Shown piece after piece: positions 1-64,000 of a stretch of 64,000 bases of DNA (position 1 is the first letter of the stretch; every line of letters starts with the position of its first letter). The position numbers were made by a program, and so were the translations under genes. The notes below the pieces were generated by a model. It was not told the origin of the DNA. It searched no databases and saw only the letters and a list, made by a program, of their open reading frames with translations. The stretch comes from Fibrobacter sp. UWR3 (lineage in GTDB: Bacteria; Fibrobacterota; Fibrobacteria; Fibrobacterales; Fibrobacteraceae). Location of the stretch: the NCBI RefSeq assembly GCF_900143055.1, contig NZ_FRCW01000004.1:124001-188000 (forward strand), read 5' to 3'.

Positions 1-507
1 GACTTGGAAGAGGCCGTGCGTGAAAAACGTTTCCGCGAGGACCTGTACTTCCGCATCCAGGTGATGCCGCTCCAGCTGCCGCCCCTGCGTGAACGTGGCC
101 AGGACGTTATTTTGCTTGCAGAAGAATTTATCAAGCGCTACGGTGCCGAGTACGGTCGTGGCAGGTTCAAGATGAGCCGCAATACTGAAAAGGCGCTGCT
201 CGGTTACCACTGGCCGGGCAACGTGCGCGAACTCGAGAACCGCATCCAGAAGGGCCTGGTGCAGGCGGTTCACGGCGTTATACAGCCCAAGGATATCGGG
301 CTTGACGAGGTGCAGAAGGAGGCGAAGGAAAGCCCCCGCACGCTCAAGGAAGCCCGCGAGACCGTGGAACGCGAGGTCATTGGCCGCGCCCTGCAGGATA
401 GCAATGCGAACCTGACTCTTGCTGCGACGATTTTGGGCATCGACCGCAAGGTGCTGCGCGAAATCATGGAACGCCTGGGCATAAAAAAGGAAGATTTCAA
501 GAATTAA
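1..507 (+). CDS. Sigma-54-dependent transcriptional activator, C-terminal part (5' end outside window)
   Basis: Only the last 168 codons are present; the reading frame is open from base 1. The visible part is the end of the AAA+ sigma-54 interaction domain (FREDLYFRI, LPPLRERGQD, WPGNVRELEN) followed by a linker and a Fis-type helix-turn-helix near the C-terminus (ILGIDRKVLREIMERLGI). Proteins of this family bind upstream enhancer sites and use ATP hydrolysis to open promoters held by sigma-54 RNA polymerase. The N-terminal sensory or receiver domain cannot be seen, so the signal is unknown. A consensus sigma-54 promoter lies 141 bases downstream, which makes the next two genes its likely targets (inference). 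No obvious terminator follows the stop codon. Confidence 0.93.
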   Translation, partial: DLEEAVREKRFREDLYFRIQVMPLQLPPLRERGQDVILLAEEFIKRYGAEYGRGRFKMSRNTEKALLGYHWPGNVRELENRIQKGLVQAVHGVIQPKDIGLDEVQKEAKESPRTLKEARETVEREVIGRALQDSNANLTLAATILGIDRKVLREIMERLGIKKEDFKN

Positions 508-610
508 GGGTCTGAAAACTAAAAAACGGAACAAAAAGTACTATAGGAGCAAAAAGTCTCGAAATTTTACTTTGGGTGAACGCGAATTTTATGTATATTA
601 TTTGCTAGAA

Positions 611-625
611 TGCTCGAAATGAGCA
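611..625. promoter_or_regulatory. Perfect inverted repeat, candidate activator-binding site
   Basis: TGCTC-N5-GAGCA is a perfect 5-bp inverted repeat with a GAAAT spacer, about 25 bases upstream of the -24 element of the sigma-54 promoter. It could be an operator for the adjacent Fis-type helix-turn-helix activator, or only a small leader hairpin if a promoter further upstream is used. Classical enhancer sites usually lie farther away, so this is tentative. Confidence 0.35.
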
Positions 626-647
626 GTAAATAAAGCCTAAAGGAAAA

Positions 648-664
648 CTGGCACGGTTTTTGCT
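648..664 (+). promoter_or_regulatory. Sigma-54 (-24/-12) promoter
   Basis: The sequence CTGGCACGGTTTTTGCT matches the established YTGGCACG-N4-TTGCW consensus at every fixed position, with GG (650-651) and GC (662-663) separated by exactly 10 bases. The predicted transcription start is near base 675, next to the ATG at 676. The gene just upstream encodes a sigma-54 activator. Confidence 0.8.
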
Positions 665-675
665 AAGTAATGAGT

Positions 676-1116
676 ATGAAACACGCAACTTTCATATCGA
701 TTATAGGCCTCGCGGCGACGCTTTCGTTCGCCCAGGGCTTTGCAGCGCCGGAATCCAGTGTTCCGACCCCTGCCGAAAGTGCGGAAATTTCTAACCAGAC
801 CCCGGACTTAGGCGCTAAAGAAAGCGCAGAATGGCAAAAAATGCGTGCAGAACGCAAGCAGGCCCGCGAACAGATCCTTTCCAAGCTGAAGGAAAGGTCC
901 AATGTTGAAAAACAGGGCATTCGCCAAGACGTTTCGAAAAAACGGAACGAAAAATCTCGCTTTGAGGGAAAACCGCAAAAGAATGAACCTCGCGAGCGTC
1001 AACCGTTTTACGATAGACCCGATTCTCCGAATATGAATCCGATGCGAGGTAACAATCCGCCTGTCCTGCCGCCCCCCTGGTGGTGGCAGCCCCAGCCGGT
1101 TCCACCTCAGCCGTAA
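676..1116 (+). CDS. Secreted basic, coiled-coil and proline-rich protein, sigma-54 controlled
   Basis: The product is about 146 residues. It begins with a signal peptide (MKHATF, a hydrophobic stretch, then a small-residue cleavage region around FAQGFAA). A highly charged, probably helical middle follows (WQKMRAERKQAREQ and onward), then a basic linker and a proline/tryptophan tail (PPPWWWQPQPVPPQP). I recognise no family. An in-frame ATG at 670 would add two residues, but the sigma-54 promoter predicts transcription from about 675, so I chose 676. The stop codon overlaps the next start (TAATG), so the two genes are probably translationally coupled. An exported or periplasmic role is inferred; the tail could bind an SH3-like or other polyproline-binding partner. 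Confidence 0.72.
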   Translation: MKHATFISIIGLAATLSFAQGFAAPESSVPTPAESAEISNQTPDLGAKESAEWQKMRAERKQAREQILSKLKERSNVEKQGIRQDVSKKRNEKSRFEGKPQKNEPRERQPFYDRPDSPNMNPMRGNNPPVLPPPWWWQPQPVPPQP

Positions 1117-2393
1117 TGCGGTCCCTGACATTATTCCTCGTGTTGTTAGCGTCTGCGCTTTTTGCGCAGACGCAACAAGACATTTATAGGCAGGCACTTG
1201 AAGCCGAAGAGGCGGGGGACGTTTCCAAGTCTATTGAACTGTTCGAGAAGGCTCGCGATGCGGGTGGCGAGTACACCGAAGAAATCAGCGAAATCCTGGA
1301 AGCCTACGAGGAGGCCCTGGGTGGCGATGCGGATACTTCGGAGGTGTCTTTCCGTTTCTTGGGCAACTTGGGCTTTTACGGTCTGCACTATGCCGAATAT
1401 GGTTCTACAAAAGACGTTTCCGAAAATGGCGGCGACTTGTTCGCCTCGGTAAGCGGGTACTTGGATTTTTCTACGGGCAACTGGATTCATTCCTTTGGCG
1501 TTGCGTTTGTTTCGGATTGGTTTGTGACGAACGAAGACATGCCCGTGCTCGATACAAACGACTGGACGATGGCTCCGGGGCTGGAGTATTCGCTTGTCGG
1601 GCAGCGCCTGCTCCTGGATATCGGGGTGGACTTCAATATTACGAGCGAAGGGGATTTCAATCCGGCGGGTTACGGCTGGGTGGAATTTGACATCGCGCGA
1701 TATACGGCTCAGCGTTTTGGGGTGGCGGGATCCATTTACTACAGGAAGGATGGCCCGGCGACCGCGGGCGTGTTCGGTTCCTGGCACCGCTCCGAAACCC
1801 AGGGGCTGAACGGCTCTGCCTACCTGGGTGCGAAATACGAGGCCGACTACCTTCTCGACATTCTGGATTATGTCGGTAGCTCGCAAGAGGATTGTGAACG
1901 CGATGCTTGGGGCAACTGCATTGACCAGACATTCCCGACAATAAATTTTGAAGAGGTCGTGGCGAAGTGTGTGGCCGAGAACGGGGATTCGCTCTGCTGG
2001 GATCCGAACGTGTTCCAGCCGTATATCGATGCCGCGTATGCCGAACTTGACCAGACGGAAGACCTTTCTTTTGACAGGTACTGGAGCCGCTGGATTGGTC
2101 CCTCGTTCCAGTTGAGGCTTTCTTACTTGTTCAAGACGAAGATTTCTGTAGAGACGAAGTTTGACTTGTTCTATGCGTTCCTGGTGGATGGAGCCTCTGC
2201 GGAATACGAGAAGATGGGGAAGTTCTCGGGGAAGTGGGGGCTCGTGTTCAACTGGAACCCGAACTGGCTCACGCTTTATTTGGGGGCGGAGCAGACGTAC
2301 TTGCGGTACGTGCTGCCGAATTCGCTCAAGGACTATTTCCCCGAGACATGCCTGCTGACCTCGCTTAAGGCGGGAGTAAAAGTGGAGTTTTAA
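1116..2393 (+). CDS. Outer-membrane beta-barrel-like protein with an N-terminal TPR-like helical part
   Basis: This 425-residue protein has a signal peptide (MRSLTLFLVLLASALFAQ). A short TPR-like helical pair follows (QALEAEEAGDVSKSIELFEKA), then a long region of alternating polar and aromatic strands (FLGNLGFYGLHYAEYG through LYLGAEQTYLRY) that ends in a C-terminal aromatic residue (VKVEF), as in many outer-membrane barrels. An upstream GTG in frame at 1080 is rejected because the signal peptide starts at 1116, overlapping the previous stop by one base. It forms a two-gene unit with the preceding secreted protein, presumably under the sigma-54 promoter, and is followed by a strong terminator. 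Its substrate or partner is unknown. Confidence 0.82.
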   Translation: MRSLTLFLVLLASALFAQTQQDIYRQALEAEEAGDVSKSIELFEKARDAGGEYTEEISEILEAYEEALGGDADTSEVSFRFLGNLGFYGLHYAEYGSTKDVSENGGDLFASVSGYLDFSTGNWIHSFGVAFVSDWFVTNEDMPVLDTNDWTMAPGLEYSLVGQRLLLDIGVDFNITSEGDFNPAGYGWVEFDIARYTAQRFGVAGSIYYRKDGPATAGVFGSWHRSETQGLNGSAYLGAKYEADYLLDILDYVGSSQEDCERDAWGNCIDQTFPTINFEEVVAKCVAENGDSLCWDPNVFQPYIDAAYAELDQTEDLSFDRYWSRWIGPSFQLRLSYLFKTKISVETKFDLFYAFLVDGASAEYEKMGKFSGKWGLVFNWNPNWLTLYLGAEQTYLRYVLPNSLKDYFPETCLLTSLKAGVKVEF

Positions 2394-2404
2394 GAAAATA
2401 AAAA

Positions 2405-2429
2405 AGGCCGGTTTATACCGGCCTCTTTT
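2405..2429 (+). terminator. Rho-independent terminator
   Basis: AGGCCGGT and ACCGGCCT form a perfect 8-bp stem with a TTAT loop, followed by CTTTT. It closes the two-gene unit ending at 2393 and lies just beyond the 3' end of the convergent tRNA gene. Confidence 0.85.
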
Positions 2430-2432
2430 GCG

Positions 2433-2505
2433 TGGAGATAGTGGGAGTCGAACCCATGACCTACAGATTGCGAACCTGTCGCTCTACCAACTGAGCTATA
2501 TCCCC
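2433..2505 (-). tRNA. tRNA-Ala (anticodon CGC)
   Basis: The minus strand folds as a 73-base tRNA. The acceptor stem is GGGGATA/TATCTCC with a G3:U70 wobble pair, the classical alanine identity element. The D-loop TAGCTCAGTTGG and T-loop GGTTCGACTCC are typical. The anticodon stem ACAGG/TCTGT carries the loop TTCGCAA, giving anticodon CGC. The discriminator base is A and CCA is not encoded, so CCA addition is expected. This species reads GCG codons. Confidence 0.95.
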
Positions 2506-2517
2506 GATTGTGTGCCA

Positions 2518-2546
2518 AATATATTTTTTATTGCCTGTTTCGTCAA
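2518..2546 (-). promoter_or_regulatory. Sigma-70-type promoter of tRNA-Ala
   Basis: On the minus strand, TTGACG (2546-2541) and TATATT (2523-2518) are separated by exactly 17 bases, about 12 bases before the mature tRNA 5' end. This is a near-consensus housekeeping promoter. It supports TATATT as a real -10 element in this organism. Confidence 0.75.
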
Positions 2547-2627
2547 GCGAAAACGGGGGTAAACCGCAAATTTTTTGCCATGGGGGAGGCTCGACCTTGC
2601 GTGGAGGTTCAGGCGCTGGCACCTGCG

Positions 2628-3566
2628 TTACAGCAGGACAATTTCGCGCTCGAGGGTAATCCCGAACTTTTCGCGGACCTTCTGCTGTACGAGTTCTGCA
2701 AGTGCGGAAATATCCTTTGCGGTTGCGCCGCCGGCGTTCACGATAAAGTTTGCGTGTAGCGTGCTGACTTCGGCGCCGCCGATGCGGGTGCCCTTGAGGC
2801 CTGCCGCCTCGATGTAGTAGCCGGGGGCGATTTGCGTAGGTGTGTCTGCGGCGCCTTGTGCGAGCCTCTTGAAGGTGGAACCCGCGTTGGGCATGTTGAG
2901 GGGCTGTGTCGCCTTGCGTTTTGCCATGCATTCGGCAAGTTCCGCCTCGAGTCGCGCGACGGTTTGCTCCTGCGATTCTCCGGTGGAATTGTCGCCCGCG
3001 GTGGCGGGGTCGAACGCGAACGTCGCCGAAAGGATTGTTTCTGCGGAACCATTCCGGGCAAGGTCCTGGAATAAACTGTGTCTGTACCCGAAGGCGCATT
3101 CGCCTGCGGTACGCACGCGCGTGTTGCCTGCGGTATCGAGGCTTGTGACCTGCGTGCAGCAAGTCCCGATTTCTTGCCCGTATGCGCCCGCGTTCATGTA
3201 GATGGCGCCCCCGAGGGTCCCGGGGATTCCCGCGAGCTTGTGGATACCGGAAAGCCCCTGCTTGAGGGTCGCGCGGGCGAATTTCCCGAGCGGGCACCCT
3301 GCACCGACCCGGTAGGTTCTGCCGTCTGGCGAATCGATGGCCGAAAATTCCCCCGCAAGTGTTATTATAACGCCGGCATATCCCTCATCACTTACGAGGA
3401 CGTTCGTGCCGTTCCCGAGAATAAAGTGGGGCATGTTGCCCCTGCGGGCAAGCGCGAGCGCCTCTTGCAGGTCGGCTACACATTCCACCTTCACGTAGTA
3501 ACGAGCGGGCCCGCCCACGCGGAATGAGGTGTGTTTGCTCATCGGTTCGTTTTCAAGAACGTGCAT
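2628..3566 (-). CDS. murB: UDP-N-acetylenolpyruvoylglucosamine reductase
   Basis: MurB is the cytoplasmic FAD enzyme that reduces UDP-GlcNAc-enolpyruvate to UDP-MurNAc in peptidoglycan synthesis. The 312-residue protein shows the FAD-binding region (NTSFRVGG-like KHTSFRVGGPA, then LGNGTNVLV and GIPGTLGGAIYMNAGAYG), the YRHSLFQD segment, the catalytic-serine loop NAGSTFKR, and the C-terminal HANFIVNAGGATAKD and LEREIVLL region. The open frame runs much further upstream, but family similarity begins at MHVLENEPMSKHTSF, so the start is set at 3566. No Shine-Dalgarno site is visible; TATATT lies six bases before the ATG. It is divergent from the primase-like gene, with only 31 bases between the start codons. 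Confidence 0.95.
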   Translation of the reverse strand: MHVLENEPMSKHTSFRVGGPARYYVKVECVADLQEALALARRGNMPHFILGNGTNVLVSDEGYAGVIITLAGEFSAIDSPDGRTYRVGAGCPLGKFARATLKQGLSGIHKLAGIPGTLGGAIYMNAGAYGQEIGTCCTQVTSLDTAGNTRVRTAGECAFGYRHSLFQDLARNGSAETILSATFAFDPATAGDNSTGESQEQTVARLEAELAECMAKRKATQPLNMPNAGSTFKRLAQGAADTPTQIAPGYYIEAAGLKGTRIGGAEVSTLHANFIVNAGGATAKDISALAELVQQKVREKFGITLEREIVLL

Positions 3567-3572
3567 GCCGTA

Positions 3573-3578
3573 AATATA
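3573..3578 (-). promoter_or_regulatory. TATATT -10-like element directly before murB
   Basis: TATATT ends six bases before the murB ATG, and no Shine-Dalgarno site lies between. This spacing puts the expected transcription start at or within a base or two of the start codon, so the mRNA would be leaderless or nearly so (inference from the shared pattern in this window). Confidence 0.45.
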
Positions 3579-3597
3579 GTTACTATTATTCCTGCAA

Positions 3598-4740
3598 ATG
3601 ACCAGCGAAGAACTGAAACAATTCAAGGCGTCGCTTTCCATTACCTCGGTTGCCGGGGCTCTGGGCATCGATGTCGAGCGGGGCAGGTTCCACTGCTTTT
3701 GCCCGCAACGGCATGCGAACGGCGACCGTACGCCTTCGGTCTCGATATCCGAGGACCGCGGGCTGTTCCGTTGCTGGGTGTGCGATGATATCCGTGGCGA
3801 CGTGTTTGACCTGGTGCAACAGTACAGGGGCTGCTCCTTTATGGAGGCGCTCGACTGGCTCAAGGAAACCTACCCGTTCCTGTTGCCCGGTGGAAAAAGG
3901 GCACAGGAAGGTTCCCCGAAAAAACGCACGGTGCAGGCGGTGAATGCGGTAGAGCGCAGTTCCCGCGTTCAGGAATCCCGTGGGCAGGAATCTCGCGAAG
4001 AGGACTTGCAGCCGCTCCTGGAAGAAAAACCCAAGGAACTCATTCCCGAGGACGAACGCAAGAAGGTGGTGCTCTCGTTTTTAAAGATGCTTGCGCCGGT
4101 GGACGGTACGCCCGCGGCGGCCTACCTCATGAAGCGCCGCATATACAAGCCTGTGTGGGATAGGATGCTCCTCCGGACCATTACCGACTACAATGCGCTG
4201 AACCGTCAGCTCAAGGAAACCTACAGTCTGGAAGTGCTCCAGTACGTAGGGCTGTTCAACGAGAAGGGTAACCTGCGCTATTACAAGCACCCGCTGATTT
4301 TCCCGTACCTCGATACGCTCCGTAGGGCTTCGCATTTCCAGGCGCGCGCCGTCGATTCGAGCGTCGAGCCCAAGGAACTTCACCTGAAGGGCACGATTCC
4401 GTTCCCGTACAACATGTCTGCGCTCGACCAGAAGCGTGGCTGGATTTACCTGTGCGAGGGCGTTATCGACACGCTCACGATGCTGCAGCAGGGCCTGCAG
4501 GCGGTAGGCATTCCCGGCGTCCGCAGTTTCAAGGTGCAGTGGCTCCCGCTGTTCAAGGAAAAGAACGTGGTGCTGTGCCTCGATCACGACGAGGCGGGCC
4601 GCAAGGGCATGGAATACCTGCAGCAGGTGTTCGGCAATGCGGGTATCCGCACGATTATCCTGGGCGATGGTCTCGAGAATATTCCCGTGAACATGAAAGA
4701 AGGCGAAGATGTGAACGAGTGGTTCGGCGGGAAAAAGTAA
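3598..4740 (+). CDS. Short primase-like protein: CHC2-type zinc finger plus TOPRIM domain
   Basis: The 380-residue protein has an N-terminal CHC2-like zinc-binding module (HCFCPQRH near residues 35-42, then CWVC near 59-62), a charged low-complexity linker (about 105-150), and a C-terminal TOPRIM nucleotidyl-transfer domain (LCEGVIDTLTML with the catalytic Glu, then LCLDHDEAGRKGME with the DxD). These are hallmarks of DnaG primases, which make RNA primers at forks. It is much shorter than DnaG (about 600 residues) and shows no C-terminal helicase-binding domain. The spacing C-x3-H in the first zinc ligand pair is unusual, since C-x2-H is typical. It could be an accessory primase or one derived from a mobile element; the replicative dnaG is not in this window. 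It lies divergent to murB. Confidence 0.8.
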   Translation: MTSEELKQFKASLSITSVAGALGIDVERGRFHCFCPQRHANGDRTPSVSISEDRGLFRCWVCDDIRGDVFDLVQQYRGCSFMEALDWLKETYPFLLPGGKRAQEGSPKKRTVQAVNAVERSSRVQESRGQESREEDLQPLLEEKPKELIPEDERKKVVLSFLKMLAPVDGTPAAAYLMKRRIYKPVWDRMLLRTITDYNALNRQLKETYSLEVLQYVGLFNEKGNLRYYKHPLIFPYLDTLRRASHFQARAVDSSVEPKELHLKGTIPFPYNMSALDQKRGWIYLCEGVIDTLTMLQQGLQAVGIPGVRSFKVQWLPLFKEKNVVLCLDHDEAGRKGMEYLQQVFGNAGIRTIILGDGLENIPVNMKEGEDVNEWFGGKK

Positions 4741-4746
4741 TTTATC

Positions 4747-4752
4747 TATATT
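4747..4752 (+). promoter_or_regulatory. TATATT -10-like element before the transglycosylase gene
   Basis: TATATT ends nine bases before the ATG at 4762, immediately after the stop of the upstream gene. No Shine-Dalgarno site is visible. It may give a very short leader independent of the upstream gene. Confidence 0.4.
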
Positions 4753-4761
4753 GTAAAGACC

Positions 4762-5505
4762 ATGCTCCAGAAGATTTCGATTGTCGCCCGTATATTTGTT
4801 GTCGTCTTGTTTATCTATTCGGTATTGTTCTCGATTGTGGGGACTGTATTCGTCATCAAGGCGCATTCCTATATATTCGGGGCGATAGATGAAATCCATG
4901 CGATGCGCGAGTCTGAACCGCAGATGAGCAAGTTCATGCTCGACCTTGTGGATTCGAACCCGAAGGTGCAAATCAAGCACCGCTTTGTCCCGCTGGATTC
5001 CATCAGCAAAAAATTGCAGCATGCGGTCATTGCCGTAGAGGACCCGAGTTTCTACTACCATCCGGGAATCGATATCCGGAGCATCGTTACCGCAGTCGAC
5101 GCGAACGTAACTTCGGGCAAGTTGCGCTACGGGGGCTCGACCATCACGCAGCAGCTCGCGAAGAACCTCTTCCTTACGGGCGAACGCACGTGGGAACGCA
5201 AGGTGCGCGAACTGGGGTACGCGTTCCTGATGGAATACGACCTCGGGAAAAAGCGTATTCTGGAATTGTACCTGAATTACGCCCAGTGGGGCAAGGACAT
5301 TTTCGGGTGCGAGGCGGCGAGCGAGGCGTATTACGGTGTGCACTGCTCGCAACTCGATAGCACGCAGGCGCTGAACCTCGCGGCTATGCTTGTAGCGCCC
5401 TGCAAGTACAAGCCCGAATCGGAAGATTCCACGATGGTCCGCAGGCGTAGCGTCATCCACCAGAATATCCGCTACGTGAAGGAACCCGAAACCGAAAAGC
5501 GGTAA
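4762..5505 (+). CDS. mtgA: Monofunctional peptidoglycan glycosyltransferase (GT51)
   Basis: The 247-residue protein polymerises lipid II into glycan strands at the outer face of the inner membrane. It has one N-terminal membrane anchor (about residues 7-35) and the GT51 motifs in order: EDPSFYYHPG with the catalytic Glu, GGSTITQQLAKNLFL, RKVRELGYAFLMEYDLGKKR with the second Glu, ILELYLNYAQWG, and the EAASEAYYG helix. There is no transpeptidase domain, so it is the monofunctional type, and its length fits MtgA. It follows the primase-like gene by 21 bases on the same strand and may be co-transcribed or use its own TATATT element. Confidence 0.92.
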   Translation: MLQKISIVARIFVVVLFIYSVLFSIVGTVFVIKAHSYIFGAIDEIHAMRESEPQMSKFMLDLVDSNPKVQIKHRFVPLDSISKKLQHAVIAVEDPSFYYHPGIDIRSIVTAVDANVTSGKLRYGGSTITQQLAKNLFLTGERTWERKVRELGYAFLMEYDLGKKRILELYLNYAQWGKDIFGCEAASEAYYGVHCSQLDSTQALNLAAMLVAPCKYKPESEDSTMVRRRSVIHQNIRYVKEPETEKR

Positions 5506-5512
5506 CGGTTGC

Positions 5513-6739
5513 TTAACCGAGTACCCGCCGGATTTCAGCCTCGTCGGTAATTCCCCTTTCCGCTAGTTTGTCTGCATATTCGTGCAATGAGCCCTGCACG
5601 AACGTTCCGTCGGGCCGGAGCAGTTCGACGGCGGCGATTCGCCCTTTGTATCCGCCGGGCGACTTCTTGCGCAACAGCCTCTGGGCGGCAATCCCGAGGA
5701 CGGATTCCCGGATGGCTTCGGGCAATACGCCCAAATCGCGTAGCCTGTCGATAGCCGCCTTCGCGCTGTTCGTATGGAGCGTGGAGAGCACGAGGTGGCC
5801 AGTTTCCGCCGCCTGTATGGCGATTCGCGCGGTTTCCTCGTCACGGATTTCCCCGATGAGGATAACGTCCGGGTCCTGGCGCAGTATCGACCTCATGGCG
5901 GTCGCGAATGTGAAACCGCATTTCGCGTTCACCTGCACCTGGTTCGCCCCCTTCAGCGGGTATTCTACCGGGTCCTCGATGGTCGTCACGTTCACCTGCC
6001 GGTGCAGTATCTCGCGGAGCCCTGCGTAGAGCGTGGTGGTTTTCCCGCTTCCCGTGGGCCCGGTAATCAGGAATAGTCCCTGCGGCTTGTTGAATATCTC
6101 GCGGAACGCGTGCAGGATTTCGCTGGTAAACTCGAGACTGTCGAGCGTCTGGCCGCTATCCTGCGATTGCAGCAGGCGGAGCACGCACTTTTCGCCCGCC
6201 TGTATGGGGAGCGTGCTCAGCCGGATATTCACGTTCTGGTAGATTCCCTGGAACGTGAAACTCCCGTCGTGGGGGAGCCGCCTTTCGGTAATGTCTACGT
6301 TTGCGAGTAGCTTGAGCCGGATAAGCACGGGTTCGGCGAGCCATCCCGGCAGTTCGCGGTAGTCCTCGAGCATTCCGTCGATGCGGAACCGCACGCGGAA
6401 CGTATTTTCACCGGGTTCCAGGTGGATGTCCGACGCCTTCAGTTCCTGCGCCTTCTCGATAAGCGAATCCACCAGGTTGATGATGGGCTCCGATTCCCAA
6501 CTATTGCTCTTGATGCCCCCGGGTTTTGGCGCCTCGGGAATGCTTATGCAGTCCGCGGCCCCGCATGCCGCCTGCTTTATCATCTGGCGGATTTCCTTTT
6601 CGCTGTGCTGTTCGGGTATAACCCGGCACCCCGATTCTATGCGGATGCGCTCGAGCGCAAGTTCATCGTATATGTCTGGAACCGCCACGCGATATATGCC
6701 TGCCTCGCGTGACACTCCCCAATAAATAAGTGGTGTCAT
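5513..6739 (-). CDS. GspE/PilB/PilT-family secretion ATPase, short form lacking the zinc knuckle
   Basis: The 408-residue cytoplasmic ATPase belongs to the family that powers type II secretion or type IV pilus assembly. Visible motifs are the N2-domain region (SDIHLEPGENTFRVRFRIDG), Walker A GPTGSGKTTT (227-236), the Asp box (TIEDPVEY, about 253-260), Walker B LIGEIRDEET (294-303) and the His box (TGHLVLSTLHTNSA). The N-terminal N1 domain is very short. The four-cysteine zinc region expected after AAQRLLRK is missing; the sequence runs straight to GYKGRIAAVELL. No other secretion or pilus genes are adjacent. TACATT lies seven bases before the ATG and no Shine-Dalgarno is apparent. The stop lies eight bases from the convergent mtgA stop. 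Confidence 0.88.
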   Translation of the reverse strand: MTPLIYWGVSREAGIYRVAVPDIYDELALERIRIESGCRVIPEQHSEKEIRQMIKQAACGAADCISIPEAPKPGGIKSNSWESEPIINLVDSLIEKAQELKASDIHLEPGENTFRVRFRIDGMLEDYRELPGWLAEPVLIRLKLLANVDITERRLPHDGSFTFQGIYQNVNIRLSTLPIQAGEKCVLRLLQSQDSGQTLDSLEFTSEILHAFREIFNKPQGLFLITGPTGSGKTTTLYAGLREILHRQVNVTTIEDPVEYPLKGANQVQVNAKCGFTFATAMRSILRQDPDVILIGEIRDEETARIAIQAAETGHLVLSTLHTNSAKAAIDRLRDLGVLPEAIRESVLGIAAQRLLRKKSPGGYKGRIAAVELLRPDGTFVQGSLHEYADKLAERGITDEAEIRRVLG

Positions 6740-6867
6740 GGGGGAGAATGTACAAAATGCAGGCCAGGAAAACCAACAAGAAATAAAAAATCCCCGATAT
6801 AGTTCAAATAAAGAAATTATTTAGCAGAAAAATAATTTTTCTACTAAATAATTTTCAAAAAAGGCAT

Positions 6868-6898
6868 AAAAAAGCCCCGATAACTAGTGTTACGGGGC
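6868..6898 (-). terminator. Rho-independent terminator of the serine-linker protein gene
   Basis: On the minus strand GCCCCGTAAC pairs with GTTATCGGGGC-type sequence (6898-6889 with 6884-6874, one mismatch-free GC core), followed by TTTTTT at 6873-6868. It lies nine bases past the stop at 6907. Confidence 0.8.
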
Positions 6899-6906
6899 AA
6901 AGGGGC

Positions 6907-9108
6907 TTACTTGAGCGTCACGCTACGGCTTATTCCGTTCACTCGGACGATGTAGTTGCCCGGAGTTTGCAGGGTGATGCTCGTCGTTGCACTGGCAATT
7001 GGCTTGGCAGCAACCAAGTGACCAAGCGCATCGAAGATGCGGACAACGCCACCCTGCGTATTAGAAAGCGTGAGCGTCATGCCGTTTACCGCAAGATTGA
7101 ACATAGGCCGCATCGCATTCCACGCAATATCCGTTCCCTTTGAGGAACTGCTATTCGCCTTCGACGACGAAGACGATTCCGGCTTTGTAGAAGACGAAGT
7201 CTCGGCCTTGCTCGAAGAGGACTCATCAGAAGAACTAGATGCAATCACAGAACTGCTACTGGATTCTTCACTACTGGACGAAAGTATCGGAACAGAACTA
7301 GAGGATTCAATCTCCGACGAACTGGATTCGGCATCAGAACTGCTAGATTCAACAGGTGTTGAACTAGACGATTCTGCACTAGAACTACTCGACAGCGAAC
7401 TACTTGACATTCCATACTTTGAGTAGAATTCTTCGCAGGTTCCCTCGCTTACGAGAATCGGATAATTGCCCTCGCAGTATTGCCAGAGGCCGCTATCGTC
7501 ATCAAGACCGGCATTCGTGTTCAACGTTTCTACAAATTCAGGCGATTGCATAACCGCAGTTGTTTTGCCAAATACATTTACAGTAAATGAAGAAGAATCT
7601 ATTTGTATGGGATTAGCGCCCTCCCCAATAAAATCAATATTGTAGTAACTATTACTTATCGTTGACGCAGAATCATTCGTATATGCAATTCCGGAAATTT
7701 TTAGATATTTCGCTAAATCGGTACTACGGTTGTTTACAACGGCATAACTATTTTTTACAAGTGATTTTGTATTTTCTCGGATTAGTCCTGCACTTTTTAT
7801 CCAATAATATGATGACGCACTGACAAAGTTTGCAATGGAATTTTCAAATGGTGTGTTTAATACGCTATGATTGTTTTCAATTTTTTCATACTGCGTTTTT
7901 CCCACCAATCCGCCAATGAGAAATGGAGTCATCTTATTTGATGGTTGAGCGTTAATTACATCAATAGATAATTCTGAATAAGATTGTTCAATAAACCCGT
8001 AATCCTTATTTCCGAGAAGTCCACAAGAGGCAAAACCGACCAATCCGCCTATATAAAAATTATTATTCAAGTTATTCCCTATATAAATGGAGTCAATGTA
8101 AAAGACGGATTGGCTTTCTTTTACCGTTCCTCCGCTTTTTCCCGCAATTCCACCAAAATAAAACTCTGCAGAAACCGTGCTAGTAGAACTTATGGATTCT
8201 ATTGAATAGATTCTTACATTTGATTGACTTTTTTCAACAACAGCATTTTCAATATTCATTGATTGTGCGCCACCAATATTTTCGGCAGCAATTCCGCCTA
8301 TACGCCGAAAATCCGACGAGTTATATTCAGAATTTTTTAATTTAGGAAAACAAATTTCTGATATGGAGGACGAAATTAGTCCTCGATTTTGAGCAGCAAT
8401 TCCTCCAATTTTTGCATTTCCGTATAGCACAAATTGTTTTTTTTCACAAAAATCAAAAAATGATTGAGAATTTTTCACCGTTCCGCTTTCCCAATTCACA
8501 TATGTAATCCCTCCAAAACTTGAGTCTGTCGTAAACGTTGCTCTATTAACGCACGATTCAATCACTCCGTAATTATCATGTGCTATAGCAGAAGCACCTT
8601 GAACGACGGCATAATTAACACAATTTTCGATTTTTCCATGATTTAATCTAACAAATCCATAAGTTGTTTTACCTGATTTTATCGCTAAATTTTTTAGAAT
8701 AAAATTGGGCCGACAATAATCAAAAAGGCTTGAGCTATTCACTCCATAAATGGCGTGACCATTTCCATCAAAAATTCCATTAAACTTATTCGAGACATTT
8801 CCAATTACAGGAGTTGCTCGTGATGCTGCCGTCGTAGAATCATCCACATAATAAATATCGTTATTCAAAACAGCATTAATAGACGTATTTCCGTTTGTAT
8901 TCACCTGGTAAGCAAACCAAGCCAGTTCACTCGGACTTGTGATAACGTAATATTCAACGCCATCTATTTCTTTGGAAGATGGCTTTGACGTAGAGCCATC
9001 CCAATCTTCGGCAAAAGCCGTGCTGAATAGCCCTGCCAGCAGGCAGAGAATGATTGCTTTGAAAGCCGAGAAACGGCGGAAACAGGAGGGGCGGGTCTGG
9101 GTGGTCAT
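6907..9108 (-). CDS. Secreted surface protein: GLUG-like repeats, polyserine linker, C-terminal sorting-like domain
   Basis: The 733-residue protein has a signal peptide ending near TAFAED. A long repetitive region follows with many GGIA/GGLVG-type turns (GGIAAQNRG, GGIAAENIGG, GGLVGFASCG, GGLVGKTQ), resembling GLUG-type beta-helix repeats of bacterial adhesins. A linker of SSSS runs comes next (about 570-650), then a C-terminal domain (GGVVRIFDALGHLV to GNYIVRVNGISRSVTLK) like the sorting domains of type IX-exported proteins. A good Shine-Dalgarno site (AAGGAG) precedes the ATG, with TATATT about 38 bases upstream. The repeat region (about 7580-8900) is clearly AT-rich with Asn/Ile/Lys-rich codons, unlike its neighbours, which suggests a different history. 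The ligand is unknown. Confidence 0.82.
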   Translation of the reverse strand: MTTQTRPSCFRRFSAFKAIILCLLAGLFSTAFAEDWDGSTSKPSSKEIDGVEYYVITSPSELAWFAYQVNTNGNTSINAVLNNDIYYVDDSTTAASRATPVIGNVSNKFNGIFDGNGHAIYGVNSSSLFDYCRPNFILKNLAIKSGKTTYGFVRLNHGKIENCVNYAVVQGASAIAHDNYGVIESCVNRATFTTDSSFGGITYVNWESGTVKNSQSFFDFCEKKQFVLYGNAKIGGIAAQNRGLISSSISEICFPKLKNSEYNSSDFRRIGGIAAENIGGAQSMNIENAVVEKSQSNVRIYSIESISSTSTVSAEFYFGGIAGKSGGTVKESQSVFYIDSIYIGNNLNNNFYIGGLVGFASCGLLGNKDYGFIEQSYSELSIDVINAQPSNKMTPFLIGGLVGKTQYEKIENNHSVLNTPFENSIANFVSASSYYWIKSAGLIRENTKSLVKNSYAVVNNRSTDLAKYLKISGIAYTNDSASTISNSYYNIDFIGEGANPIQIDSSSFTVNVFGKTTAVMQSPEFVETLNTNAGLDDDSGLWQYCEGNYPILVSEGTCEEFYSKYGMSSSSLSSSSSAESSSSTPVESSSSDAESSSSEIESSSSVPILSSSSEESSSSSVIASSSSDESSSSKAETSSSTKPESSSSSKANSSSSKGTDIAWNAMRPMFNLAVNGMTLTLSNTQGGVVRIFDALGHLVAAKPIASATTSITLQTPGNYIVRVNGISRSVTLK

Positions 9109-9205
9109 AGGCGGCTCCTTGGACAGGTTACTCCTAAATATATATTATCATTGGCACTTTGTAAAGAAAAATATATATTTTGCGCCTTTTAGTCCTTTTT
9201 GCGCA

Positions 9206-9234
9206 CGAAAAATCCCGCCTTGATCGGCGGGATT
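9206..9234 (-). terminator. Rho-independent terminator of the RND operon
   Basis: On the minus strand AATCCCGCC (9234-9226) and GGCGGGATT (9219-9211) form a 9-bp stem with a 6-base loop and a T-rich tail. It follows the stop of the RND pump gene by about 25 bases. Confidence 0.85.
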
Positions 9235-9257
9235 TCTGAAACATTGCTTGTGCGGGC

Positions 9258-12200
9258 TTATGCCGTCGCGTGCTTGTTCATCTTTTTCTTGATCTTGCTC
9301 GCGCCTTTCTTCGCCTTGTGGAATATGGCGTTCGGGAGCCAGAAGAACGTGGGCACGAGGTACATCGTGAGGATTGCCGACACGAGGAGACCACCCACGG
9401 ATGCGATACCCATCGGCTGCGTCATGGCGGCCACGTTACCACCGAGCGCGAATGCGAGCGGAAGCTGTGCCACGATGGACGCAAACGTTGCAAGCACAAT
9501 CGGCTGGAACTTGTTCTTTGCGGCAGTCATCATTGCCGAACGCCTTCCCATGGCACCGCTTCGCAGCAGCCTGTTCGATTCGTCAAGCAATAGAATAGCG
9601 TTGTTCACCACCACACCGATAAGCATCACTATAGCCATGAGGGCAATCATCGAGAGCGCCTTGCCGGTAAACACGAGGGCGAGGAGCACGCCGATAGCGC
9701 CCATCGGGATGGTCATCATGATGATGAACGGCTGCATGAAACTTTCGAGGAGCGCGATGAGCAAAATGTAGGTGAGGAGGATTGCCATGATAATGGCCAC
9801 CTTGAATTCCGCCACCATGTCGTTTTGCATGTCGGCCTGTGCACCGAAACTGAAGGTAATGCCTTCGGGAAGTTCGCTCTTCATGCTTTCGGCGAGTGCG
9901 CCCACCTTGCCCATGATTTCACCGGTAGTGTGGCCGGGCAAGAGGTTCATGGAAACGTCGACACGGGTACGCTTGCGCTTGCGGTCGATTCGGGTCGGGC
10001 CCGCACCGTCTTCGATGTAGAAGAGTTCGCTTGCGTTCAGGTAACCCTTCGGGGTCATAATCGGCAGGTTCTCGATGTCGGTATGGCTCTGGCGGTCCTT
10101 TTCCATCATGCGCACGTATACGTCGTATTCTTCACCGTCTTCGGTATATTGCCCCGCTTCGTAGCCGCTCACCGCGATGTAGTTGTAGGTGGCGACGGTC
10201 TGGAGCGTAACGCCGTAGTCGGCGAGTGCCTGGCGGTTCGGAATGAGGCGAATTTCGGGTTTACCCGCTTCGTAACTCGTCTTGAGGTCAACAATGCCGC
10301 TGATGGAATCCTTGATGCGGTCCATAATCAGGTTGGACGCCTTCACGACGGAATCCGCATGCAGGCCGTTCACTTCGAGCACCACGTCGCCCGCGGAGTT
10401 GTTGTTCATTTCGGAAGCGGATGCGGACTTGATGGAAATGTAGGCGTCGGGGATGTCGGCGAGGTAGGGGCGCAGGGAATCGACAATCTGGTCGGTGCTG
10501 CGGGTACGGCCTTCCCAGTCCTTCAAGAGCTTCACGCGCATCGTTGCCTGGTTGACCGTCGTCATGCCGTTGGAACCACCGACGTTCATGCTGTAGTGCA
10601 CAATTTCGGGGACGCCCTTGATGCGGCTTTCGATGATTTGAGCAATGCTGTCGGTCGTTTCGATGTTGGTGCCCACGGGCATTTCGAGCTTGACGCTGAT
10701 CATGCCCTGGTCCTGCTTCGGCATAATTTCGACCGTAAGGGCGTTCTTGGCAAGGAAGCCGACGACAGCGATTGTGCCCACGAGAGCGAGGACCTGGAAA
10801 ATCACGCCCGGAATGGAGAGGCAGAACGAAAGCGTCTTGAGGTAGATAAAGCGGATGCCGTTCAGGGCCTTCGGGAAGATGCCCAGCGCGCTTGCGATAA
10901 TGCCGGGCTTTTCTTCGATGATGTTCCCGAATTCATCCTTCTTCTTGCCCTTGAACAGGTAGGCGGCCATGAGCGGTGTCAGCGTGAAGGTCACGAGGAG
11001 CGACACGAACGTGGCGAACACCATGGTAAGGCCGAAGGTGCGGAAGAAGATACCGGCGATGGACTTCATGAATGCGATAGGCACGAACACGCACACGTTG
11101 GTGAGCGTGGATGCCATAATGGCGACCATGATTTCGGAGGTACCCTTGTAGGCGGCTTCCTTGGGTTCAAGCCCGAGTTTCAGCTTTTCGTTGATGTTCT
11201 CGAGCACCACGATGGAGTTTGTGACGAGCAAGCCCACCGATGAAGAAAGTGCCATCAAGGACATCATGTTGATGCCGAAGCCCGCGAAGTACATGAGGGT
11301 AAAAGCACCGATCACGGAGATAGGCATCGTGAGGGCAGCGATAATCATCGTCGAGAACTTGCCGAGGAACAGAAGCAGGAGGCCTGCGGTAAGCGCGATG
11401 GCGATGATGATGTTCTGGATAACGTTGTCGATAGATTCGCTCACGGCTTCGGACTTGTCGTACACCAGGTGCAGTTCGAATCCTTCGGGGAGGGTCTTCT
11501 GGATTTCGTTCATGCGCTTGATGACGCCTTCGGAAACCTTCACCACGTTCGCGTCGGAACGTTTCTTGATATCGAGCGATACGGAGTTTTGCCCGTTGAA
11601 GCGCGATGCGGAAGTGATGGTCTCGATGGTATCCTTCACGACTGCGATTTCGCTAAGCTTGATGACGCCCTTCGCCGTCGGGATATCCATGTTGCGGATT
11701 TCGTCAAGGGTCTGGAACTTGCCCGAAGTACGCACGCTCGTGTTCTTGTGCTTGCCGATAACTTCACCGATAGGGAAGTTGATGTTCGACTGCCCGAAGA
11801 GCCCCATGATGGTCGCAATATCGACATTGCGGTCGAGCATCTTGTCCTTGTCAATCTCGATGGAAATCTGGCGAGTGGTACCACCGAACACATCGACGCT
11901 AGCCACGCCGGAAACTGCGGTAAAGAGCGGTTCGATATCGTCTTCCACCTTCTGGCGGAGTTCCGTGGAGTTGAGCGGTCCGGTAAACGAGATGGACATG
12001 ATGGCGGCGCCGTTGATATCGACCTTCGCGATAATCGGGGCCTGCACGGCATCGGGGAAGTTCACCGACGCAAGGTCAATCTTGGAACGCACGTCGTTTG
12101 CGGCCACGTCCACGTTGACGCCCATGTTGAACATGGCGACGAGAATGCCGTAGTTCTCAAGGCATATGGATTGCACGAAGTCGATACCGTCAACAAGTTC

Positions 12201-12407
12201 CACCTGGTCTTCGATGGGCTTGATGATGGTGGACTCGATTTCTTCGGGGCTTGCGCCCTGGTAGATGATGGTTGCGGTGACCACGGGGACGTCGAATTTC
12301 GGCATCAGGTCGACCACCATCATGCTGTAGGTGTAGAGACCGAAAACCACCACGGTCAAGATGACCATGAGCATGGTAATCGGTTTGTAGATACTGGCCT
12401 TAATCAT
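9258..12407 (-). CDS. RND-superfamily inner-membrane efflux transporter (HAE-1/AcrB type)
   Basis: The 1,049-residue protein has full HAE-1 length: an N-terminal helix (MIKASIYKPITMLMVILTVV), a first periplasmic loop (MPKFDVPVVTATIIYQGASPEE), two six-helix bundles and a second large loop. It is the pump of a tripartite system with the adaptor and TolC-like genes just upstream, and presumably exports drugs, lipids or other amphiphiles. The canonical proton-relay residues are absent. In TM4 the AcrB Asp407-Asp408 pair is replaced by Thr396-Asn397 (GLLVTNSIVVLEN), and in TM10 Lys940 is replaced by Asn935 (VVVNNAILLLD). Energy coupling may therefore differ from AcrB. A GGGAG Shine-Dalgarno precedes the ATG; the gap to the adaptor gene is 14 bases. 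Confidence 0.93.
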   Translation of the reverse strand: MIKASIYKPITMLMVILTVVVFGLYTYSMMVVDLMPKFDVPVVTATIIYQGASPEEIESTIIKPIEDQVELVDGIDFVQSICLENYGILVAMFNMGVNVDVAANDVRSKIDLASVNFPDAVQAPIIAKVDINGAAIMSISFTGPLNSTELRQKVEDDIEPLFTAVSGVASVDVFGGTTRQISIEIDKDKMLDRNVDIATIMGLFGQSNINFPIGEVIGKHKNTSVRTSGKFQTLDEIRNMDIPTAKGVIKLSEIAVVKDTIETITSASRFNGQNSVSLDIKKRSDANVVKVSEGVIKRMNEIQKTLPEGFELHLVYDKSEAVSESIDNVIQNIIIAIALTAGLLLLFLGKFSTMIIAALTMPISVIGAFTLMYFAGFGINMMSLMALSSSVGLLVTNSIVVLENINEKLKLGLEPKEAAYKGTSEIMVAIMASTLTNVCVFVPIAFMKSIAGIFFRTFGLTMVFATFVSLLVTFTLTPLMAAYLFKGKKKDEFGNIIEEKPGIIASALGIFPKALNGIRFIYLKTLSFCLSIPGVIFQVLALVGTIAVVGFLAKNALTVEIMPKQDQGMISVKLEMPVGTNIETTDSIAQIIESRIKGVPEIVHYSMNVGGSNGMTTVNQATMRVKLLKDWEGRTRSTDQIVDSLRPYLADIPDAYISIKSASASEMNNNSAGDVVLEVNGLHADSVVKASNLIMDRIKDSISGIVDLKTSYEAGKPEIRLIPNRQALADYGVTLQTVATYNYIAVSGYEAGQYTEDGEEYDVYVRMMEKDRQSHTDIENLPIMTPKGYLNASELFYIEDGAGPTRIDRKRKRTRVDVSMNLLPGHTTGEIMGKVGALAESMKSELPEGITFSFGAQADMQNDMVAEFKVAIIMAILLTYILLIALLESFMQPFIIMMTIPMGAIGVLLALVFTGKALSMIALMAIVMLIGVVVNNAILLLDESNRLLRSGAMGRRSAMMTAAKNKFQPIVLATFASIVAQLPLAFALGGNVAAMTQPMGIASVGGLLVSAILTMYLVPTFFWLPNAIFHKAKKGASKIKKKMNKHATA

Positions 12408-12421
12408 TCAGCAAAACTCCC

Positions 12422-13468
12422 TTATTCGACAATCAGGACCTTGTCGCCGTCGCTCATGCGGTTCTGGCCTTCCACCATGACGGTCTCGTTGTCTTCCAGG
12501 CCTTCGGTAATCTGGATGTCGTCCTTGGTCTGCACGCCGAGCTTCACAATCTTGCGGCGGGCCTTGCCTTCGTTGTCGACAGTCCATACGGCGTTCACGC
12601 CATTGCGGTAGACAATCGCCTCGTTCGGGATTACGATGCCGCTCACTTCGCGTGCGTCGAGTTCCGCGGTCACGTACATGCCGGGGAGGAGCTTCTTGTG
12701 CTTGTTGTCGAAGGTGACTTCCACCGGGAAGAATCGGGTCTGCGGGTTGGCGGCGAGCGGGATAAGCGTCACCTTGCCCTTGATCTTTTCGCCGGCGACG
12801 GTGACCGTTGCGGTAGCGCCCTTCTTGAAGTAACCGATGTCGTTACTCGTGACGTTCAGCTTGAGGATAACCTGGTTGAGTTTCGCGATGGTGCAGAACA
12901 CGCCGCCAAGTCCCGGAGTCTGGCCCACCTTGTAGTTGAGCTCGGTCACCACGCCTGCAGCCGGTGCGAGAATCTTTGTGGCGCGGCGGGCGGTCTCGAG
13001 GTTCATCTTGGCAATCTTCAACTGCATTTCCTGCGTGTCCATGTCCTGCTGGCTGATACCACCCTTGGCATGGAGTTCACGCATGCGCTCGGTCGCCTTC
13101 TCGAGGAGGGCCACCTGTTCTTGCGCCTGCTGGTACTGCGTGTTGTCGCCGGTAAAGATGTATTCGGCGAGCACCTGGTCTTTTTGCACGGAGGAACCTA
13201 CCTGCACGTTAATCTTTGCGAGCGGGTCGCTCATCTTGGAGATGGCGTAGGACTGCTGCATACCTTCGATAGAACCGCTGAACTTGCGGACATCGCTGAG
13301 CTTTGCCGCGGTTGCCTTCACGACTCGTGCGGGCTTGCCCTTTTCCTTCTGGATTTCCTCGATAGTGGTGGGCTTTGCTTCGGTTTTTTCGTCTTTCTTG
13401 AGATCGCAGCCGACAAGAAGAAGCGAAATGGCTGAAAGGGTGATGACTGTTTTCGTGATCTTGTTCAT
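12422..13468 (-). CDS. RND efflux periplasmic adaptor (membrane fusion) lipoprotein
   Basis: The 348-residue protein begins with a lipoprotein signal (SAISLLLVGC, lipobox cysteine about residue 21). It then has the adaptor layout: a barrel-sandwich half (SKMSDPLAKINVQVGSSVQKDQVLAEY), a helical hairpin (about 110-165, with QVALLEKATERMRELHAKGG), the returning lipoyl half (ILAPAAGVVTELNYKVGQ), a beta-barrel domain and a membrane-proximal domain (VIPNEAIVYRNGVNAVWTVD). It bridges the RND pump to the TolC-like channel. An AGGAAG Shine-Dalgarno lies upstream. It is the middle gene of the tolC-adaptor-pump operon, with gaps of 13 and 14 bases. Confidence 0.93.
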   Translation of the reverse strand: MNKITKTVITLSAISLLLVGCDLKKDEKTEAKPTTIEEIQKEKGKPARVVKATAAKLSDVRKFSGSIEGMQQSYAISKMSDPLAKINVQVGSSVQKDQVLAEYIFTGDNTQYQQAQEQVALLEKATERMRELHAKGGISQQDMDTQEMQLKIAKMNLETARRATKILAPAAGVVTELNYKVGQTPGLGGVFCTIAKLNQVILKLNVTSNDIGYFKKGATATVTVAGEKIKGKVTLIPLAANPQTRFFPVEVTFDNKHKKLLPGMYVTAELDAREVSGIVIPNEAIVYRNGVNAVWTVDNEGKARRKIVKLGVQTKDDIQITEGLEDNETVMVEGQNRMSDGDKVLIVE

Positions 13469-13481
13469 ATTCTGCTTCCTA

Positions 13482-14900
13482 TTAATATTCTCCGGTGGCC
13501 TGCAGGAGGGCGTTGTATGCCTTGTTCCATTCGACGATGGAATTCATGTAGTCGAGCTTTGCGGTGCGCAGGCTGTTTTCTGCCGTCAGGAGGTTCAGCT
13601 GCGTTTCGCGCCCGAGCTTGTAGGCGTCGTTCGTGAGGTCATAGTTCTTCTGCGCCAAGTCAACCTGGCGCTTTGCAATTTCAATCTGGCTGTTCGCGTC
13701 CTCGAGCGTGTTCGCGCAGGATTCAATCTGCATGCGGAACCCGCGCTCGGCAGTTTCCTTCTGGATTTGCGTGCTGCGGAGGCTCGATTTGGCCTGCGTG
13801 ACGCTCTCGCGGGTCTTCATGCCGTTGAAGAGGTTCATCGTGACGTTAAGTGCCACGTACTTGTTGAGCTTATCCCACTTGGGTGCATCCCAGTCGAAGA
13901 AGTCGTTCTTGTTGTTTGCGTACTTGATGCCGCCAAGGAGCACGACTGTCGGCTTGTAGCCGCCTTCCTCGATTTCGATGTTCAGGTTCTTCATGTTCTC
14001 GGTTTCTTCGAGCATCACGAGTTCCCTGCGGCGCTTCTTCACGTTCGCCATGCTGGTATCGGGGTAGGTGTAGCCTGCCGCGGGGTCGCGCAGGTCGCCC
14101 TGGAACTGCACGTCGCTTTCCCATTCGAGGCCCATGGTGTTCAGGAGGGCGTTACGGGCGAGGATGCGCTTCTTTTCGGTGCTTGCAATCTTGGAATTCA
14201 GCTGGTCCATCGAGAGCTGCACGCGGATGAGGTCAAGTTCCGTGGCGAGCCCGCTCTTGAGGGACTGTTCCACGAAGCTCAGGTTTTCCTGGAGCATGTC
14301 CTTGGAGGCGTACATGATGCTGATTGCGGAATCGAGATAGATGAGCTGGTCAAATGCGTTCGCGACATCGTAGCGGACCTGGGCCTTCTTGTTTTCGAGA
14401 TTCACTTCGCTTACGCGCTTGTATGCCTTTGCAATCTCGATACCGGTACCCACCTTGCCCTGGGCGTAGAGAATCTGCGTGGCCGTGATGCCTACGCTGG
14501 ATTGCCAGCGGTAGCCCTGTGACTTCATGCCGTAAATGAGCCCGTCCACGGCGGGGCCGATAACCTGCTGGTCGTAGGCGTTTGCCATGGGGTTGCCGTT
14601 CTCGTCGGTACCTGCTGCCATGTTTGCGGCAGCGTCGGCGAGGTCGGAGGTCTTTTCCACGTCATCAAGGCCAAAAATACGGGTAACCGTTGCACTCAGG
14701 TCGATTGTGGGGTAGGCGTTGCCGTAGCCGGCGGTTACCTGGGAGCTGGCGCTTTTTAGGTCTTCTTCGGCAGACTTGACGTCCGAAGATTTTTCAAGAG
14801 CAATATTGATCGCTTCTTCGCGGGTGTACGTCTTGCCCGCCCACGATGGTATCGCGAGGCTCAGGGCAAGTGCCGATAAAAGGGCGAAATTCCTTGACAT
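13482..14900 (-). CDS. TolC-family outer-membrane efflux channel protein
   Basis: The 472-residue protein has a signal peptide (MSRNFALLSALALSLAIPSWAG) and the internally repeated TolC/OEP layout. Long heptad-rich helices (EEAINIALEKSSDVKSAEED; KAQVRYDVANAFDQLIYLDSA; AKRQVDLAQKNYDLTNDAYK) alternate with short strand segments. The family forms trimeric channels from the periplasm through the outer membrane. It is the first gene of the efflux operon. Upstream on the minus strand is an AGGAG Shine-Dalgarno about 8 bases before the ATG, preceded by a TAGTAT -10-like hexamer. An insert after residue 60 is rich in Ala/Asp (SDLADAAANMAAGTDENGN) and may be a surface loop. Confidence 0.92.
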   Translation of the reverse strand: MSRNFALLSALALSLAIPSWAGKTYTREEAINIALEKSSDVKSAEEDLKSASSQVTAGYGNAYPTIDLSATVTRIFGLDDVEKTSDLADAAANMAAGTDENGNPMANAYDQQVIGPAVDGLIYGMKSQGYRWQSSVGITATQILYAQGKVGTGIEIAKAYKRVSEVNLENKKAQVRYDVANAFDQLIYLDSAISIMYASKDMLQENLSFVEQSLKSGLATELDLIRVQLSMDQLNSKIASTEKKRILARNALLNTMGLEWESDVQFQGDLRDPAAGYTYPDTSMANVKKRRRELVMLEETENMKNLNIEIEEGGYKPTVVLLGGIKYANNKNDFFDWDAPKWDKLNKYVALNVTMNLFNGMKTRESVTQAKSSLRSTQIQKETAERGFRMQIESCANTLEDANSQIEIAKRQVDLAQKNYDLTNDAYKLGRETQLNLLTAENSLRTAKLDYMNSIVEWNKAYNALLQATGEY

Positions 14901-15020
14901 CTAGTACTCCTATACTACAAGGTTGCGCCAAATTTAGCAAAAACCGCACTATATAACAAGGGAGTGGGGTTGTATTTCTAGATGAAACGACCAATTTAGG
15001 CGGTAAAAGGAACGGCCCTA

Positions 15021-15057
15021 AAAAACAAAACACGTGCTTATCTGTGCACGTGTTTTG
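15021..15057 (-). terminator. Rho-independent terminator after ybaB
   Basis: CAAAACACGTGC (15026-15037) and GCACGTGTTTTG (15046-15057) form a perfect 12-bp stem with an 8-base loop, flanked by A- and T-rich runs on either strand. In the minus orientation it ends the dnaX-ybaB transcript; it could also act on plus-strand transcripts. Confidence 0.85.
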
Positions 15058-15080
15058 CAAAAAATATGGATGTGTCCGGA

Positions 15081-15389
15081 TTACATCAGGCCGGGGATTT
15101 TCATGCCGCCGGTGATGTCGTTGAGGCTCGACTGGGCCGCTTCGTCCTTCTTCTTGATTGCTGCGTTGATGGCAGCCATGACGAGGTCTTCGAGGGCTTC
15201 CACGTCGTCCTTGTCGACTGCATCGGGGTTGATCTTTATCATGGTGAGGATTCCCTGGCCGTTGATGGCCACCTTTACCATGCCGCCGCCCGCCTCGGCG
15301 TCAAAACTCTGCGTCTTAAGGTCGTTCTGGGCCCTGAGCATCTTGCTCTGCATTTTCTGGAGGTCCCGGAGCATCTTGTTCATGTCCAT
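15081..15389 (-). CDS. ybaB: YbaB/EbfC-family nucleoid-associated protein
   Basis: The 102-residue protein is a typical YbaB/EbfC: an N-terminal helix (MNKMLRDLQKMQSKML), a strand pair (GGGMVKVAINGQGILTMIKINPDAV) and C-terminal helices (VEALEDLVMAAINAAIKKKDE). Members form tweezer-like dimers that bind DNA without strong sequence preference. It directly follows dnaX, the classic dnaX-ybaB-(recR) arrangement; recR is not present here. The frame stays open upstream into dnaX, but family similarity and an AGAAGGAA Shine-Dalgarno place the start at 15389, 13 bases after the dnaX stop. The Gly-Met-rich tail (GGMKIPGLM) is also family-typical. Confidence 0.94.
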   Translation of the reverse strand: MDMNKMLRDLQKMQSKMLRAQNDLKTQSFDAEAGGGMVKVAINGQGILTMIKINPDAVDKDDVEALEDLVMAAINAAIKKKDEAAQSSLNDITGGMKIPGLM

Positions 15390-15402
15390 AGTGCGTTTCC
15401 TT

Positions 15403-17118
15403 CTAGTTGTCGGTGACCTCTTCACACGACTCGCTTGTCGGGAGGTCAACCTGCTTGTTTAACTGTTTAGAATTTAAATATTGTCCGCCGAAGATTTCGA
15501 CCATCTTCCTGAGAAGTTCGTCCTTATCCATGTCTCGCTCAAAGGGGTTTTTCTGCGCGTTTGCGCGGGCGATGAGTTCTTCGTTGGTAAAAGTCCTGAG
15601 CCGAAGCCTAAGATCGACCTGGGTCTGGAGTTTGTCCTGGAGGATAGTCTTTAGGCGCGCGAGGTATTCCGGCTGTTCCTGTATTTGCTGGTAGCCCCAG
15701 GGAACGCTCTGCTCGTTTTCGCATACGTAGGTAAGGAACAGCGGGAACGGGGTCAGCTTCTGGTCGCCCGATTCAAGAACGGAACCGTTTACGGCGGCAG
15801 AGAACTGCAGGTCGCCGCAGTTCGCGAGCGATGCCGATATGGAGGGCCATGCGTTGGTAATCTCGTACCGCGTGTACGGAGCGGGCGATTCGGGGAACGT
15901 CTCGTTTGAGACGGATTCCTCCTCTTGGGGGAGTACCTCGAGGATTTTACCTACTTTTTTTTTTGTCGCCTCGTCGGCGGCGGATTTGGGGTCGTTTATG
16001 GCGGCTAGTGCGCGTCGTAGATCGGTCAGCCGGTCTAGCCATGCCATGCGAGCGAAAGTCGTTTCTACCAGGAGGCGCGGGTTCGTGCTGTAGCGGATTT
16101 GCGCCTGCAGGTCGATAAGCATCTTGGATATGCGCAGCAGGTCGCCGTTCGAGAGGCCCTTTGCGGTTTCCTTGAATTTCTCGTAGAGTTCCGCCGAAAT
16201 GTTCAGTTCGTCGGGCGTGAAGGCGTCGAGCCTGCTGTAGATGAGGTTGCGCAGGAACTTGCCGAACCCGTCGAGGAGGGGGGCAAACTCGATACCGCGG
16301 TTGACGGCCTTGTCGACCATCTGGAAGCAACCCTTGAGGTCGTGGTTCTCGATGGCCTGGATGAGCTCGAAGAACAGTTCCGTAGGCGGAATGCCGAGCA
16401 CGGAGCGCACGGAATCGGCGTCCATCTCGCTGCCGGTAAACGCGTATGCCTGGTCAAAGAAGGTAAGGCCGTCGCGCATGGAGCCATCCGCCTTCTCGGC
16501 GAAAATATTGAGGGTTTCGTCGGAGGCGTTGATGTGTTCCTGCTCGCAGATGTAGCGCAGGCGCGAGGCAATCTGGTTGATGGTCAGGCGCTTGAAGTCG
16601 AAACGCTGCACGCGCGAAAGGATGGTCGGCAGCAGCTTGTTCACTTCGGTGGTCGCGAAGATGAAAATCACGTGCGGAGGGGGTTCCTCGAGGGTCTTCA
16701 GGAGCGCGTTGAACGCACCCGGAGACAGCATGTGGACTTCGTCGATGATGAAAATCTTGTACTTGCCTATAACGGGCGGGTACTGCACGCGGTCAATCAC
16801 GTCGCGGATATTGTCGACGCCGGTGTTGGAGGCAGCGTCTATTTCGTAGATATCCATCGGGTTGCCGCCCGCGATATCCTTGCAACTTTCGCACTTTCCG
16901 CAGGGGTGCAGCGGGTCGCCGCCGGTGCAGTTGAGCGTGCGGGCGAGGATTCTGGCACTGGTGGTCTTGCCTACGCCACGGGTCCCGGTAAACAGGAATG
17001 CGTGGTGGAGACGGCCCCCTTCGATTGCGTTCTTGAGGGTCTGTGCGATATGTTCCTGCCCGACCATGTCGTCAAAGGACTGCGGGCGCCACTTGCGGGC
17101 CATTGCTACGTATGCCAT
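15403..17118 (-). CDS. dnaX: DNA polymerase III subunit tau (and probably gamma)
   Basis: The 571-residue clamp-loader ATPase assembles with delta and delta-prime and loads the beta clamp. Visible motifs are Walker A GTRGVGKTTSAR (45-56), the zinc-binding cysteines (64, 73, 76, 79), Walker B-like FIIDEVHMLS, LLKTLEEPP and the SRC-like LSRVQRFDF. After the AAA+ and collar domains (about 1-370), the tau-specific region starts near an A10 run encoding part of T385-K388. Both alternative frames stop within two codons of that run, so slippage would release a gamma-like form of 388-390 residues. TACATT lies seven bases before the ATG and there is no Shine-Dalgarno, suggesting a near-leaderless message. 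ybaB follows. Confidence 0.96.
   Translation of the reverse strand: MAYVAMARKWRPQSFDDMVGQEHIAQTLKNAIEGGRLHHAFLFTGTRGVGKTTSARILARTLNCTGGDPLHPCGKCESCKDIAGGNPMDIYEIDAASNTGVDNIRDVIDRVQYPPVIGKYKIFIIDEVHMLSPGAFNALLKTLEEPPPHVIFIFATTEVNKLLPTILSRVQRFDFKRLTINQIASRLRYICEQEHINASDETLNIFAEKADGSMRDGLTFFDQAYAFTGSEMDADSVRSVLGIPPTELFFELIQAIENHDLKGCFQMVDKAVNRGIEFAPLLDGFGKFLRNLIYSRLDAFTPDELNISAELYEKFKETAKGLSNGDLLRISKMLIDLQAQIRYSTNPRLLVETTFARMAWLDRLTDLRRALAAINDPKSAADEATKKKVGKILEVLPQEEESVSNETFPESPAPYTRYEITNAWPSISASLANCGDLQFSAAVNGSVLESGDQKLTPFPLFLTYVCENEQSVPWGYQQIQEQPEYLARLKTILQDKLQTQVDLRLRLRTFTNEELIARANAQKNPFERDMDKDELLRKMVEIFGGQYLNSKQLNKQVDLPTSESCEEVTDN
15955..15964 (-). promoter_or_regulatory. A10 slippery site in dnaX, candidate gamma-subunit switch
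   Basis: Ten consecutive A residues on the coding strand span codons ACA-AAA-AAA-AAA of dnaX. One extra A (or a -1 shift) leads to K-S-R and the stop TAA at 15949-15947. One lost A (or a +1 shift) leads directly to the stop TAG at 15953-15951. In Escherichia coli and Thermus thermophilus, gamma is made at comparable A-rich sites by ribosomal or transcriptional slippage. Only a weak downstream hairpin (TCCTC with GAGGA) is visible. Confidence 0.7.
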
Positions 17119-17142
17119 GACTTTAAATGTAGTAAAAAGTCA

Positions 17143-17251
17143 GAAATGTGAAGTGTGTGGTGTGAAATGTGTAATGACTAATGAGAAATGACGAATGGCT
17201 GATGAAAAATGGGTAATCTTACATCCCACATTCCACATTTCACATTTTTTT
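17143..17251. repeat. Degenerate short-period repeat patch with an inverted arm
   Basis: The patch repeats variants of GAAATGTG / TAATGANAAATGA on the plus strand and ends with the complementary CATTCCACATTTCACATTT. Its two ends can pair. It lies between the divergent dnaX and the small gene at 17285. Unit length and sequence vary, so it is not a CRISPR. Confidence 0.5.
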
Positions 17252-17284
17252 TTATTATTTGTAAATAAAACCACGAGGTACACG

Positions 17285-17662
17285 ATGAATCCGAATTTGG
17301 CGTTATTGATTCTTTCTTGGCAGGTGGCATGCCTGTACCATGAATCCGAGACAGAGAAATTGCTGCCCGGTTCTACCTCCGCGACTGAGGCGGAAAGCGA
17401 TGCGCTCGATGCCATTCACGACGAGGTGACCCCGGATGTTTCGTGGGACGATTTTAACGACACGTATGCGAGTTTCAAGACTGCGAAGGAGCGTGCGGCG
17501 GCTTGCGTCGAGGTCCTCAAGGGGCAGTCCGGCGAATTCCGTAGCAAGGTCCTGGAATCGATGCTCCGTGTCGCGAACGCCTCGCGCGAAAACGACAACG
17601 AGACCAACGTTTCGCCCGAGGAAATGGACTTTATCCAGCAGATTAGGGAAGCGCTGGAATAA
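17285..17662 (+). CDS. Small acidic cytoplasmic protein, possibly TerB-like
   Basis: The 125-residue protein is acidic and predicted helical (DEVTPDVSWDDFNDTYASF; SKVLESMLRVANAS; SPEEMDFIQQIREALE). The pattern of helices with a D/E-rich loop before a final SPEE...I..L helix loosely resembles the TerB/DUF533 fold, but I cannot confirm it. The frame is open upstream through the repeat patch; I chose the ATG at 17285 because an ACGAGG Shine-Dalgarno lies seven bases upstream and the first helix begins there. No signal peptide is convincing, although the first 20 residues are mildly hydrophobic (LALLILSWQVACLY). It is convergent with pheT and shares a bidirectional terminator with it. Confidence 0.7.
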   Translation: MNPNLALLILSWQVACLYHESETEKLLPGSTSATEAESDALDAIHDEVTPDVSWDDFNDTYASFKTAKERAAACVEVLKGQSGEFRSKVLESMLRVANASRENDNETNVSPEEMDFIQQIREALE

Positions 17663-17683
17663 AAAAAACACCTGTAAAAAAAG

Positions 17684-17710
17684 AAACCGCCGAGGATGCC
17701 TCAGCGGTTT
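17684..17710. terminator. Bidirectional terminator between the small acidic gene and pheT
   Basis: AAACCGC and GCGGTTT form the outer stem, with GAGG/CCTC inside and one C-A mismatch. A-run on the left and T-run on the right allow use from both sides, ending the plus-strand gene at 17662 and pheT on the minus strand. Confidence 0.75.
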
Positions 17711-17731
17711 TAATCTTTATATAGGCGCAGT

Positions 17732-20167
17732 TTAGCGGAGTACGATGTCGCCGTTCGCGACGAGCTTGTCACGCAGCTTGTTGTGCGCCTTGTTGACTTC
17801 GTCGTCGGTAAGTGTGCGGTCCATGGCCTGGTAGGTGAGGCTGTAGACCATGTTCTTCTTGCCGGCTTCGATCTTGTCACCTTCGTAGATGCTCTTGAGG
17901 GTAATCTTCGCGAGGTTCTTGGGGTTGAGCCCCTTGATGCGGGCGACGATGTCCTCGTGGGTCATGGATTTCGCCACTTCCAGCGAGATGTCGCGGCTAG
18001 ACGGCACCTGGCGGCTGAAGGCTTCGAACACGATCTTCTTGTGGGTGGCGTGTTCCATCTTGTCCATGTCGAGTTCCATCACGTAGGTGGTGTAGCTGAT
18101 GTCGTTCGCGGCCATCACAGAGGGGTGGAGTTCGCCCATGGTGCCGAGCACCACGCCGTCGGCGAGGATTTCGGTCTGCTTGCCCGGGTGCAGGAAAATT
18201 TCAGGCTTGGCCGGCACGCGGAATTCAACCACGAGACCCACGCGCTTGAGGAAGCTCTGCACGAATCCCTTGAACGCGGCAAAGTCAATCTGGGCGGGCT
18301 TGTCGTTGAGCGGGTTCACGTCGAAGTTGCCTGCAATCGTGAGGGCGACGAGGTTCGATTCGTCGAAGCCCGGGTCGCGCACGTCCTTGCGGTCGCGCTT
18401 GAACTGGCCCTTGGCCACTTCGAACAGGCGCACGGAACCCGGACGGTTCTTCTCGTTCTCGGCAACGCTCTTGAGAAGGTTGGGGAGAAGGCTCGTGGGC
18501 ACGGCGCCCAGCTCTTCGGAAAGCGGGTTCAGGAGCAGTGCGGGCTTGCTGCGGCGGTCGTCGCTTTCGGGGCCGAAGAGGGCCTCGGTGCGTGCCTTGC
18601 TCGTGAAGCGCAGGCTCAGGCATTCGAGCAGACCCATAGCGGAGAGCGTCTTGCGGATCTTGCGGTTCAAAACTTCAATCGGCGGAAGCTCGTTCGGCTG
18701 CATTTTGAAGGAGGGCAGCGTGTACGGGATGTTGTCGAACCCGACGAGGCGGGCGACTTCTTCGATGAGGTCCACTTCGCGTTCGAGGTCGGGGCGGAAG
18801 CTCGGAATCTTGAACGTGATGGAGTCTGCCGTCTTGGAAACGACTTCGAGGGCGATGCCAGTGAGGAACTTTTCCACCTGGGCCATGTCGAACTTCATGC
18901 CGATAACACGTTCGGCCTGCGCAATGCGGAGCGTGACCACGTTGCATTCCTTCTTGTGGTCGTCGCCGGTGTATTCGACAGTGCCCTTGAGAATACGGCC
19001 GCCGGCCACTTCCTGGATGAGTGCGCAGGCGTACTTGCTGTATTCGTCTTGGGTCGCGAAGTCGATTTCGCGTTCAAAGCGGTAGCTGGAGTCCGTGGAG
19101 ATGCAGAGGCGCTTTGCCTGCTTGCGGACCACCGTCGGGTTGAACCAGGCGCTCTCGAGGAACACGTTCTTGGTGGTATCGACAATTTCGGATTCGACGC
19201 CACCCATCACGCCGGCAACGCAGGCCGGACGGTCGCCGTCGCAAATCACGAGGTCGTTTTCAACGAGTTCGTGAGCGGTGTGGTCGATAGTTTCAATATG
19301 CTCGCCCTTCACGGCACGGCGCACCTTGATCTTGTTGCCGTGCAGCTGGTCCATGTCGAAGCTGTGGAGCGGCTGGCCCACGTCCATTAGAATGAAGTTC
19401 GTAATGTCCACCACGTTGTTGATGCTGTTCATGCCCACGGCGTGCAGGAGTTTTGCGAGCCATGCCGGGGACTTTTCGACCTTCACGTCCTTGATGACGC
19501 GGCCCACATAGCGGGAGCAACCGCAGCCGGGCACCACTTCGAGGCTGATGGCGGAACTTGCCGCCTCGGCATCCTCGTTCAAGGTGTAGGCGAGGGGCTT
19601 GAGCGGGCGGTTGAACTTCGCTGCGAGTTCGCGTGCCACGCCGCGGTGGCTGAGTGCATCCGGGCGGTTCGGGGTCACGTTCAACTCAAAGCACACGTCG
19701 TAGAGGCCGAGGCTCACGAACGGGGTACCTGCGGGAATGCTGTCATCCAGCACCATGATGCCCGCGTGATCGTCGCTAAGGCCGATTTCGTCTTCGGCGC
19801 AGATCATGCCGAAACTTTCTACACCGCGGATCTTGGACTTCTTCATCTTGAGCGTGCCGCCATCGGGAAGCGGGAGTTCCGCGCCAATCGGGGCGAGAAC
19901 CACGGTCTGGCCTGCGGCTACGTTCGGGGCGCCGCACACGACCTGGAGCGTTTCCTTGCCGTCGTTCACGGTGGTGATGTGCAGGTGGTCGCTGTCCGGG
20001 TGAGCTTCACAGGTGAGGACCTTCGCCACCACGAGCTTCTCGTAGACCTTGCCCGGTTCTTCCATGCCTTCGACTTCGAGGCCGATGGAGGTGAGGGCCT
20101 TTGCAACTTCTTCCGCAGATTCCGGAAGATCAACGTGACGTCTGAGCCAATTCAAAGAAACTTTCAT
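17732..20167 (-). CDS. pheT: Phenylalanine--tRNA ligase beta subunit
   Basis: The 811-residue beta subunit of the (alpha-beta)2 enzyme charges tRNA-Phe. Domains in order are B1 (MKVSLNWLRRHVDL), the EMAP-type tRNA-binding B2 (KVLTCEAHPDSDHLHITTV; VVCGAPNVAAGQ), the B3/B4 editing region (ELNVTPNRPDALSHRGVARELAA), B5 (ECNVVTLRIAQAERVIG), the core-like B6/B7 and a C-terminal ferredoxin-fold anticodon-binding domain (FSRQVPSSRDISLEVAKSM). Length is normal. The frame is open 69 bases upstream, but an AGAGGAAAAA Shine-Dalgarno sits just before the ATG at 20167. pheS is not adjacent, unlike the common pheST operon. Confidence 0.97.
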   Translation of the reverse strand: MKVSLNWLRRHVDLPESAEEVAKALTSIGLEVEGMEEPGKVYEKLVVAKVLTCEAHPDSDHLHITTVNDGKETLQVVCGAPNVAAGQTVVLAPIGAELPLPDGGTLKMKKSKIRGVESFGMICAEDEIGLSDDHAGIMVLDDSIPAGTPFVSLGLYDVCFELNVTPNRPDALSHRGVARELAAKFNRPLKPLAYTLNEDAEAASSAISLEVVPGCGCSRYVGRVIKDVKVEKSPAWLAKLLHAVGMNSINNVVDITNFILMDVGQPLHSFDMDQLHGNKIKVRRAVKGEHIETIDHTAHELVENDLVICDGDRPACVAGVMGGVESEIVDTTKNVFLESAWFNPTVVRKQAKRLCISTDSSYRFEREIDFATQDEYSKYACALIQEVAGGRILKGTVEYTGDDHKKECNVVTLRIAQAERVIGMKFDMAQVEKFLTGIALEVVSKTADSITFKIPSFRPDLEREVDLIEEVARLVGFDNIPYTLPSFKMQPNELPPIEVLNRKIRKTLSAMGLLECLSLRFTSKARTEALFGPESDDRRSKPALLLNPLSEELGAVPTSLLPNLLKSVAENEKNRPGSVRLFEVAKGQFKRDRKDVRDPGFDESNLVALTIAGNFDVNPLNDKPAQIDFAAFKGFVQSFLKRVGLVVEFRVPAKPEIFLHPGKQTEILADGVVLGTMGELHPSVMAANDISYTTYVMELDMDKMEHATHKKIVFEAFSRQVPSSRDISLEVAKSMTHEDIVARIKGLNPKNLAKITLKSIYEGDKIEAGKKNMVYSLTYQAMDRTLTDDEVNKAHNKLRDKLVANGDIVLR

Positions 20168-20177
20168 TTTTTCCTCT

Positions 20178-20194
20178 TTGGCACGAGGACTGCA
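20178..20194 (+). promoter_or_regulatory. Possible second sigma-54-like -24/-12 element
   Basis: TTGGCACGAGGACTGCA has GG and GC dinucleotides 10 bases apart and a perfect TTGGCACG half, but CTGC instead of TTGC. It would read towards the PpiC/SurA-like pair, 135 bases downstream. It overlaps the region just before pheT, so it may be chance. Confidence 0.3.
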
Positions 20195-20327
20195 ACAACG
20201 CGTCAATCCATACGGATAAACGTGGCAACGTCGCAAAATCCGTGCCCGCTTAAATTTTCGTCGGGAAATTTAGCAAAAAATGAGTTTTATGACATTGCGG
20301 GGCATGAATTTTCTAAATTATAGCGCG

Positions 20328-21179
20328 ATGAAATTTGTGAAGTGCTTATTGTTTGCATTGAGCCTGTGTTCGCTTGTTGCCTTGACGGGTTGTGACCTGC
20401 CGTTCAAGTTGCCGTTCGACTTGCCCTTTGGCAAGGAAGACCCGGTCGTTGTTTCCGTGGGCAAGGTGAACCTGACGCAGTCCAAACTCTTGAGCATGGT
20501 CCCGAACTGGAACTCGCTGGATGACCGTACCCGGCTTGCCTTCCTCGAGCACTGGATAGACGAGGAGGTTGCCTACCAGGAGGCCATGGATGCCGGGATT
20601 ATGTCGGATTCCGTGCTTTCGGGCCAAATCGAGAGTACCGTGCGCAAGCTGGTGGTGGATTACTACCTGCAGACGTTTGCTGATACCATGCTGATAGGCG
20701 ATGCCGAGAAACTAAACTACTATCAGGAACACCGCGAAAACTACCTGCGTGGCAAGACCTCCATCTCGGGTGCGATTCTCTACTTTAAGACGTGGGCGAA
20801 TGCCGATGCGTACTACAAGGAAATGAAGTCGCGGGCCCTGAACGTGGTACCTGCGGAAAACCCGCTGATAAGCGAAATCGTGAAGTTTGATACCGTGACA
20901 GCCTCGCCGGATACGTGCATGATCAAGGAAATCGAGACGTTCCCGATAGGCAAACTTTCGGTGATGCGCTACTGTGGTGGCGCCCTGAAGATGGCGATAG
21001 TTACGGAAAGGCTCGATTCTGCGGAGGTGAGACCCTACAAGGACGTTGCCGAGGATGTTTCGAACATGGTTTGGCTCGAACACCGCAATACGGTTATGGA
21101 GCGCCTGAAGAAAGAATGGAAAATGAAGCGGCCGATTTTCTCGAAATCTACCGTGTTCTCTGAAAAGGAAAGCGAATGA
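20328..21179 (+). CDS. PpiC/SurA-like lipoprotein (chaperone-type, no clear PPIase domain)
   Basis: The 283-residue lipoprotein has a signal with lipobox (CSLVALTGC). It then shows an N-terminal SurA-like helical module: V-x-V-G-K-V-N-L-T followed by FLEHWIDEEVAYQEAMDAG and the helix IESTVRKLVVDYYLQTF. The segment after residue 120 keeps the outline of a parvulin insertion (YYQEHRENYLRGKTSISGAI) but I do not see the usual GGDLG core. It overlaps the next gene, a two-parvulin SurA-like protein, by ATGA, so the two probably act together in outer-membrane protein folding (inference). Upstream in-frame ATGs at 20280 and 20304 lie before the signal peptide; the chosen ATG follows TAAATT by 8 bases. 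Confidence 0.8.
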   Translation: MKFVKCLLFALSLCSLVALTGCDLPFKLPFDLPFGKEDPVVVSVGKVNLTQSKLLSMVPNWNSLDDRTRLAFLEHWIDEEVAYQEAMDAGIMSDSVLSGQIESTVRKLVVDYYLQTFADTMLIGDAEKLNYYQEHRENYLRGKTSISGAILYFKTWANADAYYKEMKSRALNVVPAENPLISEIVKFDTVTASPDTCMIKEIETFPIGKLSVMRYCGGALKMAIVTERLDSAEVRPYKDVAEDVSNMVWLEHRNTVMERLKKEWKMKRPIFSKSTVFSEKESE

Positions 21180-22462
21180 AGAAGTTTTATCTAGTTGTTG
21201 TCGCCCTTGCAGGGCTTGTCGCTTCGGCTTTTTCTGCCCCGGTCCTCATGGAAGGGATTGCGGCGATTGTCGACGGGAAGCCGATTATGCGCTCGGAGTT
21301 CCTGAACAACCTGTACCATTTCCAGGAAACGCCCGAAGGCGCTGCGATGACCGAGGAACAGCAGAAGCAGTACGTGCTCGACAAGCTGATTGAAGAAAAG
21401 GTTTTGCTGAGCCGCATTGACCGCGATTCCATCGTGGTGAGCGATGCGGAAATTGACCAGCGCGTGACGGCGCACCTGAGCCAGCTTGCGGCAAGCCAGA
21501 ACGTGAACATGGCGACGCTCGAGAAGGCCATCCGTTCCCAGCTGGGGGTGAGCATGGCGCAGTACCGCGAACAGCTTGCGAAGCAAATCAGGAGCCATGT
21601 GGAAACGCAGCGCGTGCGCCAGCGCCATGTGGGTGCGGTAAGCCCGACCAAAAAGGAAGTGGACTTTTTCTACCAGACGTACAAGGATTCGCTCCCGAGG
21701 CAGTACAACTGCGTGCAGCTGAGTCATATCCAGTTGAAGATTGAACCGGATTCCGCCATCGTGGATTCCGTGAAGCGCCTGGCAGAGAATCTCGTGGATA
21801 GCCTGAACCTGGGTATCAAATTTGAACTGCTTGCGAAGAACCATTCGCAGGATTCCTCTGCCGAAAAGGGAGGTGACCTCGGTTACTACAGGCGTGGACT
21901 TTTGGACCCGGCTTTTGAGCGCACGCTCGACCTGCTGAAGAATGGGCAGTATTCCTCCACTCCGGTCAAGACGGACCGTGGCTGGCACATTGTCCGCGTG
22001 ATTGGCCGTAAGGAAGACGGCGTGCGTTCTGCACACATTCTGCTCCGCACGATTCCGACGGCAGCGGATTCTGCACGCGTGCTGCAACTGGCGGATTCTC
22101 TCCGTGCCTCCATCAAGACGAAGGACGATTTCTCTGCGGCGGCGAAGAAGTTCAGTACCGACAAGTCGAGCAACTTTGCGGGAGGCCTGCTGGGCTGGTA
22201 CCAGAAGAACGAGATGGAACCCGCGTACGTTGACCCCGTTTCTAACCTGAACGTGGGCGAAGTCTCGGAGCCTGTGGAGATTGACGGTTCGTACCACCTG
22301 TTCCGCCTGGACGATTCTCGCCAGGTTCGCGAACTCACGCTCGAGGAAGATTACGGCAAGATTGAGGCTATGGCGGCAAACCACCTGGAAAACGAGAAAC
22401 TGAACGCCCTCCTCAAGAAGTGGCGCGAGGAAGTCCACATCGAAATCCGCATGACGGAATAG
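21176..22462 (+). CDS. surA: SurA-like periplasmic peptidyl-prolyl isomerase/chaperone with two parvulin domains
   Basis: The 428-residue protein has a signal peptide (LVVVALAGLVASAFSAP) and the SurA layout. An N-terminal chaperone module comes first (IAAIVDGKPIMRSEF; DKLIEEKVLLSRID; MAQYREQLAKQIRSH). The first parvulin domain follows (LSHIQLKIEPDS; SAEKGGDLGYYRRG; DRGWHIVRV), then the second (SAHILLRTIPTA; AGGLLGWYQKNEM; DGSYHLFRL) and a C-terminal helix. SurA escorts outer-membrane barrels from the Sec translocon to BAM. It overlaps the upstream lipoprotein by four bases. The family symbol is used for the architecture; orthology to E. coli SurA is likely but not proven. Confidence 0.88.
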   Translation: MKKFYLVVVALAGLVASAFSAPVLMEGIAAIVDGKPIMRSEFLNNLYHFQETPEGAAMTEEQQKQYVLDKLIEEKVLLSRIDRDSIVVSDAEIDQRVTAHLSQLAASQNVNMATLEKAIRSQLGVSMAQYREQLAKQIRSHVETQRVRQRHVGAVSPTKKEVDFFYQTYKDSLPRQYNCVQLSHIQLKIEPDSAIVDSVKRLAENLVDSLNLGIKFELLAKNHSQDSSAEKGGDLGYYRRGLLDPAFERTLDLLKNGQYSSTPVKTDRGWHIVRVIGRKEDGVRSAHILLRTIPTAADSARVLQLADSLRASIKTKDDFSAAAKKFSTDKSSNFAGGLLGWYQKNEMEPAYVDPVSNLNVGEVSEPVEIDGSYHLFRLDDSRQVRELTLEEDYGKIEAMAANHLENEKLNALLKKWREEVHIEIRMTE

Positions 22463-22495
22463 TTCTCCGGTTTATCGCGAGGAGCACGGACCATC

Positions 22496-23185
22496 ATGAT
22501 TCACTTCACCCACGTGACAAAGTCCTACGAGGATAACTGGAAGGCGCTGAACAATGTCACCTTCCGTATCAATAAGGGTGAGTTCGTGTTCCTGACGGGG
22601 CATTCGGGTGCGGGTAAGTCGACCGTGCTGAAATTAATTTATATGGACGAACGCCCCGATATGGAACGTGGCGGCCAGGTAATGGTGAAGTTCACCAGCG
22701 ACTGCATTTACGACAGCAAGAGTTCTCCGGACAACAGGATACAGGCGTTCCGCCGCAAGATGGGAATAATTTTCCAGGATTTCAAGTTATTGCCCGACAG
22801 GAACGTTTTTGAGAACGTGGCGCTGGCACTGCGCATCGTAGGGACCCCGAGCAGCAAGATAAATGCGGCCGTGTTTGACGCGCTTGCCCTGGTGGGGATA
22901 AGCCAGAAACGATTTGCGATGCCCTATACGCTTTCCGGTGGTGAACAGCAGCGTGTGGCGATTGCCCGCGCGATGGTGCATAACCCGTACTTGCTCTTGG
23001 CGGACGAACCGACCGGTAACCTGGACCCGAAAAACGCCGACGAGGTGTTCAAGATTTTCAAGGAAATCAATGCCCGCGGCACCACCGTGGTGATGGCGAC
23101 GCATAACCCGGACTTTTACCTGAATAGCCCGTTCCGCCGCCTGGTGCTTGATCACGGCGAACTCTTGAACAGAGACCTGATTTAA
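22496..23185 (+). CDS. ftsE: FtsE-like ABC transporter ATPase
   Basis: The 229-residue ATPase matches FtsE in length and sequence: Walker [10 protein letters not shown] (about 34-42), Q-loop [19 protein letters not shown] (exactly the FtsE-type segment), signature [15 protein letters not shown], Walker [14 protein letters not shown] and the switch His in MATHNPDFY. FtsE with FtsX controls peptidoglycan amidases at division in many bacteria. No ftsX-like membrane protein follows; the next gene is a GH9 glycosidase. An insertion (about residues 57-85, [15 protein letters not shown]...) is longer than usual. It lies 33 bases after the SurA-like gene, with a GAGGAG Shine-Dalgarno 13 bases before the ATG. 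Confidence 0.82.
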
Positions 23186-23250
23186 TTGCGCTGGTTATTT
23201 TTGTAAACGGAAAAGACATCAAGGCCCTTTCTTTTGGGCTGTGAAAAATT

Positions 23251-23256
23251 TATTCT
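23251..23256 (+). promoter_or_regulatory. TATTCT -10-like element before the GH9 gene
   Basis: TATTCT followed by TAGGGC directly abuts the ATG at 23263, giving a six-base spacing. The same TTAGGG tail appears before several other starts in this window. There is no separate Shine-Dalgarno, although AGGG itself is purine-rich. Confidence 0.4.
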
Positions 23257-23262
23257 TAGGGC

Positions 23263-24912
23263 ATGAAATTCAGCGTCCGCTACAACCATGTCGGCTATGC
23301 CCCCAAGGGGCCGAAGGTTTTCCTGCTTGCATGCGATGTGGCGGATAATCCCCTGAAGGGAATGCAGCCGTGGTTTGAGGTATATACCGAGAGGGGAGAA
23401 CGCGTGTTCGGTGCCTCGATGGCCGAGAAGGGCGCCTGTTCATATACAGACGAATTTGTATGGGAAGGCGACTTTTCGGAAATTGCAAGGGATGGGAATT
23501 ACCGTATTGCGGTGATGGATGCGAAGGGGAATATCCTTGCCGAATCAAAGTTCTTTGAAGTTTCTGATAGGCTTGCCCTGGAACAACTTTCGCTGACGCT
23601 CAAGTCGTTCTATTTTCAGCGCTGTGGTGTGGAGTTGACTCCGGACCGTGCTGGGAAATGGGCGAGACCCGCCGCGCATCTGGACGACAACATCGAATTC
23701 CACCCGAGCATGGAACGTGCCGGAACGTGGAATGCTCATGGCGGCTGGTACGATGCTGGCGACTACGGCAAGTATATAGTGAATGGCGGTGTGTCGCTGG
23801 CGACGCTCCTGCTGGCGGCAGAATTTGCGGATGACCGCCCGATGGTTTCTAGCAATGCGGACTTTTTCGATGTGGGGTCGTTCCGCTCGAACCTGCTCGA
23901 GGAAATCCGGTTCGAACTTGAATTTTTCCTCCGCATGCAGGACGAAGACGGCGGTGTGTTTTTCAAGGTGTCGCCGGTGCGCTGGGACGGGTTTGTTTCG
24001 CCGTCGCAGTCCGATGCCCTGCAGAAGCGCCAGATTCTCGGGAAATCGACCACATCGACACTGAATTTTGCAGGTGCTCTTGCGCAGGCGCATCGCGTAT
24101 TTGCCCGTGCGTATCCCGGATTTGCCAAGCAGTGTCTGGATGCAGCCCTCCGCGCTTACCGCTGGGCCGTCGAGAATCCCGATGTCACTTACCCGCACAA
24201 TACCGAGGGTAGCGGCGGGTACGGTGACGAGCGCTACGATGACGAGTTCTTCTGGGCGCGCGCGATGCTGTACCGCGAAGGGCAGGTCGCTGGTGCGGAC
24301 CTTAAGGAACTGCTCCTCCGTGACATGGAAAAATGCCCGCCCGATTTGGGCATGAGCTGGCGCGATACGCAAAACTTGGGCTGGATTGCGCTTGCCCTGC
24401 AGTCGCAGGACCCGGATTTGCAGGTACGAGCCCGCAATACGCTGAAGGGCGTTGCGGACAAAATCGTGAAACTTGCCGGCGAGGACCCGTACGGGCTTTC
24501 TATCCGCAAGTTTGTATGGGGTTCGAACGGCGAAATAGCAAACCACGCGCTTACATTGTTCCTTGTGGATGAATGGTTCCCGTCGAAAGTCTATGCGGAC
24601 TGTGCAAGGCGCATGCTGGACTTTATTTTCGGGAAGAATCCGGTGGACCGCTGCTTCGTGACGGGCTCCGCGTGGAGTTCTCCGAAGTTCATCCATCATC
24701 GCATAAGCCATTCCGACGGAATCGAGGCCCCGATTCCCGGGCTTCTCGCGGGTGGCATCAATGCCGACAGGCAGGACCTGCATAGGTTCCCGCATTATCC
24801 GGGCCCGCAGCCGGGATTCTCGTACACGGATGAGCGCTGTTCCTTTGCGAGTAACGAGACCGCTATCAACTGGAATGCCCCGCTGGTTGCTGCACTCAGT
24901 TTCTGCTGCTAA
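23263..24912 (+). CDS. GH9 beta-glucanase/cellodextrinase with N-terminal Ig-like domain, no signal peptide
   Basis: The 549-residue enzyme has the CelD-type N-terminal immunoglobulin-like domain (about 3-100, RYNHVGYAPKGPKVFLL) and a GH9 (alpha/alpha)6 catalytic domain. Key motifs are GGWYDAGDYGKY (Asp164/Asp167, the general base pair), the HHRISHSDG substrate-binding His region, and ETAINWNAPL with the catalytic acid Glu532. GH9 enzymes hydrolyse beta-1,4-glucans by inversion. The protein starts directly with the Ig domain, with no signal peptide, and I see no upstream in-frame start providing one. It therefore looks cytoplasmic and may degrade imported cellodextrins (inference). It also lacks the serine linker and sorting domain of the window's exported hydrolases. 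Confidence 0.9.
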   Translation: MKFSVRYNHVGYAPKGPKVFLLACDVADNPLKGMQPWFEVYTERGERVFGASMAEKGACSYTDEFVWEGDFSEIARDGNYRIAVMDAKGNILAESKFFEVSDRLALEQLSLTLKSFYFQRCGVELTPDRAGKWARPAAHLDDNIEFHPSMERAGTWNAHGGWYDAGDYGKYIVNGGVSLATLLLAAEFADDRPMVSSNADFFDVGSFRSNLLEEIRFELEFFLRMQDEDGGVFFKVSPVRWDGFVSPSQSDALQKRQILGKSTTSTLNFAGALAQAHRVFARAYPGFAKQCLDAALRAYRWAVENPDVTYPHNTEGSGGYGDERYDDEFFWARAMLYREGQVAGADLKELLLRDMEKCPPDLGMSWRDTQNLGWIALALQSQDPDLQVRARNTLKGVADKIVKLAGEDPYGLSIRKFVWGSNGEIANHALTLFLVDEWFPSKVYADCARRMLDFIFGKNPVDRCFVTGSAWSSPKFIHHRISHSDGIEAPIPGLLAGGINADRQDLHRFPHYPGPQPGFSYTDERCSFASNETAINWNAPLVAALSFCC

Positions 24913-24966
24913 TTTTTAACCGGCGCCTGTTGCACAACATTTAATTTGTTTATATATTAAAACCTG

Positions 24967-25494
24967 ATGAAGCTGATCAGGTCCAGATTTGCGATATTTT
25001 ACGCGCTTGTTTTGGCGTGGCTTGCATTCTGTTGCATGGCTTGTGACCCGGATTGGGAAACTGACCCTGAATACTCGACCGACATTGCCGCATATAAGCC
25101 CGACAAGGTAGATTCCCTGGAATTGCGGATTACGTACCAGGCCGGAGATATCGTCTGGGCGGATACGTCCGTAGTACAGGATTCGGTGAATAGGATTGTT
25201 TGCAGGGACACTTGCGACAGCCTGTTTTCGCTAGGTCGCGAGAACAAGGTTTCTGTCAATATCTCCTTCTATTGCGGCGACAAGGTTGTTGCGCTGCCCA
25301 CGTACGAGATTGATAGCCATTCGGAATACTGGAAGCCGGATGACCTCAATTTTCGTTTTGTGGAATTTGACGAGCGCAGTATCGCCGGAGATTACGAGTT
25401 CGATAAATTCCTGCCGCCGGAGGATACATCCTGTGGCAAGTTCGTGAATTACGCAGCCCTGAGGTTGAAATGTTCCAACGGATGGTGCAATTAG
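24967..25494 (+). CDS. Putative lipoprotein, unknown function
   Basis: The 175-residue protein has a membrane-targeting N-terminus (MKLIRSRFAIFYALVLAWLAF) ending in CCMAC, a plausible lipobox. The mature part is Asp-rich with several cysteines (CRDTCDS, SFYCGD, DTSCGK, KCSNGWC) that may form disulfides. I do not recognise a family. TATATT lies 8 bases before the ATG and no Shine-Dalgarno is seen. The last 25 bases overlap the start of the next gene, a beta-barrel protein, so the two are probably co-expressed and may form a lipoprotein/barrel pair in the outer membrane (inference). Confidence 0.78.
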   Translation: MKLIRSRFAIFYALVLAWLAFCCMACDPDWETDPEYSTDIAAYKPDKVDSLELRITYQAGDIVWADTSVVQDSVNRIVCRDTCDSLFSLGRENKVSVNISFYCGDKVVALPTYEIDSHSEYWKPDDLNFRFVEFDERSIAGDYEFDKFLPPEDTSCGKFVNYAALRLKCSNGWCN

Positions 25495-26204
25495 TAGCGT
25501 GCTTGGCCTGTGCGGCGCTTGCCATTTCGGACGATTCGGTACTCCCGTATTTCGAAGTATCCCTGGGTGGCCATTATACGAAATCTAGTTACGAGACGGA
25601 ATCCTCTACCCATTGGTATCACGACAAGGACCGCGACGAGATGGTCTATGACGAGAACCTCACTTACGACATTTACTCGTTTGAAGGGGGTGGCCCGATA
25701 CTCGATGTGCAGGCGGGGCTTTCTCTAGCCAAGCGGTTTATTTTCCTTTTTGATTTGGGCCTTGCCGTATCGATAGGCGATTCACGCTACAAGTTCTATT
25801 CCCGTGACAAGGAGGAATACGATAGGACTGAAGTCATGGTCCGCCCGATATTTGGCTTTGGATTAAAGGTGTATCCCTTCCAGACAAAATCTTCATTTTT
25901 ATACGGGACTTTTATCGGGGCGACACTTTCGTTCATGTTTACCGACAACCTATGGGAAGACTACGGAATGGCATACTGTGGTTTTGAGGTTGGCGGCAAG
26001 TTCGAGGTAGGCAAACTCTGGAAGGTGTCGGAGCATTACTTCATCGGCTTTACCCTGAATATGGGAATATATGAAAACGCGACTGGCTCGAATTACGAAT
26101 ACGGCGATGAGAACTTCCGGATAGGGAAGAACCCGAAACGCGACCCTGTTGAAGAAATAAATAACCTCCATCTAGGGATTTCGCTGACTGCCGCTTGGAA
26201 GTAG
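25470..26204 (+). CDS. Outer-membrane beta-barrel-like protein
   Basis: The 244-residue protein has a short signal peptide (MVQLVACLACAALAISD). The rest shows alternating amphipathic strands with aromatic residues (YFEVSLGGHYTKSSY; FLFDLGLAVSIG; RPIFGFGLKVYPF; YGTFIGATLSFMF; YCGFEVGGKFEVG; FIGFTLNMGIY; LHLGISLTAAWK), consistent with a small barrel. The start at 25470 has GAGG six bases upstream and overlaps the lipoprotein gene by 25 bases; an alternative ATG is at 25482. It ends eight bases before the convergent pseudouridine synthase stop. Function unknown. Confidence 0.78.
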   Translation: MFQRMVQLVACLACAALAISDDSVLPYFEVSLGGHYTKSSYETESSTHWYHDKDRDEMVYDENLTYDIYSFEGGGPILDVQAGLSLAKRFIFLFDLGLAVSIGDSRYKFYSRDKEEYDRTEVMVRPIFGFGLKVYPFQTKSSFLYGTFIGATLSFMFTDNLWEDYGMAYCGFEVGGKFEVGKLWKVSEHYFIGFTLNMGIYENATGSNYEYGDENFRIGKNPKRDPVEEINNLHLGISLTAAWK

Positions 26205-26211
26205 CGCTGTT

Positions 26212-27012
26212 TTAACGGGGCTTGATTTCCCTGATTTCGCCTGGCTTTAAATTGCCCAGTGTGTATTTGTCGAACTGGATGCGCATGAGCCGCATGACTT
26301 CATAACCCAGGTGGGCGAGCATGCGGCGGATTTCGCGGTTCTTGCCTTCGGACAACGTAATTTCGAGCCAGCAGTTCTTTTCGCCTTCGCTGTGGAGAAC
26401 GGCGCGCTCCGCGTGCATGAACTCCTCGCTTTCGCCGAAGACGCGGGGCGGTACATTGAAGCCCGCTTCCATTTGTCCGAGCTCTTCGGCAGTGGGGAGG
26501 CCTTTGACCTGCACGCAGTAGATTTTCAAGTGGGATTGCTTGTGGATTCTATCGCCTGCGGCTCCAGAATGACAGCAGGTTTGACTCAGCAGTGTGTCGG
26601 CCCACTTGGTGTCGTTCGTAAAAAGCAGCAGGCCTTCGCTCGCGGCGTCGAGGCGGCCCACCGGCGATATATGCGGTACGGGCCTGCCGGGGAACATCTT
26701 GGAGTATTGCTCGCGGAACAAGTCCATCACGGTCTTGCGGCCCTTCTCGTCGCTTGCGGTAGTGACGATTCCGCGGGGCTTGTTCATTGCGAAATACACG
26801 AACTCGCTTGCGGTGACGGGCGCGCCGTCCACAAGGATTTCATCACTTTCGAAGGTGGGCGTTTCGGGATCGCGCACGATTTTACCACGCAAAGAAACCC
26901 GGCCCTCGCGGACCAGGTTTTCTGCGACGCTACGGCTACAGAACCCGCGCTTCGAAATAACGCGTGCAACCCCGTGAGGTTTGATCCTGTTATTTTGATG
27001 GTTTGCACTCAT
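26212..27012 (-). CDS. RsuA/RluB-family pseudouridine synthase with S4 domain and an in-frame repeat insert
   Basis: The 266-residue enzyme isomerises uridine in rRNA. An S4 RNA-binding domain (about 14-65, VARVISKRGFCSRSVAENLVREG) precedes the catalytic domain, with MNKPRGIVTT, the active-site motif GRLDAASEGLLLFTND (Asp122), and the C-terminal EGKNREIRRMLAHLGYEVMRL. Residues about 144-160 (SQTCCHSGAAGDRIHKQ) interrupt the usual run from the LL(T)xP segment to Y.V.V. They are encoded by a palindromic dispersed repeat on the minus strand. The repeat keeps the frame, so the protein is probably functional with an extra loop. The gene follows hisC on the minus strand across another repeat. Confidence 0.9.
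   Translation of the reverse strand: MSANHQNNRIKPHGVARVISKRGFCSRSVAENLVREGRVSLRGKIVRDPETPTFESDEILVDGAPVTASEFVYFAMNKPRGIVTTASDEKGRKTVMDLFREQYSKMFPGRPVPHISPVGRLDAASEGLLLFTNDTKWADTLLSQTCCHSGAAGDRIHKQSHLKIYCVQVKGLPTAEELGQMEAGFNVPPRVFGESEEFMHAERAVLHSEGEKNCWLEITLSEGKNREIRRMLAHLGYEVMRLMRIQFDKYTLGNLKPGEIREIKPR
26544..26574. repeat. Palindromic dispersed repeat inside the pseudouridine synthase gene
   Basis: ATTCT...AGAAT and GCC...GGC nested arms with a terminal ATGAC/GTCAT-like end form a hairpin. The sequence resembles the intergenic elements at 27020 and 28268 and adds about 17 codons without breaking the frame. Confidence 0.65.
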
Positions 27013-27019
27013 CTAAATT

Positions 27020-27092
27020 GTCATGCCCGCCTCCGGGCGGGCACCTCCCTTTGTTGGTTTGAAATGGAGATTCCCGCCTTCGCGGGAATGAC
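27020..27092. repeat. Intergenic double-hairpin repeat bounded by GTCAT/ATGAC
   Basis: GTCATGCCCGCC-TCC-GGGCGGGC forms the left hairpin and ATTCCCGCC-TTC-GCGGGAATGAC the right, with the outer GTCAT and ATGAC inverted. It lies between hisC and the pseudouridine synthase on the minus strand and could act as a processing or attenuation site. Confidence 0.7.
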
Positions 27093-27104
27093 ATAACCAG
27101 TGAT

Positions 27105-28214
27105 TTACTTCCCGAGGTATGCCTTGATGTTTTTGAGGCATTTTTCGTTCTGCGCTTCGGTGCCCACGGTAATGCGGAGCACGTCACCCATCGCAGGCTG
27201 CGGACGGATGATGGTGCCCTTCATCTGCAGGTACTTGAATGCGTCCATCGGGTCCTTGAAACCGCCGACGGCGATGAAGTTCGCGTGGCTATCCACATAG
27301 GGAAGGCCCAGTTCCTTGAAACCGGCCTTGAGCTGGTCGAGGCCCTTCTTGTTGAGCTCGCGGACCTTGTTCACGTATTCCTGGTCGTCGATGGCGCCGA
27401 TGGCGGCAGCCTGGGCGATGCTGTTCACGTTGAACGGTTCACGCACGCGGTTGATGAGGTTCACGATTTCGGGGCGGGTGATGCAGTAGCCCACGCGCAG
27501 TCCCGCGAGACCGTAGATCTTGCTGAACGTACGGCAGCAGATGATGTTCCTGCCTTCGGCGATACGGCTGTTGAAATCCGGGACGAGCTCCGGCGTGTCT
27601 TCGATGAATTCGGTGTAGGCTTCGTCCATCACGAGCACGCAGGTTTCGGGCAGGCTGTCGGCGAAGTCGATGATTTCCTTGGCGGTGAGGTCGGAGCCCG
27701 TCGGGTTGTTCGGGTTCGCGAGGAACACGATGCGGGTCTTCTCGTTCACGGCGGCGCGCATGGCCTTGAGGTCGTAGTTGTAGGCCGGGGCCGGCATGTC
27801 GACTTCGATAATCTTCGCGTTCATGGCCATGGTGGCGAGCTTGTAGACGGCGAAGCTGTGCTTGCCCATGACGGCTTCGGTGCCGGGCCCGAGGAACACC
27901 TGGGCGATCATGTCCAGGAGCTCGTTGCTGCCGTTACCCACTGCAATCTGTTCGCGCTTCACGCCGCGGAACTCTGCAATCTTTCCGATGAGGTCGTAGC
28001 TGCCGCCGTCCGGGTAGAGGTTCACTTCTTCGAGTGCCTTGCGGGCCTCTTCCATGCCCTTCGGGCTCGGGCCCACGGGGTTCTCGTTACTCGCGAGCTT
28101 GTCCACGTTTTTCGGGTCGAGGCCGAATTCGCGGGCGGTGTAGGCGATGGGTTTGCCGGTCACGTAGACGGGCTGCTTCAAGATGTGCTGTTGTGCGAGT
28201 TCGTTAATATCCAT
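27105..28214 (-). CDS. hisC: Histidinol-phosphate aminotransferase
   Basis: The 369-residue PLP enzyme (fold type I) converts imidazole-acetol phosphate to histidinol phosphate in histidine synthesis. Motifs visible are LASNENPVGPSP near the N-terminus, YPDGGSYDL, GNGSNELLD, FLANPNNPTGSDL (the conserved NPNNPTG), VMDEAYTEF, the Schiff-base lysine in TFSKIYGLAGLRVGY, and the C-terminal arginine in LRITVGT. Length is normal. Other his genes are not adjacent. The region before the start (28217-28248) is a TTAGTTATTAG-type repeat patch, and I see no Shine-Dalgarno. Related aromatic aminotransferases share these motifs, but overall similarity favours HisC. Confidence 0.93.
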   Translation of the reverse strand: MDINELAQQHILKQPVYVTGKPIAYTAREFGLDPKNVDKLASNENPVGPSPKGMEEARKALEEVNLYPDGGSYDLIGKIAEFRGVKREQIAVGNGSNELLDMIAQVFLGPGTEAVMGKHSFAVYKLATMAMNAKIIEVDMPAPAYNYDLKAMRAAVNEKTRIVFLANPNNPTGSDLTAKEIIDFADSLPETCVLVMDEAYTEFIEDTPELVPDFNSRIAEGRNIICCRTFSKIYGLAGLRVGYCITRPEIVNLINRVREPFNVNSIAQAAAIGAIDDQEYVNKVRELNKKGLDQLKAGFKELGLPYVDSHANFIAVGGFKDPMDAFKYLQMKGTIIRPQPAMGDVLRITVGTEAQNEKCLKNIKAYLGK

Positions 28215-28216
28215 TT

Positions 28217-28248
28217 TTAGTTCTTAGTTATTAGTTGTTAGTTATTAG
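28217..28248. repeat. Short tandem repeat patch (TTAGTTNTTAGTTATTAG type)
   Basis: Four to five copies of a 7-8 base unit TTAGTT(A/G)T follow each other immediately before the hisC start codon (upstream on the minus strand). Units vary slightly. It occupies the place where a leader would be. Confidence 0.6.
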
Positions 28249-28267
28249 AAATGCTGGTCACGGGATG

Positions 28268-28298
28268 TGTCATCCTGAGCGGAGAGCCGAAGGATTTT
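28268..28298. repeat. Intergenic palindromic dispersed repeat
   Basis: TGTCATCCTGAGCGGAG is followed by CCGAAGGATT, so ATCCT and AGGAT form the arms. This is the same family, by arm sequence, as the in-frame element at 30084-30126. Confidence 0.55.
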
Positions 28299-28350
28299 GT
28301 CCCGGTGTTATGTTCTGCATAGAAAAATAGCAAATGCGATTTGAAAAAGT

Positions 28351-28356
28351 TATATT
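28351..28356 (+). promoter_or_regulatory. TATATT -10-like element before the barnase-like gene
   Basis: TATATT ends six bases before the ATG at 28363. There is no Shine-Dalgarno between. It is one of the clearest examples of the TATATT-N6-ATG pattern of this window. Confidence 0.45.
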
Positions 28357-28362
28357 GATGGT

Positions 28363-28917
28363 ATGAACAAGTCGTTTTTCAAGTTTTTTCTTGCCGGTTT
28401 TGTCGCGATTTTCTTCACGGCGTGCACGACTTCGCTTTCTGCAGAAGATGAAGAAGAATCTTCGTCCAGTGTAGAAAAAGTTTCTTCCAGTAGCGTAGCG
28501 GAATCATCTAGCGCAACAGAAAAAAGCATCTACGAAGCGGTGGAGGAATCTGGTCTGTACACGACCAGGGATTCCGTGGCCGCATACCTGTGCAAGTTTG
28601 ACAAGTTGCCCGAGAACTATGTCGGCAAGAGTGAAGGCAAAAAGCTTTACGAGTCCAAGACGGGCAACACCTTTGATAAGTGGAATTTTAACCCGTGGAC
28701 CACAATCGGCGTGATGATTGGCGGCGACAACTTTGACAATTTAGCCTCGAATCCGGAGAACTTTCACGAAACGTTGCCCGAAGGTTCTTACCACGAAGCC
28801 GACGTAGACTATTCCGGTGCAAATCGCGGAACCAAGCGGCTCGTGTACCAGCCGGACTGTGTAATCTACTACACGTCAGACCACTACGATACTTTCTATA
28901 AATTGGAAATTAAGTAG
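28363..28917 (+). CDS. Barnase-like secreted ribonuclease lipoprotein
   Basis: The 184-residue protein has a lipoprotein signal (lipobox FFTAC, Cys21), a Ser/Glu linker (about 30-55) and a C-terminal domain that lines up with barnase from end to end: VAAYLCKFDKLPENYVGKSEG, then IGGDNFDN, HEADVDYSG, KRLVY and TSDHYDTFYKLEI. Key residues by alignment are Lys89 (barnase K27), general base Glu145 (E73), Arg155 (R83), Arg159 (R87) and general acid His174 (H102). Barnase-type enzymes cleave single-stranded RNA, preferring G. A longer loop lies between GGDNF and LPEG. No barstar-like gene is adjacent. The lipid anchor suggests action at the cell surface or in the periplasm, as a scavenging enzyme or a contact toxin (inference). 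Confidence 0.85.
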   Translation: MNKSFFKFFLAGFVAIFFTACTTSLSAEDEEESSSSVEKVSSSSVAESSSATEKSIYEAVEESGLYTTRDSVAAYLCKFDKLPENYVGKSEGKKLYESKTGNTFDKWNFNPWTTIGVMIGGDNFDNLASNPENFHETLPEGSYHEADVDYSGANRGTKRLVYQPDCVIYYTSDHYDTFYKLEIK

Positions 28918-29791
28918 GGGACGACGCGAGGGAAGTTAAAAACTCCGACAATTCGCGGTTTATGCGGTCGTTCAGGGCGTCCGCTTCTTGCACGGTGTGG
29001 TACTCGTCGCCTGCAAAGTCACGGGCGCGTTCCCCGCAGATGTCTACGCCGATGATTTTGTGGCTTGTGGCGAGACCTCCGATGACTTCTTTGAGTGTCG
29101 CTATATCTAGCGAACCCTGGTCCCAGTTTGTGGCCGCGTATGTGGGGGAGAGGGCGTCTTTGTCGATGGAGATGTAGATTCGGCCTTCTGTCATCCCCGA
29201 CTCGGTCGGGGATCTTAAAGATTCTCGCATTCGCGAGAATGACGAGGGTGTGCCGGTTTCACGTACTTCGCTTTCTTTGATGCAAGTTACTTTGTCTAAA
29301 ATATCGGCATCACCTGCCTGCGAAAGTTCTGCGCGGATTTCGTCTACGAGGTGGTCGGCAACCCCGATAATGACAACGTTGTTTATAAACTGGTTTTCGT
29401 CTAGAACCTTCTTGACCCAGCCACCGCAACTGAGAATGTTCCCGAATCTCGGGGCCTGCATGTCGGGATGGTGGTCAAAAACGACAAGCGAAAACGGTTC
29501 CTGGACCATGTCGGTCCAGATTTTACTCATGTAGTGGTAATTGCCGTTGTCAAAGAAGTGAATGCCGCTCGCATCCGTGATGCCAGCAGAGGCGATTTGC
29601 TTGCGGATGGCGGTCACGGCCTCGTCGTCACAGTAGCAGTCCGTGCCCGGAATGTCGGAACAGTCTATCCAGCGGATTTTTGCGTCCGGCCCTGCGGAAC
29701 TTTGAACCGCGTCTTTTCGCAGCCCCTGCATAAAGGGCTGCTCGGCGTAGACTCCGGTAAAGTCCTGGATGATGCGATTAGTTCGCGGCAT
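28910..29791 (-). CDS. Arginase/agmatinase-family (ureohydrolase) protein with an in-frame repeat insert
   Basis: The 293-residue protein has the ureohydrolase metal motifs VVFDHHPDM (Asp106, His108, Asp110) and ISIDKDALSP (Asp210, Asp212), followed by NWDQGSLD and VGVDICGE-type strands. An N-terminal His ligand is plausible near HFFDNGNYHY. The family hydrolyses guanidino compounds or formimino groups with two Mn ions; the exact substrate is not evident. Residues about 181-201 (TPSSFSRMRESLRSPTESGM) are encoded by a palindromic repeat inserted just before the second metal strand, in frame. The frame is open five codons further up, but TATATTAGGGAC directly before the ATG at 29791 favours that start. 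The 3' end overlaps the convergent barnase-like gene by eight bases. Confidence 0.85.
   Translation of the reverse strand: MPRTNRIIQDFTGVYAEQPFMQGLRKDAVQSSAGPDAKIRWIDCSDIPGTDCYCDDEAVTAIRKQIASAGITDASGIHFFDNGNYHYMSKIWTDMVQEPFSLVVFDHHPDMQAPRFGNILSCGGWVKKVLDENQFINNVVIIGVADHLVDEIRAELSQAGDADILDKVTCIKESEVRETGTPSSFSRMRESLRSPTESGMTEGRIYISIDKDALSPTYAATNWDQGSLDIATLKEVIGGLATSHKIIGVDICGERARDFAGDEYHTVQEADALNDRINRELSEFLTSLASSPT
29190..29243. repeat. In-frame double-hairpin repeat inside the ureohydrolase gene
   Basis: The 54-base element is bounded by GTCAT and ATGAC. It contains two hairpins, ATCCCCGAC/GTCGGGGAT and ATTCTCGC/GCGAGAAT. At 54 bases (18 codons) it keeps the reading frame and adds a loop to the protein. 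Confidence 0.8.
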
Positions 29792-29797
29792 GTCCCT

Positions 29798-29803
29798 AAT
29801 ATA
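29798..29803 (-). promoter_or_regulatory. TATATT -10-like element before the ureohydrolase gene
   Basis: On the minus strand TATATT-AGGGAC-ATG gives a six-base spacing to the start codon, in the 45-base gap after the radical SAM gene. Leaderless or near-leaderless expression is inferred. Confidence 0.45.
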
Positions 29804-29836
29804 CAAAACAAGGGGATTTTTTTGGTGGCATGTTTC

Positions 29837-30781
29837 TTACTTGAACCGCTTGCAGAACGTGCATTTTTGGCAGAATGGGTGGCGCAGTTCGTGCTTTTCG
29901 AACCCTTCGCGCAGTTTGCGGGCGAGGGGCGAGCCGAGAATTTCGGCGAGGCCCTGGTCGACGATGTTCCCGAGGGTGATTTGCCCGCTGTAGTCGAGAC
30001 AGCAGGCGACGACGCGCCCGTCGTGGAGTATGGCTACGTGCGTATCGAGGGCATGGCATGTGCCTGCGACCGGTTTGTTCGTAGATCCTTCGACGTCGCA
30101 CCTGTCGGTGCTCTGCTCAGGATGACACTCGCTTCTTTCGCTTTTGATATGACGTGCGGGCCACTCGAATCGTGAATCTTCGTGCAGGTAGAGCCTGCCC
30201 GCGATGGGGAAACTCTTGTGCCTGCTGCAGAAATTCCCCGGAGCGACCTGCGTGTTGAATGTCTCGTTTATGCGAGAAATCGCGGACTCGTTCCAGTCTC
30301 CGGCGGTTGCGGCGCCGATGTTCCAGAGCCGCAGATTGATGTACATGTCGGGCCTTGCGATAAGCGCGATTCTGCAGAAATCGAGAACGTCCACGAGATG
30401 CTCGCGGGCGTCATCTGGCGGGAGTTCCGCATATGCGTGCGTCGAGAAGTTTACCTGGCGCACGGCGGGGCAGTTCAATATGTGGTGGGCGACTCGTCTG
30501 ATGGTCGTGCCGTTCGTGGTGAGCGTCGCGGTGAGGCCCGCGGCTTTTATATCCTTGAGGAAGAGAGTAAAACCGGGATGTAGCGTCGGTTCGCCCAGAA
30601 CGTGCAAATATACGTTCTCGATGCCCGCTTCTACCGCTCCCGCGATACACTTCTTGAAGAGTGCGCTCGGCATGAACGTGTGCGATACGCCCGAACCGGC
30701 CTCGTGCCTGCAATCACTGCTGGGGCAAAAGCTGCAACGCAAGTTGCAGGCGTCCGTTATCTCGATATAAACGCTTTTCAC
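29837..30781 (-). CDS. Radical SAM protein with SPASM-like C-terminus and an in-frame repeat insert
   Basis: The 314-residue protein has the radical SAM cluster motif CNLRCSFC (Cys12, Cys16, Cys19), GEPTLHP, TTNGT and the TIM-barrel pattern. A C-terminal cysteine-rich region follows (VVACCLDYSGQITLGNIVDQ, then CQKCTFCKRF), typical of SPASM or twitch domains that bind extra Fe-S clusters. Such proteins modify peptides or act as sulfatase maturases; no target is adjacent. Residues about 216-236 (ERSECHPEQSTDRCDVEGST) come from a palindromic repeat inserted in frame before the SPASM-like part. The gene overlaps the upstream dus gene by four bases (ATGA). Confidence 0.87.
   Translation of the reverse strand: MKSVYIEITDACNLRCSFCPSSDCRHEAGSGVSHTFMPSALFKKCIAGAVEAGIENVYLHVLGEPTLHPGFTLFLKDIKAAGLTATLTTNGTTIRRVAHHILNCPAVRQVNFSTHAYAELPPDDAREHLVDVLDFCRIALIARPDMYINLRLWNIGAATAGDWNESAISRINETFNTQVAPGNFCSRHKSFPIAGRLYLHEDSRFEWPARHIKSERSECHPEQSTDRCDVEGSTNKPVAGTCHALDTHVAILHDGRVVACCLDYSGQITLGNIVDQGLAEILGSPLARKLREGFEKHELRHPFCQKCTFCKRFK
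30084..30126. repeat. In-frame palindromic repeat inside the radical SAM gene
   Basis: Outer arms ATCCT/AGGAT and inner arms GCACC/GGTGC surround the loop TGTC, with ATGACA at one end. It is the same class as the intergenic element at 28268. The reading frame is kept. Confidence 0.7.
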
Positions 30782-31743
30782 GAGAGGGCCCTCATCTCAA
30801 TAATTGCTTCTTGGTATTCGCTCAGTTTGCCGGCCTTCTGAATTTTCTTGAAGACTTTTTTGGGGAGGCTGGGCTCCAGATAATCCCAAAAACTCTTGAT
30901 GTGCGAAAGAATTTGGCTGTCGCCTTGGTATGTTTTGCAAGCGTACTCGAAAATGATTTCGTGCATTTGGAGAAGCTTGTCTGTAAATTCTTTTCCTGTT
31001 ATGTTCGCTTTCCCTGCTTTGTATTCCGCTGCGAGGCTTGGCTGCGCAAGTAATCCGCGACCGATCATTATGCCTGCGAGCTTAGGATAGTGTTGTTCCA
31101 TTTCGCAGATTTGCGAAACGCTCGATATGTCTCCGTTGTAGACGAGTGGATGGCGGCATTCGCTGTAAAATTTCTCAAATGACTTGATATCAATTGCGCC
31201 CTTGTATTGCTGTTTGCCGAGCCGCGGGTGGAGTGTGATTTGCGTGAGCGGAGTATCGTTTAAAATCGGGAGGAGCGCGAATGCCTCATCTGGGGAATTT
31301 TGCCCGAGTCGCATCTTGACGGAAAATCTAGCGGTCTCTGTTGCAGACTGCCGCGCGATTTCGCCCATAATTGCTTGGATGGCTTGCGTGTCGCCTAGCA
31401 AACCAGAACCGCGATGGCGGTTGACCTGCATGGGGAAAGGGCAACCCATGTTGAAGTCGATTTCGGTGAAGCCTTTTTGCAAAAGGACTTCGGTGAGAAC
31501 CTTGAATTCATCTACGCTGTTCGCAATAATTTGCGGCACGGTAATTGCGCATGCCGGCTTTTCTGGGTTGGAATGCTGCGGGTTGGAAACTTCCAAATCC
31601 CGCAAGTCCTTTTCGCGCGGCTTCCCGTTTTCTATGCGCAGGAAGGGCGCGTAATATACATCAACTCCGCCAAAGATTTCTGCATGGGCTTTACGGTAGA
31701 TGCCCGTTGTGTAACCTTGTAACGGTGCGAATAAGACTCTCAT
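30778..31743 (-). CDS. dus: tRNA-dihydrouridine synthase
   Basis: The 321-residue FMN enzyme reduces uridines in tRNA D-loops. It begins MRVLFAPLQGYT, has the catalytic-cysteine motif NMGCPFPMQV (Cys101), the FMN-binding segments LVYNGDISSV and GIMIGRGLLAQP, and a C-terminal helical domain. The open frame runs 219 bases upstream into rdgB, but the family start is at 31743. A short segment with repeated wording at the DNA level (GGGTTGGAA twice, about 31562-31592) encodes SNPQHSNP near residue 53-60, a small expansion. The gene follows rdgB by 44 bases and overlaps the radical SAM gene by four bases. Confidence 0.92.
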   Translation of the reverse strand: MRVLFAPLQGYTTGIYRKAHAEIFGGVDVYYAPFLRIENGKPREKDLRDLEVSNPQHSNPEKPACAITVPQIIANSVDEFKVLTEVLLQKGFTEIDFNMGCPFPMQVNRHRGSGLLGDTQAIQAIMGEIARQSATETARFSVKMRLGQNSPDEAFALLPILNDTPLTQITLHPRLGKQQYKGAIDIKSFEKFYSECRHPLVYNGDISSVSQICEMEQHYPKLAGIMIGRGLLAQPSLAAEYKAGKANITGKEFTDKLLQMHEIIFEYACKTYQGDSQILSHIKSFWDYLEPSLPKKVFKKIQKAGKLSEYQEAIIEMRALS

Positions 31744-31787
31744 TATGGCACAATTCTTGCGAACGTTTTGAAAAGGTGGCGAGGCCT

Positions 31788-32459
31788 TTATTTCCCGAGC
31801 GCTTTTTTCAGGGCGCGGATGGCGTTTCCGCGGTGGCTGATGGCCTTCTTCTCTTCTAGTTCCATCTGCGCGAAGGTGCGGGTTTCGCCGTCGGGAACGA
31901 ATAGCGGGTCGTAACCGAAGCCCATGTCGCCTACGGGAGCGAAGTTGATTTGCCCGCGGCATTCACCCTCGAAAATCTGCGGTTCGCTCACGACGAAGTC
32001 GCCGACCCGAGTCCCGGCGCCGTTTATTGTTGCGCCGTTTAAGATTGGGGCGTCAACCCGCTTTACGGTCTGGTACGAGAGTGCGCAGAAGTAGCGTGCC
32101 CTGCGGTCTTCGATGCCTTCGAGCTTTTTCATCAGTTTGTCGTTGTTCGCGCCGTCGTTCCCGTGGTCACCGCAGTAGCGGGCGCTGTAGATTCCCGGTT
32201 CCCCGTTCAATGCAAAAACTTCGAGCCCGGAATCGTCCGCAAGTACCGTGGCTTCAATCCCGCGCTTTGCAAGCCAGCGAGCCGTGGTGTTCGACTTGAT
32301 GATGGCATTCTCGGCAAACGAGTTCCCGTCTTCCACGATTTCTTCGTCGAATCCGATGTCCTTCAGTGTCTTGAATTCGTAGTGGTCGGTGCCGAGGATG
32401 TGCGCAAAGTCCCTAATCTTGCCGGCGCTCGCCGTCGCAATAACAAATAAGTGCTTCAT
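31788..32459 (-). CDS. rdgB: RdgB/HAM1-type non-canonical purine NTP pyrophosphatase
   Basis: The 223-residue enzyme removes dITP, dXTP and ITP from the nucleotide pool. Motifs in order are FVIATASAGKIRDF (substrate loop), SFAENAIIKSNTTARW, VLADDSGLEVFALNGEPGIYSARY (catalytic Asp region), GFGYDPLFVPDG, TFAQM and EKKAISHRGNAIRAL. Length is normal for the family. A short TATT-containing segment lies just before the ATG and there is no clear Shine-Dalgarno. It is part of the minus-strand run rdgB-dus-radical SAM. Confidence 0.94.
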   Translation of the reverse strand: MKHLFVIATASAGKIRDFAHILGTDHYEFKTLKDIGFDEEIVEDGNSFAENAIIKSNTTARWLAKRGIEATVLADDSGLEVFALNGEPGIYSARYCGDHGNDGANNDKLMKKLEGIEDRRARYFCALSYQTVKRVDAPILNGATINGAGTRVGDFVVSEPQIFEGECRGQINFAPVGDMGFGYDPLFVPDGETRTFAQMELEEKKAISHRGNAIRALKKALGK

Positions 32460-32462
32460 TCC

Positions 32463-32514
32463 CGAATATCTCTCGTCTTTCGTCTATAGGCCTGCAAGGC
32501 CGTTCTTTCGTCTG
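32463..32514. repeat. Low-complexity intergenic patch with CTTTCGTCT repeats and a small hairpin
   Basis: TCTCGTCTTTCGTCTATA is followed by GGCCTGCAAGGCC (a short hairpin) and by TTCTTTCGTCTGTTAG. A related inverted sequence (GACGAAAG...GACGAAG) occurs at 63374-63400. Confidence 0.4.
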
Positions 32515-32706
32515 TTAGTAGTGTTCCGGCTTCATGACGATGAGGATGGCGTCAACGACGACGCCCACCCCGCAGAGGCCTGCGGTGCAGAGCCAGAGAA
32601 TGCCGGTCCAGATTTTGCCTTCGTAAAAGCGGTGCAGGCCCAGGTAACCGAGTAGAATGCAGAGGGCGAGGGCTATCCATTTGTTGTGTTCACCTTGTGC
32701 GGGCAT
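32515..32706 (-). CDS. Small TM2-domain membrane protein
   Basis: The 63-residue protein carries the TM2 pattern: a charged N-terminus, KWIALALCILLGYLGLHRFYEG (first helix with the G-x-x-G-x-H-R-F-Y motif), a short KIWTG loop and a second helix (LWLCTAGLCGVGVVVDAILIV). TM2 proteins are widespread inner-membrane proteins of unclear function. An AAAGGAAC Shine-Dalgarno precedes the ATG. It lies upstream of rdgB on the minus strand, divergent to the first giant lipoprotein gene. Confidence 0.88.
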   Translation of the reverse strand: MPAQGEHNKWIALALCILLGYLGLHRFYEGKIWTGILWLCTAGLCGVGVVVDAILIVMKPEHY

Positions 32707-32783
32707 AGTTGTTCCTTTTTCTTGAAAGATAGAAAAAAGCGTTGCCCCGTCCCTTGGCTCGCCGGGGAAATACCCGTTTTTTT

Positions 32784-32789
32784 TATATT
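32784..32789 (+). promoter_or_regulatory. TATATT -10-like element before the first giant lipoprotein gene
   Basis: TATATT ends seven bases before the ATG at 32797 with no Shine-Dalgarno between. A poly-T run precedes it and no -35 match is seen. Confidence 0.45.
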
Positions 32790-32796
32790 GTCGTGT

Positions 32797-35571
32797 ATGG
32801 AGAAACGTTTGCAGGCAGTGTTTTTGATGGCGGTCTTTTTCTGCCTTGTCTGCTGTTCTAATAGCGAAACGTTTTTCCTGCCTGTCGAGGAGGAAACTTC
32901 CGATAGGGGCGGGATGGTGCTGGTGCGGAGTTTCGGTAGAAACGTTACGCTAGGAACGGAAAACGAAAAGGCCCCGCCCGATGTGCACCCCGCCATGAAG
33001 GTCACCTTTGACTATGATTTTTCAATTTCGTCTCATGAGGTGACCCGGTCGGAGTACTATTCAGAAGTTGTTTCTGGAAGGGCTCCGGATGGCTGGATGA
33101 AGGACATGACTCCTGATTCGGGAAATTACCCGATATCGCAGGTTACGTTTTTCGATGCCGTGCTATATGCAAATGCGAAAAGCAAGGGCGACCGCCTTGA
33201 TGCGGTGTACACCTACGACGAAGTTGTATTGGATGGTGATGGAAATTGTTCCGGTCTTGGGAATATTGCGTTTCATCCCGAGGTGAACGGTTACCGATTG
33301 CCGACCGAGGCGGAATGGACTATCGTAGCGCGGTCCCACTGGAATCCGGAGAAGTGCTGGAATTTGGAAAGGTCTGGAAACTCCCTGCACGAGGTATGTA
33401 CGGAAAGGAATGCAGGCGAAGGTTCGGCTATTTGCGATATGGCGGGTAACGTGATGGAATGGGTAAATGATTGGAAGGGCGCATTTACCGATGGCGAGGT
33501 GTCGAATTTTGTAGGTGCAAATGATGGCGGAACGATGGGGGAACGGGTTCTCAAGGGAGGCAGTTTCCACAACGCGGCATCATCGATGAGGATTTATAGC
33601 CGTGGCGATGTCTATACGGTAACGTCTTCGACAAAAGCCACCCATGTCGGATTCCGCTTGGCGTATGGCGCTATTCCCGCACCGACGTGGCTTTCGGGTG
33701 GTACCCCGGTGGCAAAATCGACCTATTCGTTGCAGGCGAAGGCACAAACGGTTCAGGAGAAGATGGGCACGCGTCATGTCAAGCTCGTGTTTCGGGATAT
33801 CACCAGCAAGAAGTTGGCCTACGTGGATTATGGAGCGATTCCGCTTGCGGTCGTGGAAATCAAGGATACGCTGGAAGCGTACCATCCGGAGCTGTCGCCT
33901 GATGGTAAATGGGTTGCCTTTTGTACGGGAATAGAGGGTGTTTCTGGGCAATCGTCCGTCTATGTACGTAGACTGGACGCTGCGGGATCGGATCTTGCCC
34001 GGCTTGATGTCGAGTCGGCGGCAATCCCCCGTTGGAAGGTCCTTGATAATGGTGATACGGTTATTGTCTACGTGACCAGTGCGGCTAACAATAGGGATAC
34101 CGCGGTATTTAAGGCGGCGAGTACATGGCAGGTGAAATTTTCGAGAGGTAGGTTCGGTATACCCGAAAAGCTCTTTGACGGCACCTATCACGGCGGCATA
34201 AGCGAAGACAATTCGCTTGCGGTGACTGGAGCCCGGCTTTTCCGTGTTCGAAAGGCGGGTGGATCGCCATCGGATAGCGTGCAGGAAGAAACGTGGTATA
34301 ATGGGGAGCAGGTCTGCAATGTGAGCCTTTCGAAAGACGGAACGGACCGATCGCTGTTTCTGGATTTCGGTGGCAAGACGGGCCGAGATTTTACGTCGGC
34401 CAACTATGGCGTACACGGAATGCTCCTTGTGTCGGATAAGGCGGGGAATCTTGTTCAGGGGATCCCTGCACCACGGGGCTACACCTTTGACCATACGGAA
34501 TGGGCTGCGGATAACTCTGGTTTCGTGGTGACGAGCCTGATGAATTCGGAGGGGAGTCATTCGAAGATTTCTCTGCTGGATACGTCCGATTCCTCCTTTG
34601 TGAACCTGCTTGGCGGTGATGATCTCTGGCACCCCAGCCTGTGGGCAAGGCCAGAGCCGAAGGCCGTTGCCGAGTCGGAACTGGATTTGGATAGTGCCTG
34701 CGTCTACCTTACGTCTTATGCGGGGTCTAGGGCGCGGATAATGAAGGTTAAAATGGATCTCTTCTGGAAATACCGTGAAATGGCAGAAGCGGTCGCTATC
34801 GGATCGTCTCGCTCGTTTAGCGGTTTTGATCCGAGGAGTTTTTCGTCGTTGTTTGCCATAAACCTTTCTTATTCATCGCAGAACCTGACTTCGACGGAAT
34901 ACTTTGTCCGCAATTACATTGTTCCCTTGATGCCTAAACTAAAAATGATTGTGCTTTCGCTGGATTTTGACCGCTGGGATACCGATGGCAGGGATTTCCA
35001 GAAGTATTTTTCGGCCATTCCCGGATACCAGTATGATAAGAACCATGGTTTCTGGGCTGATGGAGTTCCTCCTGAGATGGCTCAAATTGCGGAAAACAGC
35101 CCGGCGCTGGATTCCTCGGAAGCGTTCCTGTACAGCTTTCATCGGGGGCTTTACTTTTCGACAACAACGGGGTGGGGCGAGGACACCCCTTCCATGGAGG
35201 GGTCTATAGATTGGTACAAAAAGTCAAAGAAGAAATTTGAATACAACCTGGGGTTACTGAAGACGGTTCTTGACATAGCGAAGGAGAAGGGGGTGGTTGT
35301 CGTTGGCGTGGTTTTCCCGCAGTCGCCACGTTACCGCGAGAAGGGTGCCTGGGGACGTTACGGGCTAGATGAAAGCTCTGCCGATGAAATCAAGGATATT
35401 GTAATTGGCTTGTATAGTGAATTCCCGAACTTTATCGTTGTTGACTTGCACGAAAATGGATTGCACGATTTTGAATATGGGGATTTCGCGAACGAAGACC
35501 ACCTGAATCTAGTTGGTGCGACAAAGGCGACCTGGTTGATTGAAAACCACTGGAAAACCTTGCTGCATTGA
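32797..35571 (+). CDS. Giant lipoprotein 1: FGE-like domain, TolB-like propeller, SGNH-like domain (TIGR02171-type)
   Basis: The 924-residue protein has a lipoprotein signal (VFFCLVCC). A sulfatase-modifying-factor-like domain follows (about 40-285: EVTRSEYY, YRLPTEAEW, CDMAGNVMEWVNDW, VLKGGSFHNA, HVGFRLAYG). Next is a PD40/TolB-like propeller (YHPELSPDGKWVAFCTG; IPRWKVLDNGDTVIVYV; YHGGISEDNSLAVTGARL). The C-terminal alpha/beta domain has IGSSRSF (Ser671) and NEDHLNLVGA (His902), resembling blocks I and V of SGNH/DltD-like enzymes. The FGE catalytic cysteines are absent. It matches, from memory, the Fibrobacter paralogous family TIGR02171. Three paralogs follow in this window. The open frame starts earlier, but the signal peptide begins at 32797. 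Function unknown. Confidence 0.85.
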   Translation: MEKRLQAVFLMAVFFCLVCCSNSETFFLPVEEETSDRGGMVLVRSFGRNVTLGTENEKAPPDVHPAMKVTFDYDFSISSHEVTRSEYYSEVVSGRAPDGWMKDMTPDSGNYPISQVTFFDAVLYANAKSKGDRLDAVYTYDEVVLDGDGNCSGLGNIAFHPEVNGYRLPTEAEWTIVARSHWNPEKCWNLERSGNSLHEVCTERNAGEGSAICDMAGNVMEWVNDWKGAFTDGEVSNFVGANDGGTMGERVLKGGSFHNAASSMRIYSRGDVYTVTSSTKATHVGFRLAYGAIPAPTWLSGGTPVAKSTYSLQAKAQTVQEKMGTRHVKLVFRDITSKKLAYVDYGAIPLAVVEIKDTLEAYHPELSPDGKWVAFCTGIEGVSGQSSVYVRRLDAAGSDLARLDVESAAIPRWKVLDNGDTVIVYVTSAANNRDTAVFKAASTWQVKFSRGRFGIPEKLFDGTYHGGISEDNSLAVTGARLFRVRKAGGSPSDSVQEETWYNGEQVCNVSLSKDGTDRSLFLDFGGKTGRDFTSANYGVHGMLLVSDKAGNLVQGIPAPRGYTFDHTEWAADNSGFVVTSLMNSEGSHSKISLLDTSDSSFVNLLGGDDLWHPSLWARPEPKAVAESELDLDSACVYLTSYAGSRARIMKVKMDLFWKYREMAEAVAIGSSRSFSGFDPRSFSSLFAINLSYSSQNLTSTEYFVRNYIVPLMPKLKMIVLSLDFDRWDTDGRDFQKYFSAIPGYQYDKNHGFWADGVPPEMAQIAENSPALDSSEAFLYSFHRGLYFSTTTGWGEDTPSMEGSIDWYKKSKKKFEYNLGLLKTVLDIAKEKGVVVVGVVFPQSPRYREKGAWGRYGLDESSADEIKDIVIGLYSEFPNFIVVDLHENGLHDFEYGDFANEDHLNLVGATKATWLIENHWKTLLH

Positions 35572-35638
35572 GAACCCTTGCGGAATGTTGCTATATTCTT
35601 TCTGTTGGTTTGACTGTATCTAGGAGTGTTCGCCGTTC

Positions 35639-38500
35639 ATGACTTTTTCCCTGGGTCACAAGATTGTGCTTTTTGTGCTGGGTAGCCTTCTCGCTATCCT
35701 GTGCTCTTGTGATTCTTCGGGGCGTAGCCATGGGGCGGATAGCATCACCCGCCCGCAACAGAGTGCAACTTCAAAAAAATTCTCCGGGATGCGCATTGTA
35801 AAGCCCGGTGAAGGCCGTATTGCTTTAGGCACGAACGATACGCTTGCTCCGGCGAAGGAGCGCCCCTCCATGAAGGTCGAACTGACCTATGATTTCTATA
35901 TGGGGCAAGCCGAGATTACCCGTCGCGAATACAAGATGATGATGGATTCGGTGGAAGTGCCTGCCAAGTGGAACCAGAAAAGAAAGTTCACGCTGGATTC
36001 GCTGAACTATCCGGTAACAAACGTCACGTATTACGATGCCGTGTTGTATGTGAACGCAAGAAGCAAGTTCGAAAAGTACGATACAGCCTATACCTACAAG
36101 TCGGCGACATTCAATGAAGAAGGCAATTGCACCGGTCTTGAAGGACTCGTGTTCCATCCGGAACTGGATGCATACAGGCTGCCGACCGAGGCGGAATGGG
36201 TGCTCGTGGCAAGCAGGAGGTGGAATCCCGAAAAGGGCTGGAATGCTGAAAATTCTGGGCACGGACTGCATGTGGTTTGTACGGCGGACGAAGTATCCGA
36301 ACTGGATTCCGCTGCGCGGGACAGCGCCTTTTGCGATATGGCAGGCAATGCGCTTGAATGGGTGAACGACTGGATGGGCGCGTTCGTGGATTCTGTGGTG
36401 GTCAACTATGTCGGGGGTTCCGATGGCGGTTCGATTGGCGAAAAGGTGGTGAAGGGTGGCAGTTACAACGACAAGCCGAAGGGCATGAAGATATATAACC
36501 GCGGGGATATCTATACGGTTACCGGCAGTTCCCGGGCCGATTACGTGGGCTTTCGCGTTGCGTACGGAAAGATTCCCGATGCGCTGTGGGTGAATGGAGA
36601 CGGTTCCCTTACCAGCAGCCGCGTGAATGTGCTCACGAAGGCTTCTACGCTCGGTACGGTTTTGGGCACGAGCAAGGCGAAACTGGCCTTCCGCAACGAC
36701 CTTACCGGAAACCTGACCTACGTCGATTTTGCTATAGGAGGCACGTCTGCGGTTGAAATCCGGGATACGCTGACGGTTTATCATCCGGAAATTTCCCCGA
36801 ACGGGAAACTTGTCGCGTTCTGTACGGGGCTCGAAGGAATTGACGGGAAGTCGCAGGTGTATGTGCGTCACCTGAATCCGTCGGGTTCTAATCTCGTGAA
36901 GTTGAACGCGGAATCTGCGGCAATCCCGCGTTGGCGTGTTCTCGAGAACGGGGACACGGTAATTGTCTACGTGACCAGTGCGGGCAACAACAAGGATGAT
37001 GCATCGTTTAAGTCGCAGAGTACGTGGCAGGTCAAGTTTGCGAACAATAGGTTCGGCACACCACAGAAACTTTTTGACGGCGCTTACCACGATGGCGTGA
37101 GTAAGGACGGGCGGCTGGCCGTTACCGGGGCGAGGCTTTTGCGTGCGCGGGTTGTGCCTTCGGGCTCGGCGGATGCGGAGAAAGCGCTCGATACGGTTTG
37201 GTACGGTGGGGAACAGGCCTGCAATGCAAGCCTTTCGCGGGACAATTCCAAGCGCACCCTGTTCCTTGATTTTGGCGGGAAGACGGGCAAGGAATTTGCG
37301 GGCACTGATTACGGTACGCACGAGATGCTCCTTGTCGTAGACAGTACGGGAACGCTCGTTCGGGGAATCCCCGCTCCGGCCGGGACCAGTTTTGACCATG
37401 CAGAATGGGTGGCCCGCTCGGACAATTCGCCGAAGCTTTCCTCTGACGTGGCGGTCGTGACGCTCGTGAACGGGGAAGGGGCTCATTCCAAGATTGCACT
37501 CCTTAATCTTGCCGATTCTGCTTTGCTCGAGGTTGCCTCGGGAATGGAACTCTGGCATCCGAATATGTGGGTGTACGGGAGTTCTGATGCGGAGAGAAAT
37601 TCCGTTTCGGCGGATAGCGCTGGCGTCTACTATGACCCGGAAGGGGGCTACGAGTATGCGACCTCCGCGGTAGAACTCGCAAGCAAGATGTCTAAGTTCT
37701 GGTCGGTGTACAAGGATGTCGAGTACGTGGCATTCGGCAGTTCCATGACGCTGAATGCGCTTATCGACGATTCGGTGAAAACCTACAAGACGCTCAATAT
37801 GTCTTACACGCTGGGCGATGTATTTGGGGCGATTTACCTGCTGAAGAACTATGTGCTCCCGTACGCATCCTCGTTGAAGGTTGTGTCGATGGAATTGACT
37901 CCCGGGTTCCTTTTCCATCTGGAAGAGGACATGTGGGAAGACCTCTACGACAATTCCCCCGGGTTTGCCTACGACGAAAAGCATCTGGACGCGCAGTTCG
38001 ATGCCATAGTCAAGAGTGCTACTGAACAGGAATTCACGAAGGACATGTTCTCGTCGTCGTATATCGAGGGAACATACCTGTTGCCCTCGGCTGGCTGGAA
38101 GGAACCGACGTACATCGATGATATCGCGTGGATGTACACGACGAATTCGCATTTCAAGGTGGATTTTGAAACGTTCAAGGGCCTCAAGAAGAATATGGAA
38201 ACTCTTGGGATAAAGTTCTTTGTCAACATTACCCCGCGAAGCCCGATGTACCGGGAAACGGAAGCCTACGACTACTTTGGCCCGCGCTGGGCCGTTGCGG
38301 AATCCATCATATCGATGTTCAAGGAAAGCGGGTTTATCGTGTTTGACGAATACAGGATGGGCGAACACGACTATACTGATGACATGGCGTTCAATGCGAC
38401 GCACCTGAGCGAACTCGGTGCAAGGCAGTATACGGCTCGGTTAGATTCGGTTCTGACAAAACTGGACTCGCTTCGGGCGGAACTTGATGCGAAAAAGTGA
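35639..38500 (+). CDS. Giant lipoprotein 2 (TIGR02171-type)
   Basis: The 953-residue paralog of the preceding gene has a lipoprotein signal (LLAILCSC). Its FGE-like domain shows RLPTEAEWVLVA, CDMAGNALEWVNDW, KGGSYND and YVGFRVAYG; the propeller shows YHPEISPNGKLVAFCTG, AIPRWRVLENGDTVIVYV and YHDGVSKDGRLAVTGARL. The C-terminal domain has FGSSMTL (Ser702) and NATHLSELGA (His922). It is the longest and most diverged at the C-terminus: where the other three have HGFW it reads KHLDAQF. It has a longer leader than paralog 1, with TAGGAG 12 bases before the ATG and TATATT about 45 bases upstream. A C-terminal helix (LTKLDSLRAELDAKK) extends beyond the paralogs. Confidence 0.85.
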   Translation: MTFSLGHKIVLFVLGSLLAILCSCDSSGRSHGADSITRPQQSATSKKFSGMRIVKPGEGRIALGTNDTLAPAKERPSMKVELTYDFYMGQAEITRREYKMMMDSVEVPAKWNQKRKFTLDSLNYPVTNVTYYDAVLYVNARSKFEKYDTAYTYKSATFNEEGNCTGLEGLVFHPELDAYRLPTEAEWVLVASRRWNPEKGWNAENSGHGLHVVCTADEVSELDSAARDSAFCDMAGNALEWVNDWMGAFVDSVVVNYVGGSDGGSIGEKVVKGGSYNDKPKGMKIYNRGDIYTVTGSSRADYVGFRVAYGKIPDALWVNGDGSLTSSRVNVLTKASTLGTVLGTSKAKLAFRNDLTGNLTYVDFAIGGTSAVEIRDTLTVYHPEISPNGKLVAFCTGLEGIDGKSQVYVRHLNPSGSNLVKLNAESAAIPRWRVLENGDTVIVYVTSAGNNKDDASFKSQSTWQVKFANNRFGTPQKLFDGAYHDGVSKDGRLAVTGARLLRARVVPSGSADAEKALDTVWYGGEQACNASLSRDNSKRTLFLDFGGKTGKEFAGTDYGTHEMLLVVDSTGTLVRGIPAPAGTSFDHAEWVARSDNSPKLSSDVAVVTLVNGEGAHSKIALLNLADSALLEVASGMELWHPNMWVYGSSDAERNSVSADSAGVYYDPEGGYEYATSAVELASKMSKFWSVYKDVEYVAFGSSMTLNALIDDSVKTYKTLNMSYTLGDVFGAIYLLKNYVLPYASSLKVVSMELTPGFLFHLEEDMWEDLYDNSPGFAYDEKHLDAQFDAIVKSATEQEFTKDMFSSSYIEGTYLLPSAGWKEPTYIDDIAWMYTTNSHFKVDFETFKGLKKNMETLGIKFFVNITPRSPMYRETEAYDYFGPRWAVAESIISMFKESGFIVFDEYRMGEHDYTDDMAFNATHLSELGARQYTARLDSVLTKLDSLRAELDAKK

Positions 38501-38583
38501 TTCGCGAAGTTCCGGAGGAAAGTTTTTTGGTTGAACAAAATCACATTTTGCCCTTTATTTTGACAGAATCACAAAAAAATAGG

Positions 38584-38612
38584 TTGCAAAAAAAGGCGAG
38601 AACTTGTAATTT
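38584..38612 (+). promoter_or_regulatory. Sigma-70-type promoter of the GH8 gene
   Basis: TTGCAA (38584-38589) and TAATTT (38607-38612) are separated by exactly 17 bases. They precede a leader of about 25 bases with an AAGGAG Shine-Dalgarno. Confidence 0.55.
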
Positions 38613-38642
38613 AGATAAGTCGCGTAACGACAAGGAGTGTTT

Positions 38643-40133
38643 ATGAAATGTTTGGTAAAAATGGGCCTCGCGGGCCTTATGGCTTTTGGACTTTCGCAGG
38701 CGGCGGTGAACTTCCCGTATCCGCAGATGTCGGATTATGGCGGAAACGCGACTCTTTTGAGCGACAAGGCTGCCGCCTCGGAACAGCTGAAAAAGCAGTT
38801 CGCTGCCTGGATGAGGGACATGTACAACGAACAGGGCGATATCGCCGGTGTGCGTTCTGATCCTGGGTCCAACCAGTATTTTTCGGAAGGTGTCGGCTAC
38901 GGCATGCTCCTGATGGTCTATTTCAGTGACAATACTACGAGTTACCAGAGCCAGTTCGACAAGATCTGGAATTTCTACAAGAAGTTCCAGAACGAAAACG
39001 GACTCATGATTTGGAAAATCGGTAATCTTTCGGAATCGTGGGATGCGGGCAACGGTGCCGCTCTGGATGGCGATATCGATGCCGCAGCAGCCTTGGTGAT
39101 GGCATACTACCAGTTTGGCGACGAGAAGTACAAGGAAGACGCCAAGAAACTCATCCAGGCCATGAAAAAGTCCGAATTCGAAAGCAACGGCTTGCATATG
39201 CCTGGTGACAAGTGGGGCGATGCCGCCTTAAACCGCAAGAACCCGGGTTACTTCGACCCGGCCTACATGCCGCTTTTCGCCGCCGTTGATACGGAAAACG
39301 CCGAGTTCTGGAGCAAGACCGCCTACGACGCCAACATGAAGCTTTACGAGGCGAGTTCGGGCGAAGTGAATACGGGCCTTGTGGACGACTGGACTGACAA
39401 GAACGGCAAGAGTGAAGACGATTACTACAGCTACGATGCATCGCGCGCCCCGTGGCGTAACGCGAAGGCTGTCTGCTGGCATGGCGACCAGCGTGCTCTT
39501 GCAATAGACAAGAAGATGGCTGAGTTCGTGTCGACTGTTCCCGCATCGAACATGAAGGGGCCTGTACTTCGTTCTTCCGGCAGTCTCGGCAATGATCACA
39601 ACAGTACGTTCGTGACATCCTTGATGACGGCTCTCATCTCGGATGCCAAGTACCAGTCCAAACTTGACGAATACTGGAAAGAAGCGGTGGCGCTCGGTGA
39701 CGAGAATTACTTTAACCAGTCGCTCAAGCTCTTGAACGGCCTCCTGGTTTCGGGCAACATGCCTAACCTCATGACGGCGGGCTCGAATCCGCCGCCGCAG
39801 AGTTCCTCGAGCGCTGAACCTCCGCTGTCTTCTAGTTCGAGCGAGATGAACGTGGATTTGAGTTCCAGTTCCGACGGGAGTGTCGCTGTTCCTGAGGCAA
39901 GCTTGCCCTCGGCGGTAGGAATGTCGCAGCAGGGCCGCGCACTGCATGTGAATGCTGTGGGCCACGTGCGTGTGGATATGTTCAGCGTGACGGGAACCGC
40001 GGTAAAGACTCTCTGGAACGGGAATGTTTCTGGCAGTATGGAGATGAGCCTCAAGGGAATCCCCGCGGGCATATATGTGCTGCGCGTTCAGACTGCGGGT
40101 GGCTCGCACATGAAAAAAATCCGCCTGGAGTAG
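38643..40133 (+). CDS. GH8 endoglucanase with serine linker and C-terminal sorting-like domain
   Basis: The 496-residue enzyme has a signal peptide (CLVKMGLAGLMAFGLSQA). The GH8 (alpha/alpha)6 catalytic domain (about 22-375) shows SEGVGYGMLLMV with acid Glu82, AALDGDIDAAAAL with the conserved Asp residues, YFDPAYMPLF and YYSYDASRAPWR. A serine linker (about 380-420) follows, then a C-terminal beta domain (VRVDMFSVTGTAVK to AGIYVLRVQTAGGSHMKKIRLE) like type IX sorting domains or the basic terminal domains of Fibrobacter cellulases. GH8 enzymes cleave beta-1,4-glucans, xylan or chitosan; cellulase activity is most likely here. An in-frame GTG at 38637 is less likely, because AAGGAG sits seven bases before the ATG. 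Confidence 0.93.
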   Translation: MKCLVKMGLAGLMAFGLSQAAVNFPYPQMSDYGGNATLLSDKAAASEQLKKQFAAWMRDMYNEQGDIAGVRSDPGSNQYFSEGVGYGMLLMVYFSDNTTSYQSQFDKIWNFYKKFQNENGLMIWKIGNLSESWDAGNGAALDGDIDAAAALVMAYYQFGDEKYKEDAKKLIQAMKKSEFESNGLHMPGDKWGDAALNRKNPGYFDPAYMPLFAAVDTENAEFWSKTAYDANMKLYEASSGEVNTGLVDDWTDKNGKSEDDYYSYDASRAPWRNAKAVCWHGDQRALAIDKKMAEFVSTVPASNMKGPVLRSSGSLGNDHNSTFVTSLMTALISDAKYQSKLDEYWKEAVALGDENYFNQSLKLLNGLLVSGNMPNLMTAGSNPPPQSSSSAEPPLSSSSSEMNVDLSSSSDGSVAVPEASLPSAVGMSQQGRALHVNAVGHVRVDMFSVTGTAVKTLWNGNVSGSMEMSLKGIPAGIYVLRVQTAGGSHMKKIRLE

Positions 40134-40172
40134 ATACTTGCTTAGGAATTTTGCCGATTCCAAAGAAAAAAT

Positions 40173-40204
40173 GCGCTTGCCGTAAAGGCGGGCGCTTTTT
40201 TTTT
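40173..40204 (+). terminator. Rho-independent terminator of the GH8 gene
   Basis: GCGCTTGCC (40173-40181) pairs with GGCGGGCGC (40187-40195) over 9 bp including two G-U pairs, loop GTAAA, followed by nine T residues. The next gene's -10-like element starts two bases after the T run. Confidence 0.85.
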
Positions 40205-40206
40205 CG

Positions 40207-40212
40207 TATTTT
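40207..40212 (+). promoter_or_regulatory. TATTTT -10-like element before the TolB-like gene
   Basis: TATTTT-TAGGGC-ATG gives a six-base spacing to the start at 40219. The element abuts the T run of the upstream terminator, so any -35 contact would fall inside the terminator stem. Confidence 0.45.
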
Positions 40213-40218
40213 TAGGGC

Positions 40219-41466
40219 ATGAATAAGATTGTGAAGATTTGCGCCTGTGCGGCATTTGCCGCAACTTCTGTTTTTGCCCAGCAGGGCGCCCCGACAGGGG
40301 CTGCCGTTGACCCGACTGCAGATGAGCAGAAAGCCCTCAATGCCTTGAAGGGAAAACTCGAAGGGGCGATTGTCTGGGCGACGAGCCGTGCAAACTCGCA
40401 TCACGATATCTGGATTATGAATGCCGACGGCACGAACCCACGTGCCTTGACGCAGGGCGATAATGTGGACTGGTTCCCGAGGATTTCTCCGGATGGCGCC
40501 ACGGTGCTGTTTAACCGCAGCAAGGGCGGCTGGGTTCCCGAGAACGACGCGAACTATCCTGAAAAGTGGGACCTGTGGATGGTCGACATCTCCGGCGAAA
40601 ATGCCCGCAAGGTGGTGGACAATGCCACGTGGGGCACCTGGAGGCCCGACGGCAAGTCCATCGTGTTTAGCCGCGCAGGGAAGGTCTTTACGATGGACCT
40701 CGCGAGCAAGGCCGAAAAGATGATTCTGGATGGCGAGGCCGCCTTCAAGAAGTCTGGCGTGATTCTGCAGGAACCGAACATGAGCCCCGATGGCAAGCAT
40801 TTGGCGATTACGCTTCGCGGTTCCATGCGTGAGACGGGTGTGTGGGACCTGGAAAAGGCCCAGTGGACCAAGTCCGGCGACGGTTGCCAGATTGACTGGA
40901 ACTTCGACGGAAGCAAGATTTACCGCGTGAACCCGACGGGTAACGGCGGCACGGCCGCCCCGAGCGAAATTTTGTGGTTCTCTGCTAAGGACGGCAAGCA
41001 GATCGAGAAGGTCGGCTTCTTCGGCATCCCGAAGAACGTGAAGTTAATGGACTTGCCCGGCCGCCGCAGTCACGAATACTTCCCGCGTCTTTCGCCCGAT
41101 GGTAAGTGGCTCGTGTGGGGTGCTACCGACAAGGGCCACGACCACGACTTGTTCGACTACGAACTATACATCTGGAAGATTGGCGAACCGGTAGAGACGG
41201 CGACCCGCATTACCTACCACACGGGTAACGACCGCTGGCCCGATATCTGGCTCGGCAAGGTGCCGGTGAACGCTTCGACAGGCTCAGCGACCGGAGCGAC
41301 AAAGGCTGTCGAGACTGCGGCCCAGGCTGCGGTCGGTGCCGCCGTTGCGGGTGGCGTGAGCGAAGCCAAGATGGATGAACTTATTCAGGCCATTGACCGT
41401 CTGACCGAAGCGGTGAAGGCGTTGAACAACGAGAAATCGTCAGCCCCTGCCGCAACGGCTCCGTAG
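40219..41466 (+). CDS. Secreted TolB-like beta-propeller (PD40) protein
   Basis: The 415-residue protein has a signal peptide (CACAAFAATSVFAQ). Repeated PD40-type blades follow (HDIWIMNADGTNPRALT; DWFPRISPDGATVLF; DLWMVDISGENARKV; GTWRPDGKSIVFSR; EPNMSPDGKHLAI; YFPRLSPDGKWLVWGA), related to TolB and to the middle domain of the giant lipoproteins around it. A linker (about 350-380) contains NASTGSATGAT, whose DNA (GCTTCGACAGGCTCAGC) looks like a dispersed repeat. A C-terminal helix (KMDELIQAIDRLTEAVKAL) may be a coiled coil. No pal or tolQRA genes are adjacent, so it is not simply TolB. Its 3' end overlaps the convergent methyltransferase gene by 27 bases. Confidence 0.82.
   Translation: MNKIVKICACAAFAATSVFAQQGAPTGAAVDPTADEQKALNALKGKLEGAIVWATSRANSHHDIWIMNADGTNPRALTQGDNVDWFPRISPDGATVLFNRSKGGWVPENDANYPEKWDLWMVDISGENARKVVDNATWGTWRPDGKSIVFSRAGKVFTMDLASKAEKMILDGEAAFKKSGVILQEPNMSPDGKHLAITLRGSMRETGVWDLEKAQWTKSGDGCQIDWNFDGSKIYRVNPTGNGGTAAPSEILWFSAKDGKQIEKVGFFGIPKNVKLMDLPGRRSHEYFPRLSPDGKWLVWGATDKGHDHDLFDYELYIWKIGEPVETATRITYHTGNDRWPDIWLGKVPVNASTGSATGATKAVETAAQAAVGAAVAGGVSEAKMDELIQAIDRLTEAVKALNNEKSSAPAATAP
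41271..41297. repeat. Possible dispersed-repeat fragment in the TolB-like gene
   Basis: GCTTCGACAGGCTCAGCGACC lies in frame in the linker before the C-terminal helix. It resembles a motif common in bacterial dispersed repeats. Only one copy is in the window, so this is tentative. Confidence 0.35.
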
Positions 41467-42198
41467 GCAGAATGCCATAATGGCGAACGCACCGGCGACG
41501 TTCATGCTCGCCTTGCGGCCAGCCATCGGGATGGTCACCTTCATGGTCGCCTCTGCCATCAGTTCGGGGGCAATTCCCAGTTCTTCGTTCCCGAGGATAA
41601 TCAGGCCTTTTTCGGGCCACTTGACATCGTTTATGCTCGGGATATCTTCGCCGGTTTCGAGCGCGATAATCTCGTAGCCGTTTTCCTTGTGCCACTTCAC
41701 GCAATCGAAGGGCGAGTCCCAGCGCTTGATGGGAATCCATTCCTGGCACCCGCGGGCAGCGCTCTTGACGGTCACGTGGTCGGGTCCGCAGCTGTAGCCG
41801 CTCAGGTGGACTCCTTCGAGCCCGAAGCAGTCCGTGCTCCTGATGATGGAACCTACGTTGAAGGCGCTCCTCAGGTTATGTACCAGCACGGCAAACTGTA
41901 TCGGTTTTTCGTTCGCGACATCGCGGTCCCCCGGTTCCTGCTCTAGGTAAACATCGCGTTCGAACCCGAGGCCCGCCCGCGTGCGGAATGTCTTGTACAG
42001 GTCAATCATCTGCGCCTGGTTCTTGCCCGTGAGGCATTCTGCTTCGGGGAGTTTCATCCATCCGGCGTATGTCTCGTATTCACGCCTAGCGCGGGGCACG
42101 TCGTCGCCCAGTTGCAAGATGATGACGCGCAGGAGTTCCGCCATGCGCTTGGCCTTGGAGGTCTCTTTCATCGCGAGGAATTTCGGTTCCGTATACAT
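41440..42198 (-). CDS. SpoU/TrmH-family RNA 2'-O-methyltransferase
   Basis: The 252-residue protein has the three SPOUT motifs: motif 1 NLRSAFNVGSIIRSTDCFG, motif 2 GLIILGNEELGI and motif 3 IPMAGRKASMNVAGAFAI, which form the trefoil-knotted SAM site. It has an N-terminal helical extension of about 95 residues. The family methylates ribose 2'-OH groups in tRNA or rRNA; the target cannot be assigned. The start at 42198 is preceded on the minus strand by TTTATTCCCCG, close to the window's short-leader pattern, with no clear Shine-Dalgarno. Confidence 0.9.
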   Translation of the reverse strand: MYTEPKFLAMKETSKAKRMAELLRVIILQLGDDVPRARREYETYAGWMKLPEAECLTGKNQAQMIDLYKTFRTRAGLGFERDVYLEQEPGDRDVANEKPIQFAVLVHNLRSAFNVGSIIRSTDCFGLEGVHLSGYSCGPDHVTVKSAARGCQEWIPIKRWDSPFDCVKWHKENGYEIIALETGEDIPSINDVKWPEKGLIILGNEELGIAPELMAEATMKVTIPMAGRKASMNVAGAFAIMAFCLRSRCGRG

Positions 42199-42267
42199 CG
42201 GGGAATAAACTAGAAAAAATGGGAGCGCGGTGTGTGTGTTCGCCTGCTTTGTTGCCCCTATTCTTTG

Positions 42268-42273
42268 TATATT
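42268..42273 (+). promoter_or_regulatory. TATATT -10-like element before giant lipoprotein 3
   Basis: TATATT-TTAGGGT-ATG gives a seven-base spacing to the start at 42281. It shares the TTAGGG tail with the elements at 23251 and 40207. Confidence 0.5.
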
Positions 42274-42280
42274 TTAGGGT

Positions 42281-44989
42281 ATGCGTTTTTTAGTTCCGTT
42301 TGTTGTTTTTTGTCTTTGCTTTTTGTGTTCCTGTTCCAATTCCGTTTCTGAATGGGAACGCGAAGAACAAAACAGGATTTCTCCGCTCGATTCCTTTGAA
42401 CTCAAGGATATGTCGCTCGTCCGTTCATTCGGGAAGAAGGTTTCTATCGGGACGGACAATTCGTCTGCGTCGCTGAAGGACCGCCCTTCGATGCGCGTTG
42501 TTTTTGATTACGACTTTTTTATCGGGACCCACGAGATTACTTGTGCCGAAATGGGCCGCCCCTGCGAGGACTCTCTGCCTGCAACGAGGGTTACTTATTT
42601 CGATGCGGTGCTTTATGCCAACAAGCGCAGTATTGAGGAAGGCTTCGATACTGCGTACAGTTATACCGGGGCTACATTCGACGCGTTCGGTTCGTGCATG
42701 AATCTGGACGGGCTGGTGTTTTCGCCTTCGGTGATGGCGTACCGATTGCCGACAGAGGCGGAGTGGGTCTATGCGGCGGAACGCAACTGGAATCCGGAGA
42801 AAGGCTGGCACAACGGCAATTCCGGTTTTGAACTGCAGAACGTGTGCACGTCGTTTGTTGGCGAGGATAGCCTGTGTGACATGGCGGGCAACGTGATGGA
42901 ATGGGTGAACGACTGGTTTACGCCCTTGCGCGATACGACAGTCCACAATTTCGTTGGAGCCCCTGATGGCGGGACTCTCGGGGAACGTGTCGTGAAAGGT
43001 GGCAGTTACAGGAACGCCGTTGGCTCGATTAACCGTTATTCGCGAGGTGACATCTACACGGTCACATCTGCATCGCAGTCTGATTACGTCGGGTTCAGGC
43101 TTGCGTTCGGTGCAATCGAATCTCCGGTATGGTTGGGCAAGGATGGCAAGCAGGTGAATTCGGTAGTGTCGGTGCTTGCGGGGGCGATGGATATCCGCAG
43201 GTGGGCGGGCACGTTCAAGGCGAAACTCGCGTTCCGTAACGACGAAACGGGCAACCTTGCGTTTGTGGACTATACTCAGGGTGGTTCCGTGGTGACCGAA
43301 ATTGAGGATACGCTCAATGTTTACCATCCGGATATTTCACCCGATGGAAACTGGGTGGCGTTCTGCACGGGCCTTGAAGGCGTTCGTGGTAAGTCTAGCG
43401 TGTATGTGCGTTCGCTGGATTCCATAGGCTCGGGGCTTGTGAAGCTTGATGTGGAAAATGCGGCGATTCCCCGATGGCGCGTGCTTGAATCGGGCGATAC
43501 GGTGATTGTTTACGTAACCGATGCGGGCAACAACAAGGACGAATCTGTATTTAAGCAGGCGAGTACGTGGCAGGTTCGCTTTTCGAAAGGAAAGTTCGGC
43601 ACGCCCGAAAAATTATTCGGCGGTGCTTATCACGGAGGCGTGAGCGATGGCAATTCCTTTGCGGTAAGTGGTGCGAGATTGTTGCGTGCGCGCGTGGCGG
43701 GGGTCGATACCGTTTGGTACAACGGCGAACAGGCGTGCAATGCTTCGCTCAGTAAGGACAATTCCAAACAGACGCTGTTCCTGGATTTTGCCTCGCGTAC
43801 GGGTACTGACTTTGTAGGGAAATCCTACGGTGCGCACGAGGTCGCCTTCGTGGCGGATAGTGCGGGTCGCTTGGTGCGCTACGTGATGGCTCCCGAGGGC
43901 TATGCCTTTGACCATACCGAATGGATGCAGGGGACAAACCACATGTTTGTCGCCTCGCTTACCGATGCAAACGGCAGGCATGCCCGTATCGCGATGGTTG
44001 ATTCGTACAGTGGCAAGTCAGTCGTTCTCCTTGAAGGCGAAGAAATCTGGCACCCCGCCTTCTGGGCTTTGCCGATGGATGTTTCGGGTGAGTCGTCGCT
44101 CAATCCGGACAGTGCCGGCCTCTACTTTGTGGAGGGCAAGGAAAATCACGTGTTGGCCGGCAAGATGCACATGTTCTGGCACAACCACGATTCCATTGAG
44201 GTTGTCGTGTTTGGTAATTCCCGCATGTTGTTTGGCGTGAACCCCATGCAGATGGAAGATTACTACGTGTTCAATTTCGGAACGGTCCCCTGCGACATGA
44301 ACGCTTCGTACTACATGTTTTCGAACTATGTGTTGCCACATTCCCCGAACCTGAAATTCGTTGTGGTCGGGATTGACCCTGATATGTGGTGGATTGATGA
44401 TACGGAATGGAATATCGACAACAATATCAAGTACGTGCCCGGCTTTGCCTACGATGCCTATCACGGTTTTTGGAAGGAGGGCGTGAGCGATGAATTTGTA
44501 CAGATGGTGGATAACAACTTCCGCGCGGACAACGATTACAACAATGCTGCCCCTTATCGTGGGTGGATTCAGCTTATCGGGGAACATGGCTGGGACAAGG
44601 ATTTGTCGTCGACGGAAATCGTGAACGATACCACGGATAGCGACCTTTCGAAAACGCTTGACCAGGAACTGGAAATGCTCGTGAACCTCGTGAACATGGC
44701 GAAGGACCGTGGAGTGAAGGTTCTGGGTGTGACTGCCCCGCTATGCCCCTGCTACAAGAAAACGGGAGCTTACGGGCGCTACGGGCTCAGACGCAGCCAG
44801 GCGAAGGAATTCTTCGAAAAAGTTCATGCATACGATGCTCGCGAGGACTATTTCAGGTTCCTTGACGAGAACAAGATGGGCGACCACGATTATCCGCTCG
44901 AAGTAGGGTTTGATTACGACCACATCAACTACGTGGGTTCTGCGATTCTTACATCGCGTGTCTATTATGTGCTAAGACAGATGGAGTGA
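42281..44989 (+). CDS. Giant lipoprotein 3 (TIGR02171-type)
   Basis: The 902-residue paralog has a lipoprotein signal (FCLCFLCSC). The FGE-like domain shows THEITCAEMGRPC, RLPTEAEWVYAAE, CDMAGNVMEWVNDW and KGGSYRN; the propeller shows YHPDISPDGNWVAFCTG, AIPRWRVLESGDTVIVYV and YHGGVSDGNSFAVSGARL. The SGNH-like C-terminal domain has FGNSRML (Ser647) and DYDHINYVGS (His881), the one copy with a full D-x-x-H. It shows an Asn/Asp/Trp-rich stretch near 700-760. It is followed at once by a fourth copy in the same orientation, with which it shares a stretch of identical DNA in the propeller (about 43447-43503). Confidence 0.85.
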   Translation: MRFLVPFVVFCLCFLCSCSNSVSEWEREEQNRISPLDSFELKDMSLVRSFGKKVSIGTDNSSASLKDRPSMRVVFDYDFFIGTHEITCAEMGRPCEDSLPATRVTYFDAVLYANKRSIEEGFDTAYSYTGATFDAFGSCMNLDGLVFSPSVMAYRLPTEAEWVYAAERNWNPEKGWHNGNSGFELQNVCTSFVGEDSLCDMAGNVMEWVNDWFTPLRDTTVHNFVGAPDGGTLGERVVKGGSYRNAVGSINRYSRGDIYTVTSASQSDYVGFRLAFGAIESPVWLGKDGKQVNSVVSVLAGAMDIRRWAGTFKAKLAFRNDETGNLAFVDYTQGGSVVTEIEDTLNVYHPDISPDGNWVAFCTGLEGVRGKSSVYVRSLDSIGSGLVKLDVENAAIPRWRVLESGDTVIVYVTDAGNNKDESVFKQASTWQVRFSKGKFGTPEKLFGGAYHGGVSDGNSFAVSGARLLRARVAGVDTVWYNGEQACNASLSKDNSKQTLFLDFASRTGTDFVGKSYGAHEVAFVADSAGRLVRYVMAPEGYAFDHTEWMQGTNHMFVASLTDANGRHARIAMVDSYSGKSVVLLEGEEIWHPAFWALPMDVSGESSLNPDSAGLYFVEGKENHVLAGKMHMFWHNHDSIEVVVFGNSRMLFGVNPMQMEDYYVFNFGTVPCDMNASYYMFSNYVLPHSPNLKFVVVGIDPDMWWIDDTEWNIDNNIKYVPGFAYDAYHGFWKEGVSDEFVQMVDNNFRADNDYNNAAPYRGWIQLIGEHGWDKDLSSTEIVNDTTDSDLSKTLDQELEMLVNLVNMAKDRGVKVLGVTAPLCPCYKKTGAYGRYGLRRSQAKEFFEKVHAYDAREDYFRFLDENKMGDHDYPLEVGFDYDHINYVGSAILTSRVYYVLRQME

Positions 44990-44994
44990 TTGCG

Positions 44995-47685
44995 ATGAAA
45001 GGGGTGTTGGTTTTTCTGCTGTTTGCTGCGTTCGCGGTGCTTGGGGCGTGTTCGAATTCCGCAAGCGCATCTGGTGAGCGGGAAGGGGCTGCCCGCAAGT
45101 CCCTGCTGGATTCGTTCGACCTTGCCAGCATGGTGCCGGTTTACGCACTCGGTGAATCCGTTACCCTGGGGACGGACGACTCTAACGCTCTTGCGCATGC
45201 GCGGCCTGCGATGCAGGTGTCGTTCGATTACGATTACTTTATCGGTAAGCACGAGGTTACCTGCGCCGAAATGGGCAAGGACTGCGGAGATTCGCTCCCT
45301 GCGGTAAACGTCACCTACTACGATGCCGTCTTGTATGCCAACCGCCGGAGTGTTGCCGAAGGGTTCGATACGGCCTATACCTACACCGGGACCACGTTCG
45401 ATAACGAGGGCTCGTGTGTGAATCTGGAGGGGCTCGTGTTCCTGCCGACGGTAAGCGCGTATCGCCTTCCCACGGAAGCGGAATGGGTGTATGCGGCAAG
45501 TGGTGGGTGGAAGCCCGATTCGGGCTGGAATGCGGACAATTCTGATTACCGTGCACATGAGGTCTGCAGCGCGTTTATCGATGGTAATGGGGTCTGTGAC
45601 ATGGCGGGCAACGTGATGGAATGGGTAAACGACTGGTATGTGCCGTTCCGTATGGAACCGGTTGCGGATTATGTCGGCGGGATTGATGGTGGTGTGCTTG
45701 GCGAGCGTGTCGTGAAGGGCGGAAGCTACAGGAATTCTGCCGCATCGATGCATCTGTATTCCCGTGGCGACATCTACACGGTCACGTCTGTTTCGAAGGC
45801 GGAGTATGTGGGGTTTAGGCTAGCGTTTGGCCCGATAAGGAGCCCGATGTGGTTGAACAGGGATGGACAGCAGAAAAGCATCATCGTGTCGATTTTGGCA
45901 AATTCGATGGATATGCGTCATGAGTTGGGTACGAATAAAGTAAAAATTGCGTTCCGCGATGACGAAACGGGAAAACTCGCCTTCGTGGACTATTCGGGCG
46001 ATAATCCGCGCGTGGTAGAAATTGACGATTCTATAGAAGTGTACCATCCGGATATATCGCCCGACGGGAACCGCGTTGCTTTTTGCACGGGGCTTGAAGG
46101 TGTATCGGGCAAGTCAAGCGTGTATGTACGAACGCTTGATTCTATAGGTTCGGGGCTCGTAAAGCTCGATGTGGAAAATGCGGCGATTCCCCGATGGCGC
46201 GTGCTTGAATCGGGCGATACGGTGGTTGTTTTCGTGACCGATGCAGGCAACAACAAGGATGAATCTGCGTTTAGGCAGGCGAGCACGTGGCAGGTTCGTT
46301 TTTCGGATGGCAAGTTCGGTGAGCCCGAGAAATTGTTCGATGGCGCGTACCACGGGGGTATAAGCCGGGATGGAAAACTTGCCGTGAGCGGAGCGAGACT
46401 CCTGCGCGCCCGCGTTTCTGGGCATGATACGCTCTGGTACAACGGCGAACAGGCGTGCAATGCAAGCCTTTCGCACGATAAGTCGAAACGAACCCTCTTC
46501 CTGGATTTTGCGGGAACGACGGGCCGCAAGTTTGTGGGGGAAGACTACGCGACGCACGAGGTGATTCTTTATGCCGATAGTACGGGAACGCTGGAACGTT
46601 TTACGAAGGCTCCTGCACCCTACACTTTCGACCATACAGAATGGATATACGGTGCAGATTCCCTTGTGGTGGCGACACAGGTGGATGTCGATGGCGCGCA
46701 TCGCAAGGTGGTTGCCTTGAACGCATTCACGGGCGATGTGCTCGAAATGTTGTGCGGCGAGGAACTCTGGCACCCCGCCGTATGGGTCAATGCGTATGAT
46801 CGTGCGGTCGTCAATCCCGATTTGGATATCGATAGCGCGGGAGTTTATTTCACGCCGCAGATGGAATTCTACGGGCTGGAATTGCGTGTAAAGATGGAAT
46901 ATTTCTGGAAATCCCGCGATAGCGTTACGGCAGTGGTGCTCGGGTCCTCGAGGGCGATGTTCGGCGTGAATGCCTCTTACGTGCAATCGGAAAATCTCCT
47001 AAACATGGCTTTTTCTTCGGGAGACATTTTCGGAATGGAATTCCTGACGGAGCATTACGTGTTCAGCCATTTGCCAAAACTCCGGTTCCTGGTACTTGAA
47101 TTCTCGCCGGATTTCATGTGGGTGACCGAGAATTCGTCGTGGAACTCGATTTACGAGAATTCCCCGGGGCTCAGGTACGACGAGTCTCACGGTTTTTGGG
47201 TGGATTCGCTCCCGAAGGGCTTTGAAACGCTTGTTGAAAAATCGTATAAGGCACGGCCCGGTCAGATGTTGCCCTACAGTTTCGATGAATTTCTGTTGCC
47301 CTCGGGTGGCTGGGGTGAACCTTCGGTATCGAACGATTCTACACTGTTCCGCCTGGATTTGCCCGCTGTCGTAAACAACATGGCTACGCTCGAAAAACTG
47401 GTAGGGGAGGCTCGTGCCCGTGGTATAGAAGTCGTGCTGCTCGTGACACCGCAAAATCCGCGCTATGCGAAAACGGGCGCGTATGGTGTTTATGGGGTGC
47501 GCCGCTCGGTAGCGCAGGAACTTCTGGAGCGCGCGAAGGCGCTGGACGTGCTGTTCCTGGATGAAAACAAGATGGGTAATCACGACTACAAATCGAGCAT
47601 GGCGTTCAATACCGACCATCTCGGTCGTGAGGGTGCAAAGCAGCTTTCGGAACGCCTGGATTCGTTGTTTAAAACGCTTGAATAG
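44995..47685 (+). CDS. Giant lipoprotein 4 (TIGR02171-type)
   Basis: The 896-residue paralog has a lipoprotein signal (FAAFAVLGAC). Domains are as in the neighbours: FGE-like (HEVTCAEMGKDC, RLPTEAEWVYAAS, CDMAGNVMEWVNDW, KGGSYRN), propeller (YHPDISPDGNRVAFCTG, AIPRWRVLESGDTVVVFV, YHGGISRDGKLAVSGARL) and the SGNH-like domain with LGSSRAM (Ser652) and NTDHLGREGA (His875). GTG at 44986 would overlap the previous stop by four bases, but GGAG eight bases before the ATG at 44995 and the signal peptide favour the latter. It is almost certainly co-transcribed with copy 3. Confidence 0.85.
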   Translation: MKGVLVFLLFAAFAVLGACSNSASASGEREGAARKSLLDSFDLASMVPVYALGESVTLGTDDSNALAHARPAMQVSFDYDYFIGKHEVTCAEMGKDCGDSLPAVNVTYYDAVLYANRRSVAEGFDTAYTYTGTTFDNEGSCVNLEGLVFLPTVSAYRLPTEAEWVYAASGGWKPDSGWNADNSDYRAHEVCSAFIDGNGVCDMAGNVMEWVNDWYVPFRMEPVADYVGGIDGGVLGERVVKGGSYRNSAASMHLYSRGDIYTVTSVSKAEYVGFRLAFGPIRSPMWLNRDGQQKSIIVSILANSMDMRHELGTNKVKIAFRDDETGKLAFVDYSGDNPRVVEIDDSIEVYHPDISPDGNRVAFCTGLEGVSGKSSVYVRTLDSIGSGLVKLDVENAAIPRWRVLESGDTVVVFVTDAGNNKDESAFRQASTWQVRFSDGKFGEPEKLFDGAYHGGISRDGKLAVSGARLLRARVSGHDTLWYNGEQACNASLSHDKSKRTLFLDFAGTTGRKFVGEDYATHEVILYADSTGTLERFTKAPAPYTFDHTEWIYGADSLVVATQVDVDGAHRKVVALNAFTGDVLEMLCGEELWHPAVWVNAYDRAVVNPDLDIDSAGVYFTPQMEFYGLELRVKMEYFWKSRDSVTAVVLGSSRAMFGVNASYVQSENLLNMAFSSGDIFGMEFLTEHYVFSHLPKLRFLVLEFSPDFMWVTENSSWNSIYENSPGLRYDESHGFWVDSLPKGFETLVEKSYKARPGQMLPYSFDEFLLPSGGWGEPSVSNDSTLFRLDLPAVVNNMATLEKLVGEARARGIEVVLLVTPQNPRYAKTGAYGVYGVRRSVAQELLERAKALDVLFLDENKMGNHDYKSSMAFNTDHLGREGAKQLSERLDSLFKTLE

Positions 47686-47741
47686 GGGCTTTTTTCGGGG
47701 TGAAATTTCTTTCATTTTCCTTATATTTTTAGGGATTTTTC

Positions 47742-47747
47742 TATATT
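47742..47747 (+). promoter_or_regulatory. TATATT -10-like element before surE
   Basis: TATATT ends nine bases before the ATG at 47757. A second copy with the TTTTTAGGG tail lies at about 47722-47734. Confidence 0.4.
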
Positions 47748-47756
47748 TCGGGCTGT

Positions 47757-48551
47757 ATGCAAAGCCCTCGAAAACCGCGTATCCTCATCACGAACGACGA
47801 TGGGGTGAATAGCGCGAATATGCACGCTTTGGCGCGTGCTCTTGCTCCCTGTGGGGAGGTTTTCGTGTTTGCCCCGCAAACGGAACAGAGCGGCGTTTCT
47901 CACGCATTTACGTTGCGTCGCCCGCTCTGTATCGAGGAATGCCATTCTGCGGGCGATTATAGGGTGTTTTCGGTCGACGGAACCCCTGCCGATTGCGTGA
48001 AGTTTGCTCTCGGGCACTATGCCGCTTTTGGCCTGGAACAAACCGAGGGGGCCGGTCCGGGTAAGTTCGACGTGTGCTTTTCGGGCGTAAACATCGGCGA
48101 GAATTCGGGCGTGTCCGCGCTTTATTCGGGCACGGTCGCCGGAGCCCGCGAGGCTGCCCTCTGGAGTGTTCCAGGAATAGCCCTTTCGCTGCATGGGGGC
48201 GATGCGCTTTTGCAGGAATCGATTGATTTTGCCGTGCGGGTCGTGCGCGAGGGAATGTTCAGGAATATCCCCGCGGGAGTGTTCTGGAACGTGAACTTCC
48301 CGAAGGCGCATGTTGACGGATTCAAGGGCGTTAGGCCTGCATGTATGGCGTGCGGCATGTTTACGGACCACTACACGAACGAAGGCCGCCTGTGGCAGCT
48401 CGATGGCGAAAAACTCTGGGACAGGCAGCCCGACTATACGGACGATTACCTGCTCCACCAGGGCTACGCGACGGTTACGCCGCACCGCATCGACCAGACC
48501 GACGAAGAAAGTTTGAAAAAGATAAACGAGATGTTGGCCGGAAACGGCTAA
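47757..48551 (+). CDS. surE: 5'/3'-nucleotidase SurE
   Basis: The 264-residue metal-dependent phosphatase hydrolyses nucleoside monophosphates and is linked to stationary-phase survival. Motifs are ILITNDDGVNSANMHAL (metal Asp14-Asp15), VFAPQTEQSGVSHAFTL with the conserved Ser, VDGTPADCVKFAL, FSGVNIGENSG with the metal Asn, YSGTVAGAREAA and WNVNFP. It lies 71 bases after giant lipoprotein 4 and 18 bases before gyrA, on the same strand. Length is family-typical. Confidence 0.95.
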   Translation: MQSPRKPRILITNDDGVNSANMHALARALAPCGEVFVFAPQTEQSGVSHAFTLRRPLCIEECHSAGDYRVFSVDGTPADCVKFALGHYAAFGLEQTEGAGPGKFDVCFSGVNIGENSGVSALYSGTVAGAREAALWSVPGIALSLHGGDALLQESIDFAVRVVREGMFRNIPAGVFWNVNFPKAHVDGFKGVRPACMACGMFTDHYTNEGRLWQLDGEKLWDRQPDYTDDYLLHQGYATVTPHRIDQTDEESLKKINEMLAGNG

Positions 48552-48569
48552 TCACCAAGAGGATAACGA

Positions 48570-51251
48570 ATGTCAGAAGAATTGGTACCAGGAACGCAGT
48601 TCAAGAGCCTTATCGAAAAGGACATGCAGGATTGCTATCTCCGCTACTCCATGAGCGTCATTGTGGCGCGTGCGCTCCCGGACGCACGAGACGGCTTCAA
48701 GCCGGTGCACCGTCGCGTGATGTTCAGTATGCACAAGCTGGGCGTGGTGCCCAACAAGCCGACGGTGAAGAGCGCGCGTATCGTGGGCGACGTGATTGGT
48801 AAGTACCACCCGCATGGCGACTCCGCTGTTTACGAGACTCTCGTCCGCATGGCGCAAGATTTCTCGCTGCGTTACCCGCTGGTGTTCGGTCAGGGTAACT
48901 TCGGTAACATCGACGGCGACGGTGCCGCCGCAATGCGTTACACCGAAGCGAAGATGAACAACATGGGCGCCCTGATGCTCGAAGACCTCGAGAAGGACAC
49001 CGTGGACATGGGCCCGAACTTCGACGAAACCCTCGACGAACCGCTGGTGCTCCCGTCCGTGCTCCCGAACATGCTCGTGAACGGTACTACGGGTATCGCC
49101 GTGGGTATGGCTACCTCGATGGCCCCGCACAACCTGCGCGAAATCGCGAACGCTATCCACGCGGTGGCAGAAAACCCGGAAATTACGGGCGAAGAACTCT
49201 TGCAGTACGTTTCCGGTCCGGACTTCCCGACGGGTGCAATCATTTGCGGGCGTGCGGGTATCCGCGATGCCTACCTCACGGGCCACGGCCGCGTACGTGT
49301 GCGTGCCCGTACCGACATCGAGATTGATTCGAAGGGCAAGCCGCGCATCATCGTGACGGAAATCCCGTACATGGTGAACAAGTCCGAACTCTGCAAAAAA
49401 ATTGCGGACCTTGTTCGCGAAAAGCGCGTGGACGGCATCACCGATATCCGCGACGAATCTGCGAAGGATGTTCGCATCGTGATTGAACTCAGGCGCGATG
49501 CGGTGGGCGAGGTTGTCCTCAACAACCTGTTCAAGTACACGCAGTTGCAGACCACCTTCAGCATCTACAACCTGGCTCTCGTGAACAACTTGCCTAAGTT
49601 GTTGACTCTCAAGGACTTGGTGCAGATTTACATCGACCACCGTATGGACGTGGTGACTCGCGCTACGCAGTTCGACCTGAAGAAGGCGAAGGCCCGCCTG
49701 CACATTATCGAAGGCCTGCGCATTGCGACCCAGAACATCGACGAGGTCGTGCAGATTATCAAGTCGAGCAAGACGACCGAAATCGCGAAGCAGAACTTGC
49801 AGGAACGCTTCAGCCTCGACGAAATCCAGTCTCAGGCGATTGTCGATATGCGACTTGCCCAGTTGACGGGCCTCAACCTCGAAAAACTGGAAGCGGAATA
49901 CAACGAACTCATCGCGACGGTTGCCGACCTCGAAGATATCCTCGCCAAGCGCGAACGCCGCATTGCGATTATCCTCAAGAGGCTCGACGAGGTGGTGGAC
50001 AAGTTCGGTGACGAACGCCGCACCACCATCGGCGAATCTGTGGACGACAGTGACTACGAAGACCTGATTGCCGAAGAGGAACAGGTGATTACCTTGAGCA
50101 AGGAAGGCTACATCAAGCGCCTCCCGATTGACACCTTCAAGACCCAGAGCCGTGGCGGCAAGGGCATTATCGGTGCCGGCCTCAAGGAAGAAGACGACGT
50201 GGACCAGATCTTTACGGCAAGCACGCACAGTTACCTGCTCGTGTTTACCAACAAGGGTCGCGCCTACTGGACGAAGGTTTACCGCCTGCCCGAAGGCACG
50301 CGCAACGGCAAGGGCCGCCCGATTGTGAACTTCGTGGGCCTCACCGAAGGCGAAAAGGTTCAGGCCATTGTGCCTGTGCGCAAGTTCGGCGGTTTCTTCT
50401 GCCTCGTGTTTGCGACCAAGAAGGGTATCATCAACAAGATGGACCTTACGCTGTTCAGCCGCCCGCGCAAGGCCGGCGTGAACGCCATTACCCTCGACGA
50501 GGGTGACGAACTCGTGAAGGTGCAGCTCGTGGGCATGAGCGAAGAGGAATACAAGGCCTCGCTCAATGCGGGCGACGATCAGGCCACTGAGCTTGCCGAG
50601 GGGCCTGAGACAGAGGTTCCTGAAGCGGATGATGCCGACGATCTCGAAGGCCGCCCGATTCCGAAGGACCTGCTTATGCTTGCGACCCGCAACGGCCAGG
50701 CCGTCACGTTCCCGATTACGTGCTTCCGCCCGATGGGCCGCGGTACGCATGGTGTTCGCGGTATCAAGCTTGCCGAAGGAGACGAGGTCATTTCGCTCCT
50801 GTGGCTCAAGGAAGGCAACAAGGTGCTTACCATTACCGAGAAGGGCTACGGCAAGCGCAGTGAACCGGGCACCTACCGCGTTACCAAGCGCGGAAGCAAG
50901 GGCGTGAAGAACCTCAACGTTACCGACAAGATTGGCCCGGCCGTGTTCGTGGATAGCGTTGCCGACGATTACGACCTGATTATCACGAGTAAGGAAGGCC
51001 AGGTTATCCGCATCAAGGCCGATTCCATCCGCCTGACGGGCCGCAATGCCCAGGGCGTGAAGGCGATTAGCCTGCGTGACGGCGACATGGTGCAAGACGC
51101 CACCGCGCTTCCGAGCGTGGAAGACATCGAGCAGGATAGCGCCGAGGCGAAGGAAACCTTCGACCATGTGCAGGGTGTGGAAGTCGATGACGATTCCGTC
51201 GAGAAGGTCGACCCCGCCGATGCCGCTCCGGAAGCTCCCGCCGAAGAATAG
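48570..51251 (+). CDS. gyrA: DNA gyrase subunit A
   Basis: The 893-residue topoisomerase subunit breaks and rejoins DNA. Visible features are the winged-helix region (GFKPVHRRVMFSM), HPHGDSAVYETLVRMAQ (Ser85 and Glu89, equivalent to E. coli Ser83 and Asp87 of the quinolone region), the catalytic tyrosine in AAMRYTE (Tyr124) and the tower and coiled-coil parts. The C-terminal beta-pinwheel follows, with the GyrA box QSRGGKGI at 526-533 (consensus QRRGGKG). That box supports gyrase rather than topoisomerase IV. An acidic insert (about 670-695) and an acidic tail (EDIEQDSAEAKETFD) are present. An AGAGGA Shine-Dalgarno precedes the ATG and a terminator follows; gyrB is not nearby. Confidence 0.95.
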   Translation: MSEELVPGTQFKSLIEKDMQDCYLRYSMSVIVARALPDARDGFKPVHRRVMFSMHKLGVVPNKPTVKSARIVGDVIGKYHPHGDSAVYETLVRMAQDFSLRYPLVFGQGNFGNIDGDGAAAMRYTEAKMNNMGALMLEDLEKDTVDMGPNFDETLDEPLVLPSVLPNMLVNGTTGIAVGMATSMAPHNLREIANAIHAVAENPEITGEELLQYVSGPDFPTGAIICGRAGIRDAYLTGHGRVRVRARTDIEIDSKGKPRIIVTEIPYMVNKSELCKKIADLVREKRVDGITDIRDESAKDVRIVIELRRDAVGEVVLNNLFKYTQLQTTFSIYNLALVNNLPKLLTLKDLVQIYIDHRMDVVTRATQFDLKKAKARLHIIEGLRIATQNIDEVVQIIKSSKTTEIAKQNLQERFSLDEIQSQAIVDMRLAQLTGLNLEKLEAEYNELIATVADLEDILAKRERRIAIILKRLDEVVDKFGDERRTTIGESVDDSDYEDLIAEEEQVITLSKEGYIKRLPIDTFKTQSRGGKGIIGAGLKEEDDVDQIFTASTHSYLLVFTNKGRAYWTKVYRLPEGTRNGKGRPIVNFVGLTEGEKVQAIVPVRKFGGFFCLVFATKKGIINKMDLTLFSRPRKAGVNAITLDEGDELVKVQLVGMSEEEYKASLNAGDDQATELAEGPETEVPEADDADDLEGRPIPKDLLMLATRNGQAVTFPITCFRPMGRGTHGVRGIKLAEGDEVISLLWLKEGNKVLTITEKGYGKRSEPGTYRVTKRGSKGVKNLNVTDKIGPAVFVDSVADDYDLIITSKEGQVIRIKADSIRLTGRNAQGVKAISLRDGDMVQDATALPSVEDIEQDSAEAKETFDHVQGVEVDDDSVEKVDPADAAPEAPAEE

Positions 51252-51280
51252 CTCCGACAACACATATAACATATATTAAC

Positions 51281-51304
51281 AAAGGCGCCTCCGGGCGCCT
51301 TTTG
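51281..51304 (+). terminator. Rho-independent terminator of gyrA
   Basis: AAGGCGCC (51282-51289) and GGCGCCTT (51294-51301) form a perfect 8-bp stem with the stable loop TCCG, followed by TTT. Confidence 0.85.
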
Positions 51305-51337
51305 TCGTGAAAAAAGTTTACAAAAACTGCCCGAATT

Positions 51338-51366
51338 TTGACAAATTCTGCGTTGAAATTTACAAC
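51338..51366 (+). promoter_or_regulatory. Sigma-70-type promoter of the double xylanase gene
   Basis: TTGACA (51338-51343), a perfect -35 hexamer, and TACAAC (51361-51366) are separated by 17 bases. The leader would be about 80 bases and ends with a TAGGAG Shine-Dalgarno. An AT-rich TATAAATTATAG farther down (about 51410) is an alternative. Confidence 0.55.
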
Positions 51367-51455
51367 AACGCTTTGTTTATCTTGTGTAAAAGAAAAGAAC
51401 GTTTTCAATATAAATTATAGATAAGGGATCGCATCGATTCTTTATAGGAGTAATT

Positions 51456-53366
51456 ATGAAGAAATGTTCTTTGGCCGGTATCGGCCTTGCCATGACGCTG
51501 GGGTTAGCGGTATCGGCTTTCGCTGCTGATGCCTGCAACGACAACATGGGTCATACAGGAAACGGCTCACAAGTGAGCGGCAACAGGGTGGGGTCTATCA
51601 ATGGGACCCCTTGGGGCTACGAACAGTGGTATCAGGGTGGCAACGCCTCGATGACCTACTACAGCAATGGTACGTTCAAGGCCAACTGGAGTGGTTCTAG
51701 CGACTACCTGACTCGCGTGGGCTACCAGTACAACGGCAACGGAATCGACCACAAAACAAAGAACTTTGCGGTCGACTACAAGTATACCAAGAGCGGTAAC
51801 GCCCAGTACGGTTACATCGGCGTTTACGGCTGGACCAAGAACCCGGAAACGGAATACTACATCGTGGACGACTGGTTCAGTAAGCCGAGCGAACAGTATG
51901 TGGGTGAAAAGTTCGGCGAAATCACGGTGGATGGCGCCAAGTACTCCATCCACGCGTTCCTCCGCCAGCAGGAACCCTCCAAGTCGGGCACTTCTACGTT
52001 CGTGCAGTTCTTCAGCATTCGCGAGACTCCGCGTCAGTGTGGCCATATCGACATTTCTGCCCACTTCAAGAAGTGGGATGAACTCTTCACCGGCCAGCAG
52101 AAGCAGCTTCGCGGTTCGAAGGGCGGTGGATCTGCTTCGCTCAAGTTCGGTAACGTGACCGAAGTGATGCTCATGACCGAAGCGGGAGGCAATGCTACGG
52201 GTTCCGTGGACTACACTTACTTCAATATGGTCGACAATGCCACGTCGTCGCCGACTTCTAGCGGTTCTGCGCCGAAGTCCAGCTCATCTGTGGCAAAGTC
52301 TAGCTCTTCTCAGGGTGGTGGCCAGACGGTTGTGACTGATGTTTGCAAGGCCACAGATATGGGCCATCCTGGCAATGGCAACAATGTGAGCGGCAACAAG
52401 GTTGGCTCCATTAGTGGAACACCCTGGGGCTACGAACAGTGGTATCAGGGTGGTAACGCCTCGATGACCTACTATAACAACGGTACGTTCAAGGCCAACT
52501 GGAGTGGTTCTAGCGACTACCTGACTCGCGTGGGTTACCAGTACAACGGCAACGGAATCGACCACAAGTCGAAGAATTTTGCAGTCGATTACAAGTACAC
52601 CAAGACAGGTAACGCCCAGTACGGTTACATCGGCGTTTACGGCTGGACCAAGAACCCGGAAACGGAATACTACATCGTGGACGACTGGTTCAGTAAGCCG
52701 AACGAACAGTATGTGGGTGAAAAGTTCGGCGAAATCACGGTGGATGGCGCCAAGTACTCCATCCACGCGTTCCTCCGCCAGCAGGAACCCTCCAAGTCGG
52801 GCACTTCTACGTTCGTGCAGTTCTTCAGCATTCGCGAGACTCCGCGTCAGTGTGGCCATATCGACATTTCTGCCCACTTCAAGAAGTGGGATGAACTCTT
52901 CACCGGCCAGCAGAAGCAGCTTCGCGGTTCGAAGGGCGGTGGATCTGCTTCGCTCAAGTTCGGTAACGTGACCGAAGTGATGCTCATGACCGAAGCGGGT
53001 GGCAATGCTACGGGTTCCGTGGACTACACCTACTTCGACATGACCGACAAGTACGAGGCTCCGAAGTCCAGTTCTTCTATTGCCAAGTCCAGCTCCAGCG
53101 GTAGCGCTAAATCCAGTTCTAGCCGCGGCGGGTGGAACTGGGACCGCAGCAGTAGCGCTACAGATGCTCTCCCGTTCATGACCCAGGCTCTCGCGACTAT
53201 GGATGGTCAGTTCATGGTGTTCGACATGCAGGGCCGCACTCTTGGCGCAATTGATGTGCCGGCCGGTTCTACGGTTGCATCTGCCGTCAAGGCGAAGTTC
53301 AAGAATACGGGCATCTACCTTGTGAAGCAGGGCAAGACCTTCCTCCGCGTGAAGGTGACTCCGTAA
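51456..53366 (+). CDS. xynC: Endo-1,4-beta-xylanase with two near-identical GH11 domains (XynC-like)
   Basis: The 636-residue enzyme has a signal peptide (LAMTLGLAVSAFA) and two GH11 jelly-roll domains (about 25-255 and 300-525). A serine linker joins them; a second serine linker and a C-terminal domain (FMVFDMQGRTLGAIDV to LRVKVTP) follow. Each domain has the nucleophile Glu in NPETEYYIVDDW (Glu133, Glu404) and the acid/base Glu in MTEAGGNATGS (Glu242, Glu513). The architecture is that of F. succinogenes XynC. The domains are almost identical at DNA level with an 813-base offset, suggesting recent duplication or gene conversion. A TAGGAG Shine-Dalgarno precedes the start. A second GH11 gene follows with its own promoter region. 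Confidence 0.93.
   Translation: MKKCSLAGIGLAMTLGLAVSAFAADACNDNMGHTGNGSQVSGNRVGSINGTPWGYEQWYQGGNASMTYYSNGTFKANWSGSSDYLTRVGYQYNGNGIDHKTKNFAVDYKYTKSGNAQYGYIGVYGWTKNPETEYYIVDDWFSKPSEQYVGEKFGEITVDGAKYSIHAFLRQQEPSKSGTSTFVQFFSIRETPRQCGHIDISAHFKKWDELFTGQQKQLRGSKGGGSASLKFGNVTEVMLMTEAGGNATGSVDYTYFNMVDNATSSPTSSGSAPKSSSSVAKSSSSQGGGQTVVTDVCKATDMGHPGNGNNVSGNKVGSISGTPWGYEQWYQGGNASMTYYNNGTFKANWSGSSDYLTRVGYQYNGNGIDHKSKNFAVDYKYTKTGNAQYGYIGVYGWTKNPETEYYIVDDWFSKPNEQYVGEKFGEITVDGAKYSIHAFLRQQEPSKSGTSTFVQFFSIRETPRQCGHIDISAHFKKWDELFTGQQKQLRGSKGGGSASLKFGNVTEVMLMTEAGGNATGSVDYTYFDMTDKYEAPKSSSSIAKSSSSGSAKSSSSRGGWNWDRSSSATDALPFMTQALATMDGQFMVFDMQGRTLGAIDVPAGSTVASAVKAKFKNTGIYLVKQGKTFLRVKVTP
51541..52225 (+). repeat. First copy of the internal 813-bp-offset GH11 repeat
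   Basis: The segment encodes GH11 domain 1 and matches 52354-53038 at a constant offset of 813 bases. Long stretches are identical, with only scattered differences (for example GAGC versus GAAC in KPSEQ/KPNEQ). Confidence 0.8.
52354..53038 (+). repeat. Second copy of the internal GH11 repeat
   Basis: This is the domain 2 copy of the direct repeat at 51541-52225. The offset of 813 bases equals 271 codons, so unequal crossing-over would keep the frame while changing the number of catalytic domains. Confidence 0.8.
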
Positions 53367-53555
53367 AAAACGCTTAATCTTCAGATACTCCTGAACGAGA
53401 TTCCCTGCGAAAGTGGGGAATTTTCGCTAAAAACGGCAATTTTTTGCTCGTTGCGCGTTGTTTTTTGCAACAACGCCTTTTTATTGATTGTATTCCAATT
53501 TGGAGTGTACAGATATATCTTTAGGGCAGAAACCTAAACATTCAGGAGTTAGAAA

Positions 53556-55283
53556 ATGAATAGGAGCTTTAATAAAATTATCAAGATGGGGATTGCCATA
53601 GCAGCAATTTCGTCATCCATTTCCTGGGGGCAGACTACCCTTAACTGCTCTAATGGCACGTCCCAGAAGTTTGGTAGCGGCTCTGGCTATGATTACGAAC
53701 TCTGGAGCCAGAATGGTGCCGGTAACGCAACTATGACGCTTCACCCAAGCACCGAAAATGGTGGTGCTTTCGAAGTTGAGTGGAGTGGTACTATCAATAT
53801 GTTGGCCCGTTCCGGAAAGCGTTGGGGGTCTAACTCCAATGTTACCGTACAGAATGTGGGTAATATTACCGCCGAATTTGATGTGGAATGGAGCTCCTCC
53901 GACAACGTGAAATATGTCAGTGTCTATGGTTGGGGCTATTACGACCAGCAGGACATTCCCAGTGGTTTCAGCAATGAAATTGAATACTACATTGTCCAGG
54001 ATCGCGGAAGCTACAATCCTACCTCAGGCGGTAAAAAGTTTGGGTCTGCAACTATTGATGGTATTAGCTACGATTTCTATACGACCGACCGTATTCAGCA
54101 ACCTTCTCTTTCGGGCACCAGCACCTTTAAGCAGTATTGGTCCATCCCGTCGAATCCGAGCCAGCATCGCACCAAGGGTACCATTTCTATTTCCAAGCAC
54201 TTCAGCGAATGGGCTAAAGCGGGTATGAAGATGGGTAGACTGTATGAAGTTGCTTCCATGAAAATTGAATCCTACACCGGAAATACGGGCTCTGCAAGGG
54301 GTTATGCTAAAGTTAAGAAGAACCTGCTGAAAATTGGTGGCAGTGCCGATGAACTTGCCCTCAATGTAACTGCATCTCCGGCTGCTGCAGGTACTGTGAC
54401 AAAGAGCCCGAGCGCTAACTATTATGCTCCCAAGACAACTGTTCAGCTCACCGCCAAAGCTAACGAAGGCTGGAAGTTTGTGGGTTGGGAAGGTGCTGTT
54501 ACCGGCACTACCGAAACCATTTCTGTAACCATGGACAAGGAAAAGGATGTGGTCGCCAAGTTTGAATTGGTCGGCGAAACCACAGTGAACCTTCTTAAGG
54601 ATGGTGATTTCCCGAGCGGCAACGTGATTTCTACAAGCCAAGATGCATCTTGGTTCCTGGGTCAGGGTACAAACTGGGGTAACTCTGCTGCAAAGACATC
54701 TGTTTCTGGTGGCACGGCTACGGTAGACGTTACCACTATTGGTACAGAAAGTTACCAGCCGCAGCTTGTTCAGTACAATCTGGCTCTTGATAAGGGCATG
54801 AAGTACAAGTTGTCCTTTAAGGCTAGCGCTGATGTAGATCGCAAGATTGAAGTTAATTTCCAACAATCCGTAGACCCCTGGGGTGCATACGCCACTAAGG
54901 AATTTGACATCACCACTACGGAACAGGAATACACATTTATCTTTGCTATGGAAGAAGATTCTGATGATGCCGCTCAGTTTGCCATCAATTTGGGACAAGC
55001 TACAGGTACAGTCAAGATTAGTGACGTCAAGCTGGTGTTCACCACTGCTGAACCGGGTTCCGAAGGTGGTGAAGGCACGACTGTGATTGCCCGACCGGTC
55101 AGCATGAACAACATCGCCCGTACCGTGCAGGTGTTCGACATGCAGGGCAAGTCCCTCGGCAAGGTGGAAATCTCCGCTGGCACGAGCGTTAACGAGGCTA
55201 TCGCCGCCAAGTTCCAGAAGTCCGGCATCTACATGGTGAAGGATATCCAGGGCTTCAAGAAGGTGCGCGTCATTAACCGCTAG
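53556..55283 (+). CDS. GH11 endo-xylanase with InlB-like repeat, CBM4/9-type module and C-terminal sorting-like domain
   Basis: The 575-residue enzyme has a signal peptide (MGIAIAAISSSISWGQ). The GH11 domain (about 27-265) shows nucleophile region NEIEYYIVQD and acid/base region MKIESYTGNTGSARG. A divergent InlB B-repeat-like module follows (about 270-345, LNVTASPAAAGTVTKSP; GWKFVGWEGAVTG). Next is a carbohydrate-binding-module-like beta-sandwich (about 348-500, LLKDGDFPSGN; KYKLSFKASADVDRKIEVNF), then the C-terminal domain VQVFDMQGKSLGKVEISAG, similar to the end of the preceding xylanase. It is single-domain GH11, unlike the previous gene. The leader has TATATCTTTAGGG and a CAGGAG Shine-Dalgarno. 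Confidence 0.88.
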   Translation: MNRSFNKIIKMGIAIAAISSSISWGQTTLNCSNGTSQKFGSGSGYDYELWSQNGAGNATMTLHPSTENGGAFEVEWSGTINMLARSGKRWGSNSNVTVQNVGNITAEFDVEWSSSDNVKYVSVYGWGYYDQQDIPSGFSNEIEYYIVQDRGSYNPTSGGKKFGSATIDGISYDFYTTDRIQQPSLSGTSTFKQYWSIPSNPSQHRTKGTISISKHFSEWAKAGMKMGRLYEVASMKIESYTGNTGSARGYAKVKKNLLKIGGSADELALNVTASPAAAGTVTKSPSANYYAPKTTVQLTAKANEGWKFVGWEGAVTGTTETISVTMDKEKDVVAKFELVGETTVNLLKDGDFPSGNVISTSQDASWFLGQGTNWGNSAAKTSVSGGTATVDVTTIGTESYQPQLVQYNLALDKGMKYKLSFKASADVDRKIEVNFQQSVDPWGAYATKEFDITTTEQEYTFIFAMEEDSDDAAQFAINLGQATGTVKISDVKLVFTTAEPGSEGGEGTTVIARPVSMNNIARTVQVFDMQGKSLGKVEISAGTSVNEAIAAKFQKSGIYMVKDIQGFKKVRVINR

Positions 55284-55288
55284 CAGAT

Positions 55289-55352
55289 GTCATTCCCGCG
55301 AAGGCGGGGATCTTCTCAAGTTCTTTTTTATCCCCGCCTTGTGGCGGGGATA
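55289..55352. repeat. Intergenic double-hairpin repeat after the second xylanase gene
   Basis: GTCATTCCCGC starts the element and its right half ATCCCCGCC-TTGT-GGCGGGGAT is a perfect hairpin followed by a T-rich tract. It is the same class as 27020-27092 and probably serves as the transcription terminator of the xylanase gene. Confidence 0.7.
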
Positions 55353-55470
55353 TATTTTTTTAGCACCGTAAGGTGTGCTCAAAGACACTTGTGTCGCATT
55401 TCCCTATTGACTAGCCCCCCTCTAAAAGTTAAATTAAGTCTAGTAGATTTTTTTATTGCGAGGTTTATCT

Positions 55471-56487
55471 GTGAAAAAGATATCCGTTTTTGCCCTGGCG
55501 TTTTTCGCCATTTTTGCTTTGGCTTCCTTCGGGTTTGCCTACGACCTGACCGGTAACGGTTACGGTGCAGTGCAGAAGGCCCGTCCCTCCATCGCCTTCG
55601 TGCTCACCACGTGGGAAAAGAAGGGCGCGGAAGTCACTACCGAGGTGACCCACTCCGAAAGCGAGGAAACTGTTTCGGAAAGTTCTGCCGAAGACGAATC
55701 GGGCAAGTCCACCAAGGCACGTGCAAAGACGACTGCAGTAACGACCGAGGCAACCTACAGCGAGGATATCTGGACAAAGATTCCCGACGCTCAGATTGTC
55801 GACAAGTTCCAGCAGCAGTTCGTGAAGCAGCAGTTCAACGTGAAGTCTTCCGACATGGCCCGCAACATTGCCCTGGCGCCCTCGCTTGCAAAGACCGGCG
55901 TTAACCCTTCTGACCGCGCTGCCGTCAAGAAGTATGCCGAGAAGGAAGGCGTAAATTTCGTTGCCCGCGGTGAAGTCGCGGTGACCAGCTACATGAAGGT
56001 GAAGGGCAACAAGATTAAGGCCTCGCTCCAGATTGGGGTCGAGGTTATCGATGTGAATTCGGGCGAGGTGATTGCCGCGTTCTCGAACGGCGTGCATACC
56101 GTTGCCACAAGCAAGGAAGTTGCCCGCAATGGCGGCATCAACAAGGCTGCCGTCATTGCTGCCCGCACGCTTTCGGAACAGGTGATGGAAGCCTGGATCA
56201 ATGCGGCCGACAACGGCTCGCAGTTTGTGGTGGAACTCCGCAAGATGAAGTCCGCCCGCAGCCAGAAGATTCCGTTCGAGAAGGCGCTCAAGGGCGTCGT
56301 TACCATCAATTCGCAGACCCAGCCCGCAAAGGATGTGGTGACCTACTCCGTGACGTTCAAGGGGTCTAAGGGCGATCTTGGCACGGCGATTCTCGAGGCG
56401 ATTGGCGACAAGCCCGGTTTCGACGAGAAGTCCTTCGACGGTCCGCATGATATCGACGGTAAGGTTGTTTTTGAATTCTTGAAGTAG
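55471..56487 (+). CDS. Exported protein of the CsgG-like envelope operon
   Basis: The 338-residue protein starts with GTG: GCGAGG lies eight bases before GTG-AAA-AAG and the signal peptide (KKISVFALAFFAIFALASFGFA) begins there. A Ser/Glu/Thr-rich segment (about 45-85) is followed by an alpha/beta region (FQQQFVKQQFNVKSSD; VKKYAEKEGVNFVARGEVAV; KASLQIGVEVIDVNSGEVIAAFSNG; RTLSEQVMEAWI). Its pattern resembles the CsgG/FlgT-like fold that samples a target name or state in envelope assembly proteins. The fold assignment is inference. It is followed by a CsgG-like lipoprotein and a beta-barrel protein in the same direction. Confidence 0.75.
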   Translation: MKKISVFALAFFAIFALASFGFAYDLTGNGYGAVQKARPSIAFVLTTWEKKGAEVTTEVTHSESEETVSESSAEDESGKSTKARAKTTAVTTEATYSEDIWTKIPDAQIVDKFQQQFVKQQFNVKSSDMARNIALAPSLAKTGVNPSDRAAVKKYAEKEGVNFVARGEVAVTSYMKVKGNKIKASLQIGVEVIDVNSGEVIAAFSNGVHTVATSKEVARNGGINKAAVIAARTLSEQVMEAWINAADNGSQFVVELRKMKSARSQKIPFEKALKGVVTINSQTQPAKDVVTYSVTFKGSKGDLGTAILEAIGDKPGFDEKSFDGPHDIDGKVVFEFLK

Positions 56488-56523
56488 GCGAGCGAGCCTG
56501 ACTTGCAAAGGAGTTTTTAAATA

Positions 56524-57786
56524 ATGAAGAAGATTTGGCTTTCCGCAATCGCTTCCGCTGCGTTTGTGTTTATGTCGTGCGCCTCTTCTGGCCCGCACGT
56601 GGATGCCTTTAACCGCGCGCAGAAGGCGTACAATGACGGCAAGGACGACAAGGCTATTGCCGAGGCTCTCGAGGCCCTGAAAATCAAGCCCGACTACAAG
56701 CCCGCCATCGAGTTTTTGAACAAGACGTTCGACGACGTGATTGCCGCAAAGAACGATACGATTGCGATGTTCAAGAAGCGCGACGACCCGAACCCCAAGC
56801 GCTGGGACAAGATCGTGTTTATGGAAGAGCAGAAGGCCGATTACGCGAAGCAGCTCAAGTTGATTGCCCGCCGTAACGACAAGATTAAGTTGAGCGTGGA
56901 TGTCGACCCCGAAGATATCAAGGTCGCCCGCGACAGTGCCGCCGCATCGCACTATGCCGCAGGTCTCGAAAAGATGAACGGGCGAGGCAAGGCTGCCCAG
57001 CAGGAAGCCGCAGTCCACTTCCGCAAGGCGTTCACCTACCATGCTGACTACGAAGATTCCAAGCAGCTCTATGCGGAATGCAAGAAGCGCGGCACGGTGC
57101 GCGTAGCGGTTGACCCGTTCAACAACGACTACAGTGGCCGCATGGATGCTGCCCTGATTGCCGAACTCCAGAAGAACAAGGAAGCTTCCGAGTTCCTTCA
57201 GTTCTTGACCCGTGCCGACCTGGACCGCATTCTCGAAGAGCAGACGCTTGCTTCTTCGGGCGATTTCAAGGAAGGCGAGGGCGATGAAATGATGGGCAAT
57301 CTCCGTACCGCGGAATTCCTCATCGCGGGTTCCATCGAGAAGCACGTGTGTTCCGACGACGAAAGTGCGGTGGAACGCGACCGTGAAGAGAAGGAAAATG
57401 CCGCCCGAGTGAAGGTCGGCAGCCACCAGGAATGTGAAAGGCTCAAAAACGGTAAGCGCCGTTGTTACGACGTGAACGACTACGCTAATGTGTATGCCAC
57501 AATCATTACCGACTCGCTCACGAAGAAGGCCTCGACCTCTGGCTTTATCCAGATTCTCGACTTCAAGACGGGCGAAGTCAAGAAGAAAACCGACGTGCGC
57601 GTAGGCGTGATGTCGTCGGGTATAGTGGCGGGCTGTTCCGGCGACCCGCGTGCGTACAAGCCCATCTGCAAGCACACCGAAATCACACTCCGCTCTTGCA
57701 GCGAGATGAACGACCAGATGACGGTCGATTTTGCCCGCAAGGCCGTGGCCGAGATAACTAAAGTTACCAAGGAACTGACCAAGTAG
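56524..57786 (+). CDS. CsgG-like lipoprotein with N-terminal helical repeats
   Basis: The 420-residue lipoprotein has lipobox FMSC (about residue 19). TPR-like helices follow (about 25-190: AFNRAQKAYNDGKDDKAIAEALEALKIK; AVHFRKAFTYHADYEDSKQLYAEC). The C-terminal domain has the CsgG outline: VRVAVDPFNND, FLQFLTRADLDRILEEQTLASSG (cf. the ERxxLxxILxEQ signature), MGNLRTAEFLIAGSIE and IQILDFKTGEVKKKTDV. CsgG proteins form outer-membrane secretion channels for curli; here no curli subunit is seen. Two cysteine pairs (HVCS; CERL; RRCY; GCSG) may form disulfides. It lies 36 bases after the previous gene with an AAAGGAG Shine-Dalgarno. Confidence 0.8.
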   Translation: MKKIWLSAIASAAFVFMSCASSGPHVDAFNRAQKAYNDGKDDKAIAEALEALKIKPDYKPAIEFLNKTFDDVIAAKNDTIAMFKKRDDPNPKRWDKIVFMEEQKADYAKQLKLIARRNDKIKLSVDVDPEDIKVARDSAAASHYAAGLEKMNGRGKAAQQEAAVHFRKAFTYHADYEDSKQLYAECKKRGTVRVAVDPFNNDYSGRMDAALIAELQKNKEASEFLQFLTRADLDRILEEQTLASSGDFKEGEGDEMMGNLRTAEFLIAGSIEKHVCSDDESAVERDREEKENAARVKVGSHQECERLKNGKRRCYDVNDYANVYATIITDSLTKKASTSGFIQILDFKTGEVKKKTDVRVGVMSSGIVAGCSGDPRAYKPICKHTEITLRSCSEMNDQMTVDFARKAVAEITKVTKELTK

Positions 57787-57849
57787 TGCGGTTCGGGGTA
57801 GATTATTTCTAAATTTTGATAAATAACACCTATATAAGGAGAAAATCCG

Positions 57850-58767
57850 ATGAAAAAGATGTTCCTCGCTCTCGCTGCGGCAAGCCTTGTCAGCACGATG
57901 GCTTTTGCACAGGACGACTACGACTACGGTGATGATTACGGTACCGAAGCCTCCACCAGCAGCGATGACGGCTACACCGATATGGACAGTGGCGACAAGG
58001 CCACTACCGAAGAAAAGCCTGCATCTGATGTTGAATACAAGAACATGGACGAAGGCAAGAAGGTAAGCCGCGACGAAGGCACGAAGCCGGCATTCTTCGA
58101 CAGGCCGTTCAACATGGCCGCACACATTGCTCTCGGTTATGGTTCTTTCTGGAGCACTCCGGACCAGTATGACAATGCTGCCTGGCGCCAGGCTTACGGA
58201 ATGGATTCCAATCCGTACGATGAATGGCTCGGCTACAGCGTAGCCTTCGGTATGGCGTTCAACTATCGCATCATGGATATCTTGAGCGTGTCTCCGGAAT
58301 TCAACCTCGGAATCAGGGGCTTTATCCGTAACCTGGATTCTTACTACAGCTACTGGTACGATACCTACGTTGAAGTTAACGAAGACATCTTCATGTTCGA
58401 TATCGAACTTCCGATTCTGCTCCGCGTGATGCCGACTCACCAGATCTATTTCGAAGCCGGTCCTCAGTTCACGCTGAAGCTGGTTGCGAACCACTCTGTT
58501 GATTACGTTGATAGCTACACCGACGAAACGATTTACAGCGATGCCAATGGCTCCTGGGAATGCGCTACGTTCTTTGCCTCCCTCGTGATTGGCGGCGGTG
58601 CAACTCTTGATCTCGATGGCAAGCTCTTCGACATCGGTCTTCGCTTCATCATGGACATGACCAAGCTCGAAAAGGATGATACCGAAATGCCGGATCTCGA
58701 TGGTTCCACGTTCAAGGATGAAACCAAGATGTGGACTCTCCAGCTTGTTGTCAAGTACTGGTTCTAA
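57850..58767 (+). CDS. Outer-membrane beta-barrel protein with acidic N-terminal tail
   Basis: The 305-residue protein has a signal peptide (MFLALAAASLVSTMAFAQ). An Asp/Tyr/Ser-rich acidic stretch follows (about 20-80, DDYDYGDDYGTEAST), then a barrel with alternating strands (NMAAHIALGYGSFW; YSVAFGMAFNYRIM; LSVSPEFNLGIRGF; YFEAGPQFTLKLV; TLQLVVKYWF) ending in a terminal Phe, as in BAM substrates. An AAGGAG Shine-Dalgarno precedes the ATG. It is probably the last gene of the CsgG-like operon and is followed by a terminator. Confidence 0.8.
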   Translation: MKKMFLALAAASLVSTMAFAQDDYDYGDDYGTEASTSSDDGYTDMDSGDKATTEEKPASDVEYKNMDEGKKVSRDEGTKPAFFDRPFNMAAHIALGYGSFWSTPDQYDNAAWRQAYGMDSNPYDEWLGYSVAFGMAFNYRIMDILSVSPEFNLGIRGFIRNLDSYYSYWYDTYVEVNEDIFMFDIELPILLRVMPTHQIYFEAGPQFTLKLVANHSVDYVDSYTDETIYSDANGSWECATFFASLVIGGGATLDLDGKLFDIGLRFIMDMTKLEKDDTEMPDLDGSTFKDETKMWTLQLVVKYWF

Positions 58768-58790
58768 TCCAAGAGATACTTAAAGGAAAG

Positions 58791-58816
58791 GCCCCGCAGC
58801 AATGCGGGGCTTTCAT
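58791..58816 (+). terminator. Rho-independent terminator of the CsgG-like operon
   Basis: GCCCCGCA (58791-58798) and TGCGGGGC (58803-58810) form a perfect 8-bp stem with loop GCAA, followed by TTTCATTTT. Confidence 0.85.
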
Positions 58817-58837
58817 TTTGTCGGTCTGCTTCTGGTA

Positions 58838-58864
58838 CAAAAAATCCCCGCTTACACGGGGATT
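58838..58864 (-). terminator. Rho-independent terminator of the porin-like gene
   Basis: On the minus strand AATCCCCG and CGGGGATT form an 8-bp stem with a 6-base loop, followed by a short T run (from AAAAAA on plus). It lies about 38 bases after the stop of the minus-strand gene at 58902. Confidence 0.75.
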
Positions 58865-58901
58865 AAATGTGTTTACTTGGCTATCAGAAACCGTTTGATT
58901 T

Positions 58902-59945
58902 TTACTTGATTGTGGAGGTGAGGCGGAAGGCGAGGCCCACGTCGCTCATCTCGTTTTCGCTATAAACGCTGAACTGGAGCCTCGAAGAACCAATCTTCTT
59001 GTTCCATGCAACCGTCCATGCCCAGTCATCGTAGGTGTGCTCGGTTGCGGCATACAGGTTGTCGCGCTTGTTGATGTATTCCCATTCCACCATGAGGTTG
59101 CTCATGAGCGTGCTCAAGATTCCGCTCTTCGGGGCGAAATCGACACCCAGGTAGAACGGCTGGAAGTAGATGCCCGGCAGGTAGTACTTGGTTTCGGGGG
59201 CGATGTAGTTGCTTGCGTTCGTATTCAGGTCGTCGTCCTGTGTGTACACGCAGGCATATTCGCCGTAGACGCGGAACATCGGGAGGACGTTGTAGCTTGC
59301 GTAGGCAGCCACGCGGTGAGTCACGTAGGCGGTGTTCTGCAGGACGTCGATGAGGTTTCCGCGGTAGGCGACCTTCACTTCGAGCGGGAAGGTGAACTTC
59401 ATGTCTTCTTCCACGCGCAGGTAGCCGCGGTTAGCGTTGCCGTCCTGCGTGGCAAGCATGGCGGTGAGGTTGCTGAGCCCGTGGTTCCAGCCGAGTTCAA
59501 GGGCGTTGTGGCTGTAGTCGCGCATCCAGAGCCCGCGCTTGGTCAGGTCCTTGTCTACGTAGGTACCGAAGTGGGTGGACTGCGACCAGTCTGTCTTCCA
59601 GCGACCAATCTTCAGGTTGAGCTTGTCGCTGTCGCCCAGATTCCACTTGTAGTTCACCCAGTAGAGATCGGCGAGAATCTTGTCGTACATTTTGCCGTCA
59701 ATCTTGTTGCCGAATTCTGGCGCGAAGATGCGCAGCATGATAAGCCCGTCGAGGTTTTCACTCTTGTACTGGCCGCCCACGTTGGCGCGAATCCAGCCGC
59801 TGCTGAAGTTGTGGTCTTCGTCGGCGATGGACTTGGTAACCTGAGTCTGCACGTTGCCCTTGAGGCCGAACTCGCCGTCGATGGCGAATGCGGAGGTGGC
59901 GAGCCCCATGGTCAGGAGTGCTGCCGCAATCTTTAGGTGTTTCAT
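58902..59945 (-). CDS. Porin-like outer-membrane beta-barrel protein
   Basis: The 347-residue protein has a signal peptide (MKHLKIAAALLTMGLATSAFA). The rest is a long series of amphipathic strands (GEFGLKGNVQTQV; GWIRANVGGQYKSE; LNLKIGRWKTDW; ALELGWNHGLSNLTAML; VAYRGNLIDV; FRVYGEYACVY; SRLQFSVYSENEMSDVGLAFRL), as in general or substrate-specific porins. The RWKTDWSQSTHFGTYV motif and similar strands hint at a phosphate-selective-porin-like or alginate-porin-like group, without certainty. The start follows a TAGGAG Shine-Dalgarno; a start seven codons upstream is less likely. It is monocistronic, with its own terminator. Confidence 0.82.
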   Translation of the reverse strand: MKHLKIAAALLTMGLATSAFAIDGEFGLKGNVQTQVTKSIADEDHNFSSGWIRANVGGQYKSENLDGLIMLRIFAPEFGNKIDGKMYDKILADLYWVNYKWNLGDSDKLNLKIGRWKTDWSQSTHFGTYVDKDLTKRGLWMRDYSHNALELGWNHGLSNLTAMLATQDGNANRGYLRVEEDMKFTFPLEVKVAYRGNLIDVLQNTAYVTHRVAAYASYNVLPMFRVYGEYACVYTQDDDLNTNASNYIAPETKYYLPGIYFQPFYLGVDFAPKSGILSTLMSNLMVEWEYINKRDNLYAATEHTYDDWAWTVAWNKKIGSSRLQFSVYSENEMSDVGLAFRLTSTIK

Positions 59946-60099
59946 CGTTTCTCCTATGATGGCCACGCGGTTCCCGTGGCTCCTTATTGTTTCCGCGCGT
60001 AAAGATAGAATTTGGCACCTGTTTTGGAAATGCCCTCTTTCCCCATTTGTCGCGTTTTTTTATCTTTGTCGCGGATTATTGATTATGGATGAGGTGTGT

Positions 60100-60831
60100 A
60101 TGCCCGTTTTTTCCCGCTTGACTACTGCTCTCTGCGCGTGTGCCGCAATTGGCCTTATGGCTCCGGCCCTTTCTGTTGCCGGTGAACTTGCTCCCAACAA
60201 GACGCACGCAGTTCTGAATGTCACCTACACGAATTACGACGATGTTCCGCAGGCAAGGAAAAAGCTTGTGTTTCAGGGCCAGAAGAAGCCCAAGAACAAG
60301 ATTACCGTAGTTACCGACATGTACGGCGAGGCCGCCTTCATGATTCCGCGCGAAGATTCCTACACGGTGCTCTGCGAGAGCCTTACGGGACCGTTCGAAT
60401 GCGGTACGACGCCGTATGTTTCTCTGACGGCGAGCACGGGCGGCATTACGGTGCTTTTCGACGATACGCGTGCGGAACTGACGGGCGTGAACTTCAAGGC
60501 GGGCAGCGCGGAACTTATCCCGAATTCGCTCAAGACTCTCGACAACGCCATTGCTGGCCTCAAGCGCAATGCGAAGGCGAAGGTCGAAATCGAAGGCCAC
60601 ACGAGTAGCGAAGGGAGCGATTCCTTTAACCAGAAACTTTCCGAGGACCGTGCGAACAGCGTGATGGAATACATGATTCGCAAGGGAATTTCTAAGGACC
60701 GCGTGACTGCGGTGGGCTATGGCTCCAGCCGCCCGAAGGCGGACAACGGCACCGAGGCGGGCCGCAAGCAGAACCGCCGCATAGAAATCCGTGTGGTGAA
60801 CCCGGACGAAGTGAACGCGAAAAGCGAGTAG
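60100..60831 (+). CDS. OmpA-family protein (peptidoglycan-binding C-terminal domain)
   Basis: The 243-residue protein has a signal peptide (LTTALCACAAIGLMAPALSVAG). An N-terminal beta-rich domain (about 30-130) precedes a C-terminal OmpA/MotB-like domain (about 130-235): GVNFKAGSAELIPNS, VEIEGHTSSEGSDSFNQKLSEDRANSVMEYM, VTAVGYGSSRPKADN and RKQNRRIEIRV, including the Asp and Arg that contact diaminopimelate. It ties the outer membrane to the cell wall. The frame is open far upstream; an ATG at 60085 and one at 60100 are possible, and GAGG five bases before 60100 plus the signal peptide favour 60100. Confidence 0.9.
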   Translation: MPVFSRLTTALCACAAIGLMAPALSVAGELAPNKTHAVLNVTYTNYDDVPQARKKLVFQGQKKPKNKITVVTDMYGEAAFMIPREDSYTVLCESLTGPFECGTTPYVSLTASTGGITVLFDDTRAELTGVNFKAGSAELIPNSLKTLDNAIAGLKRNAKAKVEIEGHTSSEGSDSFNQKLSEDRANSVMEYMIRKGISKDRVTAVGYGSSRPKADNGTEAGRKQNRRIEIRVVNPDEVNAKSE

Positions 60832-60848
60832 TAAAAACGGTTCCGGCC

Positions 60849-61682
60849 CTAGATGGAGCGGATTCCGTCGTCGCTTATCGTAATTTTCCCTTCGCGGAAG
60901 AGTCCGCCGATAATCTTCTTGAAGGTCTTTTTAGAGATGCCGAATTCCTGGCGTATGGTCTCGGGGTCGGTGTGGTCGCCGTAGGGCAAAAAGCCGCCGG
61001 CTTCTGCTAGTTTGTTCAGAATGACGCTCGGGGCGTCGCTGTTGATTACGCCCTTGTAGCCCACGGGCGTGAGGTTCAGCGTAATCTTTCCATCATTTGT
61101 GATGCGCTGGATAAACCCGGGCATGGTATCGCCGATGTATATGCGTTGCATTCCCGGGGTAAGCATGAGCCTTCCCGTGTAGCGGTAATCGACCAGGAAG
61201 TCGACGTATTCGCGGGTCACCTCGTAGGCGGCAAGTTCCACGCGCTGGCCCACGTGCAGGTCCTCGGTGTCGTAGTCGATAAACGTCTTGATTTTTTCGG
61301 TGGCGACAAGCCTTCCGCTCTTCTCGTCCACAAGAATGTAGACCACGCAACGGTCGCCTTCCACGAGCTCGCCGAGCTGCTGCTTGTAGGGGAGGAACAG
61401 GTCCTTGTTTAATCCCCAGTCCAGGAACGCGCCCACGCGGTTCACGTCCTTGACGGTAAGTACCGCAAATTCGCCCGCCTGCGCGAACGGCTTGTCGAGA
61501 GTCGCAATGGGGCGGTCCTCGGAATCCATGTAGACGAAAACGTCAATGATTTCGCCCTCTTCGAGCGTAAACTGGTTCTTGTTTCCGGGGAGGAGCACGC
61601 GGCCTCCGGTCTCGAGTTCCAGGTAGAAACCCTGGGGCATGACTGCATCGACGCGCGCGCGGTTAATCTTTCCGATTTCCAT
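60849..61682 (-). CDS. CvfB/YitL-type S1-domain RNA-binding protein
   Basis: The 277-residue protein has S1-like OB domains in tandem (MEIGKINRARVDAVMPQGFYLELETG; VLTVKDVNRVGAFLDWGLNKDLFLPYKQQ; VGQRVELAAYEVTREYVDFLVDYRY; GFIQRITNDGKITLNLTPVGY). A C-terminal winged-helix follows (ILNKLAEAGGFLPYGDHTDPETI; FGISKKTFKKIIGGLFREGKI). This is the CvfB layout, known from Gram-positive virulence regulators and widespread elsewhere. An upstream extension to 61754 (TTG or ATG starts) lacks family similarity; GGAAAGG precedes the ATG at 61682. A TATATT element lies just before the longer ORF start, so the real start is not certain. Confidence 0.88.
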   Translation of the reverse strand: MEIGKINRARVDAVMPQGFYLELETGGRVLLPGNKNQFTLEEGEIIDVFVYMDSEDRPIATLDKPFAQAGEFAVLTVKDVNRVGAFLDWGLNKDLFLPYKQQLGELVEGDRCVVYILVDEKSGRLVATEKIKTFIDYDTEDLHVGQRVELAAYEVTREYVDFLVDYRYTGRLMLTPGMQRIYIGDTMPGFIQRITNDGKITLNLTPVGYKGVINSDAPSVILNKLAEAGGFLPYGDHTDPETIRQEFGISKKTFKKIIGGLFREGKITISDDGIRSI

Positions 61683-61766
61683 ATTGGCCTTTCCGTTCTG
61701 GTGCCCGACGTTGTTATTTCGCGGGGTTATGGTCGCGACCATCCGCGACATCAAAAATATAGGATT

Positions 61767-62327
61767 TTACGGGGACGTGCTCGGGGCTATCTCGGCGAGA
61801 GGCAGAACCTTGCAGTGCCGCACGAACCGGAGTGTCTCCTTTTCGCCCTTTTCGGCAAGAAGGCGCAGCAGGTACAGGAGCTTTCGGTAGGTGTTTTCCG
61901 TCATCTTTTCCCTGGCGGTACTTTTTTCGAGGTACTCGAGCGGGGAACGTTGCGTGTAGCCTGCCTTGTTGTAGGTCTTCGATGCGGCGATGCGGTCGCA
62001 GAACATCTCCTTGATGTAGCGGTCGGGCATGTCCATCGGCACTATTTTCTTGGTGGCGAGTTCGTAGTCGTACCAGAATTCAAAGTGGTGCTTGTTCCTG
62101 CCCTTGTGGTGCATCCACGCGAGGCTCATTCCCGTATCGCGGCGTTCCCCGTTGTTCGGGGATTCCTTGCCGCTGTAGTAGCGCGCTCCCGGGATAAATT
62201 CCGTGGGCGAGTACTTGGAAAGGTCGTGGAACAGTCCCTGGAACCCGATTCCCGCCTTGAAGCAGAGGCGCACGACCTCGTTCCTGTGCTTTGTGATGGT
62301 GATAAAGTGGCGTATTGGGTGGAACAT
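61767..62327 (-). CDS. DUF5662-like conserved protein
   Basis: The 186-residue protein is rich in His and Tyr, with HPIRHFITITKHRNEV, HDLSKYSPTEF, MHHKGRNKHHFEFWYDY and a repeat of basic residues. It resembles the DUF5662 family (catalase-like or metal-binding proteins of unknown function, sometimes next to phage genes). The His/Asp clusters suggest metal binding. TATCTT lies six bases before the ATG with no Shine-Dalgarno. It is divergent from the metallophosphatase gene. Confidence 0.75.
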   Translation of the reverse strand: MFHPIRHFITITKHRNEVVRLCFKAGIGFQGLFHDLSKYSPTEFIPGARYYSGKESPNNGERRDTGMSLAWMHHKGRNKHHFEFWYDYELATKKIVPMDMPDRYIKEMFCDRIAASKTYNKAGYTQRSPLEYLEKSTAREKMTENTYRKLLYLLRLLAEKGEKETLRFVRHCKVLPLAEIAPSTSP

Positions 62328-62369
62328 GCGAAAAAGATAAAAAATGCCGACGGGCGGGCAAATAGAAAT

Positions 62370-62375
62370 TATATT
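62370..62375 (+). promoter_or_regulatory. TATATT -10-like element before the metallophosphatase gene
   Basis: TATATT ends six bases before the ATG at 62382. No Shine-Dalgarno is present. Pattern as at 28351. Confidence 0.45.
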
Positions 62376-62381
62376 TCAGTC

Positions 62382-63374
62382 ATGAATTCCTCAGTTGATT
62401 TTATCGGCGATATACACGGGCACTGCACCGAGTTGCGGCTGTTGCTGGCAAAGCTCGGGTACGAGGAATCCATGGGCGCGTTCCGCTATCCGGGTGGCGC
62501 GCGTTCTGTCGTATTTCTGGGGGACTACATCGATCGCGGGAGCCAGTCGCGCGAAGTGATTGACCTGGTGCGTGCCATGCGCGACGCAGGTTCGGCGGTC
62601 GCCCTGATGGGAAACCACGAATTCAATGCGCTCTGCTTCTGGCAACTGAACGGCGCAGGCGGCTCTCACGTGATTCACTGCATTCCCGGGGGCTACCTGC
62701 GCGAGCACAGCTTCAACAAGGTGGCAATCCACACGAGGACGGTTGAAAGCTACAAGGGGCGCAAAAAGGAATTCGAGGACATGCTCGACTTCTTGAAGAC
62801 GCTTCCGTTCTTTATCGAAGAGGATTCGTTCCGGGCGCAGCATGCCTGCTTTGACTTGGGTGCCGCACGTGCGCTAGATGCAGCGGGCATCCGCAGTTTT
62901 GCTGACGGGAACTTTGATGAACTTATTGCCTGCGCGAACGACCAGTTTAACGAATACGATGATTCACTCTTTGATCCGATAAACTACTTCTTGAAGGGGC
63001 CCGAGATGAACTTGCCCGACGGGATTACATTCCGCGATGGGGAAAACGTGCTTCGTAGGCGGGCGCGGGTAAAATGGTGGATTGACCCGAAGGGCTGCAG
63101 CCTGCGGGAACTGGCCTTCCAGCCGGGAGTGGAACTGCCGGCCTGCGATGCGCCCGCGGAAGTCCTTGGGCATGGCTATTACGGCGAGAACGAACGGCCC
63201 GTGTTCTTCGGGCACTACTGGCTTACGGGCCTCCCGAAGCTTATACGCGACAACGTGTGTTGCCTGGACTACAGTGTGGCGGGTTACCGTGGCGATGGAC
63301 GGCTTGTCGCTTATCGTTTTGATGGCGAACAGAAACTCGACGAAAGCAAGTTCGTTTGGGTGGAGGCTGTTTAG
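62382..63374 (+). CDS. Calcineurin-like metallophosphatase (PPP/PrpE/ApaH-type)
   Basis: The 330-residue protein has the PPP-type metal motifs: DFIGDIHGHCTEL (GDxHG), VVFLGDYIDRGSQS (GDxxDRG), VALMGNHEFNAL (GNHE) and a distal FGHYW (GH). Such enzymes dephosphorylate proteins or hydrolyse diadenosine polyphosphates; the substrate is not clear. It has a long insertion (about 90-270) relative to ApaH. The frame is open some 680 bases upstream, in antisense to two genes, but the start at 62382 matches the family. It is followed seven bases later by the ResB-like gene. Confidence 0.88.
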   Translation: MNSSVDFIGDIHGHCTELRLLLAKLGYEESMGAFRYPGGARSVVFLGDYIDRGSQSREVIDLVRAMRDAGSAVALMGNHEFNALCFWQLNGAGGSHVIHCIPGGYLREHSFNKVAIHTRTVESYKGRKKEFEDMLDFLKTLPFFIEEDSFRAQHACFDLGAARALDAAGIRSFADGNFDELIACANDQFNEYDDSLFDPINYFLKGPEMNLPDGITFRDGENVLRRRARVKWWIDPKGCSLRELAFQPGVELPACDAPAEVLGHGYYGENERPVFFGHYWLTGLPKLIRDNVCCLDYSVAGYRGDGRLVAYRFDGEQKLDESKFVWVEAV

Positions 63375-63380
63375 ACGAAA

Positions 63381-64000
63381 GTGGAAAGACGAAGAACGAA
63401 AGAATTTTTGAAAAAGTTGGCTTCGCTGAAGGTGACTGTGGTTTTGCTTGTCGCGTTCCTGGTGCTCACGTTCTGGGGAACCCTGGCGCAGGCGAATGCG
63501 GAGGCGGCGGGTTATCCGGCATCGATAGCGGTAGACCGCTTCTTTGACAGTTACTTTATATGGGCACTGGGCGTGGTGCCGTTGCCTGCGTTCAAGAGTA
63601 TTGCGATTCTTGCGTGCGTGAACCTTGTCGCGAGTATGGTTTTCCGGATGCCCCGAGGCTGGAAGAACGCGGGCCTCTGGCTCATGCATGTTGCCCTGCT
63701 CGTGTTGCTTGCGGGTGGTGTTGTCGGCAGCGAAATCAAGCGGGAGTATAACGGGTTCGAAGTGCTTTCTTTGAATTCGGTAGAACTCCTTGATTCTAGC
63801 GGAACTGCGCAAAAGCTCAAGTTCTATGCGGCAGACGATAGCCTGGGCGCAGAACCCGCGAATCTGGATGAATCCGTATTGCTCGCGGGTTGGCCCTACT
63901 ACGCGCATTTCCGGGGTGACCTGCCTATGTCGAAGGACAAGGTCATCTCGATGTACAAGGTTTATTACGACCCGTTGCACTTTGTGCCGTACGCATTCAT
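63381..64000 (+). CDS. ResB-like cytochrome c biogenesis protein, N-terminal part (3' end outside window)
   Basis: At least 206 residues are encoded from a GTG start; the gene runs past the window. It begins with a basic stretch (VERRRTKEFLKKLASLK). A transmembrane helix follows (VTVVLLVAFLVLTFWGTLAQ, a ResB/Ccs1-like signature). Two further helices come next (WALGVVPLPAFKSIAILACVNLVASMVF; AGLWLMHVALLVLLAGGVVGSEI), then a periplasmic domain. ResB/Ccs1 holds apocytochrome c for haem attachment with CcsA. The basic N-terminus overlaps a GACGAAAG repeat patch, so the start is uncertain; TTG at 63408 is an alternative. No ATG is available upstream in this frame. Confidence 0.78.
   Translation, partial: MERRRTKEFLKKLASLKVTVVLLVAFLVLTFWGTLAQANAEAAGYPASIAVDRFFDSYFIWALGVVPLPAFKSIAILACVNLVASMVFRMPRGWKNAGLWLMHVALLVLLAGGVVGSEIKREYNGFEVLSLNSVELLDSSGTAQKLKFYAADDSLGAEPANLDESVLLAGWPYYAHFRGDLPMSKDKVISMYKVYYDPLHFVPYAF

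Follow-up and report, generated by a model that had tools for sequence, protein, structure and literature searches.

The TIGR02171 Locus

The window analysed here, a stretch of 64 kb, encodes four large lipoproteins whose open reading frames were all found at the positions given in the initial annotation (Table 1). They flank the genes of a GH8 enzyme and of a separate TolB-like propeller, as that annotation had described; both genes sit between copies 2 and 3, together with an antisense gene for a SpoU-type RNA methyltransferase. The start of copy 4 overlaps the end of copy 3 by 4 bp. The window lies in a Fibrobacter-type genome, and the nearest named homologues come from Fibrobacter MAGs. 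Elsewhere in the window, positions 51456-53366 encode a protein whose two halves (~230 aa each) are nearly identical and linked by serine-rich stretches, with a signal-peptide-like start.

Table 1: Features of the locus and of the associated genes. Positions without a prefix are those of the window; L112 and L116 are loci outside it.
Feature	Position	Strand	Properties
TIGR02171 lipoprotein, copy 1	32797..35571	+	924 aa, ATG at 32797; TIGR02171 1048.7 bits over 8-921; PF03781 E 5.7e-24; lipobox, FGE-like 49-289, TolB-like propeller, SGNH domain
SGNH domain, copy 1	34642..35568	+	Ser671 (codon 34807-34809), His902 (codon 35500-35502), acid position Asn899
TIGR02171 lipoprotein, copy 2	35639..38500	+	953 aa; TIGR02171 1124.9 bits; PF03781 E 7.2e-24
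SGNH domain, copy 2	37568..38497	+	Ser702 (codon 37742-37744), His922 (codon 38402-38404), acid position Asn919
GH8 with type IX sorting tail	38637..40133	+	PF01270 E 2.1e-29; TIGR04183 25.2 bits (cut-off 23)
Separate TolB-like (PD40) propeller gene	40219..41466	+	PF07676 E 3.6e-14
TIGR02171 lipoprotein, copy 3	42281..44989	+	902 aa; TIGR02171 1092.1 bits
SGNH domain, copy 3	44063..44986	+	Ser647 (codon 44219-44221), His881 (codon 44921-44923), acid position Asp878
TIGR02171 lipoprotein, copy 4	44986..47685	+	899 aa; TIGR02171 1154.8 bits; full-length structure model
SGNH domain, copy 4	46783..47682	+	Ser655 (codon 46948-46950), His878 (codon 47617-47619), acid position Asn875
Multi-TM protein	L112:7518-9032		504 aa, ~9 hydrophobic segments, N-terminal DTDIWWH; last gene of the AlgX-like operon
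Transglutaminase-like protein	L112:14662-15432		PF13369; one N-terminal hydrophobic segment; conserved between AlgX-like and TIGR02171 genes
Orphan MBOAT protein	L116:8810-10228 (G000:C4)		472 aa, ends in FLYFQF

All four proteins match the NCBIfam family TIGR02171 (Fb_sc_TIGR02171) over approximately their full length with 1049-1155 bits, membership being defined as a whole-protein score above the curated cut-off of 544 bits, and in all four the FGE-sulfatase profile is above its cut-off as well. The Fibrobacter paralogous set without assigned function to which they had been referred is thus a named family. A count of the copies in the genome, which had been proposed at the same time, gave eight above the cut-off, and the family was found above the cut-off in 36 of 61 related genomes, nearly all within the genus. 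The NCBIfam entry carries the description "TIGR02171 family lipoprotein" and gives no function, and no paper found in a literature search names the family. Membership and lipoprotein nature are common to the entry and to the proteins of the window, whereas Pfam marks no C-terminal domain, and the SGNH domain and the operon partners are newly described here. In two further loci (L009 and L023) a TIGR02171 copy carries a long serine-rich (SSSS) linker at the junction of propeller and SGNH domain, beside a gene whose product we take, from the start of its sequence, to resemble triosephosphate isomerase.

The Lipobox, the FGE-Like Domain, and the Propeller

Residue numbers refer to copy 4 unless stated otherwise. 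A lipobox cysteine (Cys22) follows a hydrophobic stretch in 41 of 41 homologues, and the TIGR02171 proteins are, as predicted from their sequences, envelope lipoproteins. A structure search assigned residues ~40-284 to the FGE-type fold (TvpA Z 22.3, PvdO Z 18.1, FGE Z ~17), which FGE and the TvpA-type C-type lectin folds have in common with this domain, and residues ~302-604 to a TolB-like propeller (Z 22.7 to TolB). The full-length model has a pTM of 0.47 and therefore does not fix the relative placement of the domains.

In alignments to 2q17 and 6muj the catalytic cysteines of FGE correspond to N250 and M255, and none of the 41 homologues has a cysteine at either column. An FGE-type enzyme was ruled out on this replacement of the active-site pair in all 41 proteins, and the FGE-like and propeller parts, which the initial annotation had suggested to be binding modules, are supported as non-catalytic ones. 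The variable protein of a DGR, a candidate since TvpA is the best match of the FGE-like domain, was also ruled out, as no match to reverse transcriptase (RVT_1, PF00078) was found in the window's genome, which is rated 100% complete.

The C-Terminal Domain and Its Predicted Active Site

Pfam and PDB sequence searches gave almost nothing for the C-terminal domain, so that its SGNH nature was revealed by the fold search alone. Among the isolated domains PF13472 (Lipase_GDSL_2) matched copy 4 only, with an E value of 0.0042, a match too weak for the Pfam cut-off, and no SGNH chain was present among the PDB sequence matches. The AlphaFold model of residues 600-899, for which 17 natural sequences served as input, reached a pLDDT of 87 and a pTM of 0.88, and its top Foldseek matches were SGNH acylhydrolases (E 1.8e-5), acetylxylan esterases and sialate O-acetylesterases being among the best generic SGNH matches. 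In a second structural aligner, where rows with Z within 1 were treated as tied, PAF-AH-type and other SGNH proteins scored Z 13.3-13.8 over ~181-188 residues and DltD structures reached Z 12.7-13.1 over 235-249 residues (3bma: Z 13.1, 249 residues, 4.3 A; 6pfx: Z 12.9, 235 residues). DltD thus covers more of the domain than the plain esterases (~185 residues) at a similar Z. In the model the domain's first strand is followed by a helix that starts at Ser655, and the last helix comes directly after His878, a predicted placement that is the one of SGNH blocks I and V. An SGNH fold of the C-terminal 290 residues, with the canonical order (Ser first, His last) and a DltD-like elaboration, is therefore well supported by the model. 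The SGNH/DltD-like call of the initial annotation was borne out by the fold search and by the invariance of the serine and the histidine described below, and its spacing of GxS and (D/N)-x-x-H was recovered in all four copies (Table 1).

We do not claim membership in the DltD family, since PF04914 gave no match in the isolated domains up to an E value of 10. A first genome search for DltD gave no match, no dlt genes were seen beside the loci examined, and the comparison with a DltD profile made from seven Bacilli sequences was weak (E 0.0084), as was that with an AlgX profile (E 1.5e-4, probability 52%). The TIGR02171 domain has in common with DltD, an SGNH protein of D-alanyl transfer, the order of the blocks, the GSS motif, D/N-x-x-H, and the fold over ~240 residues, but unlike DltD it often has Asn as the acid, is fused to FGE-like and propeller domains, and is lipid-anchored. 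Though outside the Pfam DltD family, it may work in a DltD-like way. The GDSL/SGNH carbohydrate esterases (Lipase_GDSL_2, CE2, and others), of which dyad variants are known, have the same fold, Ser, and His, but keep other domain company and align with less of the domain than DltD does.

Five residues (G653, S655, N673, G864, and H878) are invariant in 41 of 41 full-length homologues. Conservation of the serine had been set beforehand as one of the points on which the assignment could fail, and the serine is present in all of them. At position 875, the place of the usual catalytic acid in block V, 24 of the 41 have Asn, 17 have Asp, and none has anything else; the tree shows six or more switches between the two, and the distant homologues L038 and L040 have Asp there. 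Mean identity among the eight paralogs of the genome is 32% in the SGNH domain, 47% in the FGE-like domain, and 56% in the propeller. Since the SGNH domain is the least conserved of the three, with 11 of 288 columns invariant, the conservation of the predicted site residues does not simply follow from that of the protein as a whole, and we read the site as a working, putatively catalytic one.

The AlgX-Like Operon and the MBOAT Proteins

In most Fibrobacter genomes other TIGR02171 copies lie in an operon with an AlgX-like gene, in the order AlgX-like, transglutaminase-like, several TIGR02171 genes, and multi-TM. This order recurs, whole or in part, at L032, L034, L036, and L039 and in genomes G010, G034, and G003, and the window's genome has two other paralogs in such an operon on a different contig (C6), where the AlgX-like protein matches PF16822 with an E value of 1.3e-19. 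The AlgX-like partner (~660 aa) has its permuted catalytic set, YDTHW ... GDSF, intact. The multi-TM protein has no Pfam or NCBIfam match and is perhaps a GT-C-type glycosyltransferase.

After the first examples had been seen, PF16822 matches were sorted by profile coverage, those of the operon type being called class A and set against all others. In at least 27 of the 30 Fibrobacter genomes with a class A gene, this gene and a listed TIGR02171 gene are no more than 8 kb apart; for the 47 other AlgX matches the count is 0 among the TIGR02171 genes listed, and the contrast between the two classes is descriptive. The initial annotation had proposed a surface system that adds or removes acyl groups on polysaccharides; acyl transfer on a polysaccharide is strengthened by this proximity. 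The TIGR02171 proteins themselves are not members of AlgX/AlgJ. AlgX is circularly permuted, with D-x-H before Ser (PMC9487903), whereas Ser655 precedes His878 in all homologues, and PF16822 has no match in TIGR02171 proteins. The alginate O-acetyltransferases of PF16822 and the TIGR02171 proteins have SGNH-type acyl transfer as their putative common ground, a true AlgX-like protein being the operon partner of the latter.

The window's locus is itself part of this neighbourhood. The genes in G010 run AlgX-like, transglutaminase-like, four TIGR02171 genes, multi-TM, GH5, GH8, TolB-like propeller, SpoU, TIGR02171, SurE, and GyrA, the last part of which is the gene order of the window. In 17 other genomes the GH8/TolB-like block adjoins the AlgX-like operon, with the TolB-like propeller gene at most 4 kb from the multi-TM gene, and a GH8 gene adjoins TIGR02171 genes in G010, G003, G029, and G033. 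No AlgX neighbour was found beside the distant relatives L038 and L040, which are solitary genes. The gene set is jointly missing from G002, G016, G017, G022, and G028; as these five genomes may be one lineage, joint presence and absence was not counted as proof.

MBOAT-SGNH pathways pass an acyl group to the tyrosine of an FxYxxF motif and from there to the SGNH serine (PMC12148441). No MBOAT gene lies inside the AlgX-like operon. The window's genome encodes three MBOAT proteins, all with a C-terminal FIYFQF or FLYFQF, and two of the genes adjoin an SGNH gene (AlgX/AlgJ-like at L115, GDSL at L117). The third has no SGNH gene beside it and is preceded by a gene for a conserved small secreted protein (~135 aa, no family match). 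An orthologue of this orphan MBOAT gene lies ~9-11 kb from the AlgX-like operon in five genomes, with housekeeping genes between the two in the three of them that were read. We hypothesize that the orphan MBOAT protein pairs with the TIGR02171/AlgX-like system.

Proposed Function and Alternatives

We propose that the TIGR02171 proteins are envelope-anchored SGNH acyl-transfer enzymes and that they and the AlgX-like enzyme work together on a polysaccharide, a reading to which we give about an even chance. An MBOAT protein would bring an acyl group, which is probably an acetyl, through the inner membrane, and an SGNH serine would accept it as a covalent ester. The AlgX-like protein, the TIGR02171 proteins, or both would pass it on to a hydroxyl group on a sugar in an envelope polysaccharide. 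The FGE-like and propeller domains would bind this polymer or else a partner, and the numerous divergent paralogs would differ in the sites or chains that they acylate (or trim). A role of the family in an O-acylation pathway is moderately supported by the gene order; for the direction of the reaction, its substrate, its localisation, and the SGNH protein that accepts the acyl group from the MBOAT protein, the scheme gives what we infer. The SGNH fold, the invariant site, the AlgX-like gene order, the place of the window's gene block in that neighbourhood in other genomes, and the three MBOAT proteins with FxYxxF count for acyl transfer; the lack of an MBOAT gene in the operon and the distance of the orphan MBOAT gene from it, the Asn acid in 24 of 41 homologues, the weak DltD and AlgX profiles, the solitary L038 and L040, and the possible single lineage that lacks the set count against it. 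Of the new evidence the AlgX-like operon weighs most, and it strengthens the reading of acyl transfer on a polysaccharide. The esterase or acyltransferase proposed in the initial annotation was right as to the fold and is supported in part as to the function.

The proteins could instead be surface esterases: the FGE-like and propeller modules would hold plant hemicellulose, and the SGNH domains would deacetylate it and so aid the GH8 and other enzymes. The carbohydrate esterases among the best generic SGNH matches are in line with this, as are the T9SS-tailed GH8 nearby and the GH5 that G010 has at this place, and CE2 esterases with Ser-His dyads that lack Asp do occur (PMC9487903). We consider this explanation rather unlikely, since the stable partner is an AlgX-like acetyltransferase and neither a carbohydrate esterase nor a xylanase, DltD gives the longest structural alignment, and the TIGR02171 members are lipoproteins without T9SS tails. 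A proteome study (PMC6851124) reported lower levels of most lipoproteins on cellulose, a result for lipoproteins in general that also speaks against it. The same study reported lower levels on cellulose of an S85 GH8 with a type IX tail (FSU_3149), comparable with the GH8 of the window by type only.

It is unlikely, too, that the proteins are non-catalytic binding or scaffold lipoproteins in which the SGNH domain has lost its activity and binds an acylated polysaccharide. The Asn at the place of the triad acid in 24 of 41 homologues, the poor conservation of the SGNH domain, and the FGE-like part without FGE catalytic residues would fit such a role, but Ser, His, Gly, and Asn of the site are invariant within the least conserved domain, and the repeated switching of position 875 between Asp and Asn, to the exclusion of any other residue, suggests a kept function.

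That the proteins belong to the type IX secretion apparatus, as relatives of PorK/GldK, is very improbable: the GldK (TIGR03525) profile does match with 23-51 bits, PorK is among the PDB sequence matches, and the neighbouring GH8 carries a T9SS tail, but membership was ruled out by scores of at most 51 bits in all four copies, far under the cut-off of 350 bits that no protein of the window's genome exceeds, the similarity is that of the common FGE-type fold, for which TvpA and FGE score better, and to our knowledge PorK has neither propeller nor SGNH domain.

Significance

Among the cellulose degraders in the guts of herbivores, Fibrobacter take a leading place. The family TIGR02171, which is lineage-specific and present in at least eight copies in many Fibrobacter genomes, was previously without an assigned function. 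The predicted SGNH active site and the AlgX-like operon partner give it a concrete, testable functional hypothesis. We found no description of a combination of FGE-like domain, TolB-like propeller, and SGNH domain, which would be an addition to the MBOAT-SGNH acylation systems. A bolder version of the acyl-transfer reading, which we think improbable, is a new O-acylation machine in which one MBOAT protein and one AlgX-like donor would feed a bank of paralogous SGNH transferases on lipid anchors, and the lectin-fold and propeller modules of these transferases would choose the acceptor chain. If this is true, the cell would mark its own surface polymer, or plant glycans bound to it, with acyl groups in a combinatorial pattern.
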